This document shows, in pieces, positions 1 to 64,000 of a stretch of DNA of 64,000 nucleotides (its first letter is position 1; each line of letters starts with the position of its first letter). The notes under the pieces are model-generated. The model did no database searches. It was not told where the DNA came from and saw only the letters and a list, made by a program, of their open reading frames with translations. Position numbers and translations under genes: made by a program. Source of the DNA: Lentisphaera profundi (GTDB taxonomy: Bacteria; Verrucomicrobiota; Lentisphaeria; Lentisphaerales; Lentisphaeraceae); the NCBI RefSeq assembly GCF_028728065.1, contig NZ_CP117811.1, positions 434,001 to 498,000 of the forward strand. Reading direction: 5' to 3'.

Positions 1-1656
1 CAGTAGCTCAGTAACTGCGGAGTCATAGTAATTTAAGTCGCCACGAACTTTACTGTCGTAGGCAAGTAAGCGCAGGGCAATGGTGTAATCATATTTTACC
101 TTTCCTTTGAGATCTGATATAAGCTTACTAAGCGCTTCAATACTTAATAAACCGATGGGCTTACGAGGTGAATAAAGGTATTTATTGCTGAGCTCACGAA
201 GACCTTTGTTCTCTTCGTAGGGGAGGGTATCAATTTCCTGAAAGTTTTGCATGAGAAATAAGGAAAGGATGAGGTGATGACGAGCGGCGCTATTATTGGG
301 GTCAATTTTTAAAATTTCGCGAGCATTAGCTAGAGTTTTATTAAGGGACTTAATCGGGTACTCATATATAAAAGTTTTTGAATTGAGTTCAGATTCTGAT
401 AAAAAGTTTTCAGTCAGCCTTTTTAGTAGTGTTTGACTTTCATTTAGGAGTTGGTCAGCCTTGTTTTTCTCTTTCTCTAAATGAATTGCACTCTGCTCAG
501 CTTTAATGGTTTCTGCTTTGGCGAGTTTAACTTGATCTTTTAGAGCACCAATAAAATAAAAACTCAGGCCAAAAATAATAATGATCGCCATAATAGCCGT
601 CAATGAAGCTGCTTTGTTACGTTTGATTAGTAAGCCAAGTTCTTTTACTACACCCGCGTTCTCCGCTTCAGTTGAGAAACCAGATAGATAATTCTGGACC
701 TCATTTTTTAGTTCATTGATGGATTGATAGCGAAGGTTTTTGTCTGCCTGTAAAGAACGCGATATAACGGCAGATAAACTTTTTGGAAAGTGACCATTAA
801 GTAGTTTCTCTGGAGCGATGTATTGATTAGTTTTTGTTTTCTCAAAAATCATCTCTAGACTTCCTCCAGTAAAAGGGCATTTATAAGTCATCATGGAGTA
901 AAGTAAGCAAGCCAAAGAAAACACATCGGTACGCTGATCAAGCTCTTCTTTGGCATCGATCTGCTCTGGCGACATGAAACCAGGAGTGCCGACAATTTTA
1001 TTTCTTTGAGTGAGGTGATTGAGCATGTCAGTATTGAGTAATAATTCTTCAAAGTCGGCACTTTCTTGAGCATGTAATATTTTTGCTAAGCCCCAATCAC
1101 AAACGAGAACTTCACCAAAGTCACCCACTTGAATATTGTCAGGTTTAAGGTCCAAATGAATGATGTTTTTTGAGTGAGCAAAGGCAATGGCATCACATAT
1201 TTTTAAAAAAATCTGCAATAAATCATGACGTGAATAAAGCTTTTGGTACTTTGGATTACCGAGTTTGAGTTGGGTGATGATTGCTTGGAGAGAATCACCT
1301 TCTTTAAGATCCATAGTGAAAAATGGGCGTCCCTCTTCGTTGAGCCCCATATCGTGCACGGAGATTATATTGGGGTGCTCAAGCATGGCTGTGAGACGTG
1401 CCTCGCGCAGAAAAAGCTCGAAAAAAGATTCATCTATTTCAGGCAATAATTCAGCTAAAGCAATATTTCTAGAGACGCTTTGATCAAGTACTTTTTTGAT
1501 TTGCTTCATGCCACCAGAAGCCACCTCTTCAATGAAGTAATAACGCTTATTGAGTTCTTTGAGCTCGGAATAAATTAGCGATTTATCTTTGGATTCAGAT
1601 TTTTCGTGAAAAAGACCAGTGAATTTTCGAGCAAATTTTTGTAGATCCTCACTCAT
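1..1656 (-). CDS. Ser/Thr protein kinase, membrane anchored (3' end outside window)
   Basis: Hanks-type kinase, 552 codons visible and still open at the left edge. The kinase domain spans about residues 40-310. It has a Gly-rich SGGM stretch at 47-50, the alpha-C Glu at 85, HLDLKPDN at 167-174 and DWG at 187-189 (DFG variant), followed by GTPGFMSPEQ. The beta-3 position that normally holds the ATP-binding Lys reads IALAEL, with Ala68 in its place. One hydrophobic segment near residues 345-367 is followed by a coiled-coil-like stretch and TPR-like helices, which should face outward. The ATG overlaps the sigma-factor stop by 8 bases, so the two are probably translationally coupled. The family phosphorylates Ser/Thr and often partners ECF sigma factors in PVC bacteria; the target here is unknown. 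Confidence 0.88.
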   Translation of the reverse strand, partial: MSEDLQKFARKFTGLFHEKSESKDKSLIYSELKELNKRYYFIEEVASGGMKQIKKVLDQSVSRNIALAELLPEIDESFFELFLREARLTAMLEHPNIISVHDMGLNEEGRPFFTMDLKEGDSLQAIITQLKLGNPKYQKLYSRHDLLQIFLKICDAIAFAHSKNIIHLDLKPDNIQVGDFGEVLVCDWGLAKILHAQESADFEELLLNTDMLNHLTQRNKIVGTPGFMSPEQIDAKEELDQRTDVFSLACLLYSMMTYKCPFTGGSLEMIFEKTKTNQYIAPEKLLNGHFPKSLSAVISRSLQADKNLRYQSINELKNEVQNYLSGFSTEAENAGVVKELGLLIKRNKAASLTAIMAIIIIFGLSFYFIGALKDQVKLAKAETIKAEQSAIHLEKEKNKADQLLNESQTLLKRLTENFLSESELNSKTFIYEYPIKSLNKTLANAREILKIDPNNSAARHHLILSLFLMQNFQEIDTLPYEENKGLRELSNKYLYSPRKPIGLLSIEALSKLISDLKGKVKYDYTIALRLLAYDSKVRGDLNYYDSAVTELL

Positions 1657-2260
1657 TAAAAAGTCGCATTTCTTGTTTAATTTGCTGAATTTCGCTGAGT
1701 AGTCGTTCTTTGACACGGTTCTTTAGTTTGTTGACAGAGTTTCTTTGTAAGTCGAGCTTACCTGCAATTACATCCGAGGAGATGTTGTCCATGGTCATTT
1801 TAAAAACTTCCATGGCTTTGCCTGAAAAGATAGGAGTCACGCGTTCCATGGCAGTTTGAACTACGTATACTTCCCATTCACTTTGAATTAATGATTCAAT
1901 TTCGGGTTGAGAAATACTCTCTTCTAAAGCTTCCTCTGAACGGAATTTTTCCATTTTTTCCGAGCGTCGATAAACTTTGCGGTAATGGTCTGCGACTCGA
2001 CGATGAATAATAGAGCTCATCCAAGTACGAAATTTGGCGCGATTACTATCGAAATCTAGTTTAGGAAGAGATTTCCATAATGAGAGTAAGACCTCTTGAG
2101 CAAGGTCAGCTTTGTCATTTTCATTAACTCCCATTTGATGAAGGATCACCATAACAAATTTGTGGTAATAATTAGTGAAGTCATCCCAAGCTTGATGATC
2201 ATCTGGATCCTGTGCTCTTTGTAAAAGAGTGAGACGCGTATTCCAATCACCAGCGCTCAT
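1649..2260 (-). CDS. ECF-type RNA polymerase sigma factor
   Basis: A 203-residue sigma-70 family protein. The N-terminus (TRLTLLQRAQDP...W..F...Y) resembles the planctomycete/Lentisphaera ECF groups. Region 2 covers about residues 25-95, with the DLAQEVLLSLW helix and the FRTWMSSIIHR segment. Region 4 is in the last 60 residues, ending in a helix-turn-helix (IAGKLDLQRNSVNKLKNRV). GAGGTC lies just upstream of the ATG. It sits 68 bases downstream of a sulfatase gene and overlaps the kinase gene, so it may direct transcription of this catabolic region under kinase control. No anti-sigma gene is visible; phosphorylation by the kinase is an inferred alternative. Confidence 0.9.
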   Translation of the reverse strand: MSAGDWNTRLTLLQRAQDPDDHQAWDDFTNYYHKFVMVILHQMGVNENDKADLAQEVLLSLWKSLPKLDFDSNRAKFRTWMSSIIHRRVADHYRKVYRRSEKMEKFRSEEALEESISQPEIESLIQSEWEVYVVQTAMERVTPIFSGKAMEVFKMTMDNISSDVIAGKLDLQRNSVNKLKNRVKERLLSEIQQIKQEMRLFNE

Positions 2261-2328
2261 GTAATGACCTCGTAATTATAATCTTTAAGTAAATTTATTA
2301 TAAAACTTCTGAAGGAGGAAAACAAGCT

Positions 2329-3876
2329 TCAAAGGTTAGCTGGTGACATAAAGAGTTCGGTATTTTTACCTGTGCCTCCGACGCGGTTTTTATGTCTTTT
2401 CCATTGGATAACTTCAGCTCTTTTTATAGATTGCATATCTTGTTCTTGCATGAATTGGACTAATTCATTTGCGGACTCTCTTTTTTTTATGGCCTCTAAA
2501 GCGTAGTCACCAATTTTCGACATGTGCTGACTTAGCTTTGCTCTAAGTTGTTTAAGTTGGGTTTGGTACGCTGGATTTTTAGCTAAATTATTAAGGCAAT
2601 CAGGATCATTCTCTAGGTCATAGAGTTCTTCAAGTTCTCTGAAGCTTAGATGATTGAAGCGCTTTGCTACTGTAGGATCAGTTTTTGCGAGTTCCTTTAT
2701 TACCTTATAGGACTTATGAAATGAAGAAGCACTCGAGAAAGTTCGTTTTCCATCTGACCAAGGGTTAAATATATAAGCAAACTTTTTGTTGTGTACGGCA
2801 CGAGTAGGGTAGACTAAACCGATAGCATTTTCGTTGAATTCGGCGAAAATATGATCACGGTACTTTTGTGTTTTTCCTTGAATAAGCGGTAAGAAAGATC
2901 TTCCTTCTAAGCCTTTTACTTTGCGGATTCCGCAAATATTGAGAATCGTTGGAAAAAAATCAACTGCAGAGATCATGTGTTCAGTGTCTTTTGAGCCGGG
3001 CTTAATTTTTTCTGGCCACTTCATTACCCATGGTGTGCGAATACCATTTTGATACAGAGATGATTTTGCAAAAGGAAGTGGCATGCCGTGATCAGAAACA
3101 AAAATCACTATGGTATTCTCTTCATAGGAACTATCTTTCAGGCTTTTAAGGATGGCACCTACACAATCATCGGCACGTTTTACAGAATTGTAGTAATTAC
3201 GCATTTCGATTTTTACGCCTGGATGTTTGGGTAGGAACTCAGGGATGGTAATTTCCGAGCTTGTATAAATGCGGCTAGGCCCATATTCGTCGAAACCTGA
3301 TTCAGTAGATTTAGGATCCTGGTAAAAGGGTTTGTGTGGGTCAGCAATATTGACAAGGCAGTAGAAAGCTTTGTTTTTTTCGTCAAGGAGAGAAAAGAAA
3401 TCTTTCATACCTTGAGCATAAACTTGGGCGCCACGTTTTTCAGCACCTTTGAGGATAATAGATTGATCCCAATATTTTTCATAATCACCGCTAAAACTAG
3501 TGTCACGAGGCTTGTTGATAACTGCAGTGAAGTAGCCATTATTTTTCAAAACCTCAGGCAACATGGGGTAGTTGGCATTGACCATATAAAAGCCGCGCAT
3601 GCCACTGCTACTAGGGTAACGGCCACTTTGAAAGACAACTCTAGATGGCGAGCAGTTAGAAGCTTGAACGTAGGCCCGTTCAAAGAGCATACCCTCATTG
3701 GCAATGCTATCAATATTAGGGGTAATTTCCGGAAGCTTGCTCCCGTAGACTCCAACAGAATCCCAGTTCATGTCATCGACGGTGATAAAAAGAATATTGG
3801 GTTGTGCCTTATCTGCTAATATGAAGTTAGCATTGAAAATGAGCAAAAGCGTGGCTGTGAGTATTTGATTAAACAT
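2329..3876 (-). CDS. Secreted type-I sulfatase
   Basis: A 515-residue sulfatase of the alkaline-phosphatase superfamily, with a signal peptide (about residues 1-21). The metal-binding Asp pair is VDD at 33-35. The formylglycine signature is NCSPSR with Cys75, the residue that must be oxidised to formylglycine. SDHG lies further on, near residue 255. It should hydrolyse sulfate esters, probably on a polysaccharide or oligosaccharide outside the cytoplasm; the substrate cannot be read from sequence. It starts 24 bases after the next sulfatase stop, with AAGGTC before the ATG, so the two are probably cotranscribed. The sigma-factor gene follows. Confidence 0.93.
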   Translation of the reverse strand: MFNQILTATLLLIFNANFILADKAQPNILFITVDDMNWDSVGVYGSKLPEITPNIDSIANEGMLFERAYVQASNCSPSRVVFQSGRYPSSSGMRGFYMVNANYPMLPEVLKNNGYFTAVINKPRDTSFSGDYEKYWDQSIILKGAEKRGAQVYAQGMKDFFSLLDEKNKAFYCLVNIADPHKPFYQDPKSTESGFDEYGPSRIYTSSEITIPEFLPKHPGVKIEMRNYYNSVKRADDCVGAILKSLKDSSYEENTIVIFVSDHGMPLPFAKSSLYQNGIRTPWVMKWPEKIKPGSKDTEHMISAVDFFPTILNICGIRKVKGLEGRSFLPLIQGKTQKYRDHIFAEFNENAIGLVYPTRAVHNKKFAYIFNPWSDGKRTFSSASSFHKSYKVIKELAKTDPTVAKRFNHLSFRELEELYDLENDPDCLNNLAKNPAYQTQLKQLRAKLSQHMSKIGDYALEAIKKRESANELVQFMQEQDMQSIKRAEVIQWKRHKNRVGGTGKNTELFMSPANL

Positions 3877-3900
3877 AAATGACCTTAGTGTTATATGAGC

Positions 3901-5478
3901 TTACTTAATGACTTCAGCTTCGTGATTAGTGATATATTTTTGATTGGGCTTTGAAACATCTTTGGGCTGATTTTTGGGGACCTTGTGTTGAATTCGTAGT
4001 GCCTGTAATTCACCCTTCATAGCTTCGACAATAGGGGCGTATTCTGGATTAGAAAATTGGTTAGTCATTTCTTCGGGATCAGATTTTAGGTCATAGAGCT
4101 CCCATTCATCAATATCATAAAAGTACATGAGTTTATAGCGCCCGTCATAGGCACCTTCGTGACGTTGAACCATGTGCCACCCAGGAAATTCATAATAGTG
4201 ATAATAATGAGTTTTTCTCCAGTCCTTAGGCGTCTTGCCTTCAAGTATTGGTAGGAGTGAGGCGCCTTGCATATCTTTCGGAATATTTTGTTTGGCAATA
4301 TCCAAAAATGTTTCGGCAAAGTCAAGGTTCGATACTAAGTCCTTATTTACGCTGCCGGGAGTAATATGGTTGGGCCATTTTATGAGTAAAGGGGTGCGAT
4401 AGGATTCGTCATACATGAAACGCTTATCAAACCAGCCATGTTCGCCAAGATAAAAACCTTGATCAGAAGAGTAAATGACGATGGTATTTTTATCGAGTCC
4501 AGATTCTTCTAAGTAGTCCATGACTTGACCGACTGATTCATCTACTGATTTGATACAGCGCAAATAATCTTTGACGTAGCGTTGGTACTTCCAACGAATA
4601 AGATCTTCACCTTTTGGTTTTGCCTTAAGAAGTGCTTGATTCTTTGCTTCGTAAGCGGCATCCCAAACTTTGACTTGTTCAGGAGTCATGCGCTGGTGAA
4701 TTCGTTGCGCAAGTTGACCCTTCTTATCGAACTCTCGTACTTTTAAATCCTTTCCAAGTTCCATGGAGACTGCTATGGACATGTCTTGATTTCTCGCTGC
4801 GTGACCGCGATTTTTATAGTCGTCAAATAGAGAACTCGGCTCGGGCATTGTAATGTTGTCGAAGGCATTGAGGTGTTTAAGAGCGGGAGACCACTCTCTA
4901 TGAGGCGCTTTATGCTGCATCATTAACATGAAAGGTTTTGTTTTGTTTCTTTGAGTTTCAAGCCATGCCAAAGCCTTGTCAGTTACAATTTCTGTGCAGT
5001 AACCTTGGACTCTAGTTCTACCTTGAGGAGTATCAAAATCGGGGTTGTAATACATGCCTTGGCCTGGGAGGATTTCCCAATGATCAAAGCCGGTGGGTTT
5101 AGAACCTAAATGCCATTTGCCGATGACGGCAGTTTGGTAACCAGCTTTTTGTAGCAGTTTAGGGAATGTTTGTTGTGAGCCATCAAACTTAGTATGCTCG
5201 TTCACCATGAAGCCATTTAGGTGAGAATACTTGCCAGTTAAGATTGTCGCACGACTTGGTCCACAGATTGAGTTGGTCACCATGCAGCGTTTAAAGAGCA
5301 TGCCTTCATCTGCCAAGCGATCTAAGTTCGGAGTGGGCGCGACTTGCGCAAAACGCCCGCCATAAGCACTAATGGCTTGAGTGGCGTGGTCATCGCTAAA
5401 AATAAAGAGGATGTTCGGCGTACTGGCGAACAAAGACGAAGTTAAAGCGAGACTTACGGTGACTAGTTTTATAATCAT
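3901..5478 (-). CDS. Secreted type-I sulfatase
   Basis: A 525-residue sulfatase with an N-terminal signal peptide (cleavage near residue 18). FSDD carries the first metal ligands (D29, D30). The formylglycine site is ICGPSR, Cys72, followed by [11 protein letters not shown] later SDQG near residue 340 provides further metal ligands. The C-terminal part has [12 protein letters not shown]-type residues typical of the family. It is clearly divergent from the neighbouring sulfatase (different core motifs, different spacing), suggesting different linkage specificity. It lies between a pseudopilin-like gene (21-base gap) and the other sulfatase (24-base gap), within a likely operon. Confidence 0.93.
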
Positions 5479-5499
5479 TAAAATTTCCAGTAGTTAAAG

Positions 5500-6146
5500 T
5501 TAAGGAATCCAGAATTCAGTGGTATTAGCTTCAGTACCAATGATGAGTAGTTGACTGCCGGTGAGTACACTGACGTGACCGTCAAGGTAAACGATATTGG
5601 CTTTGCTGTTATGGCGAGCAATGGCTTGCTCCGAGACGGTATCGTAGACTTTAGTTTCAACAAGGTTGTATTTGAATAGCGTGTTTTTCAAGTCCCAGGA
5701 GTCCATGTAAAAAGCCGTTGTGTTACCATGTGTACTAGAGATGGGATAGGCTGTGTAAGTGGTTCCGCCATCATCGATGAGACCGAGGCGATAGTTTTGA
5801 GAATAATTATTGGTCCAATAGCTATCAAGTTCTTTTCCCATGGGGCATTTATAGGGACTAGTATTAGCATTGTTAGTAGCAGCAGTGATTTCTGGTAGAT
5901 ACCCCCTTGAGAGAGTTTTTTAGGCCACCATTCGCTTGCGAAAGAATCATTCAGTGGTGCATAGTTATCATTGTCATCCGCATAGATAAATGATGCCGTA
6001 GATATTTGCTTGAGTTTATTTTTACATACACTTGCTCTCGCCTTCTGTCTTGCTTCGCTAAGTTCAGGAAGAACTAAGCTCGATAGGATACCGATTATGG
6101 CGATGACGACGAGTAGTTCTATTAAACTAAAATTCTGTTTTTTCAT
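5500..6146 (-). pseudogene. Prepilin-like H-X9-DG protein, frameshifted
   Basis: The N-terminal part (from 6146) has a type IV prepilin-like leader: short basic start, [16 protein letters not shown] hydrophobic helix with Glu5 after the processing site. The reading frame then breaks. The C-terminal part continues in another frame to 5500 and carries the H-X9-DG signature (H-NSKANIVYL-DG). The intact paralogue just upstream aligns across the break. The break sits at a C5 run (5902-5906, G5 in the coding strand); one extra G would restore continuity to YLPEITA. So it is either a recent inactivation or a homopolymer sequencing error. GAGG precedes the ATG. The function of this family is not established; it may be an envelope-exposed pseudopilin. 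Confidence 0.8.
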
Positions 6147-6253
6147 AATAACCTCTACTTGTTTATAAGTATCTATTCGTCGTCTTCATGAATAGGGGGA
6201 CAGTATACAACCTTATTCTTTAATTTAATTCATCATTTCACAAAATTGAAATA

Positions 6254-6898
6254 TTAAGGAACCCAAAAATCAGTTGTTGAAGCCTCTGTCGAAATTTGTA
6301 TGAGATAAGTACCGTTAAGTGCTTCGATGTGGCCATCAATAAATGAAGTATTGGCTTTTTGTAAATGACGCCCGACTCTTGCTTCAGGATCAGCGTTAAA
6401 AACTTTATTTTCTGTAAGATTGCCTTTCCATAAAGTGGTGTTGGTCATGAAGGAATCCATATGTAGGACTGTTGAGGAGGCATGCGTACTAGTGAGGACG
6501 TATTGATCATATGCTGTGCCACTTTCACTTGTTAATCCAAGGCGAAAATTTTGTGAGTAATTACTTGTGTAATATGTGTCGAGCTCGACGCCCTCTGGAC
6601 ATTTGTATGGGCTAGAATTAACATTGCTATTACTTGCAGAGATTTCAGGTAGGTATGATTGAGTTGAAAGTCGTTCGGTCCAATAATAAGTAGAGTGTGA
6701 ATTGTTATAGCTTGCGTAGTTGTTATTGTCCATTGAATAGGCAAAAGTGGCTATGCCAATTTGCCTGATTTTACTTTGACAAAGAGTGAATCGTGCTTGT
6801 TTACGCGACTTCCCTAAGATAGGTAATAAAAAGCTTGTTAGTATGCCTATAATAGCAATTGAGACTAGTAATTCGATTAGAGTGAATTTCTTTTTCAT
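6254..6898 (-). CDS. Prepilin-like protein with H-X9-DG domain
   Basis: 214 residues. The N-terminus is a prepilin leader (MKKKF^TLIELLVSIAIIGIL), recognised and methylated by a PilD-like peptidase in related systems. The C-terminal part holds the H-X9-DG signature (H-LQKANTSFI-DG near residues 178-189) and ends in WVP. AAGGAAA precedes the ATG. It is a paralogue of the next gene downstream, about 107 bases away. In Lentisphaera-type genomes many such genes lie beside sulfatases, and here the pair is directly upstream of two of them. Its role (pseudopilus subunit, surface fibre or substrate capture) is unknown. Confidence 0.85.
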   Translation of the reverse strand: MKKKFTLIELLVSIAIIGILTSFLLPILGKSRKQARFTLCQSKIRQIGIATFAYSMDNNNYASYNNSHSTYYWTERLSTQSYLPEISASNSNVNSSPYKCPEGVELDTYYTSNYSQNFRLGLTSESGTAYDQYVLTSTHASSTVLHMDSFMTNTTLWKGNLTENKVFNADPEARVGRHLQKANTSFIDGHIEALNGTYLIQISTEASTTDFWVP

Positions 6899-7044
6899 TT
6901 GATTTCCTTATAAAATGTATTTACTCACTATTTCGTATTAAAGATGAGTAAAGGGACAGGAAATGAAAAAGAAATTTAAGTTTTTTATTTGATGAAAATT
7001 AAGAGTTGAAAGACTAAGGATACAGCGGGTTTATAATGACTATA

Positions 7045-7765
7045 TTATTCTATTTTTCTCAGCATCATTAAGCGGAAATCCATAACTTGTGGGCCGGGAA
7101 TTTTTAGAGCCTGAATTTTTATTTTTTGTGGTCCTCCCAAAAACGATCTGGAACCTACATGGGCGAATGCGGTGTGTTGTAAGGTAGATAAACTAAAAAA
7201 GGTTTCTTACTATTCTTGTCCATGAAGTTTATTGCTTTGTCAGTGAAATCATCTACACAAAAACCTTTGCCTTTTACAATTTTGCCATTGTGTTCCAGCA
7301 TTGGAGAATAATAATTTCCCCAATGACTCGAACAGAAACCGTAAAACTCATCAAAGCCACGGCCATTGGGGTGGTAGGGGTACTGCATGCCGCTATGCCA
7401 TTTACCAAAGGCCCCGGTGGCATAGCCTGCAGCTCTAAAGACATCTGCCAATGTTTTTTCGTCAAGATTAAAGCGTTCGCCGCCTTCTGAAGTACTGCAC
7501 ACTCCGCTACGAAAAGCATAGCGTCCCGTCAGAAGTTCAGCTCGCGTTGGTGAACAGACAGGCTGAACGTAAAAATTGTTGAACTTGGCGCCGTCTCGAG
7601 CGAGTGAGTCTATGTGTGGTTCGATAGATCTTTGTTACCATTAATACTTAAATCACCCCAGCCCTGATCATCACTTAGAAAGATGACTATATTGGGCCTT
7701 GTGGACTCTGCAAAAGCTGAGCCAAGGATAAATAAGACTAATAAAGAAAAAGTTTTCACAGTCAT
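7045..7765 (-). pseudogene. Decayed secreted sulfatase
   Basis: ATG at 7765 overlaps the preceding stop as TAATG. It starts a signal peptide followed by PNIVIFLSDDQGWGDLSING, a typical sulfatase beginning. The frame breaks near 7625-7640 (one base missing). The next frame continues [15 protein letters not shown] and [14 protein letters not shown] (Cys formylglycine site) through [13 protein letters not shown] to YNTPHSPM, then meets an in-frame TAG. Readable residues VPDRFWEDHKK follow before a further stop. A last shifted fragment, KIQALKIPGPQVMDFRL, ends at 7045 and looks like the C-terminus of another coding sequence. About 300 residues of the catalytic domain are absent. It therefore carries a frameshift, a nonsense codon and an internal deletion. 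Confidence 0.87.
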
Positions 7766-10700
7766 TAGTGAGCCGATTTATCTTTCTTTTTCTTTTTAAG
7801 GGGCTTATCCAAACTTTTTAAATAGGCGACTAGATCGCGTAATTCTTTTGGCTGAAGTAGCATGTGCATAGGTGGCATGGGAGACACTGGAGCCATCATC
7901 GTTTTAATGTGTTTGCGTTTGTGAGCGATAACTTTACCATCGGCACCTTTAACTTTCACAAGAGCTTTATTTTCACCCATGTAAGTTCCACTGTGAACTT
8001 TGCCATCATCAGTTGTGACACTGGTGATGCCATAGCCTGGGGCAACTGCCGCACCTGGATCCACAATGGATTCTAACAAATAGCGTCGATCATACATCTT
8101 GCCCATTAAAGTTAAATCGGGACCAACATCGGCGCCATAACCCTTAACTTTGTGACAGCGCAAGCATTGAGCGGCACCATGATTAAAAAATACATCGCGA
8201 CCTTTGTCAATGTCCCCACCTTGGATAGCATAGGCAAACTTGTCGGTGTTTTGGCCTGTGGCCATTTTTGCTTCATAAGCTTTAAATTTAGTCTGGAAAT
8301 CTGATGATTTTTTACTGCGCGCTGAATCTAAAATCTCTAGTAGTGCTTCACGATCACCCTTGCCATTGAGGGCTAAATCCAATTGTTTGAGTAAGATGGA
8401 GTCATTTGCGGAGTTTACAGCCATGAGATTGTAAGCTAATTGACGCTCGGCAGCACTTCCTTTTTGACTGATTGTCGCAGCTTGTACTTGAGCCTTTGTG
8501 GGATCGAGCTCATTGAGCAGTGTTAGGGCTTTGAGCCTTATGGCTTCACTCTTATCTTTGAAGAGTTTGAGAACTAAATTAGAGCTGATTTCTTTACGTT
8601 GGTTTAAAGTGTCTAAAGCTCCCAAGCGAATTTCATCGATGAGCTTATTATTATTGATTTGACTCAGTAAGATATCTGATGTTATGGGAAAATTATACTT
8701 ATTGGCTAAGCGACTGATTTGAGCCAGTACTTTGCCTTGTGATTGTTTAAATAGCTCGCCTAAATATGCATTCAATACTTTTGAAATGTCTTGGCGCTCT
8801 GTAGTGTATTCACGAGGCAAGCCAGTTGAGTTATCTAGGGGTGCTTTGTCATCCCACGCTTGAAGCGCTGCAATAGCTTCCTGAATCATTGATTCTGGTA
8901 AGTCTTTTTCTAGTGAATACTGGAGTAAGCGTTTTGCCGCGGCTTCATCGCCTAAATAATAATTGGCATTGATGACGCGTATGTGCATTAATTCATCGAC
9001 GAGGTCACTAGGTTTTTTTAGATCTACTAAAAGTGAGGCTAATTTCTTTTGAGCTCCACCGTCAATGAGGCGGTCATTGATGGCGCGAATAGCTTCGTAA
9101 CGAACTTGCGGATCATTATCGGATAAAAAGACCTGGATCCCTGGGTCAAGATTTTTTCTCATGGCCAATAAAACAATCATACGGACTGCTGCAGAAGAGT
9201 CTTTTGCGTACTTCGCATAGCTAGAGGAACTCTTCATTCCAGCGAGTCCCATCATCAGGCCGTGCTGAAGGAAGCGATCTTTGGCATCATTTTCACGCTG
9301 AGCATCAATGATTGCGGAGATGACAGAGTCATCTGCAATTCTTCCTAGGCCAATGCCTGCGTACATGGCAACGCGAGGATGTTTGTCTTTTAGTGCTTTG
9401 CTCAAATCTAGTAGAGCTGACTTGTCGCGGTGATCGCCTAAAACACGAGCCGCCTGAATACGAATTTGATAGTCTGCGTCATTAAGTAATAAGTTTTTTA
9501 AAATTTTAATTGCAGAGATGTTTTTATTGGCCAGCATACCTAAGCCCCAAAGGCCATGAACTCTTTGTAGTTGCGGAGCGGCAGGATTTTTTGCGGCCTT
9601 CGTAAATAGCTCGGCTGCGTCTGCTCTTTTAGCTAATTCAAATTGTGCTCTCAGGCGAACTTGTTGATGATCCCAAGCTAAGAGTTGATAGAGTTTTTCG
9701 CTGGAATTTTGACTGAAATCACTGGTGAGCAATTTTTCATTTTCTTTAATTTCGGGCTTATCAGTTTGGCCAGGGACTTCGAGAGTAAAAATGTTACCCT
9801 CATCTCTATTTAAATAACCACCATTGTTATATTCGGATATGTACATTTTGCCATCGGGTCCAAAATCCATATCAACCAAGTTTGAACCAGTAAAAAAATC
9901 CTCGAGATTTTCCATTTTAAAACCTGCGCCCGCGGGTTCCACATCAAACATGGAGATACGTGTTTTTGGTGAGCCACCCTTAAAAATATTAACGAAGAAT
10001 TTATTGTCAAATTTTGGGCCTAAGGAATTGGATGGATTGAACAAGAAACCTGATGGACCACCCACGATTTGACCAATGGTAGGCATGACATAGGCGGGTT
10101 GATTTGTTTCATTGGCGAAATAAAGACGCTCTGTTTTCCACGCACTATTAAGTGTTTTCTTTCCCGCGTAATCATAGGAGCGAAACTTGAGTTTGGAGGC
10201 GAAGGCCAAGAGGTTTTGATGGCCTGCATGCCAGCCTGAATCACCACCCTCGACGAGGTAATTAATACGCTCCAAATCACCTTTGTCGGAATCATTATCC
10301 GCCGTAAATAAATTACCAAAATCATCAAAGACTAATTCTTGTGGATTGCGCAAACGATCATAAAATACTTCTACATTTGAACCATCGGGATCACAGCGAA
10401 AAACGGCGCCTTCATTTGGGCCATGGAACTTTTTGCCTTCCTTAGTGGTGAAGCTAAAACCGCGATCACCAATGGACCAATAGAGCTTACCATCGGGTCC
10501 CCAAACCAAACCATGCATATCATGGCCTGAATAACTCATACGTATGCCAAAGCCATCTTGTATAGAAGTTCGTTTGTCAGACAGTCCATCGCCATTACTA
10601 TCTTCGAGCATCCAGAGATGTGGAATGTTGGTATAGTAAACTTTTCCGTCGCGTTCAATGATACCTAATCCAGGACCATCGAGAATATCGTTAAAACCAT

Positions 10701-11145
10701 CGGCATAAACTTTTGCGCTATCCGCACGTCCGTCACCATTAGTGTCTTCTAGTATTTTGATCATATCCTGCTTGTCAGTGTAATGCGATTCTGGGTGCTT
10801 ATCGTAATGCTTTTTGTACATGGCCAAACGATCTGCACTTGATTGAATCATGATGTCCTCCAAGAGCATATAAGGGCGATGACGAATGTCATCCACCCCA
10901 AAGCGCCAGCGATGAATTTCGGTCACTAATAATCGGCCCTTAGAATCAAAGGCAATTGCCATGGGGTTAGTGATCTGAGATCTGTCTGCCCAGAGGCGCG
11001 CTTTAAAGCCATCGGGCATAGAGAAGCTATTCATTTTTTGTGCTTCAGCTTTCTCGTAATCTGCAGGACTTTTACTTGCTGCACTGAGCCCATTCGCAAT
11101 AAGCAAAGATGAGAGCAGCAGGAATTTATTTGACCATTTTAACAT
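7765..11145 (-). CDS. PVC-type dehydrogenase with HEAT repeats and C-terminal cytochrome c
   Basis: 1126 residues with a signal peptide. Residues about 40-460 form a beta-propeller of the PVC-type membrane-bound dehydrogenase/glucose-dehydrogenase-like class ([47 protein letters not shown]). Residues about 490-900 are HEAT-like helical repeats. A C-terminal heme-binding domain has CLRCH at 994-998, then VGPDLTLMG and the closing [13 protein letters not shown], the usual end of this family. It probably oxidises a sugar or polyol in the periplasm and passes electrons through the heme. It lies 10 bases after a Tat-exported isomerase gene and is coupled to the decayed sulfatase. The substrate is unknown. 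Confidence 0.9.
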   Translation of the reverse strand: [1126 protein letters not shown]

Positions 11146-11155
11146 ATAATAAATC

Positions 11156-12052
11156 CTAGGCTGAGTATTTTGAGCTAAGTTTAGTTCTAAGTTTTATGAG
11201 TAAATCACGCGTCATTTTAATACCTTCAATTTCGCCAATTTTCTTGCCTTCATACTCAATACCCACGTGACCACGATAGCCCGCGTCGAGAACGAGCTTC
11301 ATAATGCGAGGGTAGTCAGTATTGATTTCAAAGCCGTGTACGTCAAAATCATGACTCTTGGCACTGACGCCCTTGGCGTAAGGCATGAGTTTTTTGACGC
11401 CCTTATAACGATCGTATTCTTTAAAATTCCCAAAGTCGGGTAATGTACCGCAATTTGGCATAGCAACTTTTTTCATGACATTCGCTAACCAATCACCATC
11501 GGAAGAGAGGCCTCCATGGTTTTCCACTATGACATTAATATTATGTTGAGCTGCAAATTGTGAGAGTGAGGCAAGTCCATCGGCGGCACGCTCCATTTGT
11601 TCTTCATAAGTTCCTTTGGAACGCGCATTCACTCGAATGGAATGACAGCCTAAATATTTTGCCGCTTCAATCCAAGTATGATGTTTTTCTACGGCTAGTT
11701 TTCGTTTATTATCGTTGGCATCACCAAGCTGACCAAGGCCATCGCACATGATGATTAGGCTCTGCACACCATTATCATCACAGCGTTGCTTGAGTCCGCG
11801 AAGATAAGTCTTTTCAGAGCTCTTAAAGAATTTATTGACGTATTCAACGGCATTAATACCAAAGGTTTTTTTTGTGAATTCAGGGAATTGTAGGTTGTCG
11901 AGTTCTTTTGCAAAGAGCTTTTTATGAAGGGACCACTGAGCTAATGAAATATCAAATAAGGGATTTTCGGATTGGCTTGCGCATGAGGCGGTGAAAAATG
12001 ATCCTACGGTAAGAGCTCCTGTGCCTTTGAAAAAATTTCTACGATTTAACAT
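11156..12052 (-). CDS. Tat-exported sugar isomerase/epimerase (xylose-isomerase-like TIM barrel)
   Basis: 298 residues. The N-terminus has a twin-arginine signal (NRRNFFKGTG) and ends in TASC, which may be a lipoprotein processing site. The mature part is an AP-endonuclease-2/xylose-isomerase-like barrel, with NVIVENHGG, GTLPDFGNF and HVGIEYEG providing the acidic and His residues expected to bind a divalent metal. Enzymes of this class epimerise or isomerise sugars or sugar derivatives. Export suggests that it acts on a glycan breakdown product with the dehydrogenase encoded 10 bases downstream. AAGGAAG lies upstream of the ATG. Confidence 0.85.
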   Translation of the reverse strand: MLNRRNFFKGTGALTVGSFFTASCASQSENPLFDISLAQWSLHKKLFAKELDNLQFPEFTKKTFGINAVEYVNKFFKSSEKTYLRGLKQRCDDNGVQSLIIMCDGLGQLGDANDNKRKLAVEKHHTWIEAAKYLGCHSIRVNARSKGTYEEQMERAADGLASLSQFAAQHNINVIVENHGGLSSDGDWLANVMKKVAMPNCGTLPDFGNFKEYDRYKGVKKLMPYAKGVSAKSHDFDVHGFEINTDYPRIMKLVLDAGYRGHVGIEYEGKKIGEIEGIKMTRDLLIKLRTKLSSKYSA

Positions 12053-12279
12053 GTGGTCTTCCTTTGTTTTAGTTGATTTCTTAGATTCTACTTTCGTATT
12101 GAAAGTCCTTATCGGGACAGCTCTGCTTAAGAATTCTTCAAAAAATACATTCTCAATTTCAACAAAAGAAGTTTTTGAATAGTAACTTAAAGGATTACAT
12201 ACCTAAATATTGTATGATGACATATAATTGAGTTATTTTTGAATAAATGTGATTTTTTTCAAAGTCTTGTTGTTAATCC

Positions 12280-12308
12280 TTGATTGATTGTGTAGTACTT
12301 TTTATAAA
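12280..12308 (+). promoter_or_regulatory. Candidate sigma-70 promoter for the sulfatase at 12326
   Basis: TTGATT (12280-12285) and TATAAA (12303-12308) are separated by 17 bases. A TAGGAGA ribosome-binding site follows at about 12313-12319, before the ATG at 12326. The rest of 12053-12279 is AT-rich divergent intergenic DNA between the isomerase and sulfatase genes; no gene is visible there. Confidence 0.5.
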
Positions 12309-12325
12309 TAACTTTAGGAGAATCC

Positions 12326-13699
12326 ATGAAATATATGTCAATTTTAGCGCTCTTAATTTTTGCGCTACTCGCAAATGCTCAAAAAGATAAACCCAATGTG
12401 ATAGTGATATTTGCGGATGATATGGGTTATGGCGATATGAGTTGTAATGGCAATCCATCGATCAAAACTCCTCATTTAGATCGCATGGCCTATGAGGGGC
12501 AAAAATGGACAAACTTTTATGTGGCAGCACCGGTATGTACGCCGAGTCGTGCGGCTTTAATGACCGGACGTCTTCCTATTCGCAATGGCATGAGCTCTAA
12601 TAAGAGACGGGTATTGTTTCCCGATTCTACCGGAGGATTACTGCAGGTTGAGTATACTCTCGCTGAAATGTTTAAATCTGCGGGTTACGCAACCGGCATG
12701 GTAGGTAAATGGCATTTGGGCCACAAAGCGGAGTTCCTCCCGATTAATCACGGTTTTGATTCTTGGTATGGGATACCATATTCAAATGATATGGATGGAG
12801 ATTCCCAAGTGATAAATGCGCTAAAAAAAGGTGAGAAACTGCCTTGGCATAAGGGGCCTCATTGGGAGAACCCAAAATCTGAGTATTGGAATGTTCCTTT
12901 AATGCAGGGAGATAAAATCATTAAGCGCTCTCCGAATCAGGAACTCTTAACAAAAAATTATACAGAGAAAGCTATTGACTTTATTAAAGCCAATAAAGCC
13001 AAGCCATTTTTTCTCTACTTGGCACATAGCATGCCGCATGTGCCGCTCTTTCGTTCAGATGATTTTAAAAATGTGAGCACAATGGGTCTCTATGGCGATG
13101 TGATTGAAGAACTTGATTGGTCAGTTGGGGAGATTATTAAAAGCGTGAAGGCAGAGGGCTTAGCGGAGAAAACAATTATTTTATTTACCTCAGATAATGG
13201 ACCATGGTTAAGTTTCAGGACTCAAGGCGGGATTGCAGGACCATTGAGAGATGGCAAAGGAAGTACTTGGGAAGGGGGTATGCGTGAGCCCACAGTATTT
13301 TGGGGGCCCGCCTACATTAAGCCTGGAATCATTCATGATATTGGCTGTACTACGGATATGATGGCGACTTTTGCTAAATTAAGTGGTGCTAAGCTTCCTG
13401 AGGTGAAATTGGATAGCTATGACCTAAGTGAGGTTTTGCTCAATCAAGAAAAAGGACCTCGTCAAGAGATGTTTTATTATAACGGTGAAAAGCTTCAAGC
13501 ACTGAGGTTAGGTAATTTTAAAGTGCGCTTTGGAAATGATCAGCAAAGGCCGACTGAGCTTTATAACTTAGCTTTGGATCCGGGTGAAAATTATAATGTC
13601 ATTAAAGATCATGCAGAGCTCGTGAAAGAAATGCAGACCTTGAGACAAGCTCATGTAGATGGAATCATTAAAGTAGAGAATCAATTAATCCGCAAATAA
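12326..13699 (+). CDS. Secreted type-I sulfatase
   Basis: 457 residues, with a signal peptide ending near Ala18. FADDMGYGD carries the first metal ligands (D31, D32). The formylglycine signature is VCTPSR with Cys71, then AALMTGRLP. MVGKWHLG (Lys and His) and TSDNG complete the active site, and the GKGSTWEGGMREP segment is typical of the arylsulfatase A-like group. It should release sulfate from an exported or external substrate. It is divergent from the isomerase/dehydrogenase unit and precedes a ThuA-like gene by 108 bases. Of the sulfatase relatives in this window it is the closest to the decayed copy. Confidence 0.93.
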   Translation: MKYMSILALLIFALLANAQKDKPNVIVIFADDMGYGDMSCNGNPSIKTPHLDRMAYEGQKWTNFYVAAPVCTPSRAALMTGRLPIRNGMSSNKRRVLFPDSTGGLLQVEYTLAEMFKSAGYATGMVGKWHLGHKAEFLPINHGFDSWYGIPYSNDMDGDSQVINALKKGEKLPWHKGPHWENPKSEYWNVPLMQGDKIIKRSPNQELLTKNYTEKAIDFIKANKAKPFFLYLAHSMPHVPLFRSDDFKNVSTMGLYGDVIEELDWSVGEIIKSVKAEGLAEKTIILFTSDNGPWLSFRTQGGIAGPLRDGKGSTWEGGMREPTVFWGPAYIKPGIIHDIGCTTDMMATFAKLSGAKLPEVKLDSYDLSEVLLNQEKGPRQEMFYYNGEKLQALRLGNFKVRFGNDQQRPTELYNLALDPGENYNVIKDHAELVKEMQTLRQAHVDGIIKVENQLIRK

Positions 13700-13807
13700 G
13701 TGATAAACACCATGTTTTTCATGAGATTTAATAAGAATTTTATCGTTTAGCTGTACCGAAGTGCGAACTTAGTACGTATTAGTTAGTAAATCATAATAAG
13801 GAGATAT

Positions 13808-14728
13808 ATGAATATCTGTGTAAAACCATTCTTGTACCTAGGCCTACTTACTTTAAGTGTGAATACTTGGGCGCAAAAACCGCACCCTGTAGAGAAACAA
13901 GCAGAGTTTGATGCTGAAGTTATTAAGGCGATGCCGGCGCTTAAGGCCCTTGCGAAACCCGCAAAAGCGAGGAAGATTTTGGTCTTATCGAAAGTCGCTG
14001 GGTGGTACCATAGCTCAATTGAAACGGGAAAGAGCTGTTTTCAGGAAATGGGAAAAAGTACGGGAGCTTTTTCAGTCGATGTGAATGATGACCCTGGCTA
14101 TTATACGTCAGCGAACCTTAAAAAATACGATGCTATTCTCTTTAATAATACGACTTATTCACAAGATTATTTTAATGAGACTCAGCGTCAAGCCATTTTG
14201 GCATTTATCAAAAATGGTGGCGGCTTCATTGGTATTCACGCGGCATCGGATTGCGGGACTTCAGCTAAGAAAGCTAAGACTACTTGGCCGGAAATCACTG
14301 AAATGATGGGAGGCGCCTTTGATGGCCATCCTTGGACTAAAAATGGTATGTATGGAATTCGCAACGAGGATCCAAGTCACAAAATATTACAGCCGATGAA
14401 AGGAAAGGGCTTTAAGATTTCTGATGAGCTTTATAAATACAAAGATTACAAGCGTGAAAATCAGCGCGTTTTGTTGACGATCGACATGGAGGAATCCTAT
14501 AAGAAGGAAGGCCGTGAAGATCACGATCATGCCTTACTATGGGTAAAGAACTATGGTAAAGGACGTGTTTTCTTCAGTGCTTTTGGTCATAATGAACATG
14601 TTTTTGCTAATCCCATGATTTTGCAGACCTGGCTAAATGGTATTCAGTTTACCCTAGGTGACTTGGATGTAAAGACGGAAGCCCTGCCCATACCAGAGGC
14701 ACATAAAAACTTTCAGCCTACAAAATAA
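13808..14728 (+). CDS. Secreted ThuA-like domain protein
   Basis: 306 residues with a signal peptide (cleavage near Ala22). The ThuA/class-I glutamine-amidotransferase-like fold covers about residues 55-285, with KILVLSKVAGWYHSS, a YDAILFNNT strand, the hallmark GGGFIGIHAASD, and HDHALLWVKNYGKGRVFFSAFGH. Family members are linked to sugar utilisation (trehalose utilisation ThuA) and in PVC bacteria are often near dehydrogenases of the kind encoded at 7765-11145. The reaction is unsettled; 3-keto-sugar metabolism is one proposal for relatives. AAGGAGA precedes the ATG. Confidence 0.88.
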   Translation: MNICVKPFLYLGLLTLSVNTWAQKPHPVEKQAEFDAEVIKAMPALKALAKPAKARKILVLSKVAGWYHSSIETGKSCFQEMGKSTGAFSVDVNDDPGYYTSANLKKYDAILFNNTTYSQDYFNETQRQAILAFIKNGGGFIGIHAASDCGTSAKKAKTTWPEITEMMGGAFDGHPWTKNGMYGIRNEDPSHKILQPMKGKGFKISDELYKYKDYKRENQRVLLTIDMEESYKKEGREDHDHALLWVKNYGKGRVFFSAFGHNEHVFANPMILQTWLNGIQFTLGDLDVKTEALPIPEAHKNFQPTK

Positions 14729-14745
14729 AGCCTTTGATTTAAGTG

Positions 14746-14777
14746 AAGCCGAGCTCGTTTGAGTTCGGCTTTTTTTG
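14746..14777 (+). terminator. Rho-independent terminator after the ThuA-like gene
   Basis: AAGCCGAGCTC pairs with GAGTTCGGCTT across a GTTT loop (one G-T wobble), followed by a run of T. It lies 18 bases after the ThuA-like stop codon. Confidence 0.9.
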
Positions 14778-14872
14778 TGGGCGTATTTCGTGCTTTCTTT
14801 AGGGGCTTATGTTTCCAAGAGATGATTTAGGGCTATATTGGCGAATATATAAAAACATTAGGGTCAAGCAAG

Positions 14873-15745
14873 ATGGATTTTACTGATTTAATTGGCAAGA
14901 CACCGCTTCTGGAATTGAAGCAAATGTGTCCTAATAAGAAAGTGAAGATTTTTGTTAAGCTAGAGGGCAATAACCCCGGTGGTAGTGTGAAAGATCGCGC
15001 GGCCTTCTATATGATTTCTGATGCAGAAATGCGTGGGACTTTAAAGCCCGGGATAAAAATCATTGAAGCTACGAGTGGCAATACGGGTATTGCTTTATCA
15101 ATGATTGCCTCTGTAAAAGGCTATGATATAGAATTAGCAATGCCTAAGAATTCAACTCAAGAGCGCGTCGACGCCATGAAAGCTTTTGGAGCCAAAGTGA
15201 CCCTAACGGAGTCGATGGAGACTGCCATTGACTATGCCAAGAGCAAAGTCGAAGAAGGTGGTTATGTGATGCTTAATCAATTTGGAAATGAAGCGAATCC
15301 CGAAGCGCATTACCGTGGGACGGCGCCCGAAATATGGGCTGCAACTGAGGGGCAATTGACTCATTTTGTTTCAGCCATGGGTACGACGGGTACGATCATG
15401 GGGACCTCGCGTTACTTGAAGGAAAGAAACCCCGAGATTCAAATCGTGGGCTGTCATCCTGCGGATGGCGCAAAGATCCCAGGAATACGCCGTTGGCCGA
15501 CAGAGTATTTACCGGCTATTTACGATGCGAGCCGCGTCGATAAAATTTATGATATCGAGCAAGCTGATGCGGAAGAAACCATGCGTCAACTCGGACGCCA
15601 AGAAGGAGTCTTTTGTGGTGTATCATCGGGTGGTGCGGTATGGGCGGCACTTGAATTAGCTAAAACTTTGGAGCAGGGTTTGATTGTTGCCATCATTTGT
15701 GACCGCGGAGACCGTTATTTATCAACGGGACTTTTTGGTCAATAA
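14873..15745 (+). CDS. cysM: Cysteine synthase B
   Basis: 290-residue fold-type II PLP enzyme. GGSVKDRA gives the PLP Lys at residue 40, EATSGNTG the substrate loop, and GTTGT the phosphate-binding loop. KIPGIRRWPTEYLP is characteristic of CysM rather than CysK. CysM makes cysteine from O-acetylserine and sulfide, and can accept thiosulfate to give S-sulfocysteine. It is the first gene of a tight six-gene run to 19486. The following rhodanese gene starts 24 bases later, which fits thiosulfate or persulfide use. No cysE is visible in the window. Confidence 0.93.
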   Translation: MDFTDLIGKTPLLELKQMCPNKKVKIFVKLEGNNPGGSVKDRAAFYMISDAEMRGTLKPGIKIIEATSGNTGIALSMIASVKGYDIELAMPKNSTQERVDAMKAFGAKVTLTESMETAIDYAKSKVEEGGYVMLNQFGNEANPEAHYRGTAPEIWAATEGQLTHFVSAMGTTGTIMGTSRYLKERNPEIQIVGCHPADGAKIPGIRRWPTEYLPAIYDASRVDKIYDIEQADAEETMRQLGRQEGVFCGVSSGGAVWAALELAKTLEQGLIVAIICDRGDRYLSTGLFGQ

Positions 15746-15769
15746 AATTTTAATAAATAGGAATAGATT

Positions 15770-16075
15770 ATGAAAGCACATTTAGAGCAAATGAAAGCCG
15801 AGCTAGAAGCTGGTACCGCACAACTTTTAGACGTTAGAGAATTTAATGAGTGGCAAGAAGGACATTTGACTGGAGCCATATTGGCACCTTTGTCTGGTTT
15901 AGAGTCTGGTGACGAGCCGGATGGCGTGGACTTAGAGCTTAAAACTTACCTTCATTGCCGTAGTGGGCAACGCGTTCATATGGCGGCGCCACTACTCGAA
16001 GATTTAGGTATTGGCGAAGTTATTCCTTTAGACGAAGGCTTTGGTGAATTAGTTTCAGAAGGCTTCGAAGCCTAA
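15770..16075 (+). CDS. Single-domain rhodanese
   Basis: 101 residues, one rhodanese domain. LLDVREFNEWQEGHL is the CH2A-like start, and the active-site loop is HCRSGQR with Cys63. Rhodaneses carry sulfur as a Cys persulfide, from thiosulfate or other donors to acceptors. There is no signal peptide, so it is cytoplasmic. Its stop overlaps the next start by one base (TAATG). The position between cysM and an OsmC gene suggests a role in sulfane-sulfur delivery or detoxification. Confidence 0.9.
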   Translation: MKAHLEQMKAELEAGTAQLLDVREFNEWQEGHLTGAILAPLSGLESGDEPDGVDLELKTYLHCRSGQRVHMAAPLLEDLGIGEVIPLDEGFGELVSEGFEA

Positions 16076-16485
16076 TGGAGATTAAATTAAAGCGCGTTGA
16101 AGGAATGCAGTTTGATTGTGTGAGTGGAGTTGGTCACACAGTAAGAATTGATGGGCCACCTTCTATTGGCGGTACTGATACGGGACCCCGCCCGATGGAA
16201 ATGGTACTGATGGGCTTAGCAGGATGTTCTGCCGTTGATATCTTAATGATCTTAGGTAAGCAACGCCAAAACCCTGCTGATGTTGAATTGACTGTAACAG
16301 CGGAACGAGCTGATGCCGTACCAGCAGTATTTACCAAAATCAATATTCATATTGATTGTATCGGTGGTGAAGTCAGTCTCAAGAAATTAGAAAAAGCTTG
16401 TGAGCTTTCGATGGAAAAATATTGTTCTGTCTCAAAAATGCTTGAACCAACGGTAGAAATGACACATACTTGTGATGTAAAGTAA
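16075..16485 (+). CDS. OsmC family protein
   Basis: 136 residues covering a complete OsmC/YhfA-like fold. GPRPMEMVLMGLAGCSAVDI contains the first conserved Cys (about residue 59), and the second conserved Cys is in KYCSVSKML near the C-terminus. OsmC-type proteins reduce organic hydroperoxides with a Cys pair; some YhfA-like members have no known substrate. The start overlaps the rhodanese stop, indicating translational coupling. In a sulfur-handling operon it could deal with persulfides, but that is inference. Confidence 0.9.
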   Translation: MEIKLKRVEGMQFDCVSGVGHTVRIDGPPSIGGTDTGPRPMEMVLMGLAGCSAVDILMILGKQRQNPADVELTVTAERADAVPAVFTKINIHIDCIGGEVSLKKLEKACELSMEKYCSVSKMLEPTVEMTHTCDVK

Positions 16486-16501
16486 ACCCAAGGAGAAAAC
16501 T

Positions 16502-17014
16502 ATGAAGTACTTCGTTTTAATTATTTGTGTTTTCATTTTTACCTCATGTAAGGATGAAAAAGCCAACACAACCTCAACAGATGATGTGACTGTGGAAACC
16601 GTTGTTATGAAAGGTGGATCTGAAAATCTCGAAGCTGCGGCAGATTGTGCAACGGGTTGTCCTAGCTGTGGCGTAAAGGAATCTTTCGAACTTAAAGCTC
16701 CCCATGGTGGCGCGCTAATGAAGTTCGGCGGAGATGCTGCGGTTTTAGAATTAGTCATTGATCATAAGTCGGGTGAGATGTCAGTCTATTTTTACGATGG
16801 CTTAGCAAAAGAGCAGCTTAAGCTTGAGCAAACAGCTCTTAACTTAAAGATTAATACTTTAAATATTACGCTGAAAGCAGATGAAAAAGGTGTCTTTCGC
16901 CTTAAATCTGAGATTATCAAAGGTCTGAAAAAGTTTCAAGGAACAGTGGGTAAATTAGAAGTTGATGGCCTACCTTTTGATGGTGTGCCAATCTATTACC
17001 CTGAGGGAAATTAA
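16502..17014 (+). CDS. Lipoprotein with CxxxCxxC segment
   Basis: 170 residues. The lipobox FTSC (Cys16) follows a short hydrophobic signal, so it is likely membrane-anchored outside the cytoplasm. After an acidic/Thr-rich linker there is a Cys cluster, CATGCPSCG at about residues 50-58, then APHGGALMKFGG. The rest alternates beta-like segments. A metal- or thiol-related role is possible from the Cys cluster and HGG, but I do not recognise a defined family. It is in the cysM-rhodanese-OsmC operon, 16 bases after the OsmC stop, with AAGGAGA before the ATG. Confidence 0.8.
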   Translation: MKYFVLIICVFIFTSCKDEKANTTSTDDVTVETVVMKGGSENLEAAADCATGCPSCGVKESFELKAPHGGALMKFGGDAAVLELVIDHKSGEMSVYFYDGLAKEQLKLEQTALNLKINTLNITLKADEKGVFRLKSEIIKGLKKFQGTVGKLEVDGLPFDGVPIYYPEGN

Positions 17015-17021
17015 GTCTTCG

Positions 17022-18395
17022 ATGAGTAAAAAACTTCTCGTTATTAATGCAGTGGGGCTGACAGAGAGCCTCATTAATGATGACTGCCCAAATTTAAAGT
17101 ACTATTTCGAAAAGAATCGTCAGTACTTAAAACCGCCCATTCCTGCAGTGACTTGTACTTCGCAAGCGACTTTGTTGACGGGAAAAAGTCCACAAGAGCA
17201 CGGTGTAGTGGCCAATGGTTGGTACTTTCGTGATCTCGCTCAGGTATGGTTATGGCGTCAAAATAACCAGCTTGTTCAAGGTGAAAAAATTTGGGAAAGT
17301 CTTCGTGCTAAAGACGAGAGTTTTAGCTGTGCGAAAATGTTCTGGTGGTACAATATGTACTCGAGCGCAGATTGGTCAGCAACACCGCGGCCTCTCTATC
17401 GTGCAGACGGGGCAAAGCATCCAGGATCTTATACTTACCCGATGGGATTAAACGATGACTTGGAGTCTGAGTTAGGTACCTTCCCCTTGTTTAAATTCTG
17501 GGGGCCAATGACGTCGATTGAATCGACCAAGTGGATTAGCGATTCAACAATTTACGTGATGAAGAAAAATCGTCCCAATTTATCTTTAGTCTATTTACCT
17601 CACCTCGATTATAATTTACAGCGCTTGGGTCCCAATGATCCGGCAATGGCTAAAGATGTACGTGAATTAGATCAGTGCATTGGAGATTTACGTCAATGTG
17701 CAGATGAACTAGGCTATGAAGTGGTGATTCTATCTGAGTATGGAATTCAGGAAGTTGATACCCCGATTCATATCAATCGTGAGCTACGGAAAGCAGGTCT
17801 AATAACAGTTAAAATGGAATGCGGCGAAGAGCATTTTGATGCGGGGGCTTCCGCTGCTTTTGCGGTAGCGGATCATCAATTAGCGCATGTCTATGTGAAT
17901 GACAAGAGTCAATTAGAAAAAGTAAAAAAAATACTTAAGGGACTTCCTGGTATTACCGAAGTCTGCAGTGGAGAAGAGCGCAGTAAATACGATTTAGATC
18001 ATGAGCGTTCAGGCGAGATTATTTGCTTAGCAGAGAAAAATGCTTGGTTTACTTATTATTATTGGCTAGATGATAAACTAGCTCCGGATTATGCCCGTGC
18101 GGTAGATATCCATCGCAAGCCAGGCTATGACCCCGTAGAGTTATTTATGCGCAAAGGCGGGAAGTTGAGTGCCGCAAAAACGTTGCTTAAGAAAAAACTA
18201 GGTTTTCGTTACCTCATGGATGTGATTCCTTTGGATGCCACTTTGGTTAAGGGTTCGCATGGAGTTCATCCAGAGCATTTAGCCGATGGGCCTTTGCTCA
18301 TAGGTGATTTGAATCTTGGGGACGAAAAAGTACGAGATATGAGAGATTTTAAAAGTTTAGTTGAAGAGTTCTTCCAAGTAGATAAAGAGGATTAG
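17022..18395 (+). CDS. Alkaline-phosphatase-superfamily phosphodiesterase/nucleotide pyrophosphatase-like
   Basis: 457 residues from the ATG at 17022, which has GAGGGA upstream; an in-frame ATG at 16962 lies inside the preceding gene and is less likely. The nucleophile region is PAVTCTSQATLLTGKSP (a Thr nucleophile), and the metal-binding HLDYNLQRLGP follows. The second ligand motif, usually SDHG, reads SEYG here. There is no signal peptide, so it is cytoplasmic. Relatives hydrolyse phosphodiester or pyrophosphate bonds; a related type-I phosphodiesterase subfamily occurs in natural-product loci. The substrate is unknown. It sits 2 bases before the P-loop gene. Confidence 0.82.
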   Translation: MSKKLLVINAVGLTESLINDDCPNLKYYFEKNRQYLKPPIPAVTCTSQATLLTGKSPQEHGVVANGWYFRDLAQVWLWRQNNQLVQGEKIWESLRAKDESFSCAKMFWWYNMYSSADWSATPRPLYRADGAKHPGSYTYPMGLNDDLESELGTFPLFKFWGPMTSIESTKWISDSTIYVMKKNRPNLSLVYLPHLDYNLQRLGPNDPAMAKDVRELDQCIGDLRQCADELGYEVVILSEYGIQEVDTPIHINRELRKAGLITVKMECGEEHFDAGASAAFAVADHQLAHVYVNDKSQLEKVKKILKGLPGITEVCSGEERSKYDLDHERSGEIICLAEKNAWFTYYYWLDDKLAPDYARAVDIHRKPGYDPVELFMRKGGKLSAAKTLLKKKLGFRYLMDVIPLDATLVKGSHGVHPEHLADGPLLIGDLNLGDEKVRDMRDFKSLVEEFFQVDKED

Positions 18396-18397
18396 AG

Positions 18398-19486
18398 ATG
18401 AAGTCATTGTATATAGCGGCAACGAGTCAGCACGTAGGTAAAACAACAAATACATTAGGTATGTTAGCGGCTTTACAGAAGCGTGGAATTAAAGTGGGTT
18501 ATTCAAAGCCTCTTGGTCAGCAATTCCATACGGTGAATGGTAAAAGAGTTGATAAAGATGCAGTTTTATTTTCTGAGATTTTAAAAACTTTTGAATTGAT
18601 TCCCGATATTCATTCCCCGGTTATTTTGGGGCCTGGGGATACCGCAGAGCTCCTAGATGACCCCAAGACGGATGTACTGGAGAAGAAGATTCTTCATGCG
18701 GCAAAAACCCTTAATGAAGAATATGAATTTACGCTTTATGAAGGTACGGGTCACCCAGGTGTGGGCTCGGTAGTGGGGCTCTCTAATGCGAGGGTCGCAG
18801 AGTTGCTCGACGCGAAAGTTGTGCTTGTGCTCGAAGGTGGAATTGGCAATACAATTGATCGCTTGGCTTTATGTAAAGCCCTTTTTGATGCCCATGGTGT
18901 TCCCTTAGTCGGCGTTATATTAAATAAAGTACTTCCTCAAAAAATAGATAAGGTTCGTCAGTATGTGGAGCCTTGGATTGAGGCGAATGGGATGCAATTA
19001 CTCGGTTTAATGCCCTATGATGCCCAATTGGTTTATCCATCGATTAAGCATGTGGTGAAAGTTGTGAAGGGCGAAGTGATTAGCGGTGCAAAAGAGACTA
19101 TGAATACCTTAGTTCACGAAGCTTTGGCCGGAGGGACTTCTAATCCAAGTGGAGATCACCCCCCAGAGAATTTACTTTTGGTTGTAAGTCGTGGGCGCTT
19201 TTTAGAATCTTTGCACCATCAGCAAAAAGTGGCGAGTGAGCATGGCCGAGATTTAAGGTTGGCCGGAGTATTACTCACATCCAAGGGGCATATGAGTGCA
19301 AAAGCTTTGAAAATATGTGAAGAAGTAGGAATTCCTGTTGTGACAACCGAGCTCGATACTTATCAAGCGGTAGTGAAGATGAGTCACCTAGTAGCTAAAA
19401 TCGATACCAAGAGTCCCGCAAAAGTACTCCGTGCTATTGAACTTTTTGAAGAAAATATTGATATGGATAAATTACTTAGTTTATAG
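18398..19486 (+). CDS. BioD/Pta-N-like P-loop protein with DRTGG-type C-terminal domain
   Basis: 362 residues. The P-loop SQHVGKTT (residues 10-17) begins an AAA_26/dethiobiotin-synthetase-like domain to about residue 230, with YEGTGHPGVGS and VLEGGIGNTIDR. Residues about 255-355 resemble a DRTGG domain (LRLAGVLLTSKGHMS, IPVVTTELDTYQAV). The arrangement matches the N-terminal regulatory half of long phosphotransacetylases, but no PTA catalytic domain follows, so it is a stand-alone protein. The role is unknown; nucleotide-dependent sensing is plausible. It is the last gene of the six-gene operon and converges on the HEAT/coiled-coil gene 7 bases later. Confidence 0.8.
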   Translation: MKSLYIAATSQHVGKTTNTLGMLAALQKRGIKVGYSKPLGQQFHTVNGKRVDKDAVLFSEILKTFELIPDIHSPVILGPGDTAELLDDPKTDVLEKKILHAAKTLNEEYEFTLYEGTGHPGVGSVVGLSNARVAELLDAKVVLVLEGGIGNTIDRLALCKALFDAHGVPLVGVILNKVLPQKIDKVRQYVEPWIEANGMQLLGLMPYDAQLVYPSIKHVVKVVKGEVISGAKETMNTLVHEALAGGTSNPSGDHPPENLLLVVSRGRFLESLHHQQKVASEHGRDLRLAGVLLTSKGHMSAKALKICEEVGIPVVTTELDTYQAVVKMSHLVAKIDTKSPAKVLRAIELFEENIDMDKLLSL

Positions 19487-19493
19487 GCGAGAT

Positions 19494-20633
19494 CTAACGA
19501 CAGGTTATAAAGAAGGCGACGGCAATGATAACGCCGACAATGCAGCCGATGTTATTGCTTTTTTCTTCTTCTTTTTTAAAGCGTATTTTCTTTGAGCCAG
19601 ATTTCATTTTTTTTTCGAGTTCATCTTGAAGCTTGTTAATGATGATCTGTTGACCTTCAATTCTTTTGCTGAGTGCTTCTTCTTGAAGATGGCTGGAAGT
19701 CGAACTGGTATCGCTTATTTTTGATTTGTTTTCATTGGCTTTTCGCTTGAGTTCATCGTTCTGCTGAGACCAGCGTTTTTTCTCATTTCGAAAGGCTTCG
19801 TTAGTTTGTGTGAGAGTCGTTTTTAGAGTGAGAATCTCTTTTTGGAGTCCTTCAATGGCCGTGGACTGATCTTCGCTTGAGCTTTGCTGTTGTTGATTGA
19901 GGTTTTTTTGGAGATTTTCGCGTAGGGCTTGTTCTTGCTTAAAAAGATCTTCTTGTTCGGCGCGGAGGCTTTCTGAGGCCAAGAAATTATTTTTCATTTG
20001 ATCCAAAGACTTACGCAGTTTTTGATTTTCGACATCGGTGGTCATTGCGGCTTTTGGTGAAGTCTGATCTTGCTTATGTTCGAAGCTTGAATCGGAAACT
20101 ATCTCGATGGGGTCAGATACTAGATCCATAGAGTCTGACTCGGGCGCGAGTTGCGAAATATTGATGGCGTTTATTGCCGATGCTTTGAGCTCTTCGATTT
20201 CTTGTTGAACTTCGTCAAATTCAGCTTTGATCATCTCTTTGATATTGGGGTCTTTACGTTCAATATCACGCATAGCCCGTTTAGCTTCATAAGAGTTCAC
20301 ATCTTTGTCTTTATCAATATTCAGCAAGTAATGATAGGCTTTTGAGCCGCCAATTTTACCTAGCGCTTGGACTGCGTAGCGACTATTCATGCCTTTGCCC
20401 TGTGTGACTGGGAAAATGACGTCACTTGCTTGGTAGATGGCCATGTCGCCCGCTATCTTCAGACATTCCCGCTGAAGTGATTCGTCCTTCGTATTTTGAA
20501 TGAGCTTTACCACGGCATTTGTGAGCTCGAGGCTTTTTTTCGCCGTGCGAATTTTTCTTAGGGCCGTTCTCCTGACAACTATACTCAGCGAAACATCTAA
20601 TGTAGTTTGTAGTGCCTTATCTAAATTACTCAT
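19494..20633 (-). CDS. HEAT-like/coiled-coil protein with C-terminal membrane anchor
   Basis: 379 residues from the ATG at 20633, chosen because AGGAGG lies 4 bases upstream; a longer in-frame start at 20657 lacks this. Residues 1-130 look like HEAT-type helical repeats. A Ser/Asp-rich linker is followed by a long Gln/Glu/Lys-rich coiled coil (about 200-345). A basic stretch and one hydrophobic helix (IGCIVGVIIAVAFFI) end the protein in the arrangement of a tail-anchored protein. No enzymatic motif is seen. A scaffold role at the inner membrane is an inference. It is not recognised as a named family. Confidence 0.78.
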   Translation of the reverse strand: MSNLDKALQTTLDVSLSIVVRRTALRKIRTAKKSLELTNAVVKLIQNTKDESLQRECLKIAGDMAIYQASDVIFPVTQGKGMNSRYAVQALGKIGGSKAYHYLLNIDKDKDVNSYEAKRAMRDIERKDPNIKEMIKAEFDEVQQEIEELKASAINAINISQLAPESDSMDLVSDPIEIVSDSSFEHKQDQTSPKAAMTTDVENQKLRKSLDQMKNNFLASESLRAEQEDLFKQEQALRENLQKNLNQQQQSSSEDQSTAIEGLQKEILTLKTTLTQTNEAFRNEKKRWSQQNDELKRKANENKSKISDTSSTSSHLQEEALSKRIEGQQIIINKLQDELEKKMKSGSKKIRFKKEEEKSNNIGCIVGVIIAVAFFITCR

Positions 20634-20680
20634 AAATCCTCCTATTGATTTCCCCATAGTACCATAATGCAGAGCTTAGA

Positions 20681-21421
20681 TCAAATGTAGCAACGCGTGA
20701 GTCTAGGTCTCTGGCTCATTATTTGAGGAGAAACACGATGGAATTGTTTAGCAATGGCTGGTGAGCAATCAATTATCTCACAATCGGGGAAGAGTTTTTT
20801 TATCTCAGATTTAATCAAGTGATAATGAGTACAGCCTAAAGCAATCGTGTCGAGATCGACAATTTTAGTGAGTGGGTGGAGTTCTTGTGAGAGTTTTTGT
20901 GTACAGAGTGAGTTATTTCTAAAAAAGTTTTCGCTGATCTGTGCTAAATTGGCAGTGGGAATGAGGTGAGTCTCAGTATTTGTGGCAAAGTCCTCAAGGA
21001 GTTGAGCAGTGTAAGGACTATTGATAGTTGCGGGAGTCGCAAGTAAAGCAAGTTTTTTGGTTTTGCTCTGAGCGACGGCTGTTTTTATGGGCGGTACAGT
21101 TCCGATAACTGGACAAGTAAGGCTTTGTCTAAAGATCTCGAGGCCGTGAGTGCTGGCAGTGTTGCAGGCTAAGATTAGGGAAATGGGAGAGTGTAGACGG
21201 ATTTCTTCTGCGATAGTTTGAAGGTGTTCGGTAAGTTCGGTATTGCTTTTATCACCATAAGGAAAAAAACCTTGATCTTCGAGAATGACATAATTCATCT
21301 CTGGACGTAGTTTTTTACATTGCTGGTAGATGCTATGGGCGCCGGCTCCAGAGTCTAGAATGAAAACTGCGGGCTCTTTAAGACTGAGTTCAGAGAGCTT
21401 TACGAGCTTGGGCAATGTCAT
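20681..21421 (-). CDS. murI: Glutamate racemase
   Basis: 246 residues of the Asp/Glu racemase family. The N-terminal motif FILDSGAGAHS matches the DSGxGG segment, with one Gly replaced by Ala. The two catalytic Cys are in LACNTAS and LGCTHY. MurI makes D-glutamate for peptidoglycan. The gene overlaps the end of ribF by 32 bases, so coupling is likely. It is last in rbfA-truB-ribF-murI. Somewhat shorter than the typical 260-280. Confidence 0.9.
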   Translation of the reverse strand: MTLPKLVKLSELSLKEPAVFILDSGAGAHSIYQQCKKLRPEMNYVILEDQGFFPYGDKSNTELTEHLQTIAEEIRLHSPISLILACNTASTHGLEIFRQSLTCPVIGTVPPIKTAVAQSKTKKLALLATPATINSPYTAQLLEDFATNTETHLIPTANLAQISENFFRNNSLCTQKLSQELHPLTKIVDLDTIALGCTHYHLIKSEIKKLFPDCEIIDCSPAIAKQFHRVSPQIMSQRPRLTRCYI

Positions 21422-22313
21422 GCTGAATTTGTGCTTTTAGCTCCTCTGCGGAGCCGAATTTTTGTTCTGAGCGGATAAAGCTATGGATGTGGACTTGGAC
21501 TTCTTCATCATAGATGTCTTCATCGAAGTCTAGGATGTGAAGTTCAACGTGCTGAGAAGATTGTTGTTTTTCTAAAAAAGTGGGAGCGCTACCAATATTG
21601 AGTATTCCTGAGTAGCTTTGTTCGGCTATTTTTGCGTGAACCGCAAAGACACCTGAGATGGGGAGTAAAGGTATTCCGGTATCAATGTTAGCAGTGGGGG
21701 TGTTGAGTTTGGCACTAGCTAAGCCAAGGCCTTTGATGACGGGACCAGAGATTTTCCATTTGTGGCCGAGTAGTTTTTCTGCTTGATCAAAATCATGTTT
21801 CTCGAGTGCGAATCGGATGCGTGAGCTAGAAACAGCTTCTTGGTCGAGGAGGAATTCATCTACAGCATGAGTAGTGAATGATGAAGCATATTCATTTAAG
21901 AGCGCAATATTTCCTTTTCGACCAGCGCCGAAAAGCCATTGACGTCCAACGCAGAAATCACTTATCTCAATGTGTTGGAGTAAGTATTTTTCAACAAAAG
22001 CATGAGCTTCGGTCTCGGCTAAAACTTGGTTAAAATCGAGTATGACAAGGGCTTTGATACCGAGTTTTGAAAAGGTCTCCATACGTCTTTCTAGAGAGGA
22101 GAGTGTAGGAATGCATTTGCCAGTGAAGAATTCCCTTGGGTGAGGGGAAAAGCTTAAAACGATTGGGGTAGACTGATTGGCCTTCCCTTGATCGATTGCT
22201 TTCTGTAGAAGCTTGCGGTGTCCACGGTGGATGCCATCAAAGTTTCCACAGGCAATGCTGACACGATGAATGCCATGTTGACTAAGTTCCTGTAAAGAAT
22301 GACAGAGCAGCAT
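21390..22313 (-). CDS. ribF: Bifunctional riboflavin kinase/FAD synthetase
   Basis: 307 residues from the ATG at 22313, one base after the truB stop; a TTG at 22328 would add 5 residues. The N-terminal FAD synthetase domain has GNFDGIHRGHRKLL (nucleotidyltransferase HxGH-type motif), SFSPHPREFF and SSSRIR. The C-terminal riboflavin kinase domain has GPVIKGLGLASAKLNTPTANI and closing acidic motifs. It converts riboflavin to FMN and FAD in the cytoplasm. TruB-RibF adjacency is common in bacteria. Confidence 0.94.
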   Translation of the reverse strand: MLLCHSLQELSQHGIHRVSIACGNFDGIHRGHRKLLQKAIDQGKANQSTPIVLSFSPHPREFFTGKCIPTLSSLERRMETFSKLGIKALVILDFNQVLAETEAHAFVEKYLLQHIEISDFCVGRQWLFGAGRKGNIALLNEYASSFTTHAVDEFLLDQEAVSSSRIRFALEKHDFDQAEKLLGHKWKISGPVIKGLGLASAKLNTPTANIDTGIPLLPISGVFAVHAKIAEQSYSGILNIGSAPTFLEKQQSSQHVELHILDFDEDIYDEEVQVHIHSFIRSEQKFGSAEELKAQIQHDIAQARKAL

Positions 22314-22314
22314 T

Positions 22315-23052
22315 TTAGTCTTCGGCAATTTCCACTTGATCTATGGGAATGATGAGTTTCTCTACTTCAGTGCGTTCGATGGTCTTGAGGTGATCAATAG
22401 TGACCGCATTATCTAAAGAGAATTGACCGCTTTTTGTTCGGCGTAAATTACTCATATAAGCAGCTGTTTCGAGCTTTAGGCCCATATCGTAGCAGAGGAC
22501 GCGAACATAACTTCCTTTAGAGCAGTGAAGAGTGTAGTGAACTTTTGGAAGCTCAATTTTGTCGATGGTGAGGCTATGGAATGTAACGGGGCGCGCTTCG
22601 CGTTCAACCACAATTCCTTGGCGGGCTAAATCGTAAAGTTTTTTGCCGTTTTGCTTGAGGGCCGATACCATAGGAGGAGTTTGCATTTGCTCACCAGTGA
22701 AGTCGATAGCACATTGCTTAATCTGTTCTTCGGTCACATGTTCGTAGCTTGCTTCGCGAGTTGTTTCGCCTTCTTCGTCATGGGAGTCGGTTTCTCTTCC
22801 CAGAGTCATTTCTGTCACGTAGAGTTTGTCGTCGGCAGTTAGTTTACTGGCAAGCTTGGTGGCTTTGCCAATAACAATAACAATGAGTCCAGTGGCGAGT
22901 GGATCGAGCGTGCCGCAGTGGCCAACTTTATTAAAGCGGTAACGATTTCTGACGAAGTTGACAACATCGTGAGAAGTCCATTCTTTAGGTTTATCTACAA
23001 GAAGGATGCCGTCGTGATCTGGTGTAGAGTTTTTGCGTAGACGCCTACCCAT
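22315..23052 (-). CDS. truB: tRNA pseudouridine-55 synthase
   Basis: 245 residues. GILLVDKPKEWTSHDVV begins the fold, and the catalytic Asp is in HCGTLDPLATG. YDLARQG and GSYVRVLCYDMG are conserved RNA-contact segments. TruB makes pseudouridine 55 in the T-loop of tRNAs. It starts immediately after the rbfA stop (no gap) and precedes ribF. The C-terminal PUA-like part is short. Confidence 0.95.
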   Translation of the reverse strand: MGRRLRKNSTPDHDGILLVDKPKEWTSHDVVNFVRNRYRFNKVGHCGTLDPLATGLIVIVIGKATKLASKLTADDKLYVTEMTLGRETDSHDEEGETTREASYEHVTEEQIKQCAIDFTGEQMQTPPMVSALKQNGKKLYDLARQGIVVEREARPVTFHSLTIDKIELPKVHYTLHCSKGSYVRVLCYDMGLKLETAAYMSNLRRTKSGQFSLDNAVTIDHLKTIERTEVEKLIIPIDQVEIAED

Positions 23053-23412
23053 TTAATCTTCCTCTTCGTCAGGGATGTCAATTGAATCAATAAGTGAAGA
23101 AAGACGATCGGCTTGTTCAGGAGTATCATCTGCATGCCAGTGAATGACAGGAGTGAACTTCATGCGGATACGGTTACTGAGGTGATTAAAAAACTCTTCT
23201 GAGCGATCGCGAAGAAAGCGAATGACATCATCTTTTTGTTTTTGAGAGCCCATGATACTAACATAAACGTTGCAGTGTCTAAGGTCGGCGGATGTTTTTA
23301 CGCCTGTAACAGTGATAAGGCACTCGAAGCAGGGGAAAACTTCTCTAATAAATACGGCGCTCAGCTCTTTTTGGATAGTTGAATCCACGCTGCGCATTCT
23401 GTCTCTTGCCAT
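23053..23412 (-). CDS. rbfA: Ribosome-binding factor A
   Basis: 119 residues from the ATG at 23412 (MARDRMRSVDS), with AAAGGAAA upstream. An upstream in-frame codon at 23457 would add a non-conserved 15-residue leader, so it is not chosen. The KH-type fold shows in CLITVTGVKTSADLRHCNVYVS and the closing RMKFTPVIHWHADD. It helps late maturation of the 30S subunit. It is first in a four-gene unit with truB, ribF and murI; nusA and infB, frequent neighbours elsewhere, are not here. Confidence 0.92.
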   Translation of the reverse strand: MARDRMRSVDSTIQKELSAVFIREVFPCFECLITVTGVKTSADLRHCNVYVSIMGSQKQKDDVIRFLRDRSEEFFNHLSNRIRMKFTPVIHWHADDTPEQADRLSSLIDSIDIPDEEED

Positions 23413-23593
23413 GTGATTTTTCCTTTGTTGAATAAATATTGGGCAATATAGGTTCAAAGTATCGATTTCCTAATTAAGCCGAGCAAAAGAGCTGAGTATT
23501 GATAAAAGTGAACATGAGTAGTGATAATTTTTGTTAATAAAAATAGTAATGTGGAATATGCTAAGCTATGATAACTAAAATAAGGGGTTGAGA

Positions 23594-24184
23594 ATGCAGT
23601 CAGAATTTAAACATATTGAATCATTGGTTAAGCCCGGGGATTTTGTCTTTACTCGCATTGATAATGTGCTCTATAAAAAAGTGGCCGACACTAGCTGTAG
23701 TTGGAGTTCTCACGTAGGTTTGATTATTGATCAGAATGATGACGGTAGTTTTGTGGTTGCCGAGAGTAAGGTTCCGCGTTGTGTGTATTCCGACTTCGAA
23801 AATTTTGTGGAGCGTTCAGAAGGCGGTCGTGTAGAGATACGTAGATTGAAGGGAGGTCTACAAGAAGATCAGTTGCGTAAGCTTCAAGAAGAAGCGAAAT
23901 CGCGCATGGGTTCTTGGTATCACTTTCGTTTTAATTATGATAGTAAGATGCAGTTTTGTTCAAAGTTTGCTTATGATGTCTATCGCCATGGCCTAGGTAT
24001 TGAGGTGGGGAGAATAGAAACTTTTACTGAATTATTGCATAAAAATCCTCAGAGTCCTATGGGCTTTTGGAGATTGTGGTTTCTGGGACGAATTCCTATG
24101 AGCCAGAGGACGATCACGCCGGCAAGCTTGATAGAATCAAATAAACTAGAAACTGTTTATAGTAATCTCGATAAATTTAAGTAG
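23594..24184 (+). CDS. YiiX/YebB-like permuted papain-fold (NlpC/P60 superfamily) protein
   Basis: 196 residues from the ATG at 23594; AAGGGG lies 6 bases upstream, and the TTG at 23588 is a weaker option. VKPGDFVFTR opens the domain. The catalytic pair would be His40 (SSHVGLI) and Cys122 (MQFCSKF), in the permuted order of the YiiX/YebB class. No signal peptide is seen, so any amidase or lipase-like activity would be cytoplasmic or membrane-associated. The substrate is unknown. It stands alone, followed by its own terminator. Confidence 0.82.
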   Translation: MQSEFKHIESLVKPGDFVFTRIDNVLYKKVADTSCSWSSHVGLIIDQNDDGSFVVAESKVPRCVYSDFENFVERSEGGRVEIRRLKGGLQEDQLRKLQEEAKSRMGSWYHFRFNYDSKMQFCSKFAYDVYRHGLGIEVGRIETFTELLHKNPQSPMGFWRLWFLGRIPMSQRTITPASLIESNKLETVYSNLDKFK

Positions 24185-24239
24185 TTGATGCTCGGGATCG
24201 TATGCTTAAGAGTATTAGTAATCACTAATGTTTTTCATA

Positions 24240-24271
24240 GGCCTTTTCCCCAATGGGAAGAGGTCTTTTTT
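24240..24271 (+). terminator. Rho-independent terminator after the YiiX-like gene
   Basis: GGCCTTTTCCC pairs with GGGAAGAGGTC (two wobbles) across a CAAT loop, followed by six T. The remaining 24272-24476 is non-coding and leads to ilvC. Confidence 0.8.
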
Positions 24272-24404
24272 ATGAGCACCAAGATTATTTTATCCGATCT
24301 ATGCAAAGCTTTACTATTAAGCTTAGGATCACTGGGTTTAATGGCTTCGATAGAGGCAAGATAAAGTACTGAATTCTTTTTTAAAACTAGGCTAGTTTCT
24401 GCTT

Positions 24405-24432
24405 TTGAAAAACTGGTTTTGGCGTGTAAACT
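24405..24432 (+). promoter_or_regulatory. Candidate promoter for ilvC
   Basis: TTGAAA (24405-24410) and TAAACT (24427-24432) are spaced by 16 bases, about 45 bases upstream of the start. AGAGGT (24465-24470) is the ribosome-binding site. No leader peptide rich in branched-chain residues and no attenuator was seen. Confidence 0.35.
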
Positions 24433-24476
24433 GGCATGCTCTTAAAATCTAATATAATATACACAGAGGTTTATTG

Positions 24477-25946
24477 ATGAACTACTACAATACTTTGCCA
24501 CAGCGTTTGAAGCTTGAGCAATTGGGTACTTGCCGTTTTATGTCCAAGGACGAATTCAATGGCGTTGAAAAACTTAAAGGAAAGAAAATTGTTATCGTTG
24601 GTTGCGGTGCACAGGGTCTAAATCAGGGTTTAAACCTTCGCGATAGTGGTCTTGATGTATCTTACGCTTTGCGCGATGCAGCCATTGAGCAAAAGCGTCA
24701 GTCTTTTCTCAATGCAAGTGAGAATGGTTTTACAGTAGGTACTTATGAGGAAGTTATTCCTTCCGCAGACCTTATCGCTAACCTTACTCCAGATAAACAG
24801 CATACTAACGTAGTAGAGACAGTTATGCCTCTTATGAAAGACGGCTCAACGCTTCTTTACTCTCACGGCTTTAATGTTGTTGAAGAAGGGATGCAGATCC
24901 GTAAAGATATTACTGTTGTGATGGTAGCTCCTAAATCACCTGGTTCTGAAGTACGCAATGAGTACAAACGTGGTTTCGGCGTTCCTACACTTATCGCTGT
25001 TCACCGTGAAAATGATCCTAATGGTGATGGCTTAGATATAGCTAAAGCTTACTGCTGTGGTACTGGTGGCGATCGCGCTGGTGTAATTATGTCTTCTTTC
25101 GTAGCAGAAGTAAAATCAGACCTTATGGGCGAGCAAACAATTCTTTGTGGTCTTCTTCAGGCCGGTTCAATTCTTTCTTTCGACAAAATGGTTGAAGAAG
25201 GTATCGATGCAGCATGGGCCTCTAAATTTATTCAATACGGTTGGGAAACTATTACTGAAGCACTCAAGATTGGTGGTGTTAGTGGTATGGTTGACCGTCT
25301 TTCAAATCCTGCGAAAGTTAAATGTTTTGAACTTATTACTGAGTTGAAGACTATCATGCGTCCTCTTTTTGAGAAGCATATGGATGATATCATCGACGGT
25401 GATTTTTCTGAAGGTATGATGGCTGATTGGGCTAATGATGATGTGAAGCTTCTTACTTGGAGAGAAGAAACAGGTCAAACAGCTTTCGAAAAACAAGCTG
25501 CAACAGACGCAGAAATTACTGAGCAAGAATACTTCGATAAGGGTGTCCTTATGATTGCTTTCGTTGCTGCCGGTGTTGATTTGGCTTTCGACGCAATGGT
25601 TGAAGCTGGTATCAAAGAAGAGTCTGCTTACTACGAGTCACTTCACGAGACTCCATTAATTGCTAACACGATTGCACGTAAAAAACTTTACGAAATGAAT
25701 CGCGTTATTTCTGATACAGCTGAGTACGGTTGTTACCTTTTCTCACACGCATGTGTGCCGCTCTTAGCTGACTTCATTAAGTCAGTAGATACTTCAGTTA
25801 TTGGTAAAGCGTATAACGAAAATGGTTCAAACTCTGTTAACAATAAGCAGATCGTTGAGATCAACCGTGCACTTCGTGGTACTGGTTGTGAAAAAGTGGG
25901 TGCTGAGTTACGTGGTTATATGACTGCAATGAAAGAGATTATTTAA
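24477..25946 (+). CDS. ilvC: Ketol-acid reductoisomerase, long (class II) form
   Basis: 489 residues from the ATG at 24477 (AGAGGT upstream). The N-terminal NADP-binding Rossmann domain has [18 protein letters not shown]. Two KARI knotted domains follow, the duplicated architecture of the enterobacterial and plant long form, rather than the usual ~330-residue bacterial form. [21 protein letters not shown] and [11 protein letters not shown] carry metal and substrate residues. It converts acetolactate to dihydroxyisovalerate (valine/leucine/isoleucine synthesis). Codon use favours CTT, CGT, TAC and GGT, like the ribosomal genes here, suggesting strong expression. No ilvBHD genes are adjacent. 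Confidence 0.96.
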
Positions 25947-25970
25947 GTTTTAAACTTAAAATCTTTCAAG

Positions 25971-26004
25971 AAAGGCGAGTGCTTTGGTGCTCGCTTTTTG
26001 TTTT
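25971..26004 (+). terminator. Terminator after ilvC
   Basis: GCGAG pairs with CTCGC, extended by flanking wobbles and A-T pairs, and runs into TTTTTGTTTTT. Just before it, overlapping the ilvC stop, is a 9-base-pair palindrome TTTAAGTTT/AAACTTAAA. Confidence 0.7.
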
Positions 26005-26069
26005 TATAGGAATTTGAGTTATCTTTAGGTTCGTGGGCACAATAATTTAACAACGCAAAGGAAAATATA

Positions 26070-26438
26070 ATGAAAAAGTTAATGTTATTTGGTATGGCTT
26101 GTTTTATGGGTTCAGCTACTTATGCTGAAAGCGTAGAAGACAAAGTTTTAGCGATTATGGAAGAGATGGGTGCAGCAAAAAAACTTAAGCGCCTTGATAA
26201 GAAAAAAGATTATAAGAATGCAGATTGGAAGAAGTATTCCATGGAGCTTATTGAGCAGTATAATGGGATGAAAGATATTAAGCATGAAGAGAAAATGTTT
26301 AATGACTTTAATGCTGAGATGTTTAAAGCCCTTGAAGATTACAAAAAAGTATTGGCTGGTACAGATTACGATGCTATTGCGAAATCTTGGAAAGCAGTAG
26401 GCGCAGCCTGCAAAGCTTGTCACGAAGAGTACAAGTAA
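26070..26438 (+). CDS. Periplasmic cytochrome c, class II-like (c'/c-556)
   Basis: 122 residues with a signal peptide ending ATYA. The helical body is Lys/Glu-rich. The single heme motif CKACH (114-118) is at the extreme C-terminus, as in cytochrome c-prime and c-556 proteins. It probably shuttles electrons or binds a small ligand in the periplasm. The gene is alone, between the ilvC terminator and its own strong terminator. Partner enzymes are unknown; the long dehydrogenase at 7765-11145 is a distant candidate only. Confidence 0.88.
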   Translation: MKKLMLFGMACFMGSATYAESVEDKVLAIMEEMGAAKKLKRLDKKKDYKNADWKKYSMELIEQYNGMKDIKHEEKMFNDFNAEMFKALEDYKKVLAGTDYDAIAKSWKAVGAACKACHEEYK

Positions 26439-26454
26439 AAGAATTTTATAGATA

Positions 26455-26491
26455 TAAAAAAGGGCATCTCATTTGAGATGCCCTTTTTTTT
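26455..26491. terminator. Strong, probably bidirectional terminator
   Basis: AAAAAGGGCATCTC-ATTT-GAGATGCCCTTTTT is a perfect stem with a 4-base loop, with A-run and T-run on either side. It can end the cytochrome transcript (+) and the small membrane-protein transcript (-). Confidence 0.92.
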
Positions 26492-26503
26492 GTCGCTATA
26501 TTC

Positions 26504-26683
26504 TTAGTGAATCATAAAGACGAGAAAATAGAAGAGGGCAAAATTTACAGCAGCTAGGATACAAATGACTACCTGGCTTTCGAGGCTTAGATATTTACCT
26601 TTTACTTTGTCGATTTGAGGAGCGTCATAAAACTCGTCCTCACTTACTTCTATGTCTTCTATATGTCTTCTGTTGTGCTTCAT
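26504..26683 (-). CDS. Small single-pass membrane protein
   Basis: 59 residues from the ATG at 26683, chosen because GGAGG lies about 9 bases upstream; an in-frame start at 26755 has no such site. The first 35 residues are hydrophilic and acidic/His-containing (MKHNRRHIEDIEVSEDEFYD). The last 22 are hydrophobic (VVICILAAVNFALFYFLVF). The topology is one C-terminal transmembrane helix. No family is recognised. It is monocistronic, with a shared terminator. Confidence 0.65.
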   Translation of the reverse strand: MKHNRRHIEDIEVSEDEFYDAPQIDKVKGKYLSLESQVVICILAAVNFALFYFLVFMIH

Positions 26684-26831
26684 TACCGTTTCCTCCAGTA
26701 TGTTTCGTTTCTTCCGTACGAAGATGAAACTAATACTTTGAGCAATGTGAAGCAAGTTTTAGTTGTAAGGGTTTTGTATTAAAATAAGTTTTACTGTATT
26801 TAAAGACGCTTACTTAGTGGTGAAGAGTTGT

Positions 26832-27326
26832 TTACTTAGTGGTAATTTTTTCAAGAGTGACAAAGCTGTAGTCATAATCATTTTTGATATCAGCTTTAAA
26901 CTTTTCCCGCTCTGTTTCACGCCATTGCGTGATGTCAAATTCTGGGAAAAAGGCATCGGCGACAATCTCGGCATCAATTAATGTGAGATGGAGTGTGTCG
27001 ACTTCGGGAAAGAGGATTTCGTATATTTGAGAACCGCCAATGATGAATACTTCTGGTTCTTCGGTGCAGCTTTTTCTGACTTCATCATAGGAAGTAAAGC
27101 ATTCTACCCCTGGAATTTGAAGTTCAGGATCACGAGAGAGGATGAGGTTTCTTCTACCGGGAAGGGGGCGACCAATCGATTCGTAAGTTTTACGGCCCAT
27201 AACAATGGGTTTCCCCATAGTAACAGCTTTGAAGCGTTGGAGATCATTGCTGAGGCGCCAGGGTAGTGTGTTTTTATAGCCAATGCCACGGTTGCTTGCC
27301 ATGGCGCAGATCATGCTGGTTTTCAT
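26832..27326 (-). CDS. folA: Dihydrofolate reductase
   Basis: 164 residues. [28 protein letters not shown] forms the NADPH/folate pocket, including the LPW segment and the acidic residue in [20 protein letters not shown] and [10 protein letters not shown] bind NADPH. It reduces dihydrofolate to tetrahydrofolate. The start overlaps the thyA stop by 4 bases (ATGA), giving the classic thyA-folA pair in which FolA recycles the dihydrofolate made by ThyA. Confidence 0.96.
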
Positions 27327-28117
27327 ACGGCTACCGGAGCTTTGATATGCGGATGAGGGGCGTAGCCTTCTAGCGTGAAGTCTTCATATTTAAAAGAAAA
27401 AATGTCTTTTACATCAGGATTGATTTTCATTGTAGGCAGGGTGTGAGTTTCTCGACTCAATTGGAGCTTAGCTTGCTCAAAGTGATTATTGTAAATGTGT
27501 GCATCGCCAAAAGTGTGGACGAAGTCGCCGTATTCTAAGTTACAAACCTGTGCAACCATCATGGTGAGCAGTGCGTAGGAGGCAATGTTGAAGGGGACGC
27601 CTAAGAATATATCTGCTGAGCGTTGGTAGAGTTGGCAGGAGAGTTTGTTATCAGCTACATAAAATTGGAAGAGGCTATGACAAGGGGGGAGAGCCATGTT
27701 GTCGACATCTGAAACGTTCCATGCGCTAACAATGAGTCGTCTGGAATCTGGTGTAGTTTTAATCATTTCAATGAGCTGTGATATTTGATCAATAGTTCTG
27801 CCATCAGGAGTTTGCCAGCTGCGCCATTGGTAGCCATAGACGGGGCCTAGATTTCCTTTTTCATCTGCCCAATCATCCCAGATTGAAACGCCATTATCTT
27901 TAAGGTACTTAATGTTAGTGTCTCCAGTTAAAAACCAAAGGAGCTCATGGATAATGGACCGTAAGTGACATTTTTTAGTAGTGATTAATGGGAAGCCATC
28001 TTGGAGGTTAAAGCGCATTTGGTGGCCAAATACACTACGAGTTCCCGTTCCTGTACGGTCGCTTTTGTCCGTGCCGTTTTTCATGACGTGATCTAATAAG
28101 TCGAGGTATTGTTTCAT
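27323..28117 (-). CDS. thyA: Thymidylate synthase
   Basis: 264 residues, the same length as the E. coli enzyme. [12 protein letters not shown] is the phosphate-binding loop, the catalytic Cys (about residue 146) is in [10 protein letters not shown], and the [20 protein letters not shown] segment follows. It methylates dUMP to dTMP using methylene-tetrahydrofolate. AGGGA precedes the ATG. It is the first gene of the thyA-folA unit. Confidence 0.97.
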
Positions 28118-28331
28118 TGATTTGTTCCCTAAAATTGAGCAGTTTTGATCAATCTAACTTAAGTTTGAAAAAATCCTATCCTAATGCTTGAGGAATTGGC
28201 TGGGGGCCTTTTAAGGAAATGTCACTTTTTTCCATGATTAAATTTGGTTTGACAAAGGGACTTTTTTACAAATGCACATAAATTACTTGAATTGATTCAA
28301 ATTTAATAATTAATCGCAGTATCGGGGATTG

Positions 28332-29729
28332 ATGGAAATATTCATTTATGTTCTTCTAGGCATAGTCATTGGTATCTTGGTGGTAATTCACGCCTTGAAA
28401 ATCCGTGAGTTACAGGAAGCGAATCGCAGATATTGCGAAGATCGCAAAGCCGTCGCCAACTTTCTTAATCGTTTTGCTCATTCAGTGGCCATGGCAGGTG
28501 GCAATATTGATTCAACGATGGTCTCCCTCGGTCGCTTTATTGTGAGTACGATTCACGCGGAGTCTTTGTGTATATTTTTCATGGATGAAGAAGGTAAGAC
28601 AATGGAAGCCGTGACGTCCATCGGGCCCTTTCCATCTATGAGCGCATTTGAGGGTGGCGAAAAAACTGATGTAGCTTCAATTCGCGAAAGAAAAGTCATT
28701 GTAGGCGAAGGCTTTTTCGGGAAGATTTCTAAAAATATGAAGCCGGCACTTATTGGTAAATTTGAGTTATCCGAAAGCCAAGTGGAAGCGGGTATAAAAT
28801 CTCTCATGGTAGTGCCGATCGTTTTGTTCAATGAAATGCAAGGGATTATATGTGCAGTTAACTCAGAAGGGAGAAGTGGTCGCTTTGAACAGGATGACCT
28901 TGAGCTTTTTGCGTCATTAGCAGTAGTTGCAACACTTTCTAAAAATATGATTGAGACCTATGGTCAGATGGCTGATCAGCAGCGTATGCAGCAAGAATTG
29001 GAGTTTGCAAGACAAATTCAGCAAACGCTGACTCCAGTAGATATGCCTAATTTTGCTCACTTAGATATTTTTGCCCACAATATACCTGCGAAAGAAGTAA
29101 GCGGTGACTTTTATGACTTTATTAAAATTGATGAACATAGGACTTTGTTCGTCTTAGCCGACGCGAGTGGTAAAGGCTTGCCAGCCTGTCTCATTATGAT
29201 TATGACGCGATCTGTACTTCGTGCCATTTGCTCACGCTTTACCGATATGGAAAGTTTATTACTAGAGCTCAATCAATACCTCGTACAAGATACCGATATG
29301 GAACGCTTTGTGACAATGATTTTTTGTTTAGCAGATTCTCGTAATAATACTATGGAAATGGCACGAGCGGGTCACACCGAGGTCTTGCTGAAAAATGACA
29401 AGGGTGAAGTGTTTGAAATTGTTCCAGAGGGTCCTGCTATTGGTTTAATTCCAAATGAAATGGGAGTGAGTTTCGATACCTTCTCAATGGCCATTCAAGA
29501 TGGTTTCTGTTTCTTGTTTTATACTGATGGGCTGACTGAAGCTGAAAATGAAGATGGTTTAGAGTATGGTTTACCTAGGCTGAAAGAGACTTGGTGCCAT
29601 CATACAGGAAGTAGCAAAGGTCAGGCAACGGGCTTATTGAATGATATTCAGCGTTTTACCGGTGATTACCCTCAATCGGATGATCAAACTATAATGATTA
29701 TGTCTGTGAGCGAACTCAATCGTGATTAA
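28332..29729 (+). CDS. GAF-SpoIIE (PP2C-type) serine phosphatase, membrane anchored
   Basis: 465 residues from the ATG at 28332. One N-terminal transmembrane helix (about 1-20) is followed by a GAF sensor domain (about 45-205). A short coiled coil (QQELEFARQIQQTL) leads into a SpoIIE/PP2C domain (about 235-465). VSGDFYDF, DASGKGLPACL and FYTDGLTEAEN hold the metal-binding Asp residues. RsbU-like enzymes dephosphorylate anti-sigma antagonists; the partner is unknown here. The stop overlaps the mreC start by 8 bases, so it is expressed with the cell-shape genes. Confidence 0.9.
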   Translation: MEIFIYVLLGIVIGILVVIHALKIRELQEANRRYCEDRKAVANFLNRFAHSVAMAGGNIDSTMVSLGRFIVSTIHAESLCIFFMDEEGKTMEAVTSIGPFPSMSAFEGGEKTDVASIRERKVIVGEGFFGKISKNMKPALIGKFELSESQVEAGIKSLMVVPIVLFNEMQGIICAVNSEGRSGRFEQDDLELFASLAVVATLSKNMIETYGQMADQQRMQQELEFARQIQQTLTPVDMPNFAHLDIFAHNIPAKEVSGDFYDFIKIDEHRTLFVLADASGKGLPACLIMIMTRSVLRAICSRFTDMESLLLELNQYLVQDTDMERFVTMIFCLADSRNNTMEMARAGHTEVLLKNDKGEVFEIVPEGPAIGLIPNEMGVSFDTFSMAIQDGFCFLFYTDGLTEAENEDGLEYGLPRLKETWCHHTGSSKGQATGLLNDIQRFTGDYPQSDDQTIMIMSVSELNRD

Positions 29730-30492
29730 ATGGTTTAGGGCAGGGCTGTCTTTTGTGCTTTTTTGCGTTGTGGTTATCCTTGCCTTGCCTAAAATTTTCC
29801 CCGCATTAGACCCCTTGATTAAAAGTTTTTTTAGTCCTTTCTTACCCTCGGATTCAGTGGTGAGTGAAATGACTCTACGCGAAGAAAATCGCGAATTCCG
29901 CAAACAGCTTTCTCAGAGTCAGTTTGATCAGCAAGAATTGATTCGCTTACAAGAAGAGGTGAATGGATTAAGAGCTCAGTTGGATTTGAAAGGGAAATTA
30001 CCGTATAAGACAAAAGTTTTTCCAATTTATGAACGTCACCCAATAGTGTGGAACTATGAATTTAGTGTACGAGCTGATCAAGCGCGTTTATTGAGGGCCA
30101 ATCACGGCGTTTTAATTGGTGGATATTTAGCGGGTAGAGCTAAGCTGGAAAACAAAAATAGCCTTAGGATCCGTACCTTTCTTAATCATGATGAAGAGTT
30201 AGCGGTGAATGTAAAAGGCAGTTCATGGAATGGTTTACTGAAGGGTGAATATCAAGAACGATCTAAAAAGACAGGGCGATTGATTTGTCTTGTGGATTAT
30301 TTACCTCGAGATGCGGATATAAAGCCAGGTATGTTCTTACAAAGCACCGGGACGCTAGGGATACCAAAAGGGATCTTGGTAGCCAAAGTAATCGAGACTG
30401 AGAAAGATGAAGTGGTTCAGCGTGCCATTGTAGAATTATTGGCTCCAATAAAAGAAGCTGAGTACATTAGTCTAATTAGCGAGGGTGAATAA
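29722..30492 (+). CDS. mreC: Rod shape-determining protein MreC
   Basis: 256 residues, GTG start at 29722 overlapping the phosphatase stop. One N-terminal transmembrane helix is followed by a coiled coil (about 50-95, EENREFRKQLSQSQFDQQELIRLQEE). A beta-rich periplasmic MreC domain follows, with VLIGGYLAGRA and LVDYLPRDADIKPGMFLQSTG. MreC links cytoplasmic MreB to the wall-synthesis enzymes. It is followed without a gap by mreD and mrdA. mreB and rodA are not in the window. Confidence 0.92.
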   Translation: MIKWFRAGLSFVLFCVVVILALPKIFPALDPLIKSFFSPFLPSDSVVSEMTLREENREFRKQLSQSQFDQQELIRLQEEVNGLRAQLDLKGKLPYKTKVFPIYERHPIVWNYEFSVRADQARLLRANHGVLIGGYLAGRAKLENKNSLRIRTFLNHDEELAVNVKGSSWNGLLKGEYQERSKKTGRLICLVDYLPRDADIKPGMFLQSTGTLGIPKGILVAKVIETEKDEVVQRAIVELLAPIKEAEYISLISEGE

Positions 30493-30980
30493 TGGCGATT
30501 AGGTCCCTTAGCTTTTATGTATTTAATTTTTTTTTCGTCGTTTGGGTAGAAAGTTTTTGTGCTTCAAAATCTTTATTCCTCCCTTTATCTGCGATCTATA
30601 TATTTTATCTGACGGTAGCACGAGGAATATATCAGTCTTTGATTTCGATGGCAGTGTTGATGGTATTACTGGAGGCCGTGTGTGGCTATAATAATTTGAC
30701 CTTGAGTTTGGTGATATTTGTCACGGCGTATTTTTGGAGAGATATGGGGGATTGTCAGAATTTCATTCCACAGATTCTCCCCATATTCATCGCTTTGTTT
30801 ATAGCTTATATCCTGATGTTTGGTCTGTCTGATAAGTGGATCTTAGTCAATGTGTCTTTGCCCTCCTTGGTGATAAGTTCAATAGTGGCACCACTCTTTT
30901 TATGCTTCTGGGATTTTCTCTCAGATTCATTAAGCTTGTCGCGTTTCTCTGTTTTAGATAATTATGCAGAAGACTTGTAG
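30492..30980 (+). CDS. mreD: Rod shape-determining protein MreD
   Basis: 162 residues, almost entirely hydrophobic with about five transmembrane helices and an acidic C-terminus. Sequence identity to named MreD proteins is not obvious by eye. Length, topology and the position between mreC (TAATG overlap) and mrdA (5-base gap) support the call. MreD is a membrane part of the elongasome. Confidence 0.82.
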   Translation: MAIRSLSFYVFNFFFVVWVESFCASKSLFLPLSAIYIFYLTVARGIYQSLISMAVLMVLLEAVCGYNNLTLSLVIFVTAYFWRDMGDCQNFIPQILPIFIALFIAYILMFGLSDKWILVNVSLPSLVISSIVAPLFLCFWDFLSDSLSLSRFSVLDNYAEDL

Positions 30981-30985
30981 TTGTT

Positions 30986-33246
30986 ATGAGTTTTAAAGAA
31001 AGAGTCAATAAAGAGTTTAGCCCTCGGATGTGGGTATTATTGTTGATGGCAGTGGCCTTTTCCGCGATCTTGATTTGGCGGCTTTATTATGTGCAGTTAC
31101 TCGATAAGGGCGCTTATACAAGTGAGATGAAAAAACAGATTATTCGGCCCGTGAGAATCCCCCCTGTAAGAGGTAGGATTGAAAGTATAAACGGTGAAGT
31201 CTTGGCGAATAACGAGCCCTCTTTTTCTTTGGATTTTTACTTGCCAGAATACCGTCGACCAGGAGTGTCGAAATACTGGACCGCGGCCGAGAATGTATCG
31301 GTCTTTATTAAAGAAATTGAAGCTCGTATTCATCATCATGCGAATATTAGTACCTCATTTATAGAGAAGGCCCTACGCCGTCGTGAAAAAGACTTGGGGA
31401 TTTCTCTACAAAAAAAAGCCAAGACAAAAGAGGCCTTTGAGCAACAAAAAATTCGTAATCAGCTCTTGCGAAAGGAGAAGCTTGAAAGTTTGGTGGTTTT
31501 TAAAGATGTCTTGCCAGGTTTGATTGATCAGGTAAAGAGCCTCAATTTGCCAAATTCTTTAGAATGGCGAGATGCACAATTACTTTGTCATTTAGACAAA
31601 ATTAAAGTTGATGAAGGCTTAGGATCTTATAGCCGTACGGGAAAAGCTTTAATCCAGGAATTAGATGCCTTGTGTTTAGCGATGGGGCGAGAGCATGAAG
31701 TGGAACTCGAGGATGTAGTGCAGCATTTGTACCGTAAACCAGCACTGCCTTTTCGTGGTTTGAGTGATTTATCATTGAAAGATCGCTCGGTCTTGGCAGG
31801 AAGAAAAACGAAGCGTTATCAAGTTGTGATGACTCCTAAGCGAATTTATAAAGACAACTATGTATTTTCGCATATAACGGGTTACACAGGGCGCCGGGAA
31901 CCATCATCTCATGAAGATATTGATGATTACTTTTATTTTTCTCCAGAATTGTGGGGACGAACAGGGCTTGAGTATGCTTATGATAAAGAGCTTGCGGGTA
32001 AGGGAGGAAAAGAATTACTGTATGTTAATCGAACGGGTTTTGCTGTTGATAAAGTTAAGGGTTTAGGTACAGAGAATTCTATTATAGAGGCTAAGCATGG
32101 GGAGAATCTACGTTTAACGATTGACGAAGAGGCTCAAGCGATTGCTTATGACTTAATGAAAGATAAGCGCGGCTCTATGGTGGTGATGGATATATATACG
32201 GGAGCCATTCTGGTAATGGTATCCACGCCTTCGTTTGATTTAAGTCGTATTCGTCATTTCGATTATTATAAAGAAATAGTGCGCGATGCGCCTTCTGTAC
32301 CGTGGGTGAAGTTGCCACGAGCAATGCATAACCGTGCAGTACAAGCTGCGTATATGCCAGGCTCAATAATAAAGCCTTTGGTTGCAGGTTTAGCCTTAGA
32401 GAGTGGTTTGATTGATGAAGACTCTATCTATGACTGTGATGGAGCATATAAGCTTGGGAAGAGTAGTAAAATTCGCTGTGCTAATCGTTGGGGACATGGA
32501 AAGCTGAATGTGACCAAGGCATTAGAGGTGAGTTGTAACCCGTTCTTTATTGATTTAGCCGTGAGACTGGGGATGGAAGATTTAGTGGGGCTCTATGAGC
32601 GAGTGGGTTTAGGTAAATTCCCCATTTATGAAGAGGGCATATCGAAGCGCTTGTCATACGAAAGTAAAGGAAGCTTGCCAGATATAGAGCTCGATAATCG
32701 CATTGGTGAATTGGCATATATTGGCATTGGTCAAGGAAAGATCGAGTTGAGTCCAATACAGGCATGCGCTTATATTGCGGCCATCGCAAATGGAGGGAAC
32801 TTGCTGAAGCCTTATCTAGTAGATGAGCATTTAGATTCTTTAGAAAAAAATATCATTTCAAAGCACCAGAATCACTTCCGTGGTGATTTGGGATTTTCGC
32901 AGAAAACAATTGATTTGATTCATCGTGGTATGTTTGATGTGATCCACGGTTCAAATGCTTCAGCTAAGGCTGGCCGTACTGATGAAGGAATTACTTTAGC
33001 AGGGAAAACGGGTACGGCTCAAGTTCCCTATTACGAGAAGAATGAGCAGGGCAAGACGAAGCTTGGCGCAGATGGTAAGGCGATACGAAAAATTCAAAAA
33101 AATTGTTGGTTCGCCAGTTTTGGTCCTTATGAGAGCCCTCGATATGCAAGTATTGTTTTAGTTGAGGATGGAAATAGTGGGGGACGAGTGCTGCTCCAGT
33201 AACAAGAACTTTTTTTGATACGTGGTCCAAGACTAAAAAGAAATGA
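30986..33246 (+). CDS. mrdA: Penicillin-binding protein 2 (D,D-transpeptidase), with 3'-terminal frameshift
   Basis: About 750 residues. It has an N-terminal membrane anchor, then a PBP dimerisation domain starting at IPPVRGRIESINGE. An insert of roughly 140 residues rich in charged helices (about 105-245) makes it longer than E. coli PBP2 (633). The transpeptidase domain has SIIK (Ser460, Lys463), SCN (Ser516) and KTGTA (Lys674). The annotated frame ends at 33202 after GGRVLLQ. Adding one base at the G5 run 33179-33183 gives GGTSAAPVTRTFFDTW and a stop at 33246, matching the conserved GGxxAAP end of PBP2. It makes wall cross-links during elongation. This is a real truncation or a sequencing error. 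Confidence 0.92.
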
Positions 33247-33263
33247 AAATCATAGTGGCTGCA

Positions 33264-33372
33264 TTTTGTCTAGACAAAAAAATAGACAAGAACAATAGTC
33301 GCTCAGTCTTATAATAAAATTTAGGGCTGCATGGCCCTGTTGCATGAATTACACAGAGGATTGTTCTTGTCT
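33264..33372. repeat. Nested inverted repeats in a non-coding stretch
   Basis: Non-coding DNA 33247-33521 contains a perfect 16-base palindrome (33264-33279, centre TCTAGA). It also holds a 13-base inverted repeat AGACAAGAACAAT (33284-33296)/ATTGTTCTTGTCT (33360-33372). Inside that is a small hairpin AGGGC-TGCATG-GCCCT (33323-33338). No ORF is present. A structured RNA, a MITE-like remnant or protein-binding sites are possible. Confidence 0.6.
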
Positions 33373-33470
33373 TAGTTATATTATAAACACAAAAGAATGA
33401 ATAGCAAATAAGTACTTAAATATATTTGGAAAAATATAAGATTTGGATGAATTCGATTGTGACTAGGCAA

Positions 33471-33500
33471 TAAAAAAGGCGAACTAATAAGTTCGCCTTA
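33471..33500 (-). terminator. Terminator of the pseudopilin gene at 33522
   Basis: On the minus strand GGCGAAC-TTATTA-GTTCGCC is followed by six T. It lies about 25 bases downstream of the pseudopilin stop. Confidence 0.88.
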
Positions 33501-33521
33501 TTGAAAATAATTGGCTTTGTA

Positions 33522-33992
33522 TTATTCCCAAGTATTTAAGATGTCTCCATCTTTATCTTTACACCAGAGTGCGACTTTATCAGCTACGTCTTCATTAGGG
33601 GCATCACTAAAGCCAGAGTCGTTAGGATTTACTGAATTAAGATAGTTAACATCCATGATGATAGCATATTCCTCTCCCCATGGAGTTCGCTTTATTTCAC
33701 CTTTAATGAAGGAGTGTTTACGGGTATTTTCCGTGCCGTTAAGATATGTCCACATGGTGTCCCACTTATTGTCTGAACTTTCAAGTGCCGTGTCTGTAGT
33801 AGGAAAACTCTTAAAAGTGGAAAGGTACTGAGTGACGGCCATTTTGATTTGTTGCATCTCAGCTTTTGCGCGAGTCTCACGTGCGGACTCACGTGCGATA
33901 CTAATTCCCGTGAGGAGCATACCAATAATCAAAGAAATGATGGCGAGTACGACTAAGAGTTCAATAATAGTGAATTGTTTAGATTTTTTCAT
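33522..33992 (-). CDS. Type II secretion pseudopilin GspG-like
   Basis: 156 residues. The prepilin leader is MKKSKQF^TIIELLVVLAIISLIIGMLL with Glu at +5 after the processing point. A long amphipathic helix then has ARETRAKAEMQQIKMAVTQYL, as in GspG-type major pseudopilins. A C-terminal part has TPWGEEYAI and an acidic NPNDSGFSDAPNED region that may be a calcium site, as in GspG. There is no H-X9-DG motif, unlike the genes at 5.5-6.9 kb. It is monocistronic with its own terminator; the secretion machinery is not in the window. Confidence 0.83.
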   Translation of the reverse strand: MKKSKQFTIIELLVVLAIISLIIGMLLTGISIARESARETRAKAEMQQIKMAVTQYLSTFKSFPTTDTALESSDNKWDTMWTYLNGTENTRKHSFIKGEIKRTPWGEEYAIIMDVNYLNSVNPNDSGFSDAPNEDVADKVALWCKDKDGDILNTWE

Positions 33993-34225
33993 GTGGAGTT
34001 ACCGTAATTAATTAATCTTACCTAAAACTTAAAACGAGTGAAAGTACTTGTAAAGCAAGTTCATGTGCTTTTTTGATGCGAGCCTCTTGAAAAAGCACTT
34101 AAAAAAATACATTAGAGATTAAAAAGAGCGTTTTAAATAAAGTTAGGCATGAAAGCTGAAAAATTTGCCTTTGGAGTCGCGGAGGGTAGGTTTAGATATA
34201 ACAAAATCAAAATAGGAGATGCATT

Positions 34226-35047
34226 ATGGGTTTACACGGACGTGGGAAAAAGCCAGTAAAGGCTTATGAGAATATGGATTTCATTAATTCGTCAGATGGG
34301 CGCCTTTTGCGGATTATGTCCGAAATGATCGAGCCGAAACGACGGTTTTCCAAAAGTAAAATCCGAGACAGTATCGCCTTCTTTGGCTCGGCACGACTCT
34401 TATCGAAAGAAGATGCAGGGATAATGCTAGAGCGAGCCGAACTAACTGGTGATGAATCTAAGATTCAAAAAGCTCAAGGGGCAGTAAAGATGTCCCGTTA
34501 TTTTGAAGAGTCGGTTGAGTTAGCTGAAATGTTGACTAAATGGTCAATTGAAAATGACTTCGGTTATTACATTTGTTCTGGTGGTGGGCCAGGTATTATG
34601 GAAGCTGCAAATTTGGGGGCAAGTAAAGTTCCAGGTGGCCAGTCGATTGGCTTAAATATTTCATTGCCTTTTGAGCAGGAACCCAATCCCTACATAAGTC
34701 CCGAGTTGAACTTCGAGTTTAATTATTTCTTCATTCGCAAGTTTTGGTTCACTTATTTAGCTAAAGCGATCGTGGTATTTCCGGGCGGATTTGGAACCTT
34801 CGATGAATTCTTCGAAATCTTAACCTTGATTCAAACAGGGAAAACAACCAAGACCATCCCCATTGTTCTTTATGGGAAAGAGTTCTGGAGTAATATAGTG
34901 AATTTTGATTACCTAGTGGAAGCGGGTGTGATTTGCAAGAAAGATCTCGATCTTTTTGTTTGGGCAGATTCACCCAAAGAGGCTTTTGAGTATGTGATTG
35001 CGGAACTCAAACTTCAGCGTCGTTTACATTCAGAGTTTTACCAATAA
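34226..35047 (+). CDS. LOG family protein (Rossmann-fold nucleotide-binding)
   Basis: 273 residues. SIAFFGSARL begins the Rossmann fold. The signature GGGPGIMEAANLGA and PGGFGTFDEFFEILTLIQTGK contain the catalytic Arg/Glu neighbourhood of LOG proteins (cytokinin riboside 5'-monophosphate phosphoribohydrolase), once labelled lysine decarboxylases. The likely reaction is release of a base from a nucleoside monophosphate; the physiological substrate is unknown. AGGAG precedes the ATG. It is monocistronic, with a strong terminator. Confidence 0.9.
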   Translation: MGLHGRGKKPVKAYENMDFINSSDGRLLRIMSEMIEPKRRFSKSKIRDSIAFFGSARLLSKEDAGIMLERAELTGDESKIQKAQGAVKMSRYFEESVELAEMLTKWSIENDFGYYICSGGGPGIMEAANLGASKVPGGQSIGLNISLPFEQEPNPYISPELNFEFNYFFIRKFWFTYLAKAIVVFPGGFGTFDEFFEILTLIQTGKTTKTIPIVLYGKEFWSNIVNFDYLVEAGVICKKDLDLFVWADSPKEAFEYVIAELKLQRRLHSEFYQ

Positions 35048-35064
35048 TTAGAACTTATTTAAGC

Positions 35065-35105
35065 AGAGCTCCTTGGAATTATTCCAAGGAGCTCTTGTGT
35101 TTTTG
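35065..35105 (+). terminator. Terminator after the LOG-family gene
   Basis: AGAGCTCCTTGGAAT-T-ATTCCAAGGAGCTCT is a perfect 15-base-pair palindrome, followed by TGTGTTTTT. It lies between the LOG gene and prfA. Confidence 0.85.
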
Positions 35106-35199
35106 GGGTGTCAAAAGAAGATGAGTTTTGGCTCTCAGCTTGCAAAGTTTCAAAGGGGGCTTTAATTCACGAATAAAAAAGAATAATTTTAGGTTAAAA

Positions 35200-36276
35200 A
35201 TGATTGATATTAGTCAACGTGTAGAAAGCTTAAGGATGCGTTTTAAGCAGGTAGAAAGTGAGCTTTCAGATCCGTCAGTATTTGACGATAAGGATCGCTA
35301 CCAAGAGTTAAGTAAGGAGCACCAACGGCTTTCGGCTTTAGTTGAATGCTATGATCGTTTAGAGTCAGCAAAATCTGAGCTTCAAGAGAATAAAGAAATG
35401 TTAACAGCAGAATCTGACGAAGAATTAAAAGATATGATTCGTTTGGATATTTCTAGTTTAGAAGAAGAAGTTCCTAAATTAGAAAAGCAATTAATGATTT
35501 TGATTGTGCCACCAGATCCCAATGACTCAAGAAATTGTATTGTGGAAATTCGCCCTGCAGCAGGGGGAGATGAAGCAGCGCTTTTTGCAGAAGATTTAAT
35601 GAGGATGTATCAACTCTATAGTTCGTCAAAAGGCTGGAAGATAGAAGTTTTGGAATACACCCCGAGTGATCTAGGTGGTCTGAAGGCGACTGTTTTTAGT
35701 GTAAAAGGCGTCGACGTTTTTCGCGAATTGAATTTCGAGAGTGGAGTTCATAGAGTTCAAAGAATTCCTAGGACTGAAACCCAGGGACGTATTCATACTT
35801 CCACAGTAACAGTTGCCGTTTTGCCCGAAGCAGAAGAAGTGGATTTGCATATTGATCCAAAAGATTTAAAAATTGATACCTACCGTTCAAGTGGTGCGGG
35901 TGGTCAGTGTGTAAATACAACTGACTCGGCTGTTCGTGTGACTTATGTGCCTACGGGTTTAGCTTGTTACTCTCAGCAGGAGCGTTCACAGCATCTGAAC
36001 AAAGAAATTGCGATGAACTTATTGCGTGCTAAACTATTGGATGAAAAAATCCGTAAAGAGAAGCAGAAAATGGCAGATGAACGTCGTGGTCAGATTGGTA
36101 CAGGAGATCGTTCAGAAAGGATTCGTACATACAATTACCCACAGAGTCGTATTTCGGATCACCGCTTTGGTGTGAGTGTCTATAATCTTCCGGATGTAAT
36201 GGCAGGTAAGTTTAGTGACGTTATGGATAAGATCCTTGCGATTGATGCTGAGCAACGTTTAGCGGAAGAAATGTAA
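35200..36276 (+). CDS. prfA: Peptide chain release factor 1
   Basis: 358 residues from the ATG at 35200 (MIDISQRVESLRMRF). The upstream in-frame TTG at 35128 would add a non-conserved 24-residue leader. IPRTETQGRIHTSTV contains the PxT stop-codon-recognition tripeptide of RF1. GAGGQCVNTTDSAVR holds the GGQ motif that triggers peptide release. It acts at UAA and UAG on the ribosome. prmC, a frequent neighbour, is absent; an ABC-F gene follows. Confidence 0.95.
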   Translation: MIDISQRVESLRMRFKQVESELSDPSVFDDKDRYQELSKEHQRLSALVECYDRLESAKSELQENKEMLTAESDEELKDMIRLDISSLEEEVPKLEKQLMILIVPPDPNDSRNCIVEIRPAAGGDEAALFAEDLMRMYQLYSSSKGWKIEVLEYTPSDLGGLKATVFSVKGVDVFRELNFESGVHRVQRIPRTETQGRIHTSTVTVAVLPEAEEVDLHIDPKDLKIDTYRSSGAGGQCVNTTDSAVRVTYVPTGLACYSQQERSQHLNKEIAMNLLRAKLLDEKIRKEKQKMADERRGQIGTGDRSERIRTYNYPQSRISDHRFGVSVYNLPDVMAGKFSDVMDKILAIDAEQRLAEEM

Positions 36277-36298
36277 TTGAGTTTAACTGAGAGTTTTT

Positions 36299-38242
36299 AT
36301 GTTCCGTTTCGATAATATTCGCAAAGCCTATGCCGGACGCATGGTGCTTGATGATACTAGTTTTCATGTTCACCCAGGTGAACGCGCAGGTTTAGTTGGT
36401 CCTAATGGAGCAGGGAAAAGTACAATTTTCCGTATTTTAACGGGACAAGAAAGTTCGGATAAAGGCGATGTAAGACTACGAAAAAATATCCGTATAGGTT
36501 GGTTGAGGCAGAATATCCCCGATGAGCTTAAGCATTTGCCTCTTTTGGAATTTGCGTGTAAAGCAAGACCCGACTTAGATGCCGTCCAAGATAGAATTAT
36601 TGAGCTAGAAAAGAATTTTTCTAAAGCACTAGATCAAGATAAAGTATTGAGTCAAATTGGTGATCTACAGCACGAGTTTGAAGCTGGAGGAGGTTATTTA
36701 ATTGAGACCGCAGCAAGAACTTGTTTATCTGGTTTGGGTTTTAGTGATGAAGAGTTAGAGAAGCCGATTTGTGAATTCTCTGGTGGTTGGCAGATGCGAG
36801 CTGAATTGGTGCGAGTTGTTATTTCCGATCCCGATTTATTGTTGCTCGATGAACCAACGAATTATTTGGATGTACCTGCAGTTGAATGGTTGCGTGAATT
36901 CATGGTGAATTTCCGCGGTACGCTCTTACTTATTTCTCATGACCGTTACCTACTTAATGAACTGACCGAAGTGACTTACGAAGTATATGGCGGTCAAGTG
37001 ACGCGCTATCCCGGGAATTATGATCAGTACAAAAATGTTCGCGATGAGCGCATGGAGCGTCTTGAGCTTGAGTCTGACAAATTAGAGCGCAAGAAAGAAA
37101 AGCTCGAAGGCTTTGTGAATCGTTTTAAGGCTAAAGCAAGTAAAGCTACTCAAGCCAAGAGTCGAATGAAGCAATTAGAGAAGCTCGAAAGTGTAGAGAC
37201 CATGGTAAAAGTTTCGAGTATTGACTTGCGTTTAGGTACACCTCCTAGTGGTAGTCCAGTCCCTGTGGAGCTTGAGCATATGAGTAAAAGCTATGATGGC
37301 ACGAATTATATCTACAAAGATTTATCACTGGCCATTCAAGATGGTGAGAAGATTGCTGTTGTAGGCTCGAATGGCATGGGTAAATCTACTTTGCTTAAAA
37401 TCATGGCAAATAAGCTTCCTATTGAAGAGGGCAAGGTGAGTTTTGGCCATAAGACGACAATTGGTTATCATGCTCAGGAGTTGACTGAGAACTTTAATAG
37501 TAGTTTAAATCTGATTGAGCAGTGCAAATCTTTTGCAGCAGACACAACAGAAGGACGCTGTCGACAGCTTCTTGGTAGCTTTGGCTTTCAAGGAGATGAT
37601 GTCTTTAAGCTTACGGGAGTCTTATCGGGTGGCGAGAAAATTCGTTTGTCCTTACTTAAGCTTTTGCTGGCTCCGCAGAATATGCTTTTATTAGATGAAC
37701 CTACAACGCATTTAGATATCCAAGCAGTAGAATCCTTACAAGAAGCTCTCAAAGAATTTCCTGGAACAGTATGTTTTGTGAGTCACGATATTGAGTTTAT
37801 TCGAGGCGTGGCGGATACTATTTTTGAAGTGACTCCGAAAGGCTTTCGCAAATTTCATGGAGATTATGATTACTATCTATCGAAAGTGAAAGATGAGGTC
37901 GACCTTGAAGAGAAGGTCGAGAAAGCTAAAGTTCAGGACTCCAGTGGATCGAATCGTAAAGGTCAGCGCCGTAAAGAAGCTGAAGAGCGCAAGCAATTTA
38001 AAAAGAAGCGTGGGCCATTAGAGAAACGTACGAAAGTTCTAGAAACCTTGATAGCTAAATTAGAAGATGAAGAATCTAAAATTGTGGAAGAGTTCTACCA
38101 AGAGCCACCTACGGCTCGAGTTCAGGTAATGAATAACCGTTTGGATGAAATTTCTAAAGAGAAAGAATCGGCAGAAACTGAATGGGAAGAAAAACTTGGA
38201 GAACTTGAACTGATTTTAGCTGAGATTGGAGAGAATGATTGA
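36299..38242 (+). CDS. ABC-F family ATPase
   Basis: 647 residues with two ABC domains in one chain and no membrane segment. The Walker A motifs are GPNGAGKST (about 38-46) and GSNGMGKST (about 358). The signatures are FSGGWQMRAEL and LSGGEKIRLSL, and the Walker B motifs LLLDEPTNYLD and LLLDEPTTHLD. A charged linker (about 250-310) and a C-terminal coiled coil (about 545-645) resemble the Uup/YdiF group. ABC-F proteins act on ribosomes to relieve stalling or give antibiotic protection; the target here is unknown. The gene overlaps the next start by 4 bases. Confidence 0.93.
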   Translation: MFRFDNIRKAYAGRMVLDDTSFHVHPGERAGLVGPNGAGKSTIFRILTGQESSDKGDVRLRKNIRIGWLRQNIPDELKHLPLLEFACKARPDLDAVQDRIIELEKNFSKALDQDKVLSQIGDLQHEFEAGGGYLIETAARTCLSGLGFSDEELEKPICEFSGGWQMRAELVRVVISDPDLLLLDEPTNYLDVPAVEWLREFMVNFRGTLLLISHDRYLLNELTEVTYEVYGGQVTRYPGNYDQYKNVRDERMERLELESDKLERKKEKLEGFVNRFKAKASKATQAKSRMKQLEKLESVETMVKVSSIDLRLGTPPSGSPVPVELEHMSKSYDGTNYIYKDLSLAIQDGEKIAVVGSNGMGKSTLLKIMANKLPIEEGKVSFGHKTTIGYHAQELTENFNSSLNLIEQCKSFAADTTEGRCRQLLGSFGFQGDDVFKLTGVLSGGEKIRLSLLKLLLAPQNMLLLDEPTTHLDIQAVESLQEALKEFPGTVCFVSHDIEFIRGVADTIFEVTPKGFRKFHGDYDYYLSKVKDEVDLEEKVEKAKVQDSSGSNRKGQRRKEAEERKQFKKKRGPLEKRTKVLETLIAKLEDEESKIVEEFYQEPPTARVQVMNNRLDEISKEKESAETEWEEKLGELELILAEIGEND

Positions 38243-39192
38243 GTCCAGCGATTCACGCTTCTCTATTAGTTATTACTATTTCTGCTGCGGGTTTTATTGC
38301 TCATAGAAAAGATGTTATTAAGCAGGGGCATAGTGCGAGCTTAACCAATCTATTGATTAAAGTTCTAATGCCTGCTTTGATCTTTTCTTCGATCACTCAA
38401 AATGAAGAGTTCTTGAGTTCCAACCTAGTTTTCATGGCGCCCTTAATGGGCTTTGTTTTTGTGTCTATAAGTTTTTTGATTAGTTATGTTTTTGCCAAGG
38501 TTTTCTTGCGTGGGAAAGACTTAAGTGACCCGGAGAATAAACGTAGTTTTGTGACGGCATGTGGTATGCAAAATTATGGTTATATAGCCATTCCAGTGAT
38601 AGCTACGTTATTTCCTGAACAAAATTTAATCGGGCCACTCTTGATGCATAATGTAGGTGTGGAGATTGCGATGTGGACAATTGCTTGTTCAACTTTGAGA
38701 GGAAGTTTCGATAGGAAGTCATTAGGGCAGATTTTGAATGCACCCTTTATTACGGTCATTTTTTCTTTGATTGTTTTATTCTCGGGAGTATATCGCTTTA
38801 TCCCACCTTTTTTCATGGATTCTTCAAGAGCGGTGGGTCAAACGGCAATTCCTATTGGCTTGATTTTGGTGGGTGCCACCCTGAGTGAATTGTTCAAAGA
38901 AGGTTTGTTTGAAGGCAAGGCGTCTCGCCTTGTGAAACTCGTTGTATTGGGCTTATTAAATCGCCAAATTATCATTCCGATCGCGTGGTTTGCGCTCATC
39001 GCAATGATTCCCATGAGTCCAGATTTAAAGAAAATCATGTATGTTCAAGCCGCAATGCCGGCTGCATTTTTCACCATTGTTTTATCGCGTCATTTTGGTG
39101 GAAACGTAAGGACTATCGCCATTGTATCGGTGGCTTCCTTTGTCGTATCACCGATTTCAATTAGTATATGGCTCAGTTTTATGCCGAGCTAA
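38239..39192 (+). CDS. AEC family transporter (auxin-efflux-carrier-like permease)
   Basis: 317 residues with about ten transmembrane helices. The TTG start at 38239 overlaps the ABC-F stop, with GGAGAG just upstream; the next ATG would remove the first helices. VLMPALIFSSI and CGMQNYGYIAIPV are typical of the MdcF/YwkB group, which export organic acids or related anions. The substrate cannot be deduced. Confidence 0.88.
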   Translation: MSPAIHASLLVITISAAGFIAHRKDVIKQGHSASLTNLLIKVLMPALIFSSITQNEEFLSSNLVFMAPLMGFVFVSISFLISYVFAKVFLRGKDLSDPENKRSFVTACGMQNYGYIAIPVIATLFPEQNLIGPLLMHNVGVEIAMWTIACSTLRGSFDRKSLGQILNAPFITVIFSLIVLFSGVYRFIPPFFMDSSRAVGQTAIPIGLILVGATLSELFKEGLFEGKASRLVKLVVLGLLNRQIIIPIAWFALIAMIPMSPDLKKIMYVQAAMPAAFFTIVLSRHFGGNVRTIAIVSVASFVVSPISISIWLSFMPS

Positions 39193-40152
39193 TTACTCTT
39201 CGCCAAAGCGTATTTGTTTGTAGAAGTAATTGTTGTGATAGTCGGCTAATGCCCGCTCTAAGGAGCGATAGTTATGACGAAACCCGGTGCGCTTTAATCG
39301 TTCCATGTTGAGCCCTGCAGGAAGAAGTTTGTAGTGCTGAGGGAGTTCAATGCTGGGGTCGAGTAAGTGATCGTCTTTGCCGCAAGCTTTCAAGCATAGT
39401 TTTGAAATTTGACTTAAGGTGAAGGATGTTCCTGTCCCCGCGTTATAGAGGCCGTTGAGTTCTGGGTTATCCATTAAGAAGAGTAAAATTTCTACTGCGT
39501 CTTTCACGTAGATTAGATCGATGACATAATCTTTGTTCTCTTCTTCCACTGCATAAACATTATTGCCACTATCGATAGCGTTAAAATTATGCGTGATAAT
39601 ACTTGGACTCTCAGTTTTGTGGTACTCATTGGGGCCAAATACATGAGAAAACTTTAGTCCGCTGATGCGATTGAGTATTTGGTTTTTATGTGCCCACATA
39701 TCGAACATTTGTTTAGAGTAGGCGAGAGGAGTATTGGGGCGAAGGGCCTCGATTTTTTCTTCACTGTCATTGAGCGAAGCCTGGCCTTTGCCATAAGTCA
39801 TGGCGGAAGAGGCGTAGATGAAGCGAATGTGTTTATTTAAGCAGTAGCTCGCTAAAGCCTGTGAAAACTTAAAGTTACTTTCAGTTAGATAAGATTTATT
39901 TCCTTCTAGAGGATCCGTGCATGCGCCCAAGTGGATGACGGAAGTGATGTTGTCGGGTAGGGCGTCACTACTCATGGCCTCGAGGAAGGAGTCCTTTTCT
40001 ATATAATCAATATAGCTAAGAGGGATGAGATTGCGCCATTTCTCTGATTCGCCCAAATGATCCACGATAAGGATGTTTGAACGATTGCGACAATTAAGGG
40101 CCCAAATTAAGGCACTTCCAATAAATCCTGCACCACCAGTAACGACAATCAT
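39193..40152 (-). CDS. hldD: ADP-L-glycero-D-manno-heptose 6-epimerase-like (HldD)
   Basis: 319 residues of the extended SDR family. VTGGAGFIGSALI binds NADP, and ILIVDHLGESEKWRNLIPL is typical of HldD. Lys147 of the YxxxK motif is present (PLAYSK), but the Tyr four residues before it is Leu143. KFSHVFGPNEYHK and YNAGTGTSFTLSQI fit the substrate side. HldD makes the heptose precursor for the LPS inner core. It is convergent with the AEC transporter gene. The missing Tyr makes catalysis uncertain, although the overall family call is secure. Confidence 0.87.
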   Translation of the reverse strand: MIVVTGGAGFIGSALIWALNCRNRSNILIVDHLGESEKWRNLIPLSYIDYIEKDSFLEAMSSDALPDNITSVIHLGACTDPLEGNKSYLTESNFKFSQALASYCLNKHIRFIYASSAMTYGKGQASLNDSEEKIEALRPNTPLAYSKQMFDMWAHKNQILNRISGLKFSHVFGPNEYHKTESPSIITHNFNAIDSGNNVYAVEEENKDYVIDLIYVKDAVEILLFLMDNPELNGLYNAGTGTSFTLSQISKLCLKACGKDDHLLDPSIELPQHYKLLPAGLNMERLKRTGFRHNYRSLERALADYHNNYFYKQIRFGEE

Positions 40153-40205
40153 GAGGAGGTCCTTTAGCTAAATTTTTAATTATGTATCAATAAAGTACTT
40201 GAGGT

Positions 40206-40565
40206 TTATAGAGAGAAGAATTCTTTCCAAGTTTCTTCTTTGAAACCAACTATGGCTTGCTCGCCAAAAAGAAGGAAAGGACGTTTTACTAAGTTGCCAT
40301 TTCCCATAAGTAGTGCGAGCTGATCTTCTAGTGCCATGTCGGGAAGTTGTTTGCCGAGTCCTAGTGCACGATAGTCCTGCCCTGAGGTATTGAATAATTT
40401 TTTCACATTGCCATCATAGCAATTGAGCATTTGTAATAATTCATTTTTTGTGGGAGTTTGTTCACGCACGGGGATGGAGCTGAACTCAATATTATTGGCT
40501 TCGAGAAATTTGACGGCTTTTACGCAAGTGCCACAGCGACTATATAAATAAATCTTTACTGACAT
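40206..40565 (-). CDS. Spx/ArsC-like thioredoxin-fold protein
   Basis: 119 residues. The N-terminal redox motif is SRCGTCVKA (Cys11, Cys14), followed by an ArsC-fold body and VKRPFLLFGEQAIVGF, the usual closing segment. The C-x-x-C pair and length resemble Spx/MgsR/YffB rather than a dedicated arsenate reductase, and no ars genes are nearby. Possible roles are thiol-redox regulation or thiol-linked reduction. It lies 53 bases upstream of hldD on the same strand. Confidence 0.85.
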   Translation of the reverse strand: MSVKIYLYSRCGTCVKAVKFLEANNIEFSSIPVREQTPTKNELLQMLNCYDGNVKKLFNTSGQDYRALGLGKQLPDMALEDQLALLMGNGNLVKRPFLLFGEQAIVGFKEETWKEFFSL

Positions 40566-40940
40566 GGTTGTTTCTACTTAAGTTGTTTAGTGATTACTTA
40601 ATCTACTCTCTACAAAACGTCTTTGTAGAGTGATCGTTCAAAAAGTATTAGTTTTTTGAACTTAAAAGTGCTAGCTCGATAAGAATCTAATTATCTATGA
40701 AGAAGGGGATAAAAAGCTCTTGGGATGACTTAGTTCTTAAGTTCGTTATTCTTAAGAGCTTATAAGTATTTGCTTGCAGTTAATAAAAGATCTAAAGCTG
40801 TTTGCTCTTTTGGCATCTTCGGTTACTTTACCGCTCTCCCAAATCCTTAGGGGTAATAGAGCTCATTGATTCTTATTTAAAGTTAATAAATAAGTTAGAG
40901 TTTTAAAAATAACAGCAGAAAGCTTAACAGGAATATAAAT
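40566..40940. promoter_or_regulatory. Hairpin-rich non-coding region upstream of rpsP
   Basis: 375 bases without a gene. Seen: CTCTACAAA/TTTGTAGAG (40608-40616, 40622-40630), GTTCAAAAA/TTTTTGAAC (40636-40644, 40653-40661), and AAGCTCTT/AAGAGCTT (40714-40721, 40754-40761). The last competes with TCTTAAG/CTTAAGA (40735-40741, 40751-40757). This could be a leader for the ribosomal operon. Promoter elements cannot be assigned with confidence. Confidence 0.5.
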
Positions 40941-41279
40941 ATGGTTAAAATCAGACTGACTAGAACGGGTAAAAAGAATGCACCCAGTTTCAGAATTGTA
41001 GTTGTAGATGCACGTGTAAGACGTGATGGCGCATACATTGAAAAACTAGGTCACTACGCACCGATTAGAGAAGAAGAAGTCGTTAATGTTGAAAGAGCAG
41101 AATATTGGATCGCTCGTGGTGCTCAGGCAACTAGCACAGTGAAAGACATTATCAGAAGAGCAAAAACTGGCGAGCCTACTCGCGGTCTGAAAGGCCAGAA
41201 AAAAAGCGAAGAGCCTAAAGCTGAAGCAACAGAAAAAGTAGCAGAACCAGTAAAAGAGGCTGCTGAGGCGGCTGAGTAA
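40941..41279 (+). CDS. rpsP: 30S ribosomal protein S16
   Basis: 112 residues. The first 80 are a complete S16 (VKIRLTRTGKKNAPSFRIVV, EKLGHYAP, ERAEYWIARGAQ). The last 30 residues are a Lys/Glu/Ala-rich tail not found in short S16 proteins. It helps 30S assembly. It is the first gene of rpsP-khpA-trmD-rplS-rnhB-bioA; the stop overlaps the khpA start by one base (TAATG). Codon use fits high expression. Confidence 0.96.
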   Translation: MVKIRLTRTGKKNAPSFRIVVVDARVRRDGAYIEKLGHYAPIREEEVVNVERAEYWIARGAQATSTVKDIIRRAKTGEPTRGLKGQKKSEEPKAEATEKVAEPVKEAAEAAE

Positions 41280-41596
41280 TGCTAAGTTTTCTAAAAAAAC
41301 TTTTTGGTCTTGGTTCATCCAACACCGCTGATTATTACCCTCAGCCTGTAGGCGGAGATGAAGATTTGGTGCAATTGGTGAAATTTATAGTCGTTCGTAT
41401 GGTCGACGAACCTGGAGAAGTTCAGGTACGTGGAGAAGACAACGATAAAGGATTTCAGATTACAGTAAAATGCAATCAATCTGATATTGGTAAGATCATC
41501 GGTAAAGCTGGTAAGAACATTCAAGCCTTACGTGCTCTCGTTAGCGGTGCTGGCGTTCGTGGTAGTCGTAGAGTTAGTGTTGAAATAGAGGATTAG
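41279..41596 (+). CDS. khpA: KH-domain RNA-binding protein
   Basis: 105 residues. An N-terminal stretch of 30 residues (LSFLKKLFGLGSS) precedes one KH domain with the GKIIGKAGKN loop (GxxG RNA-binding motif). KhpA proteins bind mRNA and small RNAs with KhpB. It lies between rpsP and trmD, the common bacterial arrangement. The N-terminal extension is longer than in the ~75-residue KhpA of Firmicutes. Confidence 0.93.
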   Translation: MLSFLKKLFGLGSSNTADYYPQPVGGDEDLVQLVKFIVVRMVDEPGEVQVRGEDNDKGFQITVKCNQSDIGKIIGKAGKNIQALRALVSGAGVRGSRRVSVEIED

Positions 41597-41601
41597 TCCC
41601 C

Positions 41602-42285
41602 ATACTTAATATAGATATCATTACCCTCTTTCCGGAGGTTTTTACTGAGCCAATGTCGAGTTCCATCTTGGGACGAGCAGTTAAAGCTGATTTAGTAAAG
41701 ATTTCTATCCATAATTTGCGTGAATATAGTACTGATAAGCATCGCAGAGTGGATGATCGCCCCTATGGTGGCGGGCCAGGAATGGTTATGTCTTGTGATA
41801 CGATTTTTAAAGCTATTGAAGATTTAAAAACACCCACAAGTAAAGTTATCTACATGAGCCCAAGCGGAGAGGTGTTTAAGCAACGCCTAGCCGAAGAACT
41901 TGTCAAAGAAGAACATTTGATTATTCTTTGCGGTCACTACGAAGGAGTCGACCAGCGAGTTTTAGATGGCATTGTAGATAGAGAGATATCGATTGGAGAC
42001 TACATACTAAGCAACGGTAACCTTGCAGCGATGGTTATAAGTGATGCAGTGATTCGTTTGATTCCAGGAGCCTTAGGCTGTAGTGAATCGGCGATTGATG
42101 AATCCTTTAACCAAGAGAATGGACTGTTAGAATATCCGCAGTATACCAGACCCGAAGAATTTAGACAGATGCGAGTTCCAGAAGTTCTTTTATCTGGAAA
42201 TCATAAAAAAATTAAAGAATGGCGTAGTGAGCAATCCTACAAGAAGACGCTTACTCGCCGACCTGATTTATTAAAGGAGATATAA
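41602..42285 (+). CDS. trmD: tRNA (guanine-37-N1)-methyltransferase, probable AUA start
   Basis: 227 residues if read from ATA at 41602, which has GAGGA (41588-41592) 9 bases upstream and sits 5 bases after the khpA stop. The first usable ATG (41653) would delete the conserved opening, which reads LNIDIITLFPEVF and matches TrmD N-termini. No ATG, GTG or TTG occurs in frame between the upstream stop and 41653. Later motifs are PYGGGPGMVM, CGHYEGVDQRV and GDYILSNGNLAA (the SAM-binding knot). It methylates G37 of tRNAs to hold the reading frame. Sequencing error (ATG read as ATA) is the alternative. Confidence 0.9.
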   Translation: MLNIDIITLFPEVFTEPMSSSILGRAVKADLVKISIHNLREYSTDKHRRVDDRPYGGGPGMVMSCDTIFKAIEDLKTPTSKVIYMSPSGEVFKQRLAEELVKEEHLIILCGHYEGVDQRVLDGIVDREISIGDYILSNGNLAAMVISDAVIRLIPGALGCSESAIDESFNQENGLLEYPQYTRPEEFRQMRVPEVLLSGNHKKIKEWRSEQSYKKTLTRRPDLLKEI

Positions 42286-42286
42286 A

Positions 42287-42628
42287 GTGAATAAGATGCA
42301 ACAAATAGCTCGCGAGAACGAGCGTACAGATCTTCCTGCTTTCAACGTTGGTGATTCTGTAAAGATTCAGTACCGTATCGTTGATGGTGCTAATAGTCGT
42401 TTACAGGCTTTTCAAGGCAATGTAATCGCTATTAAAAACTGTGGTAACAGTAAAACTTTCACACTTCGTCGTGTGAACTTTGGCCAAGGCGTAGAGAGGA
42501 CTTTCCCGTTCAACTCACCAAACCTTGAGTCTCTTTCAGTAGAAAGAAAAGGCAACGTTCGTCGTGCTAAACTTTACTACCTTAGAGAAAAAATTGGTAA
42601 GTCTGCACGTATCAAGGAAGCTAAGTAG
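42287..42628 (+). CDS. rplS: 50S ribosomal protein L19
   Basis: 113 residues, GTG start at 42287, with AAAGGAG about 8 bases upstream. FNVGDSVKIQYRIVDG, QAFQGNVIAI, FTLRRVNFGQGVERTFPFNSP and RRAKLYYLREKIGKSARIKE are hallmark L19 segments. L19 lies at the 30S-50S interface. It follows trmD by one base, in the usual rpsP-trmD-rplS order. Confidence 0.97.
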   Translation: MNKMQQIARENERTDLPAFNVGDSVKIQYRIVDGANSRLQAFQGNVIAIKNCGNSKTFTLRRVNFGQGVERTFPFNSPNLESLSVERKGNVRRAKLYYLREKIGKSARIKEAK

Positions 42629-42673
42629 TAGCTTAAGTCCTTGGACGAATTATTTACCATTTCGGAGCCGGAT

Positions 42674-43288
42674 ATGTTCTTTTTTGAAGAGCATTACCGG
42701 CTTCTTGGTTTTAAGGCTATTGGTGGGGTAGATGAAGTGGGTCGCGGTCCTTTGGCGGGGCCAGTAGTTGCCGCTTGTTGTATACTTCGTGAGGGGATGG
42801 ATCTTCCTGAGGGTATCGATGATTCAAAAAAATTGAGTCGAAAAAAACGCCGTGTTATTTATGATCAACTCCGCGATATGGATGGAGTTGACTACGCCTT
42901 GGGGCTTGTTGAGCCAGAGGAAATAGACAAAATTAATATTTTACAGGCCAGTCACCTCGCCATGCGTAAAGCTGTCGAGGCCATGAAAGTCGACGCAGAT
43001 TTTTTATTGATTGATGGTTTACCTGTTCCAGGATTTAAAGCGCCGACGCGTAGTATTGTTAAGGGTGATTCTCGTTCAATATCTATTGCGGCTGCTAGTA
43101 TTTTAGCGAAAGAATTTCGCGATGATTTGATGGCTGAATATGCCCTTGAGTATCCTCAGTACGGATTTGAAAAACATATGGGATATGGAACAAAATTGCA
43201 TATGCAGGCTTTGGATGAGTTTGGCCCCTGTCCCTTGCATCGTCGTTCTTTTGCACCTGTGAGGAAAGCTGAAAATGAGTTTAAGTAA
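42674..43288 (+). CDS. rnhB: Ribonuclease HII
   Basis: 204 residues from the ATG at 42674, chosen because GGAG lies 6 bases upstream; a TTG at 42641 in frame would add 11 residues without a clear site. GGVDEVGRGPLAGPVVA gives catalytic Asp and Glu. DGLPVPG and KGDSRSISIAAASILAKEFRD follow with further acidic residues. It removes ribonucleotides from DNA. It overlaps bioA by 14 bases. RNase HI (rnhA) is also encoded in this window. Confidence 0.95.
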   Translation: MFFFEEHYRLLGFKAIGGVDEVGRGPLAGPVVAACCILREGMDLPEGIDDSKKLSRKKRRVIYDQLRDMDGVDYALGLVEPEEIDKINILQASHLAMRKAVEAMKVDADFLLIDGLPVPGFKAPTRSIVKGDSRSISIAAASILAKEFRDDLMAEYALEYPQYGFEKHMGYGTKLHMQALDEFGPCPLHRRSFAPVRKAENEFK

Positions 43289-44600
43289 TTTACAGAGTAG
43301 AGATTTAAAGCATCTGTGGCACCCCTGTGCACAAATGAAAGACTATGAGACCTTTCCGCCGATGGAAATAGTTTCGGCAAAAGGGAGCTTGTTGCATACC
43401 GCGAATGATGGGCCTCTTATTGATATAATAAGTTCTTGGTGGTGCAAAAGCCTTGGTCATGGTCATGATGAAGTCCAGCAGGCAGTTAGAGATCAGATGG
43501 AGAAGTTTGAACACGTTATTTTAGCCAATACGTCGAATGAATTGATTGTTAATTTATGTGAAAAGTTGATCTCTTTAAATCCTGGATATAATAAAGTATT
43601 TTTTGCCGATAGTGGCTCTGATGGTGTAGAAGTCGCAGTTAAAATGTCTTTGCAGTATCAGCAACAGAATGGACAAGAGCAGCGCAAGAAATTCATGTCT
43701 TTACAGAATGCTTATCATGGGGAGACCATACTTACATTGGCGCTAGGTGATTGTGGACTCTATTCTGCGCCTTACGCGGCTTTAATGCCCGAGATTAAGA
43801 AAATTTTAGATATACCTTATGTGAGTGGTAAAGTTGAAGATTTACCTTTTGAAGATTTTTCTTCTTTGCTTGAACCACTCGAAGAATATGCGGATGAGTT
43901 AGCAGGTATAGTGATTGAGCCAGTTTTACAAGGAGCAGGAGGGATGCTTTTTTATCATCCTAGTTTTATTAAAGCTCTCCGCGATTGGACTTCTGCAAGA
44001 GGGATTCATTTGATTGCAGACGAAATCTTGACCGGAATGGGGCGACTGGGGAAGGTTAGGGCCTGTGAATTTGCGGGTGTGTTGCCGGATTTCTCTGTTT
44101 TTTCCAAAAGTATGACAGCAGGTTTTACTCCGATGAGTTGTGTTCTTACGACGGATGAAATTTACAATGGCTTTTATGATGACTATGAAACTGGTCGTGG
44201 TTTTATGCATTCCAATACTTATACGGGTAATGCTATTTCGGCAGCGGCGGCAGTGGCAGCGCTTGAGTTTTATGAAAGAGAACAAGTCTTTGCGAGAGTT
44301 GCGAAAGATTCTGTGTATATGCACGAATTATTTGAAGATGTGGCAGCTGAAACAGGGGCCTTGCTCAATGTCAGGAGTTGTGGCTTTGTGGTAGCAGCAG
44401 ACTTGGATATGAGTTTAGCTGGTTTGAATAAAAAGCGCTGTGGTTATGAGCTTTATAAAAAAGCAGTGCGAAAAGGCCTTTTATTAAGGCCTTTAGGCAA
44501 TACGGTTTATTTTTTACCGCCACTTAATATCGAGCGAGACCTACTTGAAAAGTCTGCAGATATTATGAAAGAGCTTATTTTTGAGGAGCTTCGTTCTTAG
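43275..44600 (+). CDS. bioA: Adenosylmethionine-8-amino-7-oxononanoate aminotransferase
   Basis: 441 residues, class-III PLP aminotransferase. LKHLWHPCAQMKDYETFPP is the typical BioA opening, followed by DIISSWWCKSLGH and FADSGSDGVEVA. IADEILTGMGRLG holds the PLP Asp, and FSKSMTAGFTPMS the Schiff-base Lys. It converts KAPA to DAPA in biotin synthesis, using SAM as amino donor. It is last in the ribosomal-protein operon, apart from other bio genes. Its 3' end overlaps a small convergent gene by 26 bases. Confidence 0.95.
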   Translation: MSLSNLQSRDLKHLWHPCAQMKDYETFPPMEIVSAKGSLLHTANDGPLIDIISSWWCKSLGHGHDEVQQAVRDQMEKFEHVILANTSNELIVNLCEKLISLNPGYNKVFFADSGSDGVEVAVKMSLQYQQQNGQEQRKKFMSLQNAYHGETILTLALGDCGLYSAPYAALMPEIKKILDIPYVSGKVEDLPFEDFSSLLEPLEEYADELAGIVIEPVLQGAGGMLFYHPSFIKALRDWTSARGIHLIADEILTGMGRLGKVRACEFAGVLPDFSVFSKSMTAGFTPMSCVLTTDEIYNGFYDDYETGRGFMHSNTYTGNAISAAAAVAALEFYEREQVFARVAKDSVYMHELFEDVAAETGALLNVRSCGFVVAADLDMSLAGLNKKRCGYELYKKAVRKGLLLRPLGNTVYFLPPLNIERDLLEKSADIMKELIFEELRS

Positions 44601-44715
44601 CTTCGTCTGTCTTGGGTTTGTCATCTTCGGTACATTGGTCTTGGTCTGAGCAGCAAGAACCGTTATGAACTTGCTCGATCCAAGCTTCGATTTCTTCTGG
44701 TGTTAATTTTGACAT
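44575..44715 (-). CDS. Small Cys-containing protein downstream of the epimerase
   Basis: 46 residues, found by reading the minus strand. The ATG at 44715 shares TAATG with the stop of the epimerase gene, a typical coupled start. The protein begins SKLTPEEIEAWIEQ (helix), then has NGSCCSDQDQC, then a charged Lys/Glu/Asp tail. The CC-x4-C arrangement could bind metal or form disulfides. There is no signal or membrane segment. No family is recognised. The end overlaps bioA convergently. Confidence 0.6.
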   Translation of the reverse strand: MSKLTPEEIEAWIEQVHNGSCCSDQDQCTEDDKPKTDEAKNEAPQK

Positions 44716-45659
44716 TACTTACTTTGAGATGCATACCAGGCGGCGGCTTTGCGGAGCCCGCTAACTAGATCGGTCTTTGGATCGTAATTCAAATATTTTT
44801 TAGCGCTAGAGATATCTGCGATATAATGTGTGACTTCGCCTAAGCGCGACGGCTCAAAGCTTAAATCAGCCTCAACTCCTAGTTCTTCTTGGAAGACATC
44901 TGCAACAGTGCGCAAAGGATTGCCTGTTCCATGGGCGAGGTTAAAAGTTTTATTCTTAACTTCTCCGCTTAGGAGTTTATCGACTCCTGATGAAATTCCA
45001 GCTACACAGTCATCTATATAGGTGAAGTCTAGTACTTTATCTTCGCCGTAGATGGTGATAGGCTCGCCATTCTTGATCTTGTTATAGAAGAGCGGTATGA
45101 CGCGCTCCATTCGTTCAATATCGTTGTCGTAGCGGCCGTAGACATTGCTGAAACGATAGCATATGTAGGATAGATCATAACATTTTGAATATGAATAAAG
45201 GAAGGCTTCGCCAGAGATCTTACTAGCGGAATAGGGGCTTTCAGTTGTGTGGAAGCTAGCATCTTCTTCATTAGTCACGTAGCGCTGGATATCGCCATAG
45301 ACTTCACGAGTGGATGAATAAATGATGGGGATGTTATTAGTCCGACAGTACTCAATCATATTAAAAGTCATCATGAAGTTATCGAGTGCGCGTGTGGGGT
45401 GCTCGACTAATTCGTGTACTTTGGCGTTGGCTGCTAAGTGGATTACAAGATCGACTTTTCCATAGTCTAAGCAACCGAGACCTTGATTGTAGTTGTCGTA
45501 GCGACTTGAGAGATCTTGATGGATAGTTGTTAGGTCGCTTGTCCAAGTGTTTTGGCGCTTGTCGATACCAAAAATTTCATAGCCCTTGTCGATGAGGTTA
45601 TAGGCAAGGTTTGTGCCAATTTGGCCACTAATTCCAGTGATTAAAATTCGTTTACTCAA
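44715..45659 (-). CDS. NAD-dependent sugar-nucleotide epimerase/dehydratase
   Basis: 314 residues, extended SDR. ITGISGQIGTNLA is the NAD-binding GxxGxxG motif. DLVIHLAANAKV, the Ser of YSSTREVYG and YSASK (Tyr/Lys catalytic pair) are all present. RFSNVYGRYDND and DFTYIDDCVAGI fit UDP-glucose 4-epimerase or dehydratase relatives that make precursors for surface glycans. The exact substrate is unclear. It sits between a secreted-protein gene and the 46-residue gene. Confidence 0.88.
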   Translation of the reverse strand: MSKRILITGISGQIGTNLAYNLIDKGYEIFGIDKRQNTWTSDLTTIHQDLSSRYDNYNQGLGCLDYGKVDLVIHLAANAKVHELVEHPTRALDNFMMTFNMIEYCRTNNIPIIYSSTREVYGDIQRYVTNEEDASFHTTESPYSASKISGEAFLYSYSKCYDLSYICYRFSNVYGRYDNDIERMERVIPLFYNKIKNGEPITIYGEDKVLDFTYIDDCVAGISSGVDKLLSGEVKNKTFNLAHGTGNPLRTVADVFQEELGVEADLSFEPSRLGEVTHYIADISSAKKYLNYDPKTDLVSGLRKAAAWYASQSK

Positions 45660-45671
45660 TGTTTTTCTCGC

Positions 45672-46583
45672 TTAAAATTCAAAATCGTAATATTTGGCGC
45701 CAGGGTGCTTTGCTAATGGCGAGTTAGATATGCTGATATTCTTCGCTGACATAAGATTCTCTAAATCTACGATAGCAAGATCCTTGGGCATGTAGTCAAA
45801 GTCATTAGGCTTAAAGTCTATTTTTGGGTGAGACCATTTTTTGCCAGTTAAAACATAGCCATTTTTCTGATATATGCCTGCAGCAAGGGCATTGCGTTTG
45901 GTAGGAATAGCAATTTGAATAGCTTGCTTGCGTAAACCTGTTACGAGTGTTGTAGTGGGTATCCATTTATTGCGATAAAGAGAGATTCCATATTTTAAAT
46001 AAATATCCTTACGTATCTTATCTTTGATTGCAGTAAGGATATTTTTTTTCTTGAAATTGTAGTCGTACTCAAGTCCGTTTGCATAGTTCTTGATTAGTTG
46101 TACGGCTTTTTCGGGAAAGAAGCGGGCGGTATCTCTTTTACTAATGTCGATAAGTGGGACCCGTGCATTGCCGATTTTAACTAGGCCGTATGAATCAATA
46201 CCATAATATTTCCCGTCTACTTTTGGGTTACTTCCTAGTGATTGAGTTTTGTATATAGAGATTTTTGTACCTATTTCATAAGGTGCATAATATGCTTGTG
46301 CTTGTTTTAAAAAGTCACTGCTGCTCTTGTCGTCATATTGTTTGGCGTATTCTTTTTCAGCGGAGAGTATGACGAGTTTTTCGGTGTCTGCAATACTTTC
46401 AGCTTTCGGAGCGGGCCAAGGGATTTTGTATTTAGTGGCAACTTTTTCGATAGTGATTTCGTTTTTTAGTTCTTCTGTTGCAGTTTTGCGGGCTTGTTCC
46501 AGGATTTCGCTATTTGTCAATATGGTTTGGTCTTGTGAATAAAGAGTAAAGATGGAAAAGAATATAAGGTAAAATAATTTCAT
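45672..46583 (-). CDS. Secreted protein of unknown function
   Basis: 303 residues with a short signal peptide (MKLFYLIFFSIFTLYS). A Glu/Ala-rich helical region (about 25-100) is followed by a Tyr/Lys-rich part that includes YEIGTKISIYKT and YYGIDSYGLVKIGNARVPLIDI, which looks SH3-like beta. Lys/Arg-rich segments with NKWIPTTTL and NGYVLTGKKW follow. No catalytic motif is recognised. The gene lies 9 bases after pgsA and 12 bases before the epimerase, so it is likely cotranscribed with them. Confidence 0.75.
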   Translation of the reverse strand: MKLFYLIFFSIFTLYSQDQTILTNSEILEQARKTATEELKNEITIEKVATKYKIPWPAPKAESIADTEKLVILSAEKEYAKQYDDKSSSDFLKQAQAYYAPYEIGTKISIYKTQSLGSNPKVDGKYYGIDSYGLVKIGNARVPLIDISKRDTARFFPEKAVQLIKNYANGLEYDYNFKKKNILTAIKDKIRKDIYLKYGISLYRNKWIPTTTLVTGLRKQAIQIAIPTKRNALAAGIYQKNGYVLTGKKWSHPKIDFKPNDFDYMPKDLAIVDLENLMSAKNISISNSPLAKHPGAKYYDFEF

Positions 46584-46592
46584 TAGATCTCC

Positions 46593-47159
46593 TTAGATGT
46601 TTTTATTGAAGAGGTTTTTGTTGTTAATAAAGTAATTGTAGCCTGAAGATAAGGTGATGTAAACTGTTATTAGCATGACGGCGTTGAGGAAAAAAACGAG
46701 CGTGTTATTGCTGATAGCTATTGAGTTGCCGTTAATGGCCCAGTGTAAGGCGACAATACCTAGATATGTAAACTGAAAAGCTGTTTTGATTTTGCCAGAT
46801 TTATCGGCTTGGATGATAATACCCTTGCTGGCTGCGATTTGTCGAAGCCCTGTAACGGCAAATTCTCGAGTTACGATAATGATAGCAAACCAGTCGGGGG
46901 TGATGCTTTTTTTACATAGGATAAAGAAGGCCGCCGCGACTAAAATTTTGTCAGCTAAGGGGTCCATTAGTTTGCCAAAATCAGTAACGAGTTTGTATTT
47001 TCGGGCTAAGTAGCCATCTAAAAAGTCAGACAAGGCGGCGCATACGGCGACGATTAAAGCGAGCCAGCGAAAAAAAACATGTTGGTCAAACTGGGCTAGC
47101 AAGACGAATACTAAAGTTAAACCGAATCTACTTACGGTGATTTTATTGGCTATGTTCAT
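46593..47159 (-). CDS. pgsA: CDP-diacylglycerol-glycerol-3-phosphate 3-phosphatidyltransferase
   Basis: 188 residues, with several transmembrane helices. The CDP-alcohol phosphotransferase signature D-G-x2-A-R-x8-G-x3-D-x3-D is present as DGYLARKYKLVTDFGKLMDPLAD. It makes phosphatidylglycerol phosphate for anionic phospholipids. Its start overlaps the formyltransferase stop by 4 bases. The family also includes cardiolipin and phosphatidylcholine enzymes; the small size and VTREFAVTGLR favour PgsA. Confidence 0.93.
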   Translation of the reverse strand: MNIANKITVSRFGLTLVFVLLAQFDQHVFFRWLALIVAVCAALSDFLDGYLARKYKLVTDFGKLMDPLADKILVAAAFFILCKKSITPDWFAIIIVTREFAVTGLRQIAASKGIIIQADKSGKIKTAFQFTYLGIVALHWAINGNSIAISNNTLVFFLNAVMLITVYITLSSGYNYFINNKNLFNKNI

Positions 47160-48037
47160 TCTGCGAAAACGATTTCCTTTTGATTTTGACGGTATTCAAT
47201 ATATTCAATGGGTAGATAATTGCCATTTGTATCAAGGTAGAGTTGGCCTTTTTCATCTATGGAAAAGCGTCCTGAGGCAAAATCATTGACAGATGGAGGG
47301 AATACGACCCAGTCGCCATCGGCCTTAAGGGCCTCTTGGTTGGCATTAGCCATGTCTCTTAGGGGATCGTTTATTTTTCCGCTTCGATTTTTGTGGAGCT
47401 CTTGGTACTCGCTTACCTTGCGTCCTTGATAGTCAATGTCTACTTCGGGAGAGAGGCCGATTATGGTGCCTTCGTCCATGCCTGCACCTGAACTACTATA
47501 AGCACTAGCAACGATCACGGTGGTTCTCATGTGATCGATATCGTTAATAACTGCCAATTCAATGGGGATGGCATGGAGTCCAGTGAGTAGGCGGTTGCCA
47601 GACTTGTCTGTCACGGTTAGGTCCCCGGGGTGTACATTTAAGCAGGGAAGTTGTTCCGTGATGTTGCAGAGGGGGATGAAGCCAGCGAAGATAGCAAATT
47701 CCAATGGATAGATATTGAGCTTTTGGATGAGCCCTTGCGTCCATTCTTCTCGGGCCAGGCGACCTTCTGAGCTTGCAAGGGAGATGCTTTTTAAGTTCTT
47801 GCTTTTGTAGAAACTGAATATGTCATGTTCGATTAAAGGGATGTTAAATTGTTTTGCGATCTCTCGAGCAGCACATCTTTCAGGCCTATCTGTTACTAAA
47901 CAGGAGGGGATGAACTTGCAGGTTTCTGGATCTTTATTCCAGAGTTCGAGTATTTTTATTGCGTTGGTGCCTGAACCGCTGATAAAAATAGCAGCTCTAG
48001 CTTTGCCGTTGGGTGGGATTTCAAAGAATTTTTTCAT
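47156..48037 (-). CDS. Formyltransferase-family protein (PurN-like), extended
   Basis: 293 residues. AAIFISGSGTNA is the PurN-like phosphate loop. FAIFAGFIPL, LNVHPGDL (catalytic Asn and His) and a later GAGMDEGTII (Asp) complete the triad of phosphoribosylglycinamide formyltransferase. It is about 80-100 residues longer than PurN, with an insertion near residue 95 and a C-terminal extension of about 75 residues. It could be PurN with added domains or a formyltransferase for another amine. It is the first gene of this minus-strand unit. Confidence 0.82.
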   Translation of the reverse strand: MKKFFEIPPNGKARAAIFISGSGTNAIKILELWNKDPETCKFIPSCLVTDRPERCAAREIAKQFNIPLIEHDIFSFYKSKNLKSISLASSEGRLAREEWTQGLIQKLNIYPLEFAIFAGFIPLCNITEQLPCLNVHPGDLTVTDKSGNRLLTGLHAIPIELAVINDIDHMRTTVIVASAYSSSGAGMDEGTIIGLSPEVDIDYQGRKVSEYQELHKNRSGKINDPLRDMANANQEALKADGDWVVFPPSVNDFASGRFSIDEKGQLYLDTNGNYLPIEYIEYRQNQKEIVFAE

Positions 48038-48154
48038 ACAGACCTTAGTGGAGCTTGTTTTCAGATTTTATTTATAAGGATCAATACTATATTGGAATTG
48101 CATTTGCCTCAAGTAGGCAGGGAAAATAAAGATAAAATTTAAGGTTTGATTTTC

Positions 48155-48721
48155 ATGAGAAATTTATTAAAAGTTTCGGCTGTGTTCGTTTTTATGTTGG
48201 TATTTGTTGTTCGCCCTCAGGCGCAAGCGGCGATTGAGAATAAGGATGATGATGTTACCACTTTGATAGTGACAGGCTACTCACTGCATTCGCGTTTATT
48301 GGCGGATCTTTTACAATTCCATACCAAGCAACCAGTCGTTTTTATTACTCGCCCAGATGCGAAAGAAGTGTTGTTTGTGCCCGCACAAAAAAATACGAAT
48401 CCGGCTCCACCACAAACGCCGATTAAGATTTCTGCATCAGAGTTTCATAATTTTGTTAATTTTGCACACCCAAAGCAAGTGGTACTATTAGGTGAAGAAA
48501 GATTTATCCCTAAGCATTATCGCGATGTGATTAACCCAAATATAAAAACTTATGCTTTAACAGATAAAAATTGGACTATTATCGCTACTCAATGTGAAGA
48601 GCTTTTTGGCATCAAGGGTTTAGCAAAAAAATACCAAGCTGAGTTAGATCGCCTTGCGCGAGGTGGTGCTAATGTCGGTTCTCCACAAGCTAGTGAGCCA
48701 CGAATTGTAATGCCGAAATAA
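48155..48721 (+). CDS. Secreted protein of unknown function
   Basis: 188 residues from the ATG at 48155; the TTG at 48146 is a weaker option. The signal peptide runs to QAQA. The body has a TTLIVTGYSLHSRLLADLLQF strand-helix-strand, a Pro-rich linker (NPAPPQTPIK), and VVLLGEERFIPKHYRDVI. This resembles a small alpha/beta domain, not a known enzyme. It is 14 bases upstream of the ABC-2 permease, so it may assist it outside the membrane. Confidence 0.72.
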   Translation: MRNLLKVSAVFVFMLVFVVRPQAQAAIENKDDDVTTLIVTGYSLHSRLLADLLQFHTKQPVVFITRPDAKEVLFVPAQKNTNPAPPQTPIKISASEFHNFVNFAHPKQVVLLGEERFIPKHYRDVINPNIKTYALTDKNWTIIATQCEELFGIKGLAKKYQAELDRLARGGANVGSPQASEPRIVMPK

Positions 48722-48734
48722 TTACAAGATTCTT

Positions 48735-49700
48735 TTGCATAACATTTACCACATCGCCCGCGGGGCTTTTTTAGAGAGTCTAAGAGATCCTGCAATAGTG
48801 GTTATTTTTTTTATAACGGCACTGATTAATATAATTTTACCTGTTACGGCACTATTTGTTTTTAGAGAGCAGTTCCGTATGATTGTAGATAACTTCATGG
48901 CGACAGTGCTCCTAGGTGGCTTAATTCTCGCGGTGTTTAGTGCAGATCGAGTGATGGGGCGTGAAATTTCTCAGGGAACTGCAGGTTTCATTTTCTCTAA
49001 GCCTATAAGTCGAGTCGAGTATGTACTGGGTAAGATTGTAGGAGTTATCCTGGTGATGGTTTTCTACTCACTGTGCAGTTCGATGGAGTTGCTTATATCT
49101 CTTCGCTGTGCTGGAGACCAGTTCAGGTTAGATTGGGGTGTCTATATTTTGTTAGCCTGTGCCAGCCTAGTGATTCCTTATCTCGGAGGAGCGTTGCGGA
49201 ATTATTTGAAAGGTGGCAACTTTTGTCAGTCAAGTATGTTGATGCTGATGGTATCTATGTGCGTCGCTACACTAGTAGCACAATTTTTACCAGGGCACTC
49301 AAAAGAAGAAATGGGCTTGAATGGTCAAGTGGCAAGAGGTTTTTTAGTTTTAGGTTTTGCCCTAGCTTTGATGGGGACAATAGCGGTATCATTGATGACG
49401 CGTTTACGTGTAACAGGCACATTTGTCATGATGTTTCTCGTGTTTTTAGGTGGCGCTACGGCAGATTATTTTTTTGGTATCACTGCTGAAAAAGGAAGTA
49501 TCATAGCGAAGATGGTGTATTTGATTTTGCCGAATTGGCAATCTTTTTGGCAAGCAGAGGCCTTAGCTATAAAAATTGAAATCCCCTTTACTTATATAAG
49601 CTGGTCATTTATATATATGTCAGCAATGATCGCTTTCTTCTCTGCTTTGGCATGTACCTTATTTCAAAGTCGAGAACTTCACGAGGATAATAATTCGTGA
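48735..49700 (+). CDS. ABC-2-type transporter permease
   Basis: 321 residues with about six transmembrane helices; TTG start at 48735, and no clear ribosome-binding site. ARGAFLESLRDPAIVVIFF and VMGREISQGTAGFIFSKPISR are typical of ABC-2 permeases of the NatB/YhaP type. No ATP-binding subunit is encoded nearby, so it may use one encoded elsewhere. It overlaps the LysR gene by 4 bases (GTGA). Confidence 0.82.
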   Translation: MHNIYHIARGAFLESLRDPAIVVIFFITALINIILPVTALFVFREQFRMIVDNFMATVLLGGLILAVFSADRVMGREISQGTAGFIFSKPISRVEYVLGKIVGVILVMVFYSLCSSMELLISLRCAGDQFRLDWGVYILLACASLVIPYLGGALRNYLKGGNFCQSSMLMLMVSMCVATLVAQFLPGHSKEEMGLNGQVARGFLVLGFALALMGTIAVSLMTRLRVTGTFVMMFLVFLGGATADYFFGITAEKGSIIAKMVYLILPNWQSFWQAEALAIKIEIPFTYISWSFIYMSAMIAFFSALACTLFQSRELHEDNNS

Positions 49701-50596
49701 ATATAAATCTGCACCATCTGGAGCTATTTTATTACGTAGCGGAAGCAGAAGGCATTTCGAACGCAGTAAAAGTGATGCCCTATGCCATTCAGCAGCCAGC
49801 CATCAGTCAACAAATTGTTAGTTTAGAAAAACATTTAGGTGTGAAGCTCTTTGAGAGGCGCCCCTTTTGTTTAACTGATGCAGGGAGGGTGCTGATTGCG
49901 GTCGTCGCACCTTTTATGGAGAAATTAGCAACCATCGAGGATGAGTTACGAGATTTAGACAAGCAACGATTACGTTTAGGTTGCGCTTCTTTGATTGCAG
50001 AACATTATATTCCGCAAATATTACCCGCTTTAATGAAAGAGTTTCCAAAGTTAATGCCTGTAATCAATGAGATTGAGGGGCGTTCCCCTTATCGTGAACT
50101 TATTAGTGGCGATTTAGATGTTGTTATATCTTCCGAACCTTTGCCGCGAAGTAAAAAGTTTAATTACGAAACCTTGCTCACAATTCCTTATCGTGTGATC
50201 GTAAAAAAAGATAGTCCTTTAGTTAGAAACTTTAATTGGTCAGAGCAATGCCTAGATTCAATGAATTGGGTGGCTTTACAAGAAGACAGCTATAGCATGA
50301 GCTTATTAAAGCAAGAGATGAAAAAGCATGGTTGTGCTCCAGTTTATGGTGCCTTGACCAATACTATTTCAACGGCACTTAAATATATCCAGTTAGGTTT
50401 AGGGGCGGGATTTATGATTACACCACCAAAATTTTTACTTGAGAGTCACGACTTAGTGGCTTTAAATACGGATTTTTTAGCAGAAGCAGAAATTGGTCTA
50501 GCGTGGAGAGAGAAAGATGAGATTATAGATATCCTCAATTCATTTCGCTCATTGGCACGGGACTTAATCATGGCTCGTCGCGGAGATTTTGTCTGA
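49697..50596 (+). CDS. LysR-family transcriptional regulator
   Basis: 299 residues, GTG start overlapping the permease stop. The N-terminal winged HTH (about 1-65, LELFYYVAEAEGISNAV, QPAISQQIVSLEKHLGVKLFERR) is followed by a periplasmic-binding-fold effector domain. The inducer is unknown. Because it is in the same direction as, and overlaps, the permease and rnhA genes, it is probably cotranscribed with them rather than divergent from its target. Confidence 0.9.
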   Translation: MNINLHHLELFYYVAEAEGISNAVKVMPYAIQQPAISQQIVSLEKHLGVKLFERRPFCLTDAGRVLIAVVAPFMEKLATIEDELRDLDKQRLRLGCASLIAEHYIPQILPALMKEFPKLMPVINEIEGRSPYRELISGDLDVVISSEPLPRSKKFNYETLLTIPYRVIVKKDSPLVRNFNWSEQCLDSMNWVALQEDSYSMSLLKQEMKKHGCAPVYGALTNTISTALKYIQLGLGAGFMITPPKFLLESHDLVALNTDFLAEAEIGLAWREKDEIIDILNSFRSLARDLIMARRGDFV

Positions 50597-51066
50597 TGAA
50601 AAAAGAGATTTTACTTGCTACTGATGGAGCCTGTAAAGGTAATCCTGGTCCCGGCGGTTATGGAACTATTTTAATTTATAATAATCACCGGAAAGAATTT
50701 TCTGGAGGATATAAATTAACGACTAATAATCGTATGGAGATGCTTGCAGTTGTTAAGGGTTTAGAAGCTTTGAAAGAAAGCTGTAAGGTCAAAGTTTTAA
50801 GCGACAGTAAGTATATCGTCGATAATATCAAGGGAGGTCATCCCTGGAAATGGCGTCAACGAGGCTGGATTCTAACAAGTAAAAAACCTGCGAAAAATGC
50901 TGATTTATGGGAGTGTATACTCAATCTTTTAGATAAGCATGAAGTTATTTTTGAATGGGTTAAAGGTCATAGTGGTCATGAGCTTAATGATCGAGCGGAT
51001 GAATTAGCTTCAGACGCAGCAGAACAAAATAATTTAATAGATGATGAAGGGTTTAAAGGCTCATAA
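50596..51066 (+). CDS. rnhA: Ribonuclease HI
   Basis: 156 residues. The catalytic acids appear as DGACKGNPGPGGYG (Asp), NRMEMLAV (Glu), LSDSKYIVDNI (Asp) and NDRADELA (Asp); HSGHELN gives the conserved His. It cleaves RNA in RNA-DNA hybrids. It sits between LysR and ctpA with single-base overlaps on both sides (TGATG-type coupling). Confidence 0.96.
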   Translation: MKKEILLATDGACKGNPGPGGYGTILIYNNHRKEFSGGYKLTTNNRMEMLAVVKGLEALKESCKVKVLSDSKYIVDNIKGGHPWKWRQRGWILTSKKPAKNADLWECILNLLDKHEVIFEWVKGHSGHELNDRADELASDAAEQNNLIDDEGFKGS

Positions 51067-52310
51067 TGCTTAAGAAAACGCTGATTTTAGTAGCGATTAT
51101 CAACTTACTTTTGGGCTTTACTTATTATAGAAGTAAGAGCCTTGCTCAGCCTCAGTTGAGTGATGAATTTCATTTGTTAGAAGAGGCAGGGGCTAAATTG
51201 AAGAGTTCCTATGTAGATGAAAGCAAAGTTGATAATGAAAGTTTAACAACAGGGGCGTTAAAAGGGATGTTGAAAAGTTTAGATAGCTTTTCGACCTATT
51301 ACACACCATCACAAAACAAAGAACAAGAGGATGACCTAAAAGGCAAGTTTGCCGGAGTGGGGATTCTTTTTCGTGTTGATGATAATGGAGTTTTTGTCAG
51401 GAAGGTGTATGGCGATTCACCAGCAGAGAAAGCAGGTGTACTTGGAGGGGATTATATTGTTGCCGCTAATGAAGTTTCGCTAGTGGGTTTAGATAGCAAA
51501 GGAGTCGTAGGACATTTAAAAGGCGCCCTTGATTCAAAGTTGAAATTATCTGTACATCGAAAAGAAGAGAAGTTAGAATTAGATTTAGAAAGGGGCTTTG
51601 TTTCAGTTCCAACAATAAAATCAGCAAAGATGCTTGATGAAGAAATCGGCTATTTGTATATTACACAATTTGGATCGAAAACAGCTGACGACTTTTCAAA
51701 TTATATAGATGAATTTAGTGAACAGGGAATGAAAGGTTTAATTATTGATTTGCGATTCAATGGCGGAGGATATTTAAATTCTGCGGTTGAAATATGTTCG
51801 GTTTTTCTAGAGTATGGTTCCTTGGTTGCTTATAAAGAGGGTAGAGATGCAGCTCGTGAAGATTTACTCGACTTAAGTGAAGAGGCGAGGTTAGAAATCC
51901 CCATTGTTATACTTGTGAATGGGGATAGTGCCTCAGCTTCAGAAGTGACGGCCTCATGCTTACGGGACTATGAACGCTGTGTATTAGTTGGAGAAAAAAC
52001 CTACGGTAAAGGTTCTGTGCAAGTTATCAGTGAGCTGAGTAATGGTGGCAGCATACGCTTTACGATTGCAAAATATTATACTCCAGCTGGTTACGTTATA
52101 CATGGCAAAGGTTTAGAGCCTGATCTTAAGGTGAAATTATCATCTTCAGAAAAAAAAGAACTACGTAAGCAGATAGCCAATTATGATACAATTGAATCTA
52201 AAGATCCGCATGACAAGCAATTTCTGGAGGCATACAGGGTTCTTCAAGAAGAGATTAAATTAGCAGTAAAAGAAGCTCCCTTTTTCGCTGAGTTAAAGCA
52301 AAATGAGTAA
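51066..52310 (+). CDS. ctpA: Carboxy-terminal processing protease (S41)
   Basis: 414 residues. An N-terminal membrane anchor or uncleaved signal is followed by helices. A PDZ domain (about 95-180, FAGVGILFRVDDNGVFVRKVYGDSPAEKAG) and the S41 catalytic domain follow. NGDSASASEV contains the Ser nucleophile and GEKTYGKGSVQ the Lys base. It trims C-terminal tails of periplasmic proteins. It overlaps the next small gene by 8 bases. Confidence 0.94.
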   Translation: MLKKTLILVAIINLLLGFTYYRSKSLAQPQLSDEFHLLEEAGAKLKSSYVDESKVDNESLTTGALKGMLKSLDSFSTYYTPSQNKEQEDDLKGKFAGVGILFRVDDNGVFVRKVYGDSPAEKAGVLGGDYIVAANEVSLVGLDSKGVVGHLKGALDSKLKLSVHRKEEKLELDLERGFVSVPTIKSAKMLDEEIGYLYITQFGSKTADDFSNYIDEFSEQGMKGLIIDLRFNGGGYLNSAVEICSVFLEYGSLVAYKEGRDAAREDLLDLSEEARLEIPIVILVNGDSASASEVTASCLRDYERCVLVGEKTYGKGSVQVISELSNGGSIRFTIAKYYTPAGYVIHGKGLEPDLKVKLSSSEKKELRKQIANYDTIESKDPHDKQFLEAYRVLQEEIKLAVKEAPFFAELKQNE

Positions 52311-52671
52311 TGATGATTTTGAGGGCCTAGTTGAAGAAGTTAAAAAGCTTCAGCCCAAGCTTATGAGTAGTGTGTATAGCGCGACATTATTTTCTGCGAG
52401 CATGTTGGTGACGGCGGCGGTTTATGCTTTGGTGGTCGTTTTTTTTATTCCTACGGCATCCCTAGAGAGCGAGCAATGGTTAGTTTTCTCGGCCTTTGAG
52501 CACTTAGGTATCATTATGTTGGTAAGCGTCATCTTGATGCCATTTGTTATTTTATTTCAATTGATCACAGGGGTTTGCCTAGTGAAGAGACGCTTAGCTG
52601 TGGAATGTGTAGCCTTTCTGTTAAGTGTTTTGTTTTGTGCGCTTTTTTTCTGGCCAGGCATTTTTATTTAG
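52303..52671 (+). CDS. Small three-helix membrane protein
   Basis: 122 residues. An acidic/Lys N-terminal segment of about 25 residues is followed by three hydrophobic helices. Only one positively charged loop (VKRRL) is present. No family is recognised. Coupled to ctpA by overlap, it could modulate that protease or have a separate role. Confidence 0.68.
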   Translation: MSNDDFEGLVEEVKKLQPKLMSSVYSATLFSASMLVTAAVYALVVVFFIPTASLESEQWLVFSAFEHLGIIMLVSVILMPFVILFQLITGVCLVKRRLAVECVAFLLSVLFCALFFWPGIFI

Positions 52672-52777
52672 CTTTTTATTTTGAAAAGCCCTTTTTTTGT
52701 ATTTGAGTATTGAGTAAAGGCATTTGTTTATAAAAATTAGCAAGTAGTTTATATTCTAATATAAGGTGAGTGTTGAT

Positions 52778-53689
52778 ATGAATTTTGCAGATTTACTGAA
52801 TCCAAAATTAATTCTATGTGACCTTCAGGCTGAAAGTCATGAAATGGTTTATTTGGAAATGCTTGAAGCGTTGAAGTCCCAATGTAAGGATATTTCTGAG
52901 CCAAGGATAATTTTAAAAGATATTTTAGAACATGAAAGATTAGTAGATATGCCCTATGATGTGGGCTTTGCTATACCTCACACTCGTTCAGCAGGAGTCA
53001 GTGACTTACATTTAGTTCTTGGTATTCATAAGAAAGGAATTAAACTTCAAGATTGTGATCAAGAAAGAAGCAAAATCATTATTCTTTTCCTCGTTTCTAC
53101 GGAAACTTCAAAAATCTATCTACTTATATTGAAGGCTTTGGCTCGCTACTTTTCCAGTCCAGGGATGAGCGATAAACTTGCGTCATGTAATAGCCCAAGC
53201 GAAGTTATCTCACAGTTTCAAAAAGATAAAGTTGAGATTAATCACAGTATTAAAGCAGAAGATATTATGAGTACGTCAATGGACTGTATGCCTGAGTCGG
53301 GTATGCTGGGCTCAGCGATTGATGTATTGGCACAAACAAAGCGCTTACACATTCCGATTGTAGATTCTGATGGCCGATTGATTGGAGATTTTAACATCGA
53401 TTCTATTCTTCAAGGCTCAGTACCAGATTATATAAGGATGATGGATAATTTAAATTTCTTGCCAGAATTTGAGCCTTTTGATAAAATTTTAAAAAATGAA
53501 GATCGAACTCCTGTGAATAAATTTATTGATCATGAACCAAATACCTGTAAACGTGAAACGCCTTTAATGGATGTAGTGATAAGATTTATTAAAGATAAGG
53601 TGACTTGTTTATATGTTGTCGATGAGACAATGCACCCCGAGGGTGTTATCACCAAGCATGAACTCATTAGCAATTTGTTGAGATCATAA
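52778..53689 (+). CDS. PTS EIIA (fructose/mannitol type) fused to a CBS-domain pair
   Basis: 303 residues from the ATG at 52778, with AAGGTGAG upstream; a GTG at 52766 is the alternative. Residues 1-150 are a PTS EIIA type-2 domain, and the phosphorylatable His is probably His68 (GFAIPHTRSAG). Residues about 165-300 hold two CBS motifs (AEDIMSTSMDCMPES, HIPIVDSDGRLIGDF; and ETPLMDVVIRFIKDKVTCLYVVDE). No EIIB/EIIC is adjacent. The single-base overlap with a transporter gene suggests that it regulates that transporter through phosphorylation and/or adenine-nucleotide binding. Confidence 0.88.
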   Translation: MNFADLLNPKLILCDLQAESHEMVYLEMLEALKSQCKDISEPRIILKDILEHERLVDMPYDVGFAIPHTRSAGVSDLHLVLGIHKKGIKLQDCDQERSKIIILFLVSTETSKIYLLILKALARYFSSPGMSDKLASCNSPSEVISQFQKDKVEINHSIKAEDIMSTSMDCMPESGMLGSAIDVLAQTKRLHIPIVDSDGRLIGDFNIDSILQGSVPDYIRMMDNLNFLPEFEPFDKILKNEDRTPVNKFIDHEPNTCKRETPLMDVVIRFIKDKVTCLYVVDETMHPEGVITKHELISNLLRS

Positions 53690-55065
53690 TGTTCTGGTTG
53701 GGTACTTTAATATTCCTCGGAACCTATGTAGTTATTGCCAGTGAAAAAGTTCACAAAAGTGCCGCTGCAATGGGGGGAGCTATGCTCATGCTTTTGTTTG
53801 TTTTACCTGGTGTGAATCATGGGAATCAGGCAGCTGATATAAGTAGTGGAGATAATCTTCCACTGGAGACAGTAGCGGAGAATCAAGGGACTGTTGCATT
53901 ACACTTAGATTCTTTTGCCCAAAATATAAATTTTGATGTGATCTTTACCTTGGCAGGAATGATGGTCTTAGTTAATGTTTTGAGTGAAACGGGCTTGTTT
54001 CAGTACGTTGCGATTAAATCTGCGAAGATAGCAAAAGGCTCTCCTATTAACACTTTATTACTATTGGTATTTGCGACAGCTATTCTATCAGCATTTTTAG
54101 ATAATGTGACGACTATTTTATTAATAGCACCCGTAACCCTAGTTGTAGCGGCAGAACTTGAAGTACCGCCAATTCCTTTTTTGCTTTGCGAAACTATGGC
54201 ATCTAATATAGGTGGTTCTGCGACTTTAATTGGTGATCCACCCAACCTGATTATCGGTTCTTATGCGGGACTTTCTTTTAGTGCATTTATGGTTAACCTT
54301 TCGCCATTTATTCTAGTGTGCTTATTCTTTTATATGCTTGCTCTATGGTTTTATTATCGCAAGAGAATGGTAGTTACCATAGAGAAGCGTGCGAGAATCA
54401 TGGCTTTCAATGAAAAAGAAGCGATAACAGATAAAAAGAAATTAATTAAGGGGGGCAGTATTATGCTCCTGACCTTACTGGGTTTTTTATTCCATGGGAT
54501 GTTGCATCTTGAGCCATCGGTGGTGGCAATGACGGGGGCTACATGTGCTCTTATTAGTTGTTCAGATAATGTGGATCATGCATTAGAGAAAATAGAGTGG
54601 GGAACCTTATTTTTCTTCATGGGTTTATTTATACTGGTGAAAGGAGCTGAAGAGGCTGGTTTGATGGATGAGTTAGGTAAGCTTTTAGTCTACATGAATG
54701 ATTGGCATCCTTTGGCCATTATTCTCACCATAATGTGGGTAGGGGGACTTTGTGCCGCTATTATGAATAATGTGTCTTTTACTGCAGCAGCAGTTATTAT
54801 CATTGGTCAATTTATTGGGACGCATGAGTTTTTTGAAGTAAGGCTTCACGAAGAATTACTTTGGTGGGCCTTGGCCTTGGGAGTCTGTTTAGGTGGTAAT
54901 GGTTCTGCTGTAGGTGCCGCGGCAAATATGTGTACAATGGGTATTGCCGAAAAAAATGGCCACAAGATTTCATTTAAAGACTTCTTTATCTACGGGATAC
55001 CTGTTACAATAGTCACCTTAATAGGTGCAAGTGCGTATATTACTCTAAGGTTTTATCAGCTGTAA
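53689..55065 (+). CDS. ArsB/NhaD/CitT-like ion transporter
   Basis: 458 residues with about eleven transmembrane helices, ion-transporter superfamily (ArsB/NhaD). LAGMMVLVNVLSETGLF, SAFLDNVTTILLIAPV, TMASNIGGSATLIGDPPNLIIGS and GLFILVKGAEEAG are hallmark segments shared with NhaD Na+/H+ antiporters and the P-protein group. The ion is not decidable from sequence. It is coupled to the EIIA-CBS gene (TAATG), and its 3' end overlaps the SUMF1-like gene. Confidence 0.9.
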   Translation: MFWLGTLIFLGTYVVIASEKVHKSAAAMGGAMLMLLFVLPGVNHGNQAADISSGDNLPLETVAENQGTVALHLDSFAQNINFDVIFTLAGMMVLVNVLSETGLFQYVAIKSAKIAKGSPINTLLLLVFATAILSAFLDNVTTILLIAPVTLVVAAELEVPPIPFLLCETMASNIGGSATLIGDPPNLIIGSYAGLSFSAFMVNLSPFILVCLFFYMLALWFYYRKRMVVTIEKRARIMAFNEKEAITDKKKLIKGGSIMLLTLLGFLFHGMLHLEPSVVAMTGATCALISCSDNVDHALEKIEWGTLFFFMGLFILVKGAEEAGLMDELGKLLVYMNDWHPLAIILTIMWVGGLCAAIMNNVSFTAAAVIIIGQFIGTHEFFEVRLHEELLWWALALGVCLGGNGSAVGAAANMCTMGIAEKNGHKISFKDFFIYGIPVTIVTLIGASAYITLRFYQL

Positions 55066-56578
55066 GACCCTCTTGAAAGCTATCCCAAGCGGCTCTGTTT
55101 TTAGACTGTTGCTCTAGGGGTAGTTCCTTGAGTTTGTATAAGGGTCGACAGGAACGCATTCCTATATAAGAACCTTTATCATTATTGGAATGAGTGAAAC
55201 GCATTGCGGACCTAGAGTACTTTAATTCAAGAGACCAAGCGCCACCTCGAACAATTTGATAACCACTCTTATAACGTTTCCATTCATTGTAACCCCAGAT
55301 TTCTTCTCCTGGACTCCAAGATAAGTCAGCATTTTTGTCGTTATAATAAAGGTTTCCATTTACGCCTCGTAGCTTATCAAAACTCGTGAGATCGGTATCT
55401 TTATTTTGATCGCCTCTCCAGATGAAAGTGTCCCTGCTACTTTTGTAAATGGGATCTAAAGGATCTTTAGCGGCCCAAATTATTTCACTATTCGTCCATA
55501 GGCCATCGTTATTGGCATCGTGAAAATAAAGGCCTGTTTGACGGCCTTGGCTACGTGTTTCAACTTTGAAGTTGTTTCGGGGTAAAACGATATCTTCAGG
55601 GTGGTCGCCATCATAGATTTTGAAATCCCATGAGTGAGCGTATTGATCTTTTTTGCATTCATAGATGAAAAAAGGTGAGCGGGTGAATTCTTGCATATTG
55701 CCATGGGTATTGAAAAGACCAAAAGCATTTGGTAGCAAGTGATTTTTTTCATAACGAGGAAAGGCGTTGTATTTCGATATTACATATGCTGGAGCAAGCT
55801 TGAGGTCTTTACCGAAGTGCCAAGGAGTATGGCTCCCCGCGCGTGTTGCATATTCCCATTCTTTTTCCGATGGTAAAGTGTAGCTATGTTGAGCGAGATT
55901 GAGTTGTGTATTAAGTGCTTGAAAAAAGAATAAGCAATCATTGAAGCTGACATCCTGTATTGGAAAATCTGGTTTCGGCGTTTTGGCAGGATTTTTGTTT
56001 GTAACAGCCTGCCATGTTTTTTGAATGGTTTCAAATTTTTGTAGATAAAAGGGGTATTTGATCTCGCTTTCATGGAGTAATTCTGTGGAAGTTCTATTGG
56101 CTTCGGTCTGTGGGCTTCCCATGAGAAATTGTCCTGGGGGAATCAGTCTGAATTTCATGCCAAACTTATTTTCTACCTCTAAAGGGAGTCCGTATTTTAT
56201 GATGCATTCACGTTGTAGAATAAGGGTTTCATTCATTTCGGTCGTGTTGTGTGGTGGATGAATGATTGTTTGTTTAAGAGTGCTTTTGAGGTCCACTGGG
56301 AGTTGAGAAAAGGGGGGGGAGAAAGATGCTTGTAGTGAGGTGGAAATTAACTTTGTTTTATCTATTAAGGTGGATTGGGCTGCTTTTGAGTCGCTTTTTA
56401 AAAAAGATAAAGCCAGAGATAGAGTGACTAATAGTAAAGCACCAAGAATTAAAATGGTTTTGTTGCTAGATTTTTTAGTTGCTTTAAGCTGATCGCGGAG
56501 TTGTTTGTCGACTAACTTAATTTTGAGTTTTTCAGCAAGTTTAATTTGTTCTTCACTTAACTTGGTTTTTTTTTTCAT
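55040..56578 (-). CDS. SUMF1/FGE-like domain protein with three EF-hand-like loops, membrane anchored
   Basis: 512 residues from the ATG at 56578 (AAGGA upstream); an in-frame start at 56620 lies inside the LptF/G-like gene. One transmembrane helix lies near 40-60. The SUMF1-like fold begins near residue 140 (FGMKFRLIPPGQFLMGSP) and continues SYTLPSEKEWEYATRAG, GLFNTHGNMQEF and YQIVRGGAWS...MRSCRPL. The Cys pair of true formylglycine-generating enzyme is absent (RGGAWSLELKYS), so it is not expected to activate sulfatases. An insert holds 12-residue DxNxD loops at 354-365, 390-401 and 414-425. The function is unknown. Confidence 0.85.
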   Translation of the reverse strand: MKKKTKLSEEQIKLAEKLKIKLVDKQLRDQLKATKKSSNKTILILGALLLVTLSLALSFLKSDSKAAQSTLIDKTKLISTSLQASFSPPFSQLPVDLKSTLKQTIIHPPHNTTEMNETLILQRECIIKYGLPLEVENKFGMKFRLIPPGQFLMGSPQTEANRTSTELLHESEIKYPFYLQKFETIQKTWQAVTNKNPAKTPKPDFPIQDVSFNDCLFFFQALNTQLNLAQHSYTLPSEKEWEYATRAGSHTPWHFGKDLKLAPAYVISKYNAFPRYEKNHLLPNAFGLFNTHGNMQEFTRSPFFIYECKKDQYAHSWDFKIYDGDHPEDIVLPRNNFKVETRSQGRQTGLYFHDANNDGLWTNSEIIWAAKDPLDPIYKSSRDTFIWRGDQNKDTDLTSFDKLRGVNGNLYYNDKNADLSWSPGEEIWGYNEWKRYKSGYQIVRGGAWSLELKYSRSAMRFTHSNNDKGSYIGMRSCRPLYKLKELPLEQQSKNRAAWDSFQEGLTADKTLE

Positions 56579-56582
56579 GTAT

Positions 56583-57659
56583 TTATTCCTTGAAACTGGC
56601 GATGAAGCCCCAGCTGACAAATATAATTGTACCTAATCCAGCGGCTATAAATGGAGGTAGGATATCATTGCGGCCTAAGTTTATGAAGAGGCCATTGATG
56701 ATGTAATAAATGAGCATTATGCCAATAGCACGAGAAGCAGAGCTCATTCCAGCGGAACGTTGATTGCTGGTAGCAATAGGGATGCCTAATAAAACGCCAA
56801 TAAAGCAAGAGAAGGGAGAGAAAAACAGGGAGAATTTTCGTGTTTCTAGGAAAGCCTTTCGTTTTTCATCAACAGGACGGCCTGAGCTAAGCTCATTATT
56901 TATTTGACTCAGAGAAGGCGTGCCTTTGAGTTCGTCTATATTACTTAATAAGATGGGATCATCTTTGATTTCGGGGCGAGGGTACGTAGCAAGTTTTTGA
57001 ATTTTTTTAATTCTATGGTCATCAGCAAATTCAGCGATACTTACATTTTCGAAATGCCAGCCTAATTCTTTGTTGAAACTACCTGATAAAGCTTCGATTT
57101 CGCGAATAAGCTGCCCCTCTTCATTATATTCTAGGAGTTGGATAGCCGAGAAATTTTTGTCTTCATCAGAACTCAAGGCCCACTTGCGCGTTAGCTTTTT
57201 ATCAAAAGCGGTGAAAACATGAAACTCACTGCTTTTATTCATTGATTCAGCTTTTGTGATCAGTTCAAAAGTTTTAAGCCGAGAATAGGGTTCGATATAC
57301 TCACTAGAGATAAATAGGCCTATGCCTACAAGGATAGAAAATACATAAATGGGAGCGCTTAGTTTAGTTATGGACAAGCCAGCACTGCGCATAGCGGTTA
57401 TTTCATGGTTTCGGTTAAGGCTTGAAAAACAATATATGGTAGCCAAAAGTAAAGACATGGGAGCGATATACGCAAATTTGTCAGGGATATACAAAAAATA
57501 GTAAGTGATGACCTTCCATGTATCATCAAGTTTTAGCATATCCGAAAGATCGTTCTGGACATTAGCAATAAAGAAAACAAAAATGAAACCGCTAGTACAG
57601 CAGACAAAAGGGAGGAGCATACTGCGCATTATATAGCGCGAAAGAATGGAGAAAAACAT
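56583..57659 (-). CDS. LptF/LptG-family LPS-export permease
   Basis: 358 residues. It has helices near the N-terminus (SRYIMRSMLLPFVCCTSGFIF), a periplasmic beta-jellyroll-like middle (about 130-260) and three C-terminal helices, the YjgP/YjgQ plan. NRNHEITAMRSAGLS is the cytoplasmic coupling-helix region. It extracts LPS from the inner membrane together with LptB2. The second permease and LptB are not in the window. It precedes the SUMF1-like gene by 4 bases. Confidence 0.9.
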   Translation of the reverse strand: MFFSILSRYIMRSMLLPFVCCTSGFIFVFFIANVQNDLSDMLKLDDTWKVITYYFLYIPDKFAYIAPMSLLLATIYCFSSLNRNHEITAMRSAGLSITKLSAPIYVFSILVGIGLFISSEYIEPYSRLKTFELITKAESMNKSSEFHVFTAFDKKLTRKWALSSDEDKNFSAIQLLEYNEEGQLIREIEALSGSFNKELGWHFENVSIAEFADDHRIKKIQKLATYPRPEIKDDPILLSNIDELKGTPSLSQINNELSSGRPVDEKRKAFLETRKFSLFFSPFSCFIGVLLGIPIATSNQRSAGMSSASRAIGIMLIYYIINGLFINLGRNDILPPFIAAGLGTIIFVSWGFIASFKE

Positions 57660-57664
57660 GTATT

Positions 57665-58342
57665 TTAGCCAAATCTCACATTAACTATTTTTGTGCCAGA
57701 TAGTATTTCATGTAAACTTTTACTGGCAATGTAAACGAAGAAAGGTTCCAAGGGTAGGAGTAGGAAGAAAAATACTGAATATAGAAAAGACCTTTGTAAA
57801 TTCACAGGCATGTCTTCTGTATTAACCGCCATGACACCATAAAATCTTTGGCCAGGAGTTTGGGCAAAAAAACCAATATTTATAGTGTAGTACATGACAA
57901 AAATTAAATAAGCTCCTGCAAATAGTAATGCAGCGCTCGATCCATAGCTAGCACTTGCTTGGGGAGTGCCTTCACTTAGGTTTTGCATAATTAAGCTGTT
58001 ATTTAAAAAAGCAGCTAAAAGATACACTAAGCCGTAGATAATTGATAGATCAATGACAAAAGCAGTGAGACGATGTTTTTTGATGGCGAGCCGAACGGAG
58101 TTAGATGTACGACCAAGTGGCTTCATGTGGACTTTGGCCCCCTCGGTATCTTCTTTTTTTTCGACTTCTTTAACATGATCGGTGAGAAAAGGGATTTTTT
58201 TGGCTTCTTGCGTTCTTTTCATTAAAGAGTTGCGAATAAGTGTGGATGCGTCAATATCGCCACTTGTAGCCATATCAATCAGAACCTCTTCTGGGTAAGG
58301 ACCGAGTTCGGTATTTTTATCTTTGACTATGAAGAATTTCAT
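57665..58342 (-). CDS. GYF_2-RDD family membrane protein
   Basis: 225 residues. The first 50 residues (MKFFIVKDKNTELGPYPEEVLIDMATSGDI) match the GYF_2 domain. A linker is followed by an RDD domain (about 85-225) with four helices; KKHRLTAFVIDLSIIYGLV, GQRFYGV and DMPVNLQRSFLYS are typical. RDD proteins are of uncertain function (some are proposed ion transporters); GYF_2 suggests protein binding. It is 5 bases upstream of the LptF/G-like gene. Confidence 0.87.
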   Translation of the reverse strand: MKFFIVKDKNTELGPYPEEVLIDMATSGDIDASTLIRNSLMKRTQEAKKIPFLTDHVKEVEKKEDTEGAKVHMKPLGRTSNSVRLAIKKHRLTAFVIDLSIIYGLVYLLAAFLNNSLIMQNLSEGTPQASASYGSSAALLFAGAYLIFVMYYTINIGFFAQTPGQRFYGVMAVNTEDMPVNLQRSFLYSVFFFLLLPLEPFFVYIASKSLHEILSGTKIVNVRFG

Positions 58343-58438
58343 TTAAATCACTTGGCTTATTTTTTTATGTGTATAGTGTGGTATTCGATAATACGTATAA
58401 GATAACTCTAAAAAATCAAAAAGAAAGAATCTCAAGCT

Positions 58439-59047
58439 GTGGATCATCATAAAAATCACTTAGTAATATACCTTCATAGTAGTTTATTCGTTCTGATAAT
58501 TCTTTGTTTAAGTTCTATCGAATCAATTTATTCGCACTCTTATTCTCTTTCTATCTTAATGGTAGCTTTGTTCTTGCAGGCCTTCTTTTCGAAAAGATAT
58601 TTAATGAAAACGCAGAGTGCCGATTTTCCTTTTTACTTATGGATCCTCTGTGGATGCCTCATACCGTTCTCAAAATTTTACAGTGAATATGCAGATGATG
58701 TATATTTTTTAGTAATGAATTGCTTGGCAAGTATTTGTGTGGGCAAACTTTTGTCGGGTATTTGTGAGGGGATGGCAAAGCATTTTGAAAGTGTAGATGA
58801 ATTGGCTTTGGCAAATGAAGCAAAGATCATTTCTAAAGCTTTAGTTTTTTTGCCTGTAACCTTTGTTATCGTCTTAGCTTATTTACTTATGAGTCTACAA
58901 AGTGGCTTGAATGGCTTATTACTTGTCGGCGATTTAACCTTAGTAACTAAATTTCCAGTCATTATGATGATAGGAGCAGTGTTTCCTATTATTTTAATCT
59001 GTCGAGCTTTGAAAATTATTGATAAAAGAGAAAAGAAAAATGACTAA
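58439..59047 (+). CDS. Multi-pass membrane protein of unknown function
   Basis: 202 residues, GTG start at 58439. About five hydrophobic helices, with a hydrophilic loop near residues 112-135 (GMAKHFESVDELALANEAK). The C-terminus is KIIDKREKKND. No family is recognised. It overlaps the pyrF start by 8 bases, so it is likely cotranscribed. The GTG is in doubt: no clear ribosome-binding site precedes it. Confidence 0.65.
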   Translation: MDHHKNHLVIYLHSSLFVLIILCLSSIESIYSHSYSLSILMVALFLQAFFSKRYLMKTQSADFPFYLWILCGCLIPFSKFYSEYADDVYFLVMNCLASICVGKLLSGICEGMAKHFESVDELALANEAKIISKALVFLPVTFVIVLAYLLMSLQSGLNGLLLVGDLTLVTKFPVIMMIGAVFPIILICRALKIIDKREKKND

Positions 59048-59729
59048 ATTGATCGTGGCTTTAGATGTGGATTCTTTAACTGAAGCAGAAGAAGCTGTAG
59101 ATAAATTAGGTGGTAAAGTTACTTGGTTTAAGGTAGGTAAGCAACTCTTTACTGCAGAAGGACCCGCTATTGTAAAGATGTTAAAAAATAGGGGCTTTAA
59201 AGTTTTCCTTGATCTTAAATTTCACGACATTCCAAATACAGTGGCTCAAGCAGTGAAGTCGGCATTATCTATTGGTGCAGACATGGTGAACTTTCATGCC
59301 ACTGGTGGGAGTGAAATGATGCGTGTTGCAGTTGAAAAAAACCGTCCGAATTTTCCTGATGCAGAGCTCATTGCAGTGACCGTGCTCACGAGTAGTGGTC
59401 AATCGGTTCTAGATGAATTGCATTTATCGGGAACACCTGAAGAGGCCGTATTGCGTTTTGCGGGACTCGCAAAAAATGCAGGTGTAGATGGTGTTGTTTG
59501 TTCTGCGTGGGAGATAGAAGCTTTAAAGAAGGCTTATGGTACTGAGTTTAAAGTAGTCGTGCCAGGTATACGCCCTAAGGGTAGCGCAAGTGATGATCAA
59601 AAAAGAATTATGACGCCAAGACAAGCAGCTGAACTTGGCGCTGATTATATTGTTGTTGGACGTCCTATTATGAAAGCATCGGACCCAATTGCATCTGTCG
59701 AGGCTATACTAGCGGAATTACAGTTATAG
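59040..59729 (+). CDS. pyrF: Orotidine 5'-phosphate decarboxylase
   Basis: 229 residues from the ATG at 59040 (MTKLIVALDVD); an upstream in-frame TTG at 59019 is unlikely. The catalytic segment DLKFHDIPNTVAQA has the Asp-Lys-x-x-Asp network, and the phosphate loop is VVPGIRP and DYIVVGRPI. It decarboxylates OMP to UMP. Its terminator lies inside the 3' end of the convergent gene. Confidence 0.96.
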   Translation: MTKLIVALDVDSLTEAEEAVDKLGGKVTWFKVGKQLFTAEGPAIVKMLKNRGFKVFLDLKFHDIPNTVAQAVKSALSIGADMVNFHATGGSEMMRVAVEKNRPNFPDAELIAVTVLTSSGQSVLDELHLSGTPEEAVLRFAGLAKNAGVDGVVCSAWEIEALKKAYGTEFKVVVPGIRPKGSASDDQKRIMTPRQAAELGADYIVVGRPIMKASDPIASVEAILAELQL

Positions 59730-60497
59730 TTATTTGCTAATAGACTTTAGTTTATTTATGTAGTCACGCACTTGTTGCGTGACTTTTTTTTCGCCTAGAT
59801 AATGAATAAGGAAATAAAGGCGATCACTTTGGCTCCATGACTTAGTGCGACGACTAAAAGTTTCTACGTCTTTTAAAAAACTGCTCTTATCGAAATAGCT
59901 TAATCGAGCTCTTTCGAGGTCAATAAACTTGCATGGGGCTTCATTGTCCATGCAGGCTTGACCCTGGATTAAAGAGTCATGTACAAAGACGTGCTTAGAG
60001 TATAAACTTTGGATTTTCACTTTGTTTTCATGAGATAGAGCGATTAGTTTTGCTGTATGAAAAATTATAGTACGTCTCGCTGCTAAGTTTAGAGCTCTCG
60101 TATTCACGAGGGTTTCAACTTCGTTAAGTGGAGTGTAGGAGCTAAGTGCTTTAGTAATTAAAATGGCATAGTCATTGCCGTTTTTCTTTACGCGATTAAA
60201 AAATACTGCTTCTAAACTGGGGATGTTTAAGCGTTTAAATATTGTGATATTTTTATGTTCTTTTTGAGCCAGGTTTTCACCAAAGGGATGGATTAGATTG
60301 CGTTTTGAATAGTTCTTTTGCTTCTTGATAAAGAAGTCTTGTCCCTCGAGAGTTATTTTTGAAACACCACTCCAAGAATTTTCATGAGAGCCACTATTTG
60401 GAGCTTCGAACCATTCAGTTTTATTGTCCCAAAGAAGTTGGAAAGTTCCGAGTTTATTGCGTGAAAATAAATCTTCTGAGTCTTTTTTACTAAACAT
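59730..60497 (-). CDS. LPS-core kinase-like protein (KdkA/WaaP/InaA superfamily)
   Basis: 255 residues from the ATG at 60497 (AAGG upstream); a longer in-frame start at 60551 lies within mazG. DFFIKKQ may hold the nucleotide-binding Lys. VFVHDSLIQGQ and CKFIDLERARLSY resemble the catalytic and metal-binding parts of the Kdo/heptose kinase group. These enzymes phosphorylate LPS core sugars at the inner membrane. It overlaps mazG by 8 bases. The sugar substrate is not certain. Confidence 0.82.
   Translation of the reverse strand: MFSKKDSEDLFSRNKLGTFQLLWDNKTEWFEAPNSGSHENSWSGVSKITLEGQDFFIKKQKNYSKRNLIHPFGENLAQKEHKNITIFKRLNIPSLEAVFFNRVKKNGNDYAILITKALSSYTPLNEVETLVNTRALNLAARRTIIFHTAKLIALSHENKVKIQSLYSKHVFVHDSLIQGQACMDNEAPCKFIDLERARLSYFDKSSFLKDVETFSRRTKSWSQSDRLYFLIHYLGEKKVTQQVRDYINKLKSISK
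59762..59791 (+). terminator. pyrF terminator embedded in the convergent kinase-like gene
   Basis: AGTCACGCA-CTTGT-TGCGTGACT followed by eight T, about 33 bases after the pyrF stop. The same bases encode KKVTQQVRD near the C-terminus of the minus-strand gene. Confidence 0.88.
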
Positions 60498-61266
60498 TTT
60501 CGGCCTTGATTTTGTCCCAGATCTGATCGAGCTCATCCAAGGAGTAGTCATTCCAGTCTCTGTTTGAGTTTTTCACTGTTTTTTCTACTGAGCGGAAGCG
60601 CTTTTCGAATTTATTATTAGCAAATTGTAAAGCTTCATCGGCTTCGAATTTCAGACTTCGGGCTAGATTTGCCATAGAGAACATGAGGTCACCAAATTCT
60701 TCTTTGGCTTTCTCCATGTCATTTCTCTCAATTTCTTCTTTTAGTTCTTGAAGTTCTTCAGTAATTTTATCAAAGCTTCCCTTCCAGTCCTGCCAATCGA
60801 AGCCGACTTTAGATACGCGTTTTTGGATAGTTTGAGACTTGCGCAAGTTGGGGAGGTTTTTTGGGATACCATCTAAAATCGAATCTTTCTTGCCTTTCTC
60901 TTTTTCTTTGACTTCCTGCCAGATTCGATCTACATCATCTGAGTTTGCTGCATTTTCGTTGGCAAAGACGTGGGGGTGACGGCGGATCATTTTTTCAGAA
61001 ATATTTTGAGCGACATCAGAGATGGTGAATTGCTTGTTTTCCGCAGCAATTTGGGCATGGAAATAAATATTCATTAATAAGTCACCAAGTTCGTCTTTGA
61101 GTTCTTCGGGGTCATTATTATCGATAGCATCCAATACTTCCGAACATTCTTCAATAAGGTATTTTTTTAATGAATCATGGTTTTGTTCAAGGTCCCATGG
61201 GCAGCCCTTGGGAGCACGAAGGGTCTGCATGATTTTTTCTAATTCAAGTAGCCAGTTTTGAGTCAT
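60490..61266 (-). CDS. mazG: Nucleoside triphosphate pyrophosphohydrolase
   Basis: 258 residues, two MazG domains in tandem as in the E. coli enzyme. LRAPKGCPWDLEQ is the standard opening. EECSEVLDAID and EELKDELGDLLMNI give the EExxE...ExxD metal ligands; the second set is ELQELKEEIE and KEEFGDLMFSM. It hydrolyses noncanonical (d)NTPs. It overlaps the lipoprotein gene by 4 bases and the kinase-like gene by 8. Confidence 0.95.
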   Translation of the reverse strand: MTQNWLLELEKIMQTLRAPKGCPWDLEQNHDSLKKYLIEECSEVLDAIDNNDPEELKDELGDLLMNIYFHAQIAAENKQFTISDVAQNISEKMIRRHPHVFANENAANSDDVDRIWQEVKEKEKGKKDSILDGIPKNLPNLRKSQTIQKRVSKVGFDWQDWKGSFDKITEELQELKEEIERNDMEKAKEEFGDLMFSMANLARSLKFEADEALQFANNKFEKRFRSVEKTVKNSNRDWNDYSLDELDQIWDKIKAENV

Positions 61267-61655
61267 GATTTCTCCAGTGCAGTGCCAAATATTTTTTGAT
61301 GTAGTGTGGTGTAAAATTCATCTGACATATCCTCGTTGCCATCAGGACTTACATAATACGAAATGATTGTATCCCAGAAATAATGTTGAGTGAATCGTAC
61401 TCTAACACGCTGTTTATCGTTAAGCTTGAACCAGATTTCAGCATGATTTCCATCATGATTAATGATGACGCCAGTATAGTTCTTTTCAGTAATGATTTGT
61501 TTCGTGGATAAAAGTGCAGTTTCTTGTGTGCAATTAAAGGTCTGAAAGTATTCGCCGTGTGATTGGGCTAAATTCCGATCAATCCATGAGCAAGAACTCG
61601 TTAAAACAAAAGTTAGAAATGAAAAGAAATATAAGCTGATTTTTTTCTGCATCAT
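61263..61655 (-). CDS. Small lipoprotein of unknown function
   Basis: 130 residues. Hydrophobic signal and lipobox LTSSC (Cys22). The mature part has alternating beta-like segments (YTGVIINHDGNHAEIWFKL, RVRVRFTQHYFW, ISYYVSPDG). It may resemble the DUF3568-type small lipoproteins, but I cannot confirm this. It overlaps both the DUF362 gene (4 bases) and mazG (4 bases), indicating coupled expression. Confidence 0.75.
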   Translation of the reverse strand: MMQKKISLYFFSFLTFVLTSSCSWIDRNLAQSHGEYFQTFNCTQETALLSTKQIITEKNYTGVIINHDGNHAEIWFKLNDKQRVRVRFTQHYFWDTIISYYVSPDGNEDMSDEFYTTLHQKIFGTALEKS

Positions 61656-62587
61656 ACCTTTCCTGTAAGTTTGAACTTCAAGGAGCGAATGCCAGAGCGA
61701 ATGAGTTTGGGTGGGCTGAAGCTGATGTCATTTATGTAGCTGTGAACAAAGTTTTCAGCGTAGGTAAAGTTAGGGTGGTTAACGGTATCCTCACAAGCTG
61801 TACTGATTTCTTGGAAAACTTCATTTGCCAAGGCCGCAAAGAGGGGTGTCTCTTCAACTTTAAAGTTTGCCATCTTCGCAAAGATATAATCGACTTGCAA
61901 GGGATTGTCACCGATAAGAACTTTTCCGAATTCGTGGACGTCGCCACCTCTAGGGCCAGTGACATGCATAGCGTGAATGCCGTCAGCAATATGTAGGATG
62001 GCTTGCGCTTTTTTAGCATTTACAAGAATCATTTCAGCAAATTTAACTGGCTTATTTTTACAGAGATTATGCAAAAGGATTTTCTTTTTACCTGCTACAC
62101 AACCATAGAGGTTTTTACATGCACCGGTAAAGTGCATTTGCTGGTGGACTTTTAATTTTGGTAGATTGATTAGTATATCCCATTCACTAAGTTCCTTACA
62201 GATACTTAAGTTTTTGTAGCTGCTTTGTCCTGTTGAGTCTTCATATTGTTGGTTATTAGTGAACTCTACTATTTCGATTCCCTTATCGAGTACCTCGTCA
62301 TGAACTAGGTGAGCTTTAAGAGCTTTTTTACATGATCCGAAAGCAGGGGAATCTCCAATGCCTACTCTGTGGCCATGCTTTAGGAAAATCTCTGCGATAG
62401 CCATATAAAACTCAGGATGTGTGCATGAGGGGTCGTCTTTTGGGGAGGGCATAACAAAGTTGGGCTTTAGAAGTATAGAGCAGTTAGCAGGTATACGAGT
62501 GAAGAAATCACAATGATCGAATTGCGCTTCGATCTCTCGAGAGATTAAGGCACGATCATATTTATTAACTGTTAGGACTTCAATCAT
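61652..62587 (-). CDS. DUF362 domain protein
   Basis: 311 residues. CSILLKPNFV, THPEFYMAIAEIF, LINLPKLKVHQQMHFTGACKNLYGCVAGKKK and GDNPLQVDYIFAKMAN are typical of DUF362. Many relatives carry a ferredoxin domain; none is present here (no CxxCxxC cluster). The function is unknown. It is first of the DUF362-lipoprotein-mazG-kinase run. Confidence 0.85.
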   Translation of the reverse strand: MIEVLTVNKYDRALISREIEAQFDHCDFFTRIPANCSILLKPNFVMPSPKDDPSCTHPEFYMAIAEIFLKHGHRVGIGDSPAFGSCKKALKAHLVHDEVLDKGIEIVEFTNNQQYEDSTGQSSYKNLSICKELSEWDILINLPKLKVHQQMHFTGACKNLYGCVAGKKKILLHNLCKNKPVKFAEMILVNAKKAQAILHIADGIHAMHVTGPRGGDVHEFGKVLIGDNPLQVDYIFAKMANFKVEETPLFAALANEVFQEISTACEDTVNHPNFTYAENFVHSYINDISFSPPKLIRSGIRSLKFKLTGKV

Positions 62588-62674
62588 ATTTTTGGCTCAT
62601 GTTTATTGAGACACAATAGCTCATTGATTCAGAAATCAATATAGTTTTAAATAATTGAAAATACTTTTCTTGAT

Positions 62675-64000
62675 TTACTTACTTATTGAGTTTTCTTTTT
62701 GAAAGGAAGCCTGAAGTTCTTTTGCATGTTCAAAGACTAAGGATCCGCTACTTTTTCCGCCTAGCATTCTGCCTATTTCTTGTGTTTTTTCATCTGTGTT
62801 TAATGAGCTTATACTACTAATGCTTCGTTTATTAACTTCATGTTTTTCAACTCTGAAGTGATGATGTCCCGCTGCGGCTACTTGAGGGAGGTGAGTAACG
62901 CAAAATAGTTGTCTGTTTTTACCTAGTGTGTTTAGCTTTTGAGCTACTTTGGAGGCAGTAATGCCACCAATATTGGCATCGATTTCATCAAAAATCAGTA
63001 TGGGGATTGAATCAACCGTTGCTAAAATACTTTTTACTGCGAGCATGACCCGGGAGATTTCTCCACTCGAAGCAATATCACTCAATAGTTTGGCAGGTTC
63101 TCCCTTGTTAGGGGAGAATCGGAATTCGACTGAGTCAATCCCTTTGGCCGAGGCTTTGTTTTCCTTGATTTGGATATTGAATTCAGAATTGAGGAATTCG
63201 AGTTCGGTGAGTTCATGGGAAATGTCTTTCGCAAGTGTACCGGCGGCTTTTTTTCGAAGGTGAGTGATTTTTTTTGCGGTTTTGAAGTACTGCTCTTTGG
63301 CGACCGCAATGTCATCGTCAAGCTTTTGATACTCGGAATCAAAATTATCCGCGAGGGAAATCTTATCTGATATTTCAGTTAAATACCTTAAAACATCATC
63401 GAGCTCAGTTCCATACTTCCGTTTAATAGAATTATAAGTCTGCATCCGTTGTTCTAAAAATTGCAGTTCATTAGGGTCTAAAAGTATGTGGCTAGAATAG
63501 CTTTGAAAATCCATATCCAAATCGCATAACTCGGCTAAAAGAGATTCGAGTCGTTGGGCGAATTCAAGTGCGTGTTCAGCGTCAAGACGAGCTAGGTCCT
63601 GTGCTTTATGCAAAGAGCTTCTTAAAGAGCTAATGATCCCATTGTCGTCGTTGTTATCTAATGTTAGGGTGAGCTGTTGAATGAGTTCAAGTCGTTCTTG
63701 TCCAGACGCGGCAGTAGCATATTTGTCGTAGAGTTCACTTTCTTCTTCACGATTCAGTTTGGCTTCAATGATTTCGTTTTGCTGATAGCGCAAGATATCG
63801 AGCTCTCCCTGAGAAGGGAACTTTTTAGCCATTTCTTCTTTTTTGTACTCTAAGTTTTTCCATTTTTCAAAAGCTAATTTGGTTTGGTCGAGTTCTTTTT
63901 TTGCGCCCATAAATCGATCGAGAATAGCAAGTTGTTGTGAGCCGTCTGCTAAGCTATGCTGTTCACCAGCAGAGAAGATATCAATAAATTGCTCGCCAAT
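62675..64000 (-). CDS. recN: DNA repair protein RecN (5' end outside window)
   Basis: The coding frame is open to the right edge: 441 residues are visible, and the N-terminal Walker A part lies outside the window. At the edge FIDIFSAGEQHSLADG corresponds to the RecN segment usually reading LIDIHGQHEHQSLL. A coiled coil follows (about visible residues 30-270). The ABC signature is SSGEISRVMLAVKSIL, Walker B ILIFDEIDANIGG, and the H-loop VTHLPQVAA. It is an SMC-like ATPase in double-strand-break repair. The ATG at 63910 is internal, not the start. Confidence 0.94.
   Translation of the reverse strand: MGEQFIDIFSAGEQHSLADGSQQLAILDRFMGAKKELDQTKLAFEKWKNLEYKKEEMAKKFPSQGELDILRYQQNEIIEAKLNREEESELYDKYATAASGQERLELIQQLTLTLDNNDDNGIISSLRSSLHKAQDLARLDAEHALEFAQRLESLLAELCDLDMDFQSYSSHILLDPNELQFLEQRMQTYNSIKRKYGTELDDVLRYLTEISDKISLADNFDSEYQKLDDDIAVAKEQYFKTAKKITHLRKKAAGTLAKDISHELTELEFLNSEFNIQIKENKASAKGIDSVEFRFSPNKGEPAKLLSDIASSGEISRVMLAVKSILATVDSIPILIFDEIDANIGGITASKVAQKLNTLGKNRQLFCVTHLPQVAAAGHHHFRVEKHEVNKRSISSISSLNTDEKTQEIGRMLGGKSSGSLVFEHAKELQASFQKENSISK

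Follow-up and report, generated by a model that had tools for sequence, protein, structure and literature searches.

Within the 64-kb window, by which we mean the whole stretch of DNA analysed, two genes lie one behind the other on the same strand. One encodes an EIIA domain joined to a pair of CBS domains, and the other a transporter of the IT superfamily. The parts of this unit are as follows.

52763..52770, plus strand: RBS-like stretch AAGGTGAG, a candidate read from the sequence, 7 bases 5' of the EIIA-CBS ATG
52778..53689, plus strand: EIIA-CBS regulator gene, 303 aa (PF00359 and two copies of PF00571)
52793..53221, plus strand: EIIA domain, residues 6-148 (Pfam match)
52979..52981, plus strand: codon of His68, the presumed phosphorylation site, in an 'AIPH' stretch
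53246..53419, plus strand: CBS domain 1, about residues 157-214 (Pfam and structure model)
53420..53506, plus strand: insert between the CBS domains, residues 215-243, a candidate docking element
53507..53680, plus strand: CBS domain 2, about residues 244-301 (Pfam and structure model)
53687..53691, plus strand: TAATG stop/start overlap, suggesting translational coupling
53689..55065, plus strand: IT-superfamily transporter gene, 458 aa, ArsB/SLC13 fold (Pfam, profile and model)

The first protein matches EIIA_2 (PF00359) at 66.3 bits, against a cut-off of 27, and contains two CBS domains (PF00571; 52.1 bits against 24). These matches and the His68 codon bear out the EIIA domain with His68 and the CBS pair described in a sequence-only reading of this DNA. 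We prefer the ATG at 52778 to the GTG at 52766 as the start because relatives begin at the same methionine. The protein is 84-85% identical in two congeners. The best solved relatives of its EIIA domain are PtsN/EIIANtr proteins (4gqx, 3urr), and the protein scores 35.5 bits with the PtsN equivalog TIGR01419, below the cut-off of 138.7. Its structure model is confident (pLDDT 87.7, pTM 0.75). Among the leading structural matches, AcuB (PDB 9s52) ranks first, aligned over the CBS pair, with other CBS proteins behind it, many of them nucleotide-bound. No DNA-binding domain was found in the protein by Pfam and NCBIfam scans.

The TAA stop codon of the regulator gene (53687-53689) shares one base with the ATG of the transporter gene (53689-53691), as the sequence-only reading had noted. 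The transporter matches CitMHS (PF03600), a broad model of the IT superfamily, at 265.2 bits over residues 13-398 (cut-off 31.9), ArsB (PF02040) at 71.4 bits (cut-off 22.2), and also the Na_sulph_symp model above its cut-off. More specific models were not reached: NhaD (47.7 versus 577.1 bits), NhaB (31.5 versus 640 and 30.7 versus 826.1), the ArsB NCBIfam models (108.3/457, 91/760 and 88.4/415), MamN (NF040989, 171.3 versus 500) and DASS/SLC13 (TIGR00785, 99.8 versus 198.6), the last of these having a similar fold. In a Foldseek search with the AlphaFold model (pLDDT 87.5), ArsB (10tp) ranked at the top with TM scores of 0.79/0.84, followed by SLC13/DASS carboxylate and sulfate carriers. At the sequence level, too, ArsB is the closest solved relative of the transporter profile (E 6.7e-33). 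The best named relatives, among the best 80 of at least 586, are from Lentisphaeria, for example Victivallis vadensis. Thus, the earlier description of the protein as ArsB/NhaD-like is fair for the fold, but the scores fall far below the NhaD and ArsB NCBIfam cut-offs.

The pairing of an EIIA-CBS protein with a transporter is widespread and not confined to the window. A first search, of the genome itself and 58 relatives, delivered 30 loci, along with further matches that came without a locus. Full-length EIIA-CBS proteins are encoded at 24 of the 30 loci (L009-L031 and L035), all 24 with a transporter behind, and the other six are EIIA-only matches. Two genomes of the window's family (G003 and G004) gave weak EIIA-type matches only, with no full-length EIIA-CBS protein. 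Some of the matches without a locus later proved to be copies lacking a transporter neighbor. A profile search of 387 genomes from the phylum found a match at E 1e-15 in 346, EIIA-only matches included. We examined 156 places, namely the best 150 profile matches and six more (five from the 59-genome search and one found beside another place); the profile was built only from paired proteins, and weaker EIIA-CBS proteins lie below the best 150. A transporter gene is directly downstream on the same strand in 141 of these 156 places, which argues that the pairing is not due to chance. The median intergenic gap across the 141 pairs is 9 bp, a value that leans low, as gaps were counted from the first start codon of each frame. 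No natural fusion of the two proteins was seen among the frames inspected. The long frames at L043 and L031 consist of EIIA-CBS only, plus an extra N-terminal part. At L106, a transposase-like frame truncates the paired transporter to 244 residues.

The remaining 15 of the 156 EIIA-CBS copies have no adjacent transporter despite at least 2.3 kb of sequence at hand. Thirteen of these orphans share their genome with a pair. All 15 cluster with paired proteins in the EIIA tree (group 1, 12; group 2, two; group 3, one; the groups are defined below), and because they are nested inside paired clades they look derived.

Regulator and transporter have co-evolved. We compared 148 pairs, comprising 139 of the 141 (two transporter fragments shorter than 240 residues were dropped) and nine of the 13 named loci with EIIA-CBS from the transporter scan described below (the other four were left out as second copies of places already counted). 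Distances in the two trees correlate at r=0.845, and the maximum in 1000 shuffles was 0.114. Among the 21 genomes with at least two pairs (48 pairs), the correlation is 0.818, which none of 1000 within-genome partner swaps reached (maximum 0.52). Paralogues match their own partners in 469 of the 483 quartets that passed the distance threshold. When both trees were cut into three, the groups were identical (74, 41 and 33 pairs), with the pair in the window belonging to the group of 41. Within alignment A2, its transporter shares 36-37% identity with the members of group 3 and 25-27% with those of group 1, which suggests that one kind of regulator has accompanied three old transporter subfamilies. 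Conservation and co-evolution together answer one check that the sequence-only reading had proposed, which was to ask whether the pair is kept.

The phosphotransferase system (PTS) of this genome (5.46 Mb, two contigs) appears to be regulatory only. A second check proposed earlier, for EI and HPr, was also positive: the genome encodes an EI carrying a GAF domain (L039, with GAF and EI domains) and two HPr proteins. This EI scores 476.2 bits with PTS_I_fam, over the cut-off of 341.7, and 520.3 bits with the PtsP-type model NF008283, under 583. HPr kinase gave one partial match (28.4 bits versus a cut-off of 33.3). Among the eight EIIA_2 domains, three are fused to Na_H_Exchanger-type antiporters and one to an amino-acid permease with TrkA_C, such that four others in the genome are fused to secondary transporters. 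One is fused to a helix-turn-helix domain (L005), two are stand-alone, and the eighth is that of the EIIA-CBS protein encoded at 52778-53689. The observation that no EIIB or EIIC lies near the pair holds genome-wide for the four EIIC/EIIB families searched (PTS_EIIC PF02378, PTS_IIB PF02302, EII-Sor PF03609 and EIIC-GAT PF03611), none of which had a match; EIIB families such as PF00367 and PF03830 fall outside that search. GAF-EI, HPr and EIIA in the absence of EIIC of three families is the composition of a regulatory (Ntr-like) PTS.

The same picture is seen across the phylum sample, where EI (PF05524) is present in 384 of the 387 genomes and EIIC (PF02378) was matched in 19 (above the cut-off in 16). 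The retention of EI and the rarity of this EIIC make the PTS look regulatory. Among 114 genomes read to encode EIIA-CBS, of which one (G005) is outside the 387-genome sample, a single genome (G234, 84% complete) gave no match to EI, and EIIC was matched in five. Regulatory PTSs, with EI but no PTS transporters, have been described in Chlamydiales, Chlorobia, Planctomycetes and Leptospira (PMC2405797).

Residue conservation was read from an alignment of 169 rows (the 156 places and the 13 named loci; four rows are second copies, leaving 165 distinct places). His68, Pro67, Pro216 and Gly289 occur in all 169 rows, and His68 also in all 15 orphans. Glu53 and Arg70 are kept in 165 of 169 rows, and Arg52 in 157; the last is His in the protein studied here and its nearest relatives (6 paired rows). 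Positions 206 and 209 of CBS domain 1 are Asn and Ser in this protein, while Ser/Thr and Asp/Glu prevail elsewhere. These are positions that we take to be usually in contact with the nucleotide, and the site presumably is partly degenerate here. The loss of Arg52 and of the contact positions counts against the mechanism proposed below for this particular protein. The best conserved of four blocks is the insert at residues 215-243 (2.32 bits versus 1.81-1.89 for EIIA and the two CBS domains). It starts with P-x-[YH] in 136 of 169 EIIA-CBS rows, with Phe instead in 29, and in 33 of 35 transporter partners that have CBS domains only (two of 37 rows were dropped, as a fragment and an unrelated frame); these counts cover EIIA-CBS proteins and such CBS-only partners, and no unrelated CBS proteins. 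The insert is perhaps a docking element.

A clue to the substrate comes from gene neighborhoods. In the group to which the pair in the window belongs, the gene immediately upstream and in the same orientation encodes an NADP-dependent isocitrate dehydrogenase (icd) for 27 of 39 pairs (one of the 39 has little upstream sequence). The figures for the other two groups are 0/74 and 0/26 (0/100, eight with little room); this tally leaves out the two pairs whose transporter is a fragment. The one protein scanned matches TIGR00183 at 683.9 bits, over 567.3, confirming its identity as isocitrate dehydrogenase. The 27 cases come from related genomes and represent one conserved arrangement, not independent events. 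We found no icd within the 64-kb window, and none upstream of the four pairs of its family (L009-L012); thus, the substrate may differ there. For the group as a whole, the proximity of icd favors a carboxylate, and we consider one of the di- and tricarboxylates citrate, isocitrate and 2-oxoglutarate to be the most likely cargo. In a clustering of recurrent neighbors over 100 pairs, icd appeared in 11 of the 100, and no ars gene was recognised by eye among the 12 largest clusters. The largest cluster of all (26 loci) was set aside, as it looks like antisense frames.

Viewed from the transporter, association with CBS domains extends outside the phylum. This breadth rests on 80 named loci, the best 80 of at least 586 relatives, found with a profile built from EIIA-CBS-paired transporters, towards which the best matches therefore lean. 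Among these 80, a CBS-pair gene is adjacent in 47. In 13 it includes EIIA (Lentisphaeria, Spirochaetes, Treponema, Dependentiae, Omnitrophota, Cloacimonetes and Verrucomicrobia), and in 34 it lacks EIIA and lies within 200 bp on the same strand, including in Nitrospirae, desulfo- groups, Actinobacteria, Patescibacteria and one member of the Planctomycetota. By this rule 33 of the best 80 have neither partner, and 25 of the 33 are Firmicutes according to their titles. EIIA-CBS and CBS-only lineages are interspersed in the transporter tree of these best 80 relatives. The deep nodes of the EIIA tree are weak, which bears on whether the EIIA graft arose by one gain followed by losses or by several gains.

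We propose that EIIA-CBS is a dedicated regulatory subunit that sets carboxylate transport according to the PTS phosphorylation state and a CBS ligand, a reading to which we give a probability of roughly 55%. GAF-EI would pass phosphate from PEP to HPr and then to His68 of the EIIA domain, and the CBS pair would sense a further ligand, which is probably an adenine nucleotide. Docking may take place at the cytoplasmic side of the transporter, which is of the elevator type, with the insert at residues 215-243 as a possible contact; whether His68 is phosphorylated would then decide if the transporter is active or inhibited. By analogy with the E. coli proteins described next, binding would occur in one phosphorylation state, and release or relaxation in the other. 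In E. coli, unphosphorylated PtsN binds and inhibits the K+/H+ antiporter YcgO (PMC11808508), and the GAF domain of PtsP responds to glutamine, which inhibits, and 2-oxoglutarate, which stimulates (PMC13104625). The unit would thereby tie carboxylate flux to carbon/nitrogen and energy state. Direct binding, the sign of control, the CBS ligand and the substrate are the parts of this best explanation that we infer, and control of the transporter by the neighboring EIIA-CBS protein could be indirect.

The sequence-only reading had proposed control of sodium or proton exchange by the PTS and, through the CBS pair, by adenine nucleotides. Its genetic link between PTS and transporter is well supported by EI, HPr, the 141 of 156 places and co-evolution, but exchange as the activity has little backing. 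A Na+/H+ antiporter as the main reading was rejected given the failed NhaD and NhaB cut-offs and the icd linkage in the group. That the same regulator sets Na+ or H+ exchange through a cation/proton antiporter is in our judgement unlikely: the weak similarity to NhaD (47.7 bits) and NhaB (30.7-31.5 bits), and the three EIIA-fused Na_H_Exchanger proteins of this genome, which hint that cation exchange may be under PTS control more than once here, are set against scores far under the respective cut-offs (577.1, and 640 and 826.1), a nearest fold that is ArsB and then SLC13/DASS carboxylate and sulfate carriers, and the icd genes next to pairs of the same group. An ArsB-like efflux pump for oxyanions or metalloids, with the regulator tuning detoxification, would fit the best solved relative by both sequence (E 6.7e-33) and fold (TM 0.79/0.84) and the PF02040 score (71.4 over 22.2). 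We consider this improbable, as the protein falls under all ArsB NCBIfam cut-offs (108.3/457, 91/760 and 88.4/415) and ars genes were not recognised by eye in the 12 largest neighbor clusters of 100 pairs.

Two further alternatives accept the transporter and question the regulator. EIIA-CBS might make no contact with the transporter and instead regulate expression or another target, being merely co-transcribed. The 15 of 156 copies without an adjacent transporter suggest that some may work in trans, and the helix-turn-helix-EIIA protein (L005) of this genome suggests that EIIA can be wired to DNA. We hold this to be about as unlikely as cation exchange, since no DNA-binding domain was found in EIIA-CBS, the within-genome partner matching is strict (469/483 quartets), three divergent transporter subfamilies have been kept with EIIA-CBS, and the orphans nest inside paired clades. 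It is more doubtful still that the CBS pair is the only working part and that EIIA is a scaffold or the relic of a graft. Such a role would be in keeping with the 34 of 80 transporter relatives (best 80 of at least 586) whose CBS-pair partner lacks EIIA, but His68 and Pro67 are kept in 169/169 rows and Glu53 and Arg70 in 165/169, and all but three of the 387 genomes sampled in the phylum have EI.

Regulation of carboxylate transport by EIIA-CBS thus remains the preferred reading, and it allows a wider and more tentative proposal. EIIA-CBS may represent an ancient family of soluble proteins, each dedicated to gating an IT-superfamily transporter, that are built of a CBS pair and the P-x-[Y/H] insert and spread over many phyla. 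In Verrucomicrobiota and in some Spirochaetes, Cloacimonetes, Omnitrophota and Dependentiae these subunits bear EIIA, which would make transport a main output of a permease-less PTS. In the icd-linked group, 2-oxoglutarate made by isocitrate dehydrogenase might act on GAF-EI, then on EIIA-CBS and finally on carboxylate transport, forming a closed loop.

For an EI relay without a PF02378-type sugar permease, the pair co-evolving across the phylum, alongside the four EIIA-fused transporters of this genome, offers a concrete, testable output. A long-puzzling sugar system without sugar uptake becomes testable through a pair that is kept together in many relatives. If the proposal is true, phosphohistidine control of transporters would count among the strategies common in bacteria. 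The icd genes upstream suggest what the unit may do for the cell, namely tie carboxylate flux to carbon/nitrogen and energy state.

Several known systems resemble parts of the one proposed here. In the PtsN-YcgO/TrkA system of E. coli, the GAF-EI PtsP supplies a PtsN-type EIIA whose phosphorylation state governs its action, through contact, on an ion transporter (PMC11808508; PMC13104625), as we propose for EIIA-CBS. However, PtsN as described there is one protein with several targets in trans, whereas the transporter here has its own EIIA-CBS in a two-gene unit and belongs to the IT superfamily. In LacS of streptococci and lactobacilli, as here, a IIA domain is permanently assigned to one non-PTS transporter; LacS differs, in the account consulted, in being a cis fusion of the EIIAGlc type on a sugar carrier and in having no CBS domains (PMC10710835). 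A CBS pair gives allosteric control of transport in MgtE, CorB/CNNM and the c-di-AMP-gated osmoregulatory ABC importer (PMC10710835). In contrast to such CBS-gated transporters as described, the CBS pair here sits in a soluble protein of its own that also carries EIIA and a conserved insert. ClC is a further CBS-gated transporter. AcuB, an adenine-nucleotide sensor with a CBS pair and an ACT domain, is likewise a soluble CBS regulator with its partner in the same operon, but that partner is the deacetylase AcuC, and AcuB as described has the ACT domain and no EIIA (PMC13121692). The permease-less PTSs of Chlamydiales, Chlorobia, Planctomycetes and Leptospira have similarly kept EI; the passages of the source that treat them name no transporter output, and one is proposed here (PMC2405797). 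In the open-access PMC literature, we found no example of an EIIA-CBS protein and a transporter described as a pair, in agreement with the sequence-only reading. Control of transporters by EIIA and control by CBS domains are each known, and the pairing of an EIIA-CBS protein with a transporter appears to be the new part.

Several EIIA_2 domains are fused to other proteins elsewhere in the L. profundi genome (contig C1):

C1:1989785, Na_H_Exchanger-type antiporter with a C-terminal EIIA_2 domain (L001)
C1:792145, Na_H_Exchanger-type antiporter with a C-terminal EIIA_2 domain (L003)
C1:95538, Na_H_Exchanger-type antiporter with a C-terminal EIIA_2 domain (L006)
C1:2562382, EIIA_2 and TrkA_C fused to an amino-acid permease (L008)
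C1:2449507, EIIA_2 fused to a helix-turn-helix (L005)

It is possible that the L001, L003, and L006 antiporters are additional outputs, at the level of the transporter, of the same PTS as EIIA-CBS. Near the helix-turn-helix fusion, inspection by eye revealed a DASS/SLC13-like gene on the opposite strand, past a LysM-like gene.

The pairing of EIIA-CBS with the IT-superfamily transporter also occurs in variant arrangements. In Cloacimonetes, EIIA-CBS is followed by two transporters in tandem at one locus (L260) and is flanked by one transporter on each side at another (L252). At L106:3559-5774, the transporter downstream of EIIA-CBS is interrupted after 244 aa by a frame that, by eye, resembles a transposase.

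Other transporters have longer CBS-pair partners. Genes immediately upstream of the transporter encode proteins of 497 aa (L211:2374-3867) and 416 aa (L238:2739-3989), each with a C-terminal CBS pair. Their N-terminal parts matched no Pfam family, and thus CBS-pair partners of the transporter may carry input domains of kinds other than those recognized.

Further genes in the window were identified by eye from translations:

2329-7502 and 12326-13699, several genes that resemble sulfatases, along with prepilin-type proteins
55040-56620 (-), formylglycine-generating/SUMF-like gene

The SUMF-like gene is convergent with the transporter gene, and its end overlaps the 3' end of the latter.

Within the window transporter (53689-55065), Asn173 and Asn404 are both invariant (alignment A5). 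In human Oca2, Asn alone is retained of the two SLC13 substrate motifs, according to PMC10372470.
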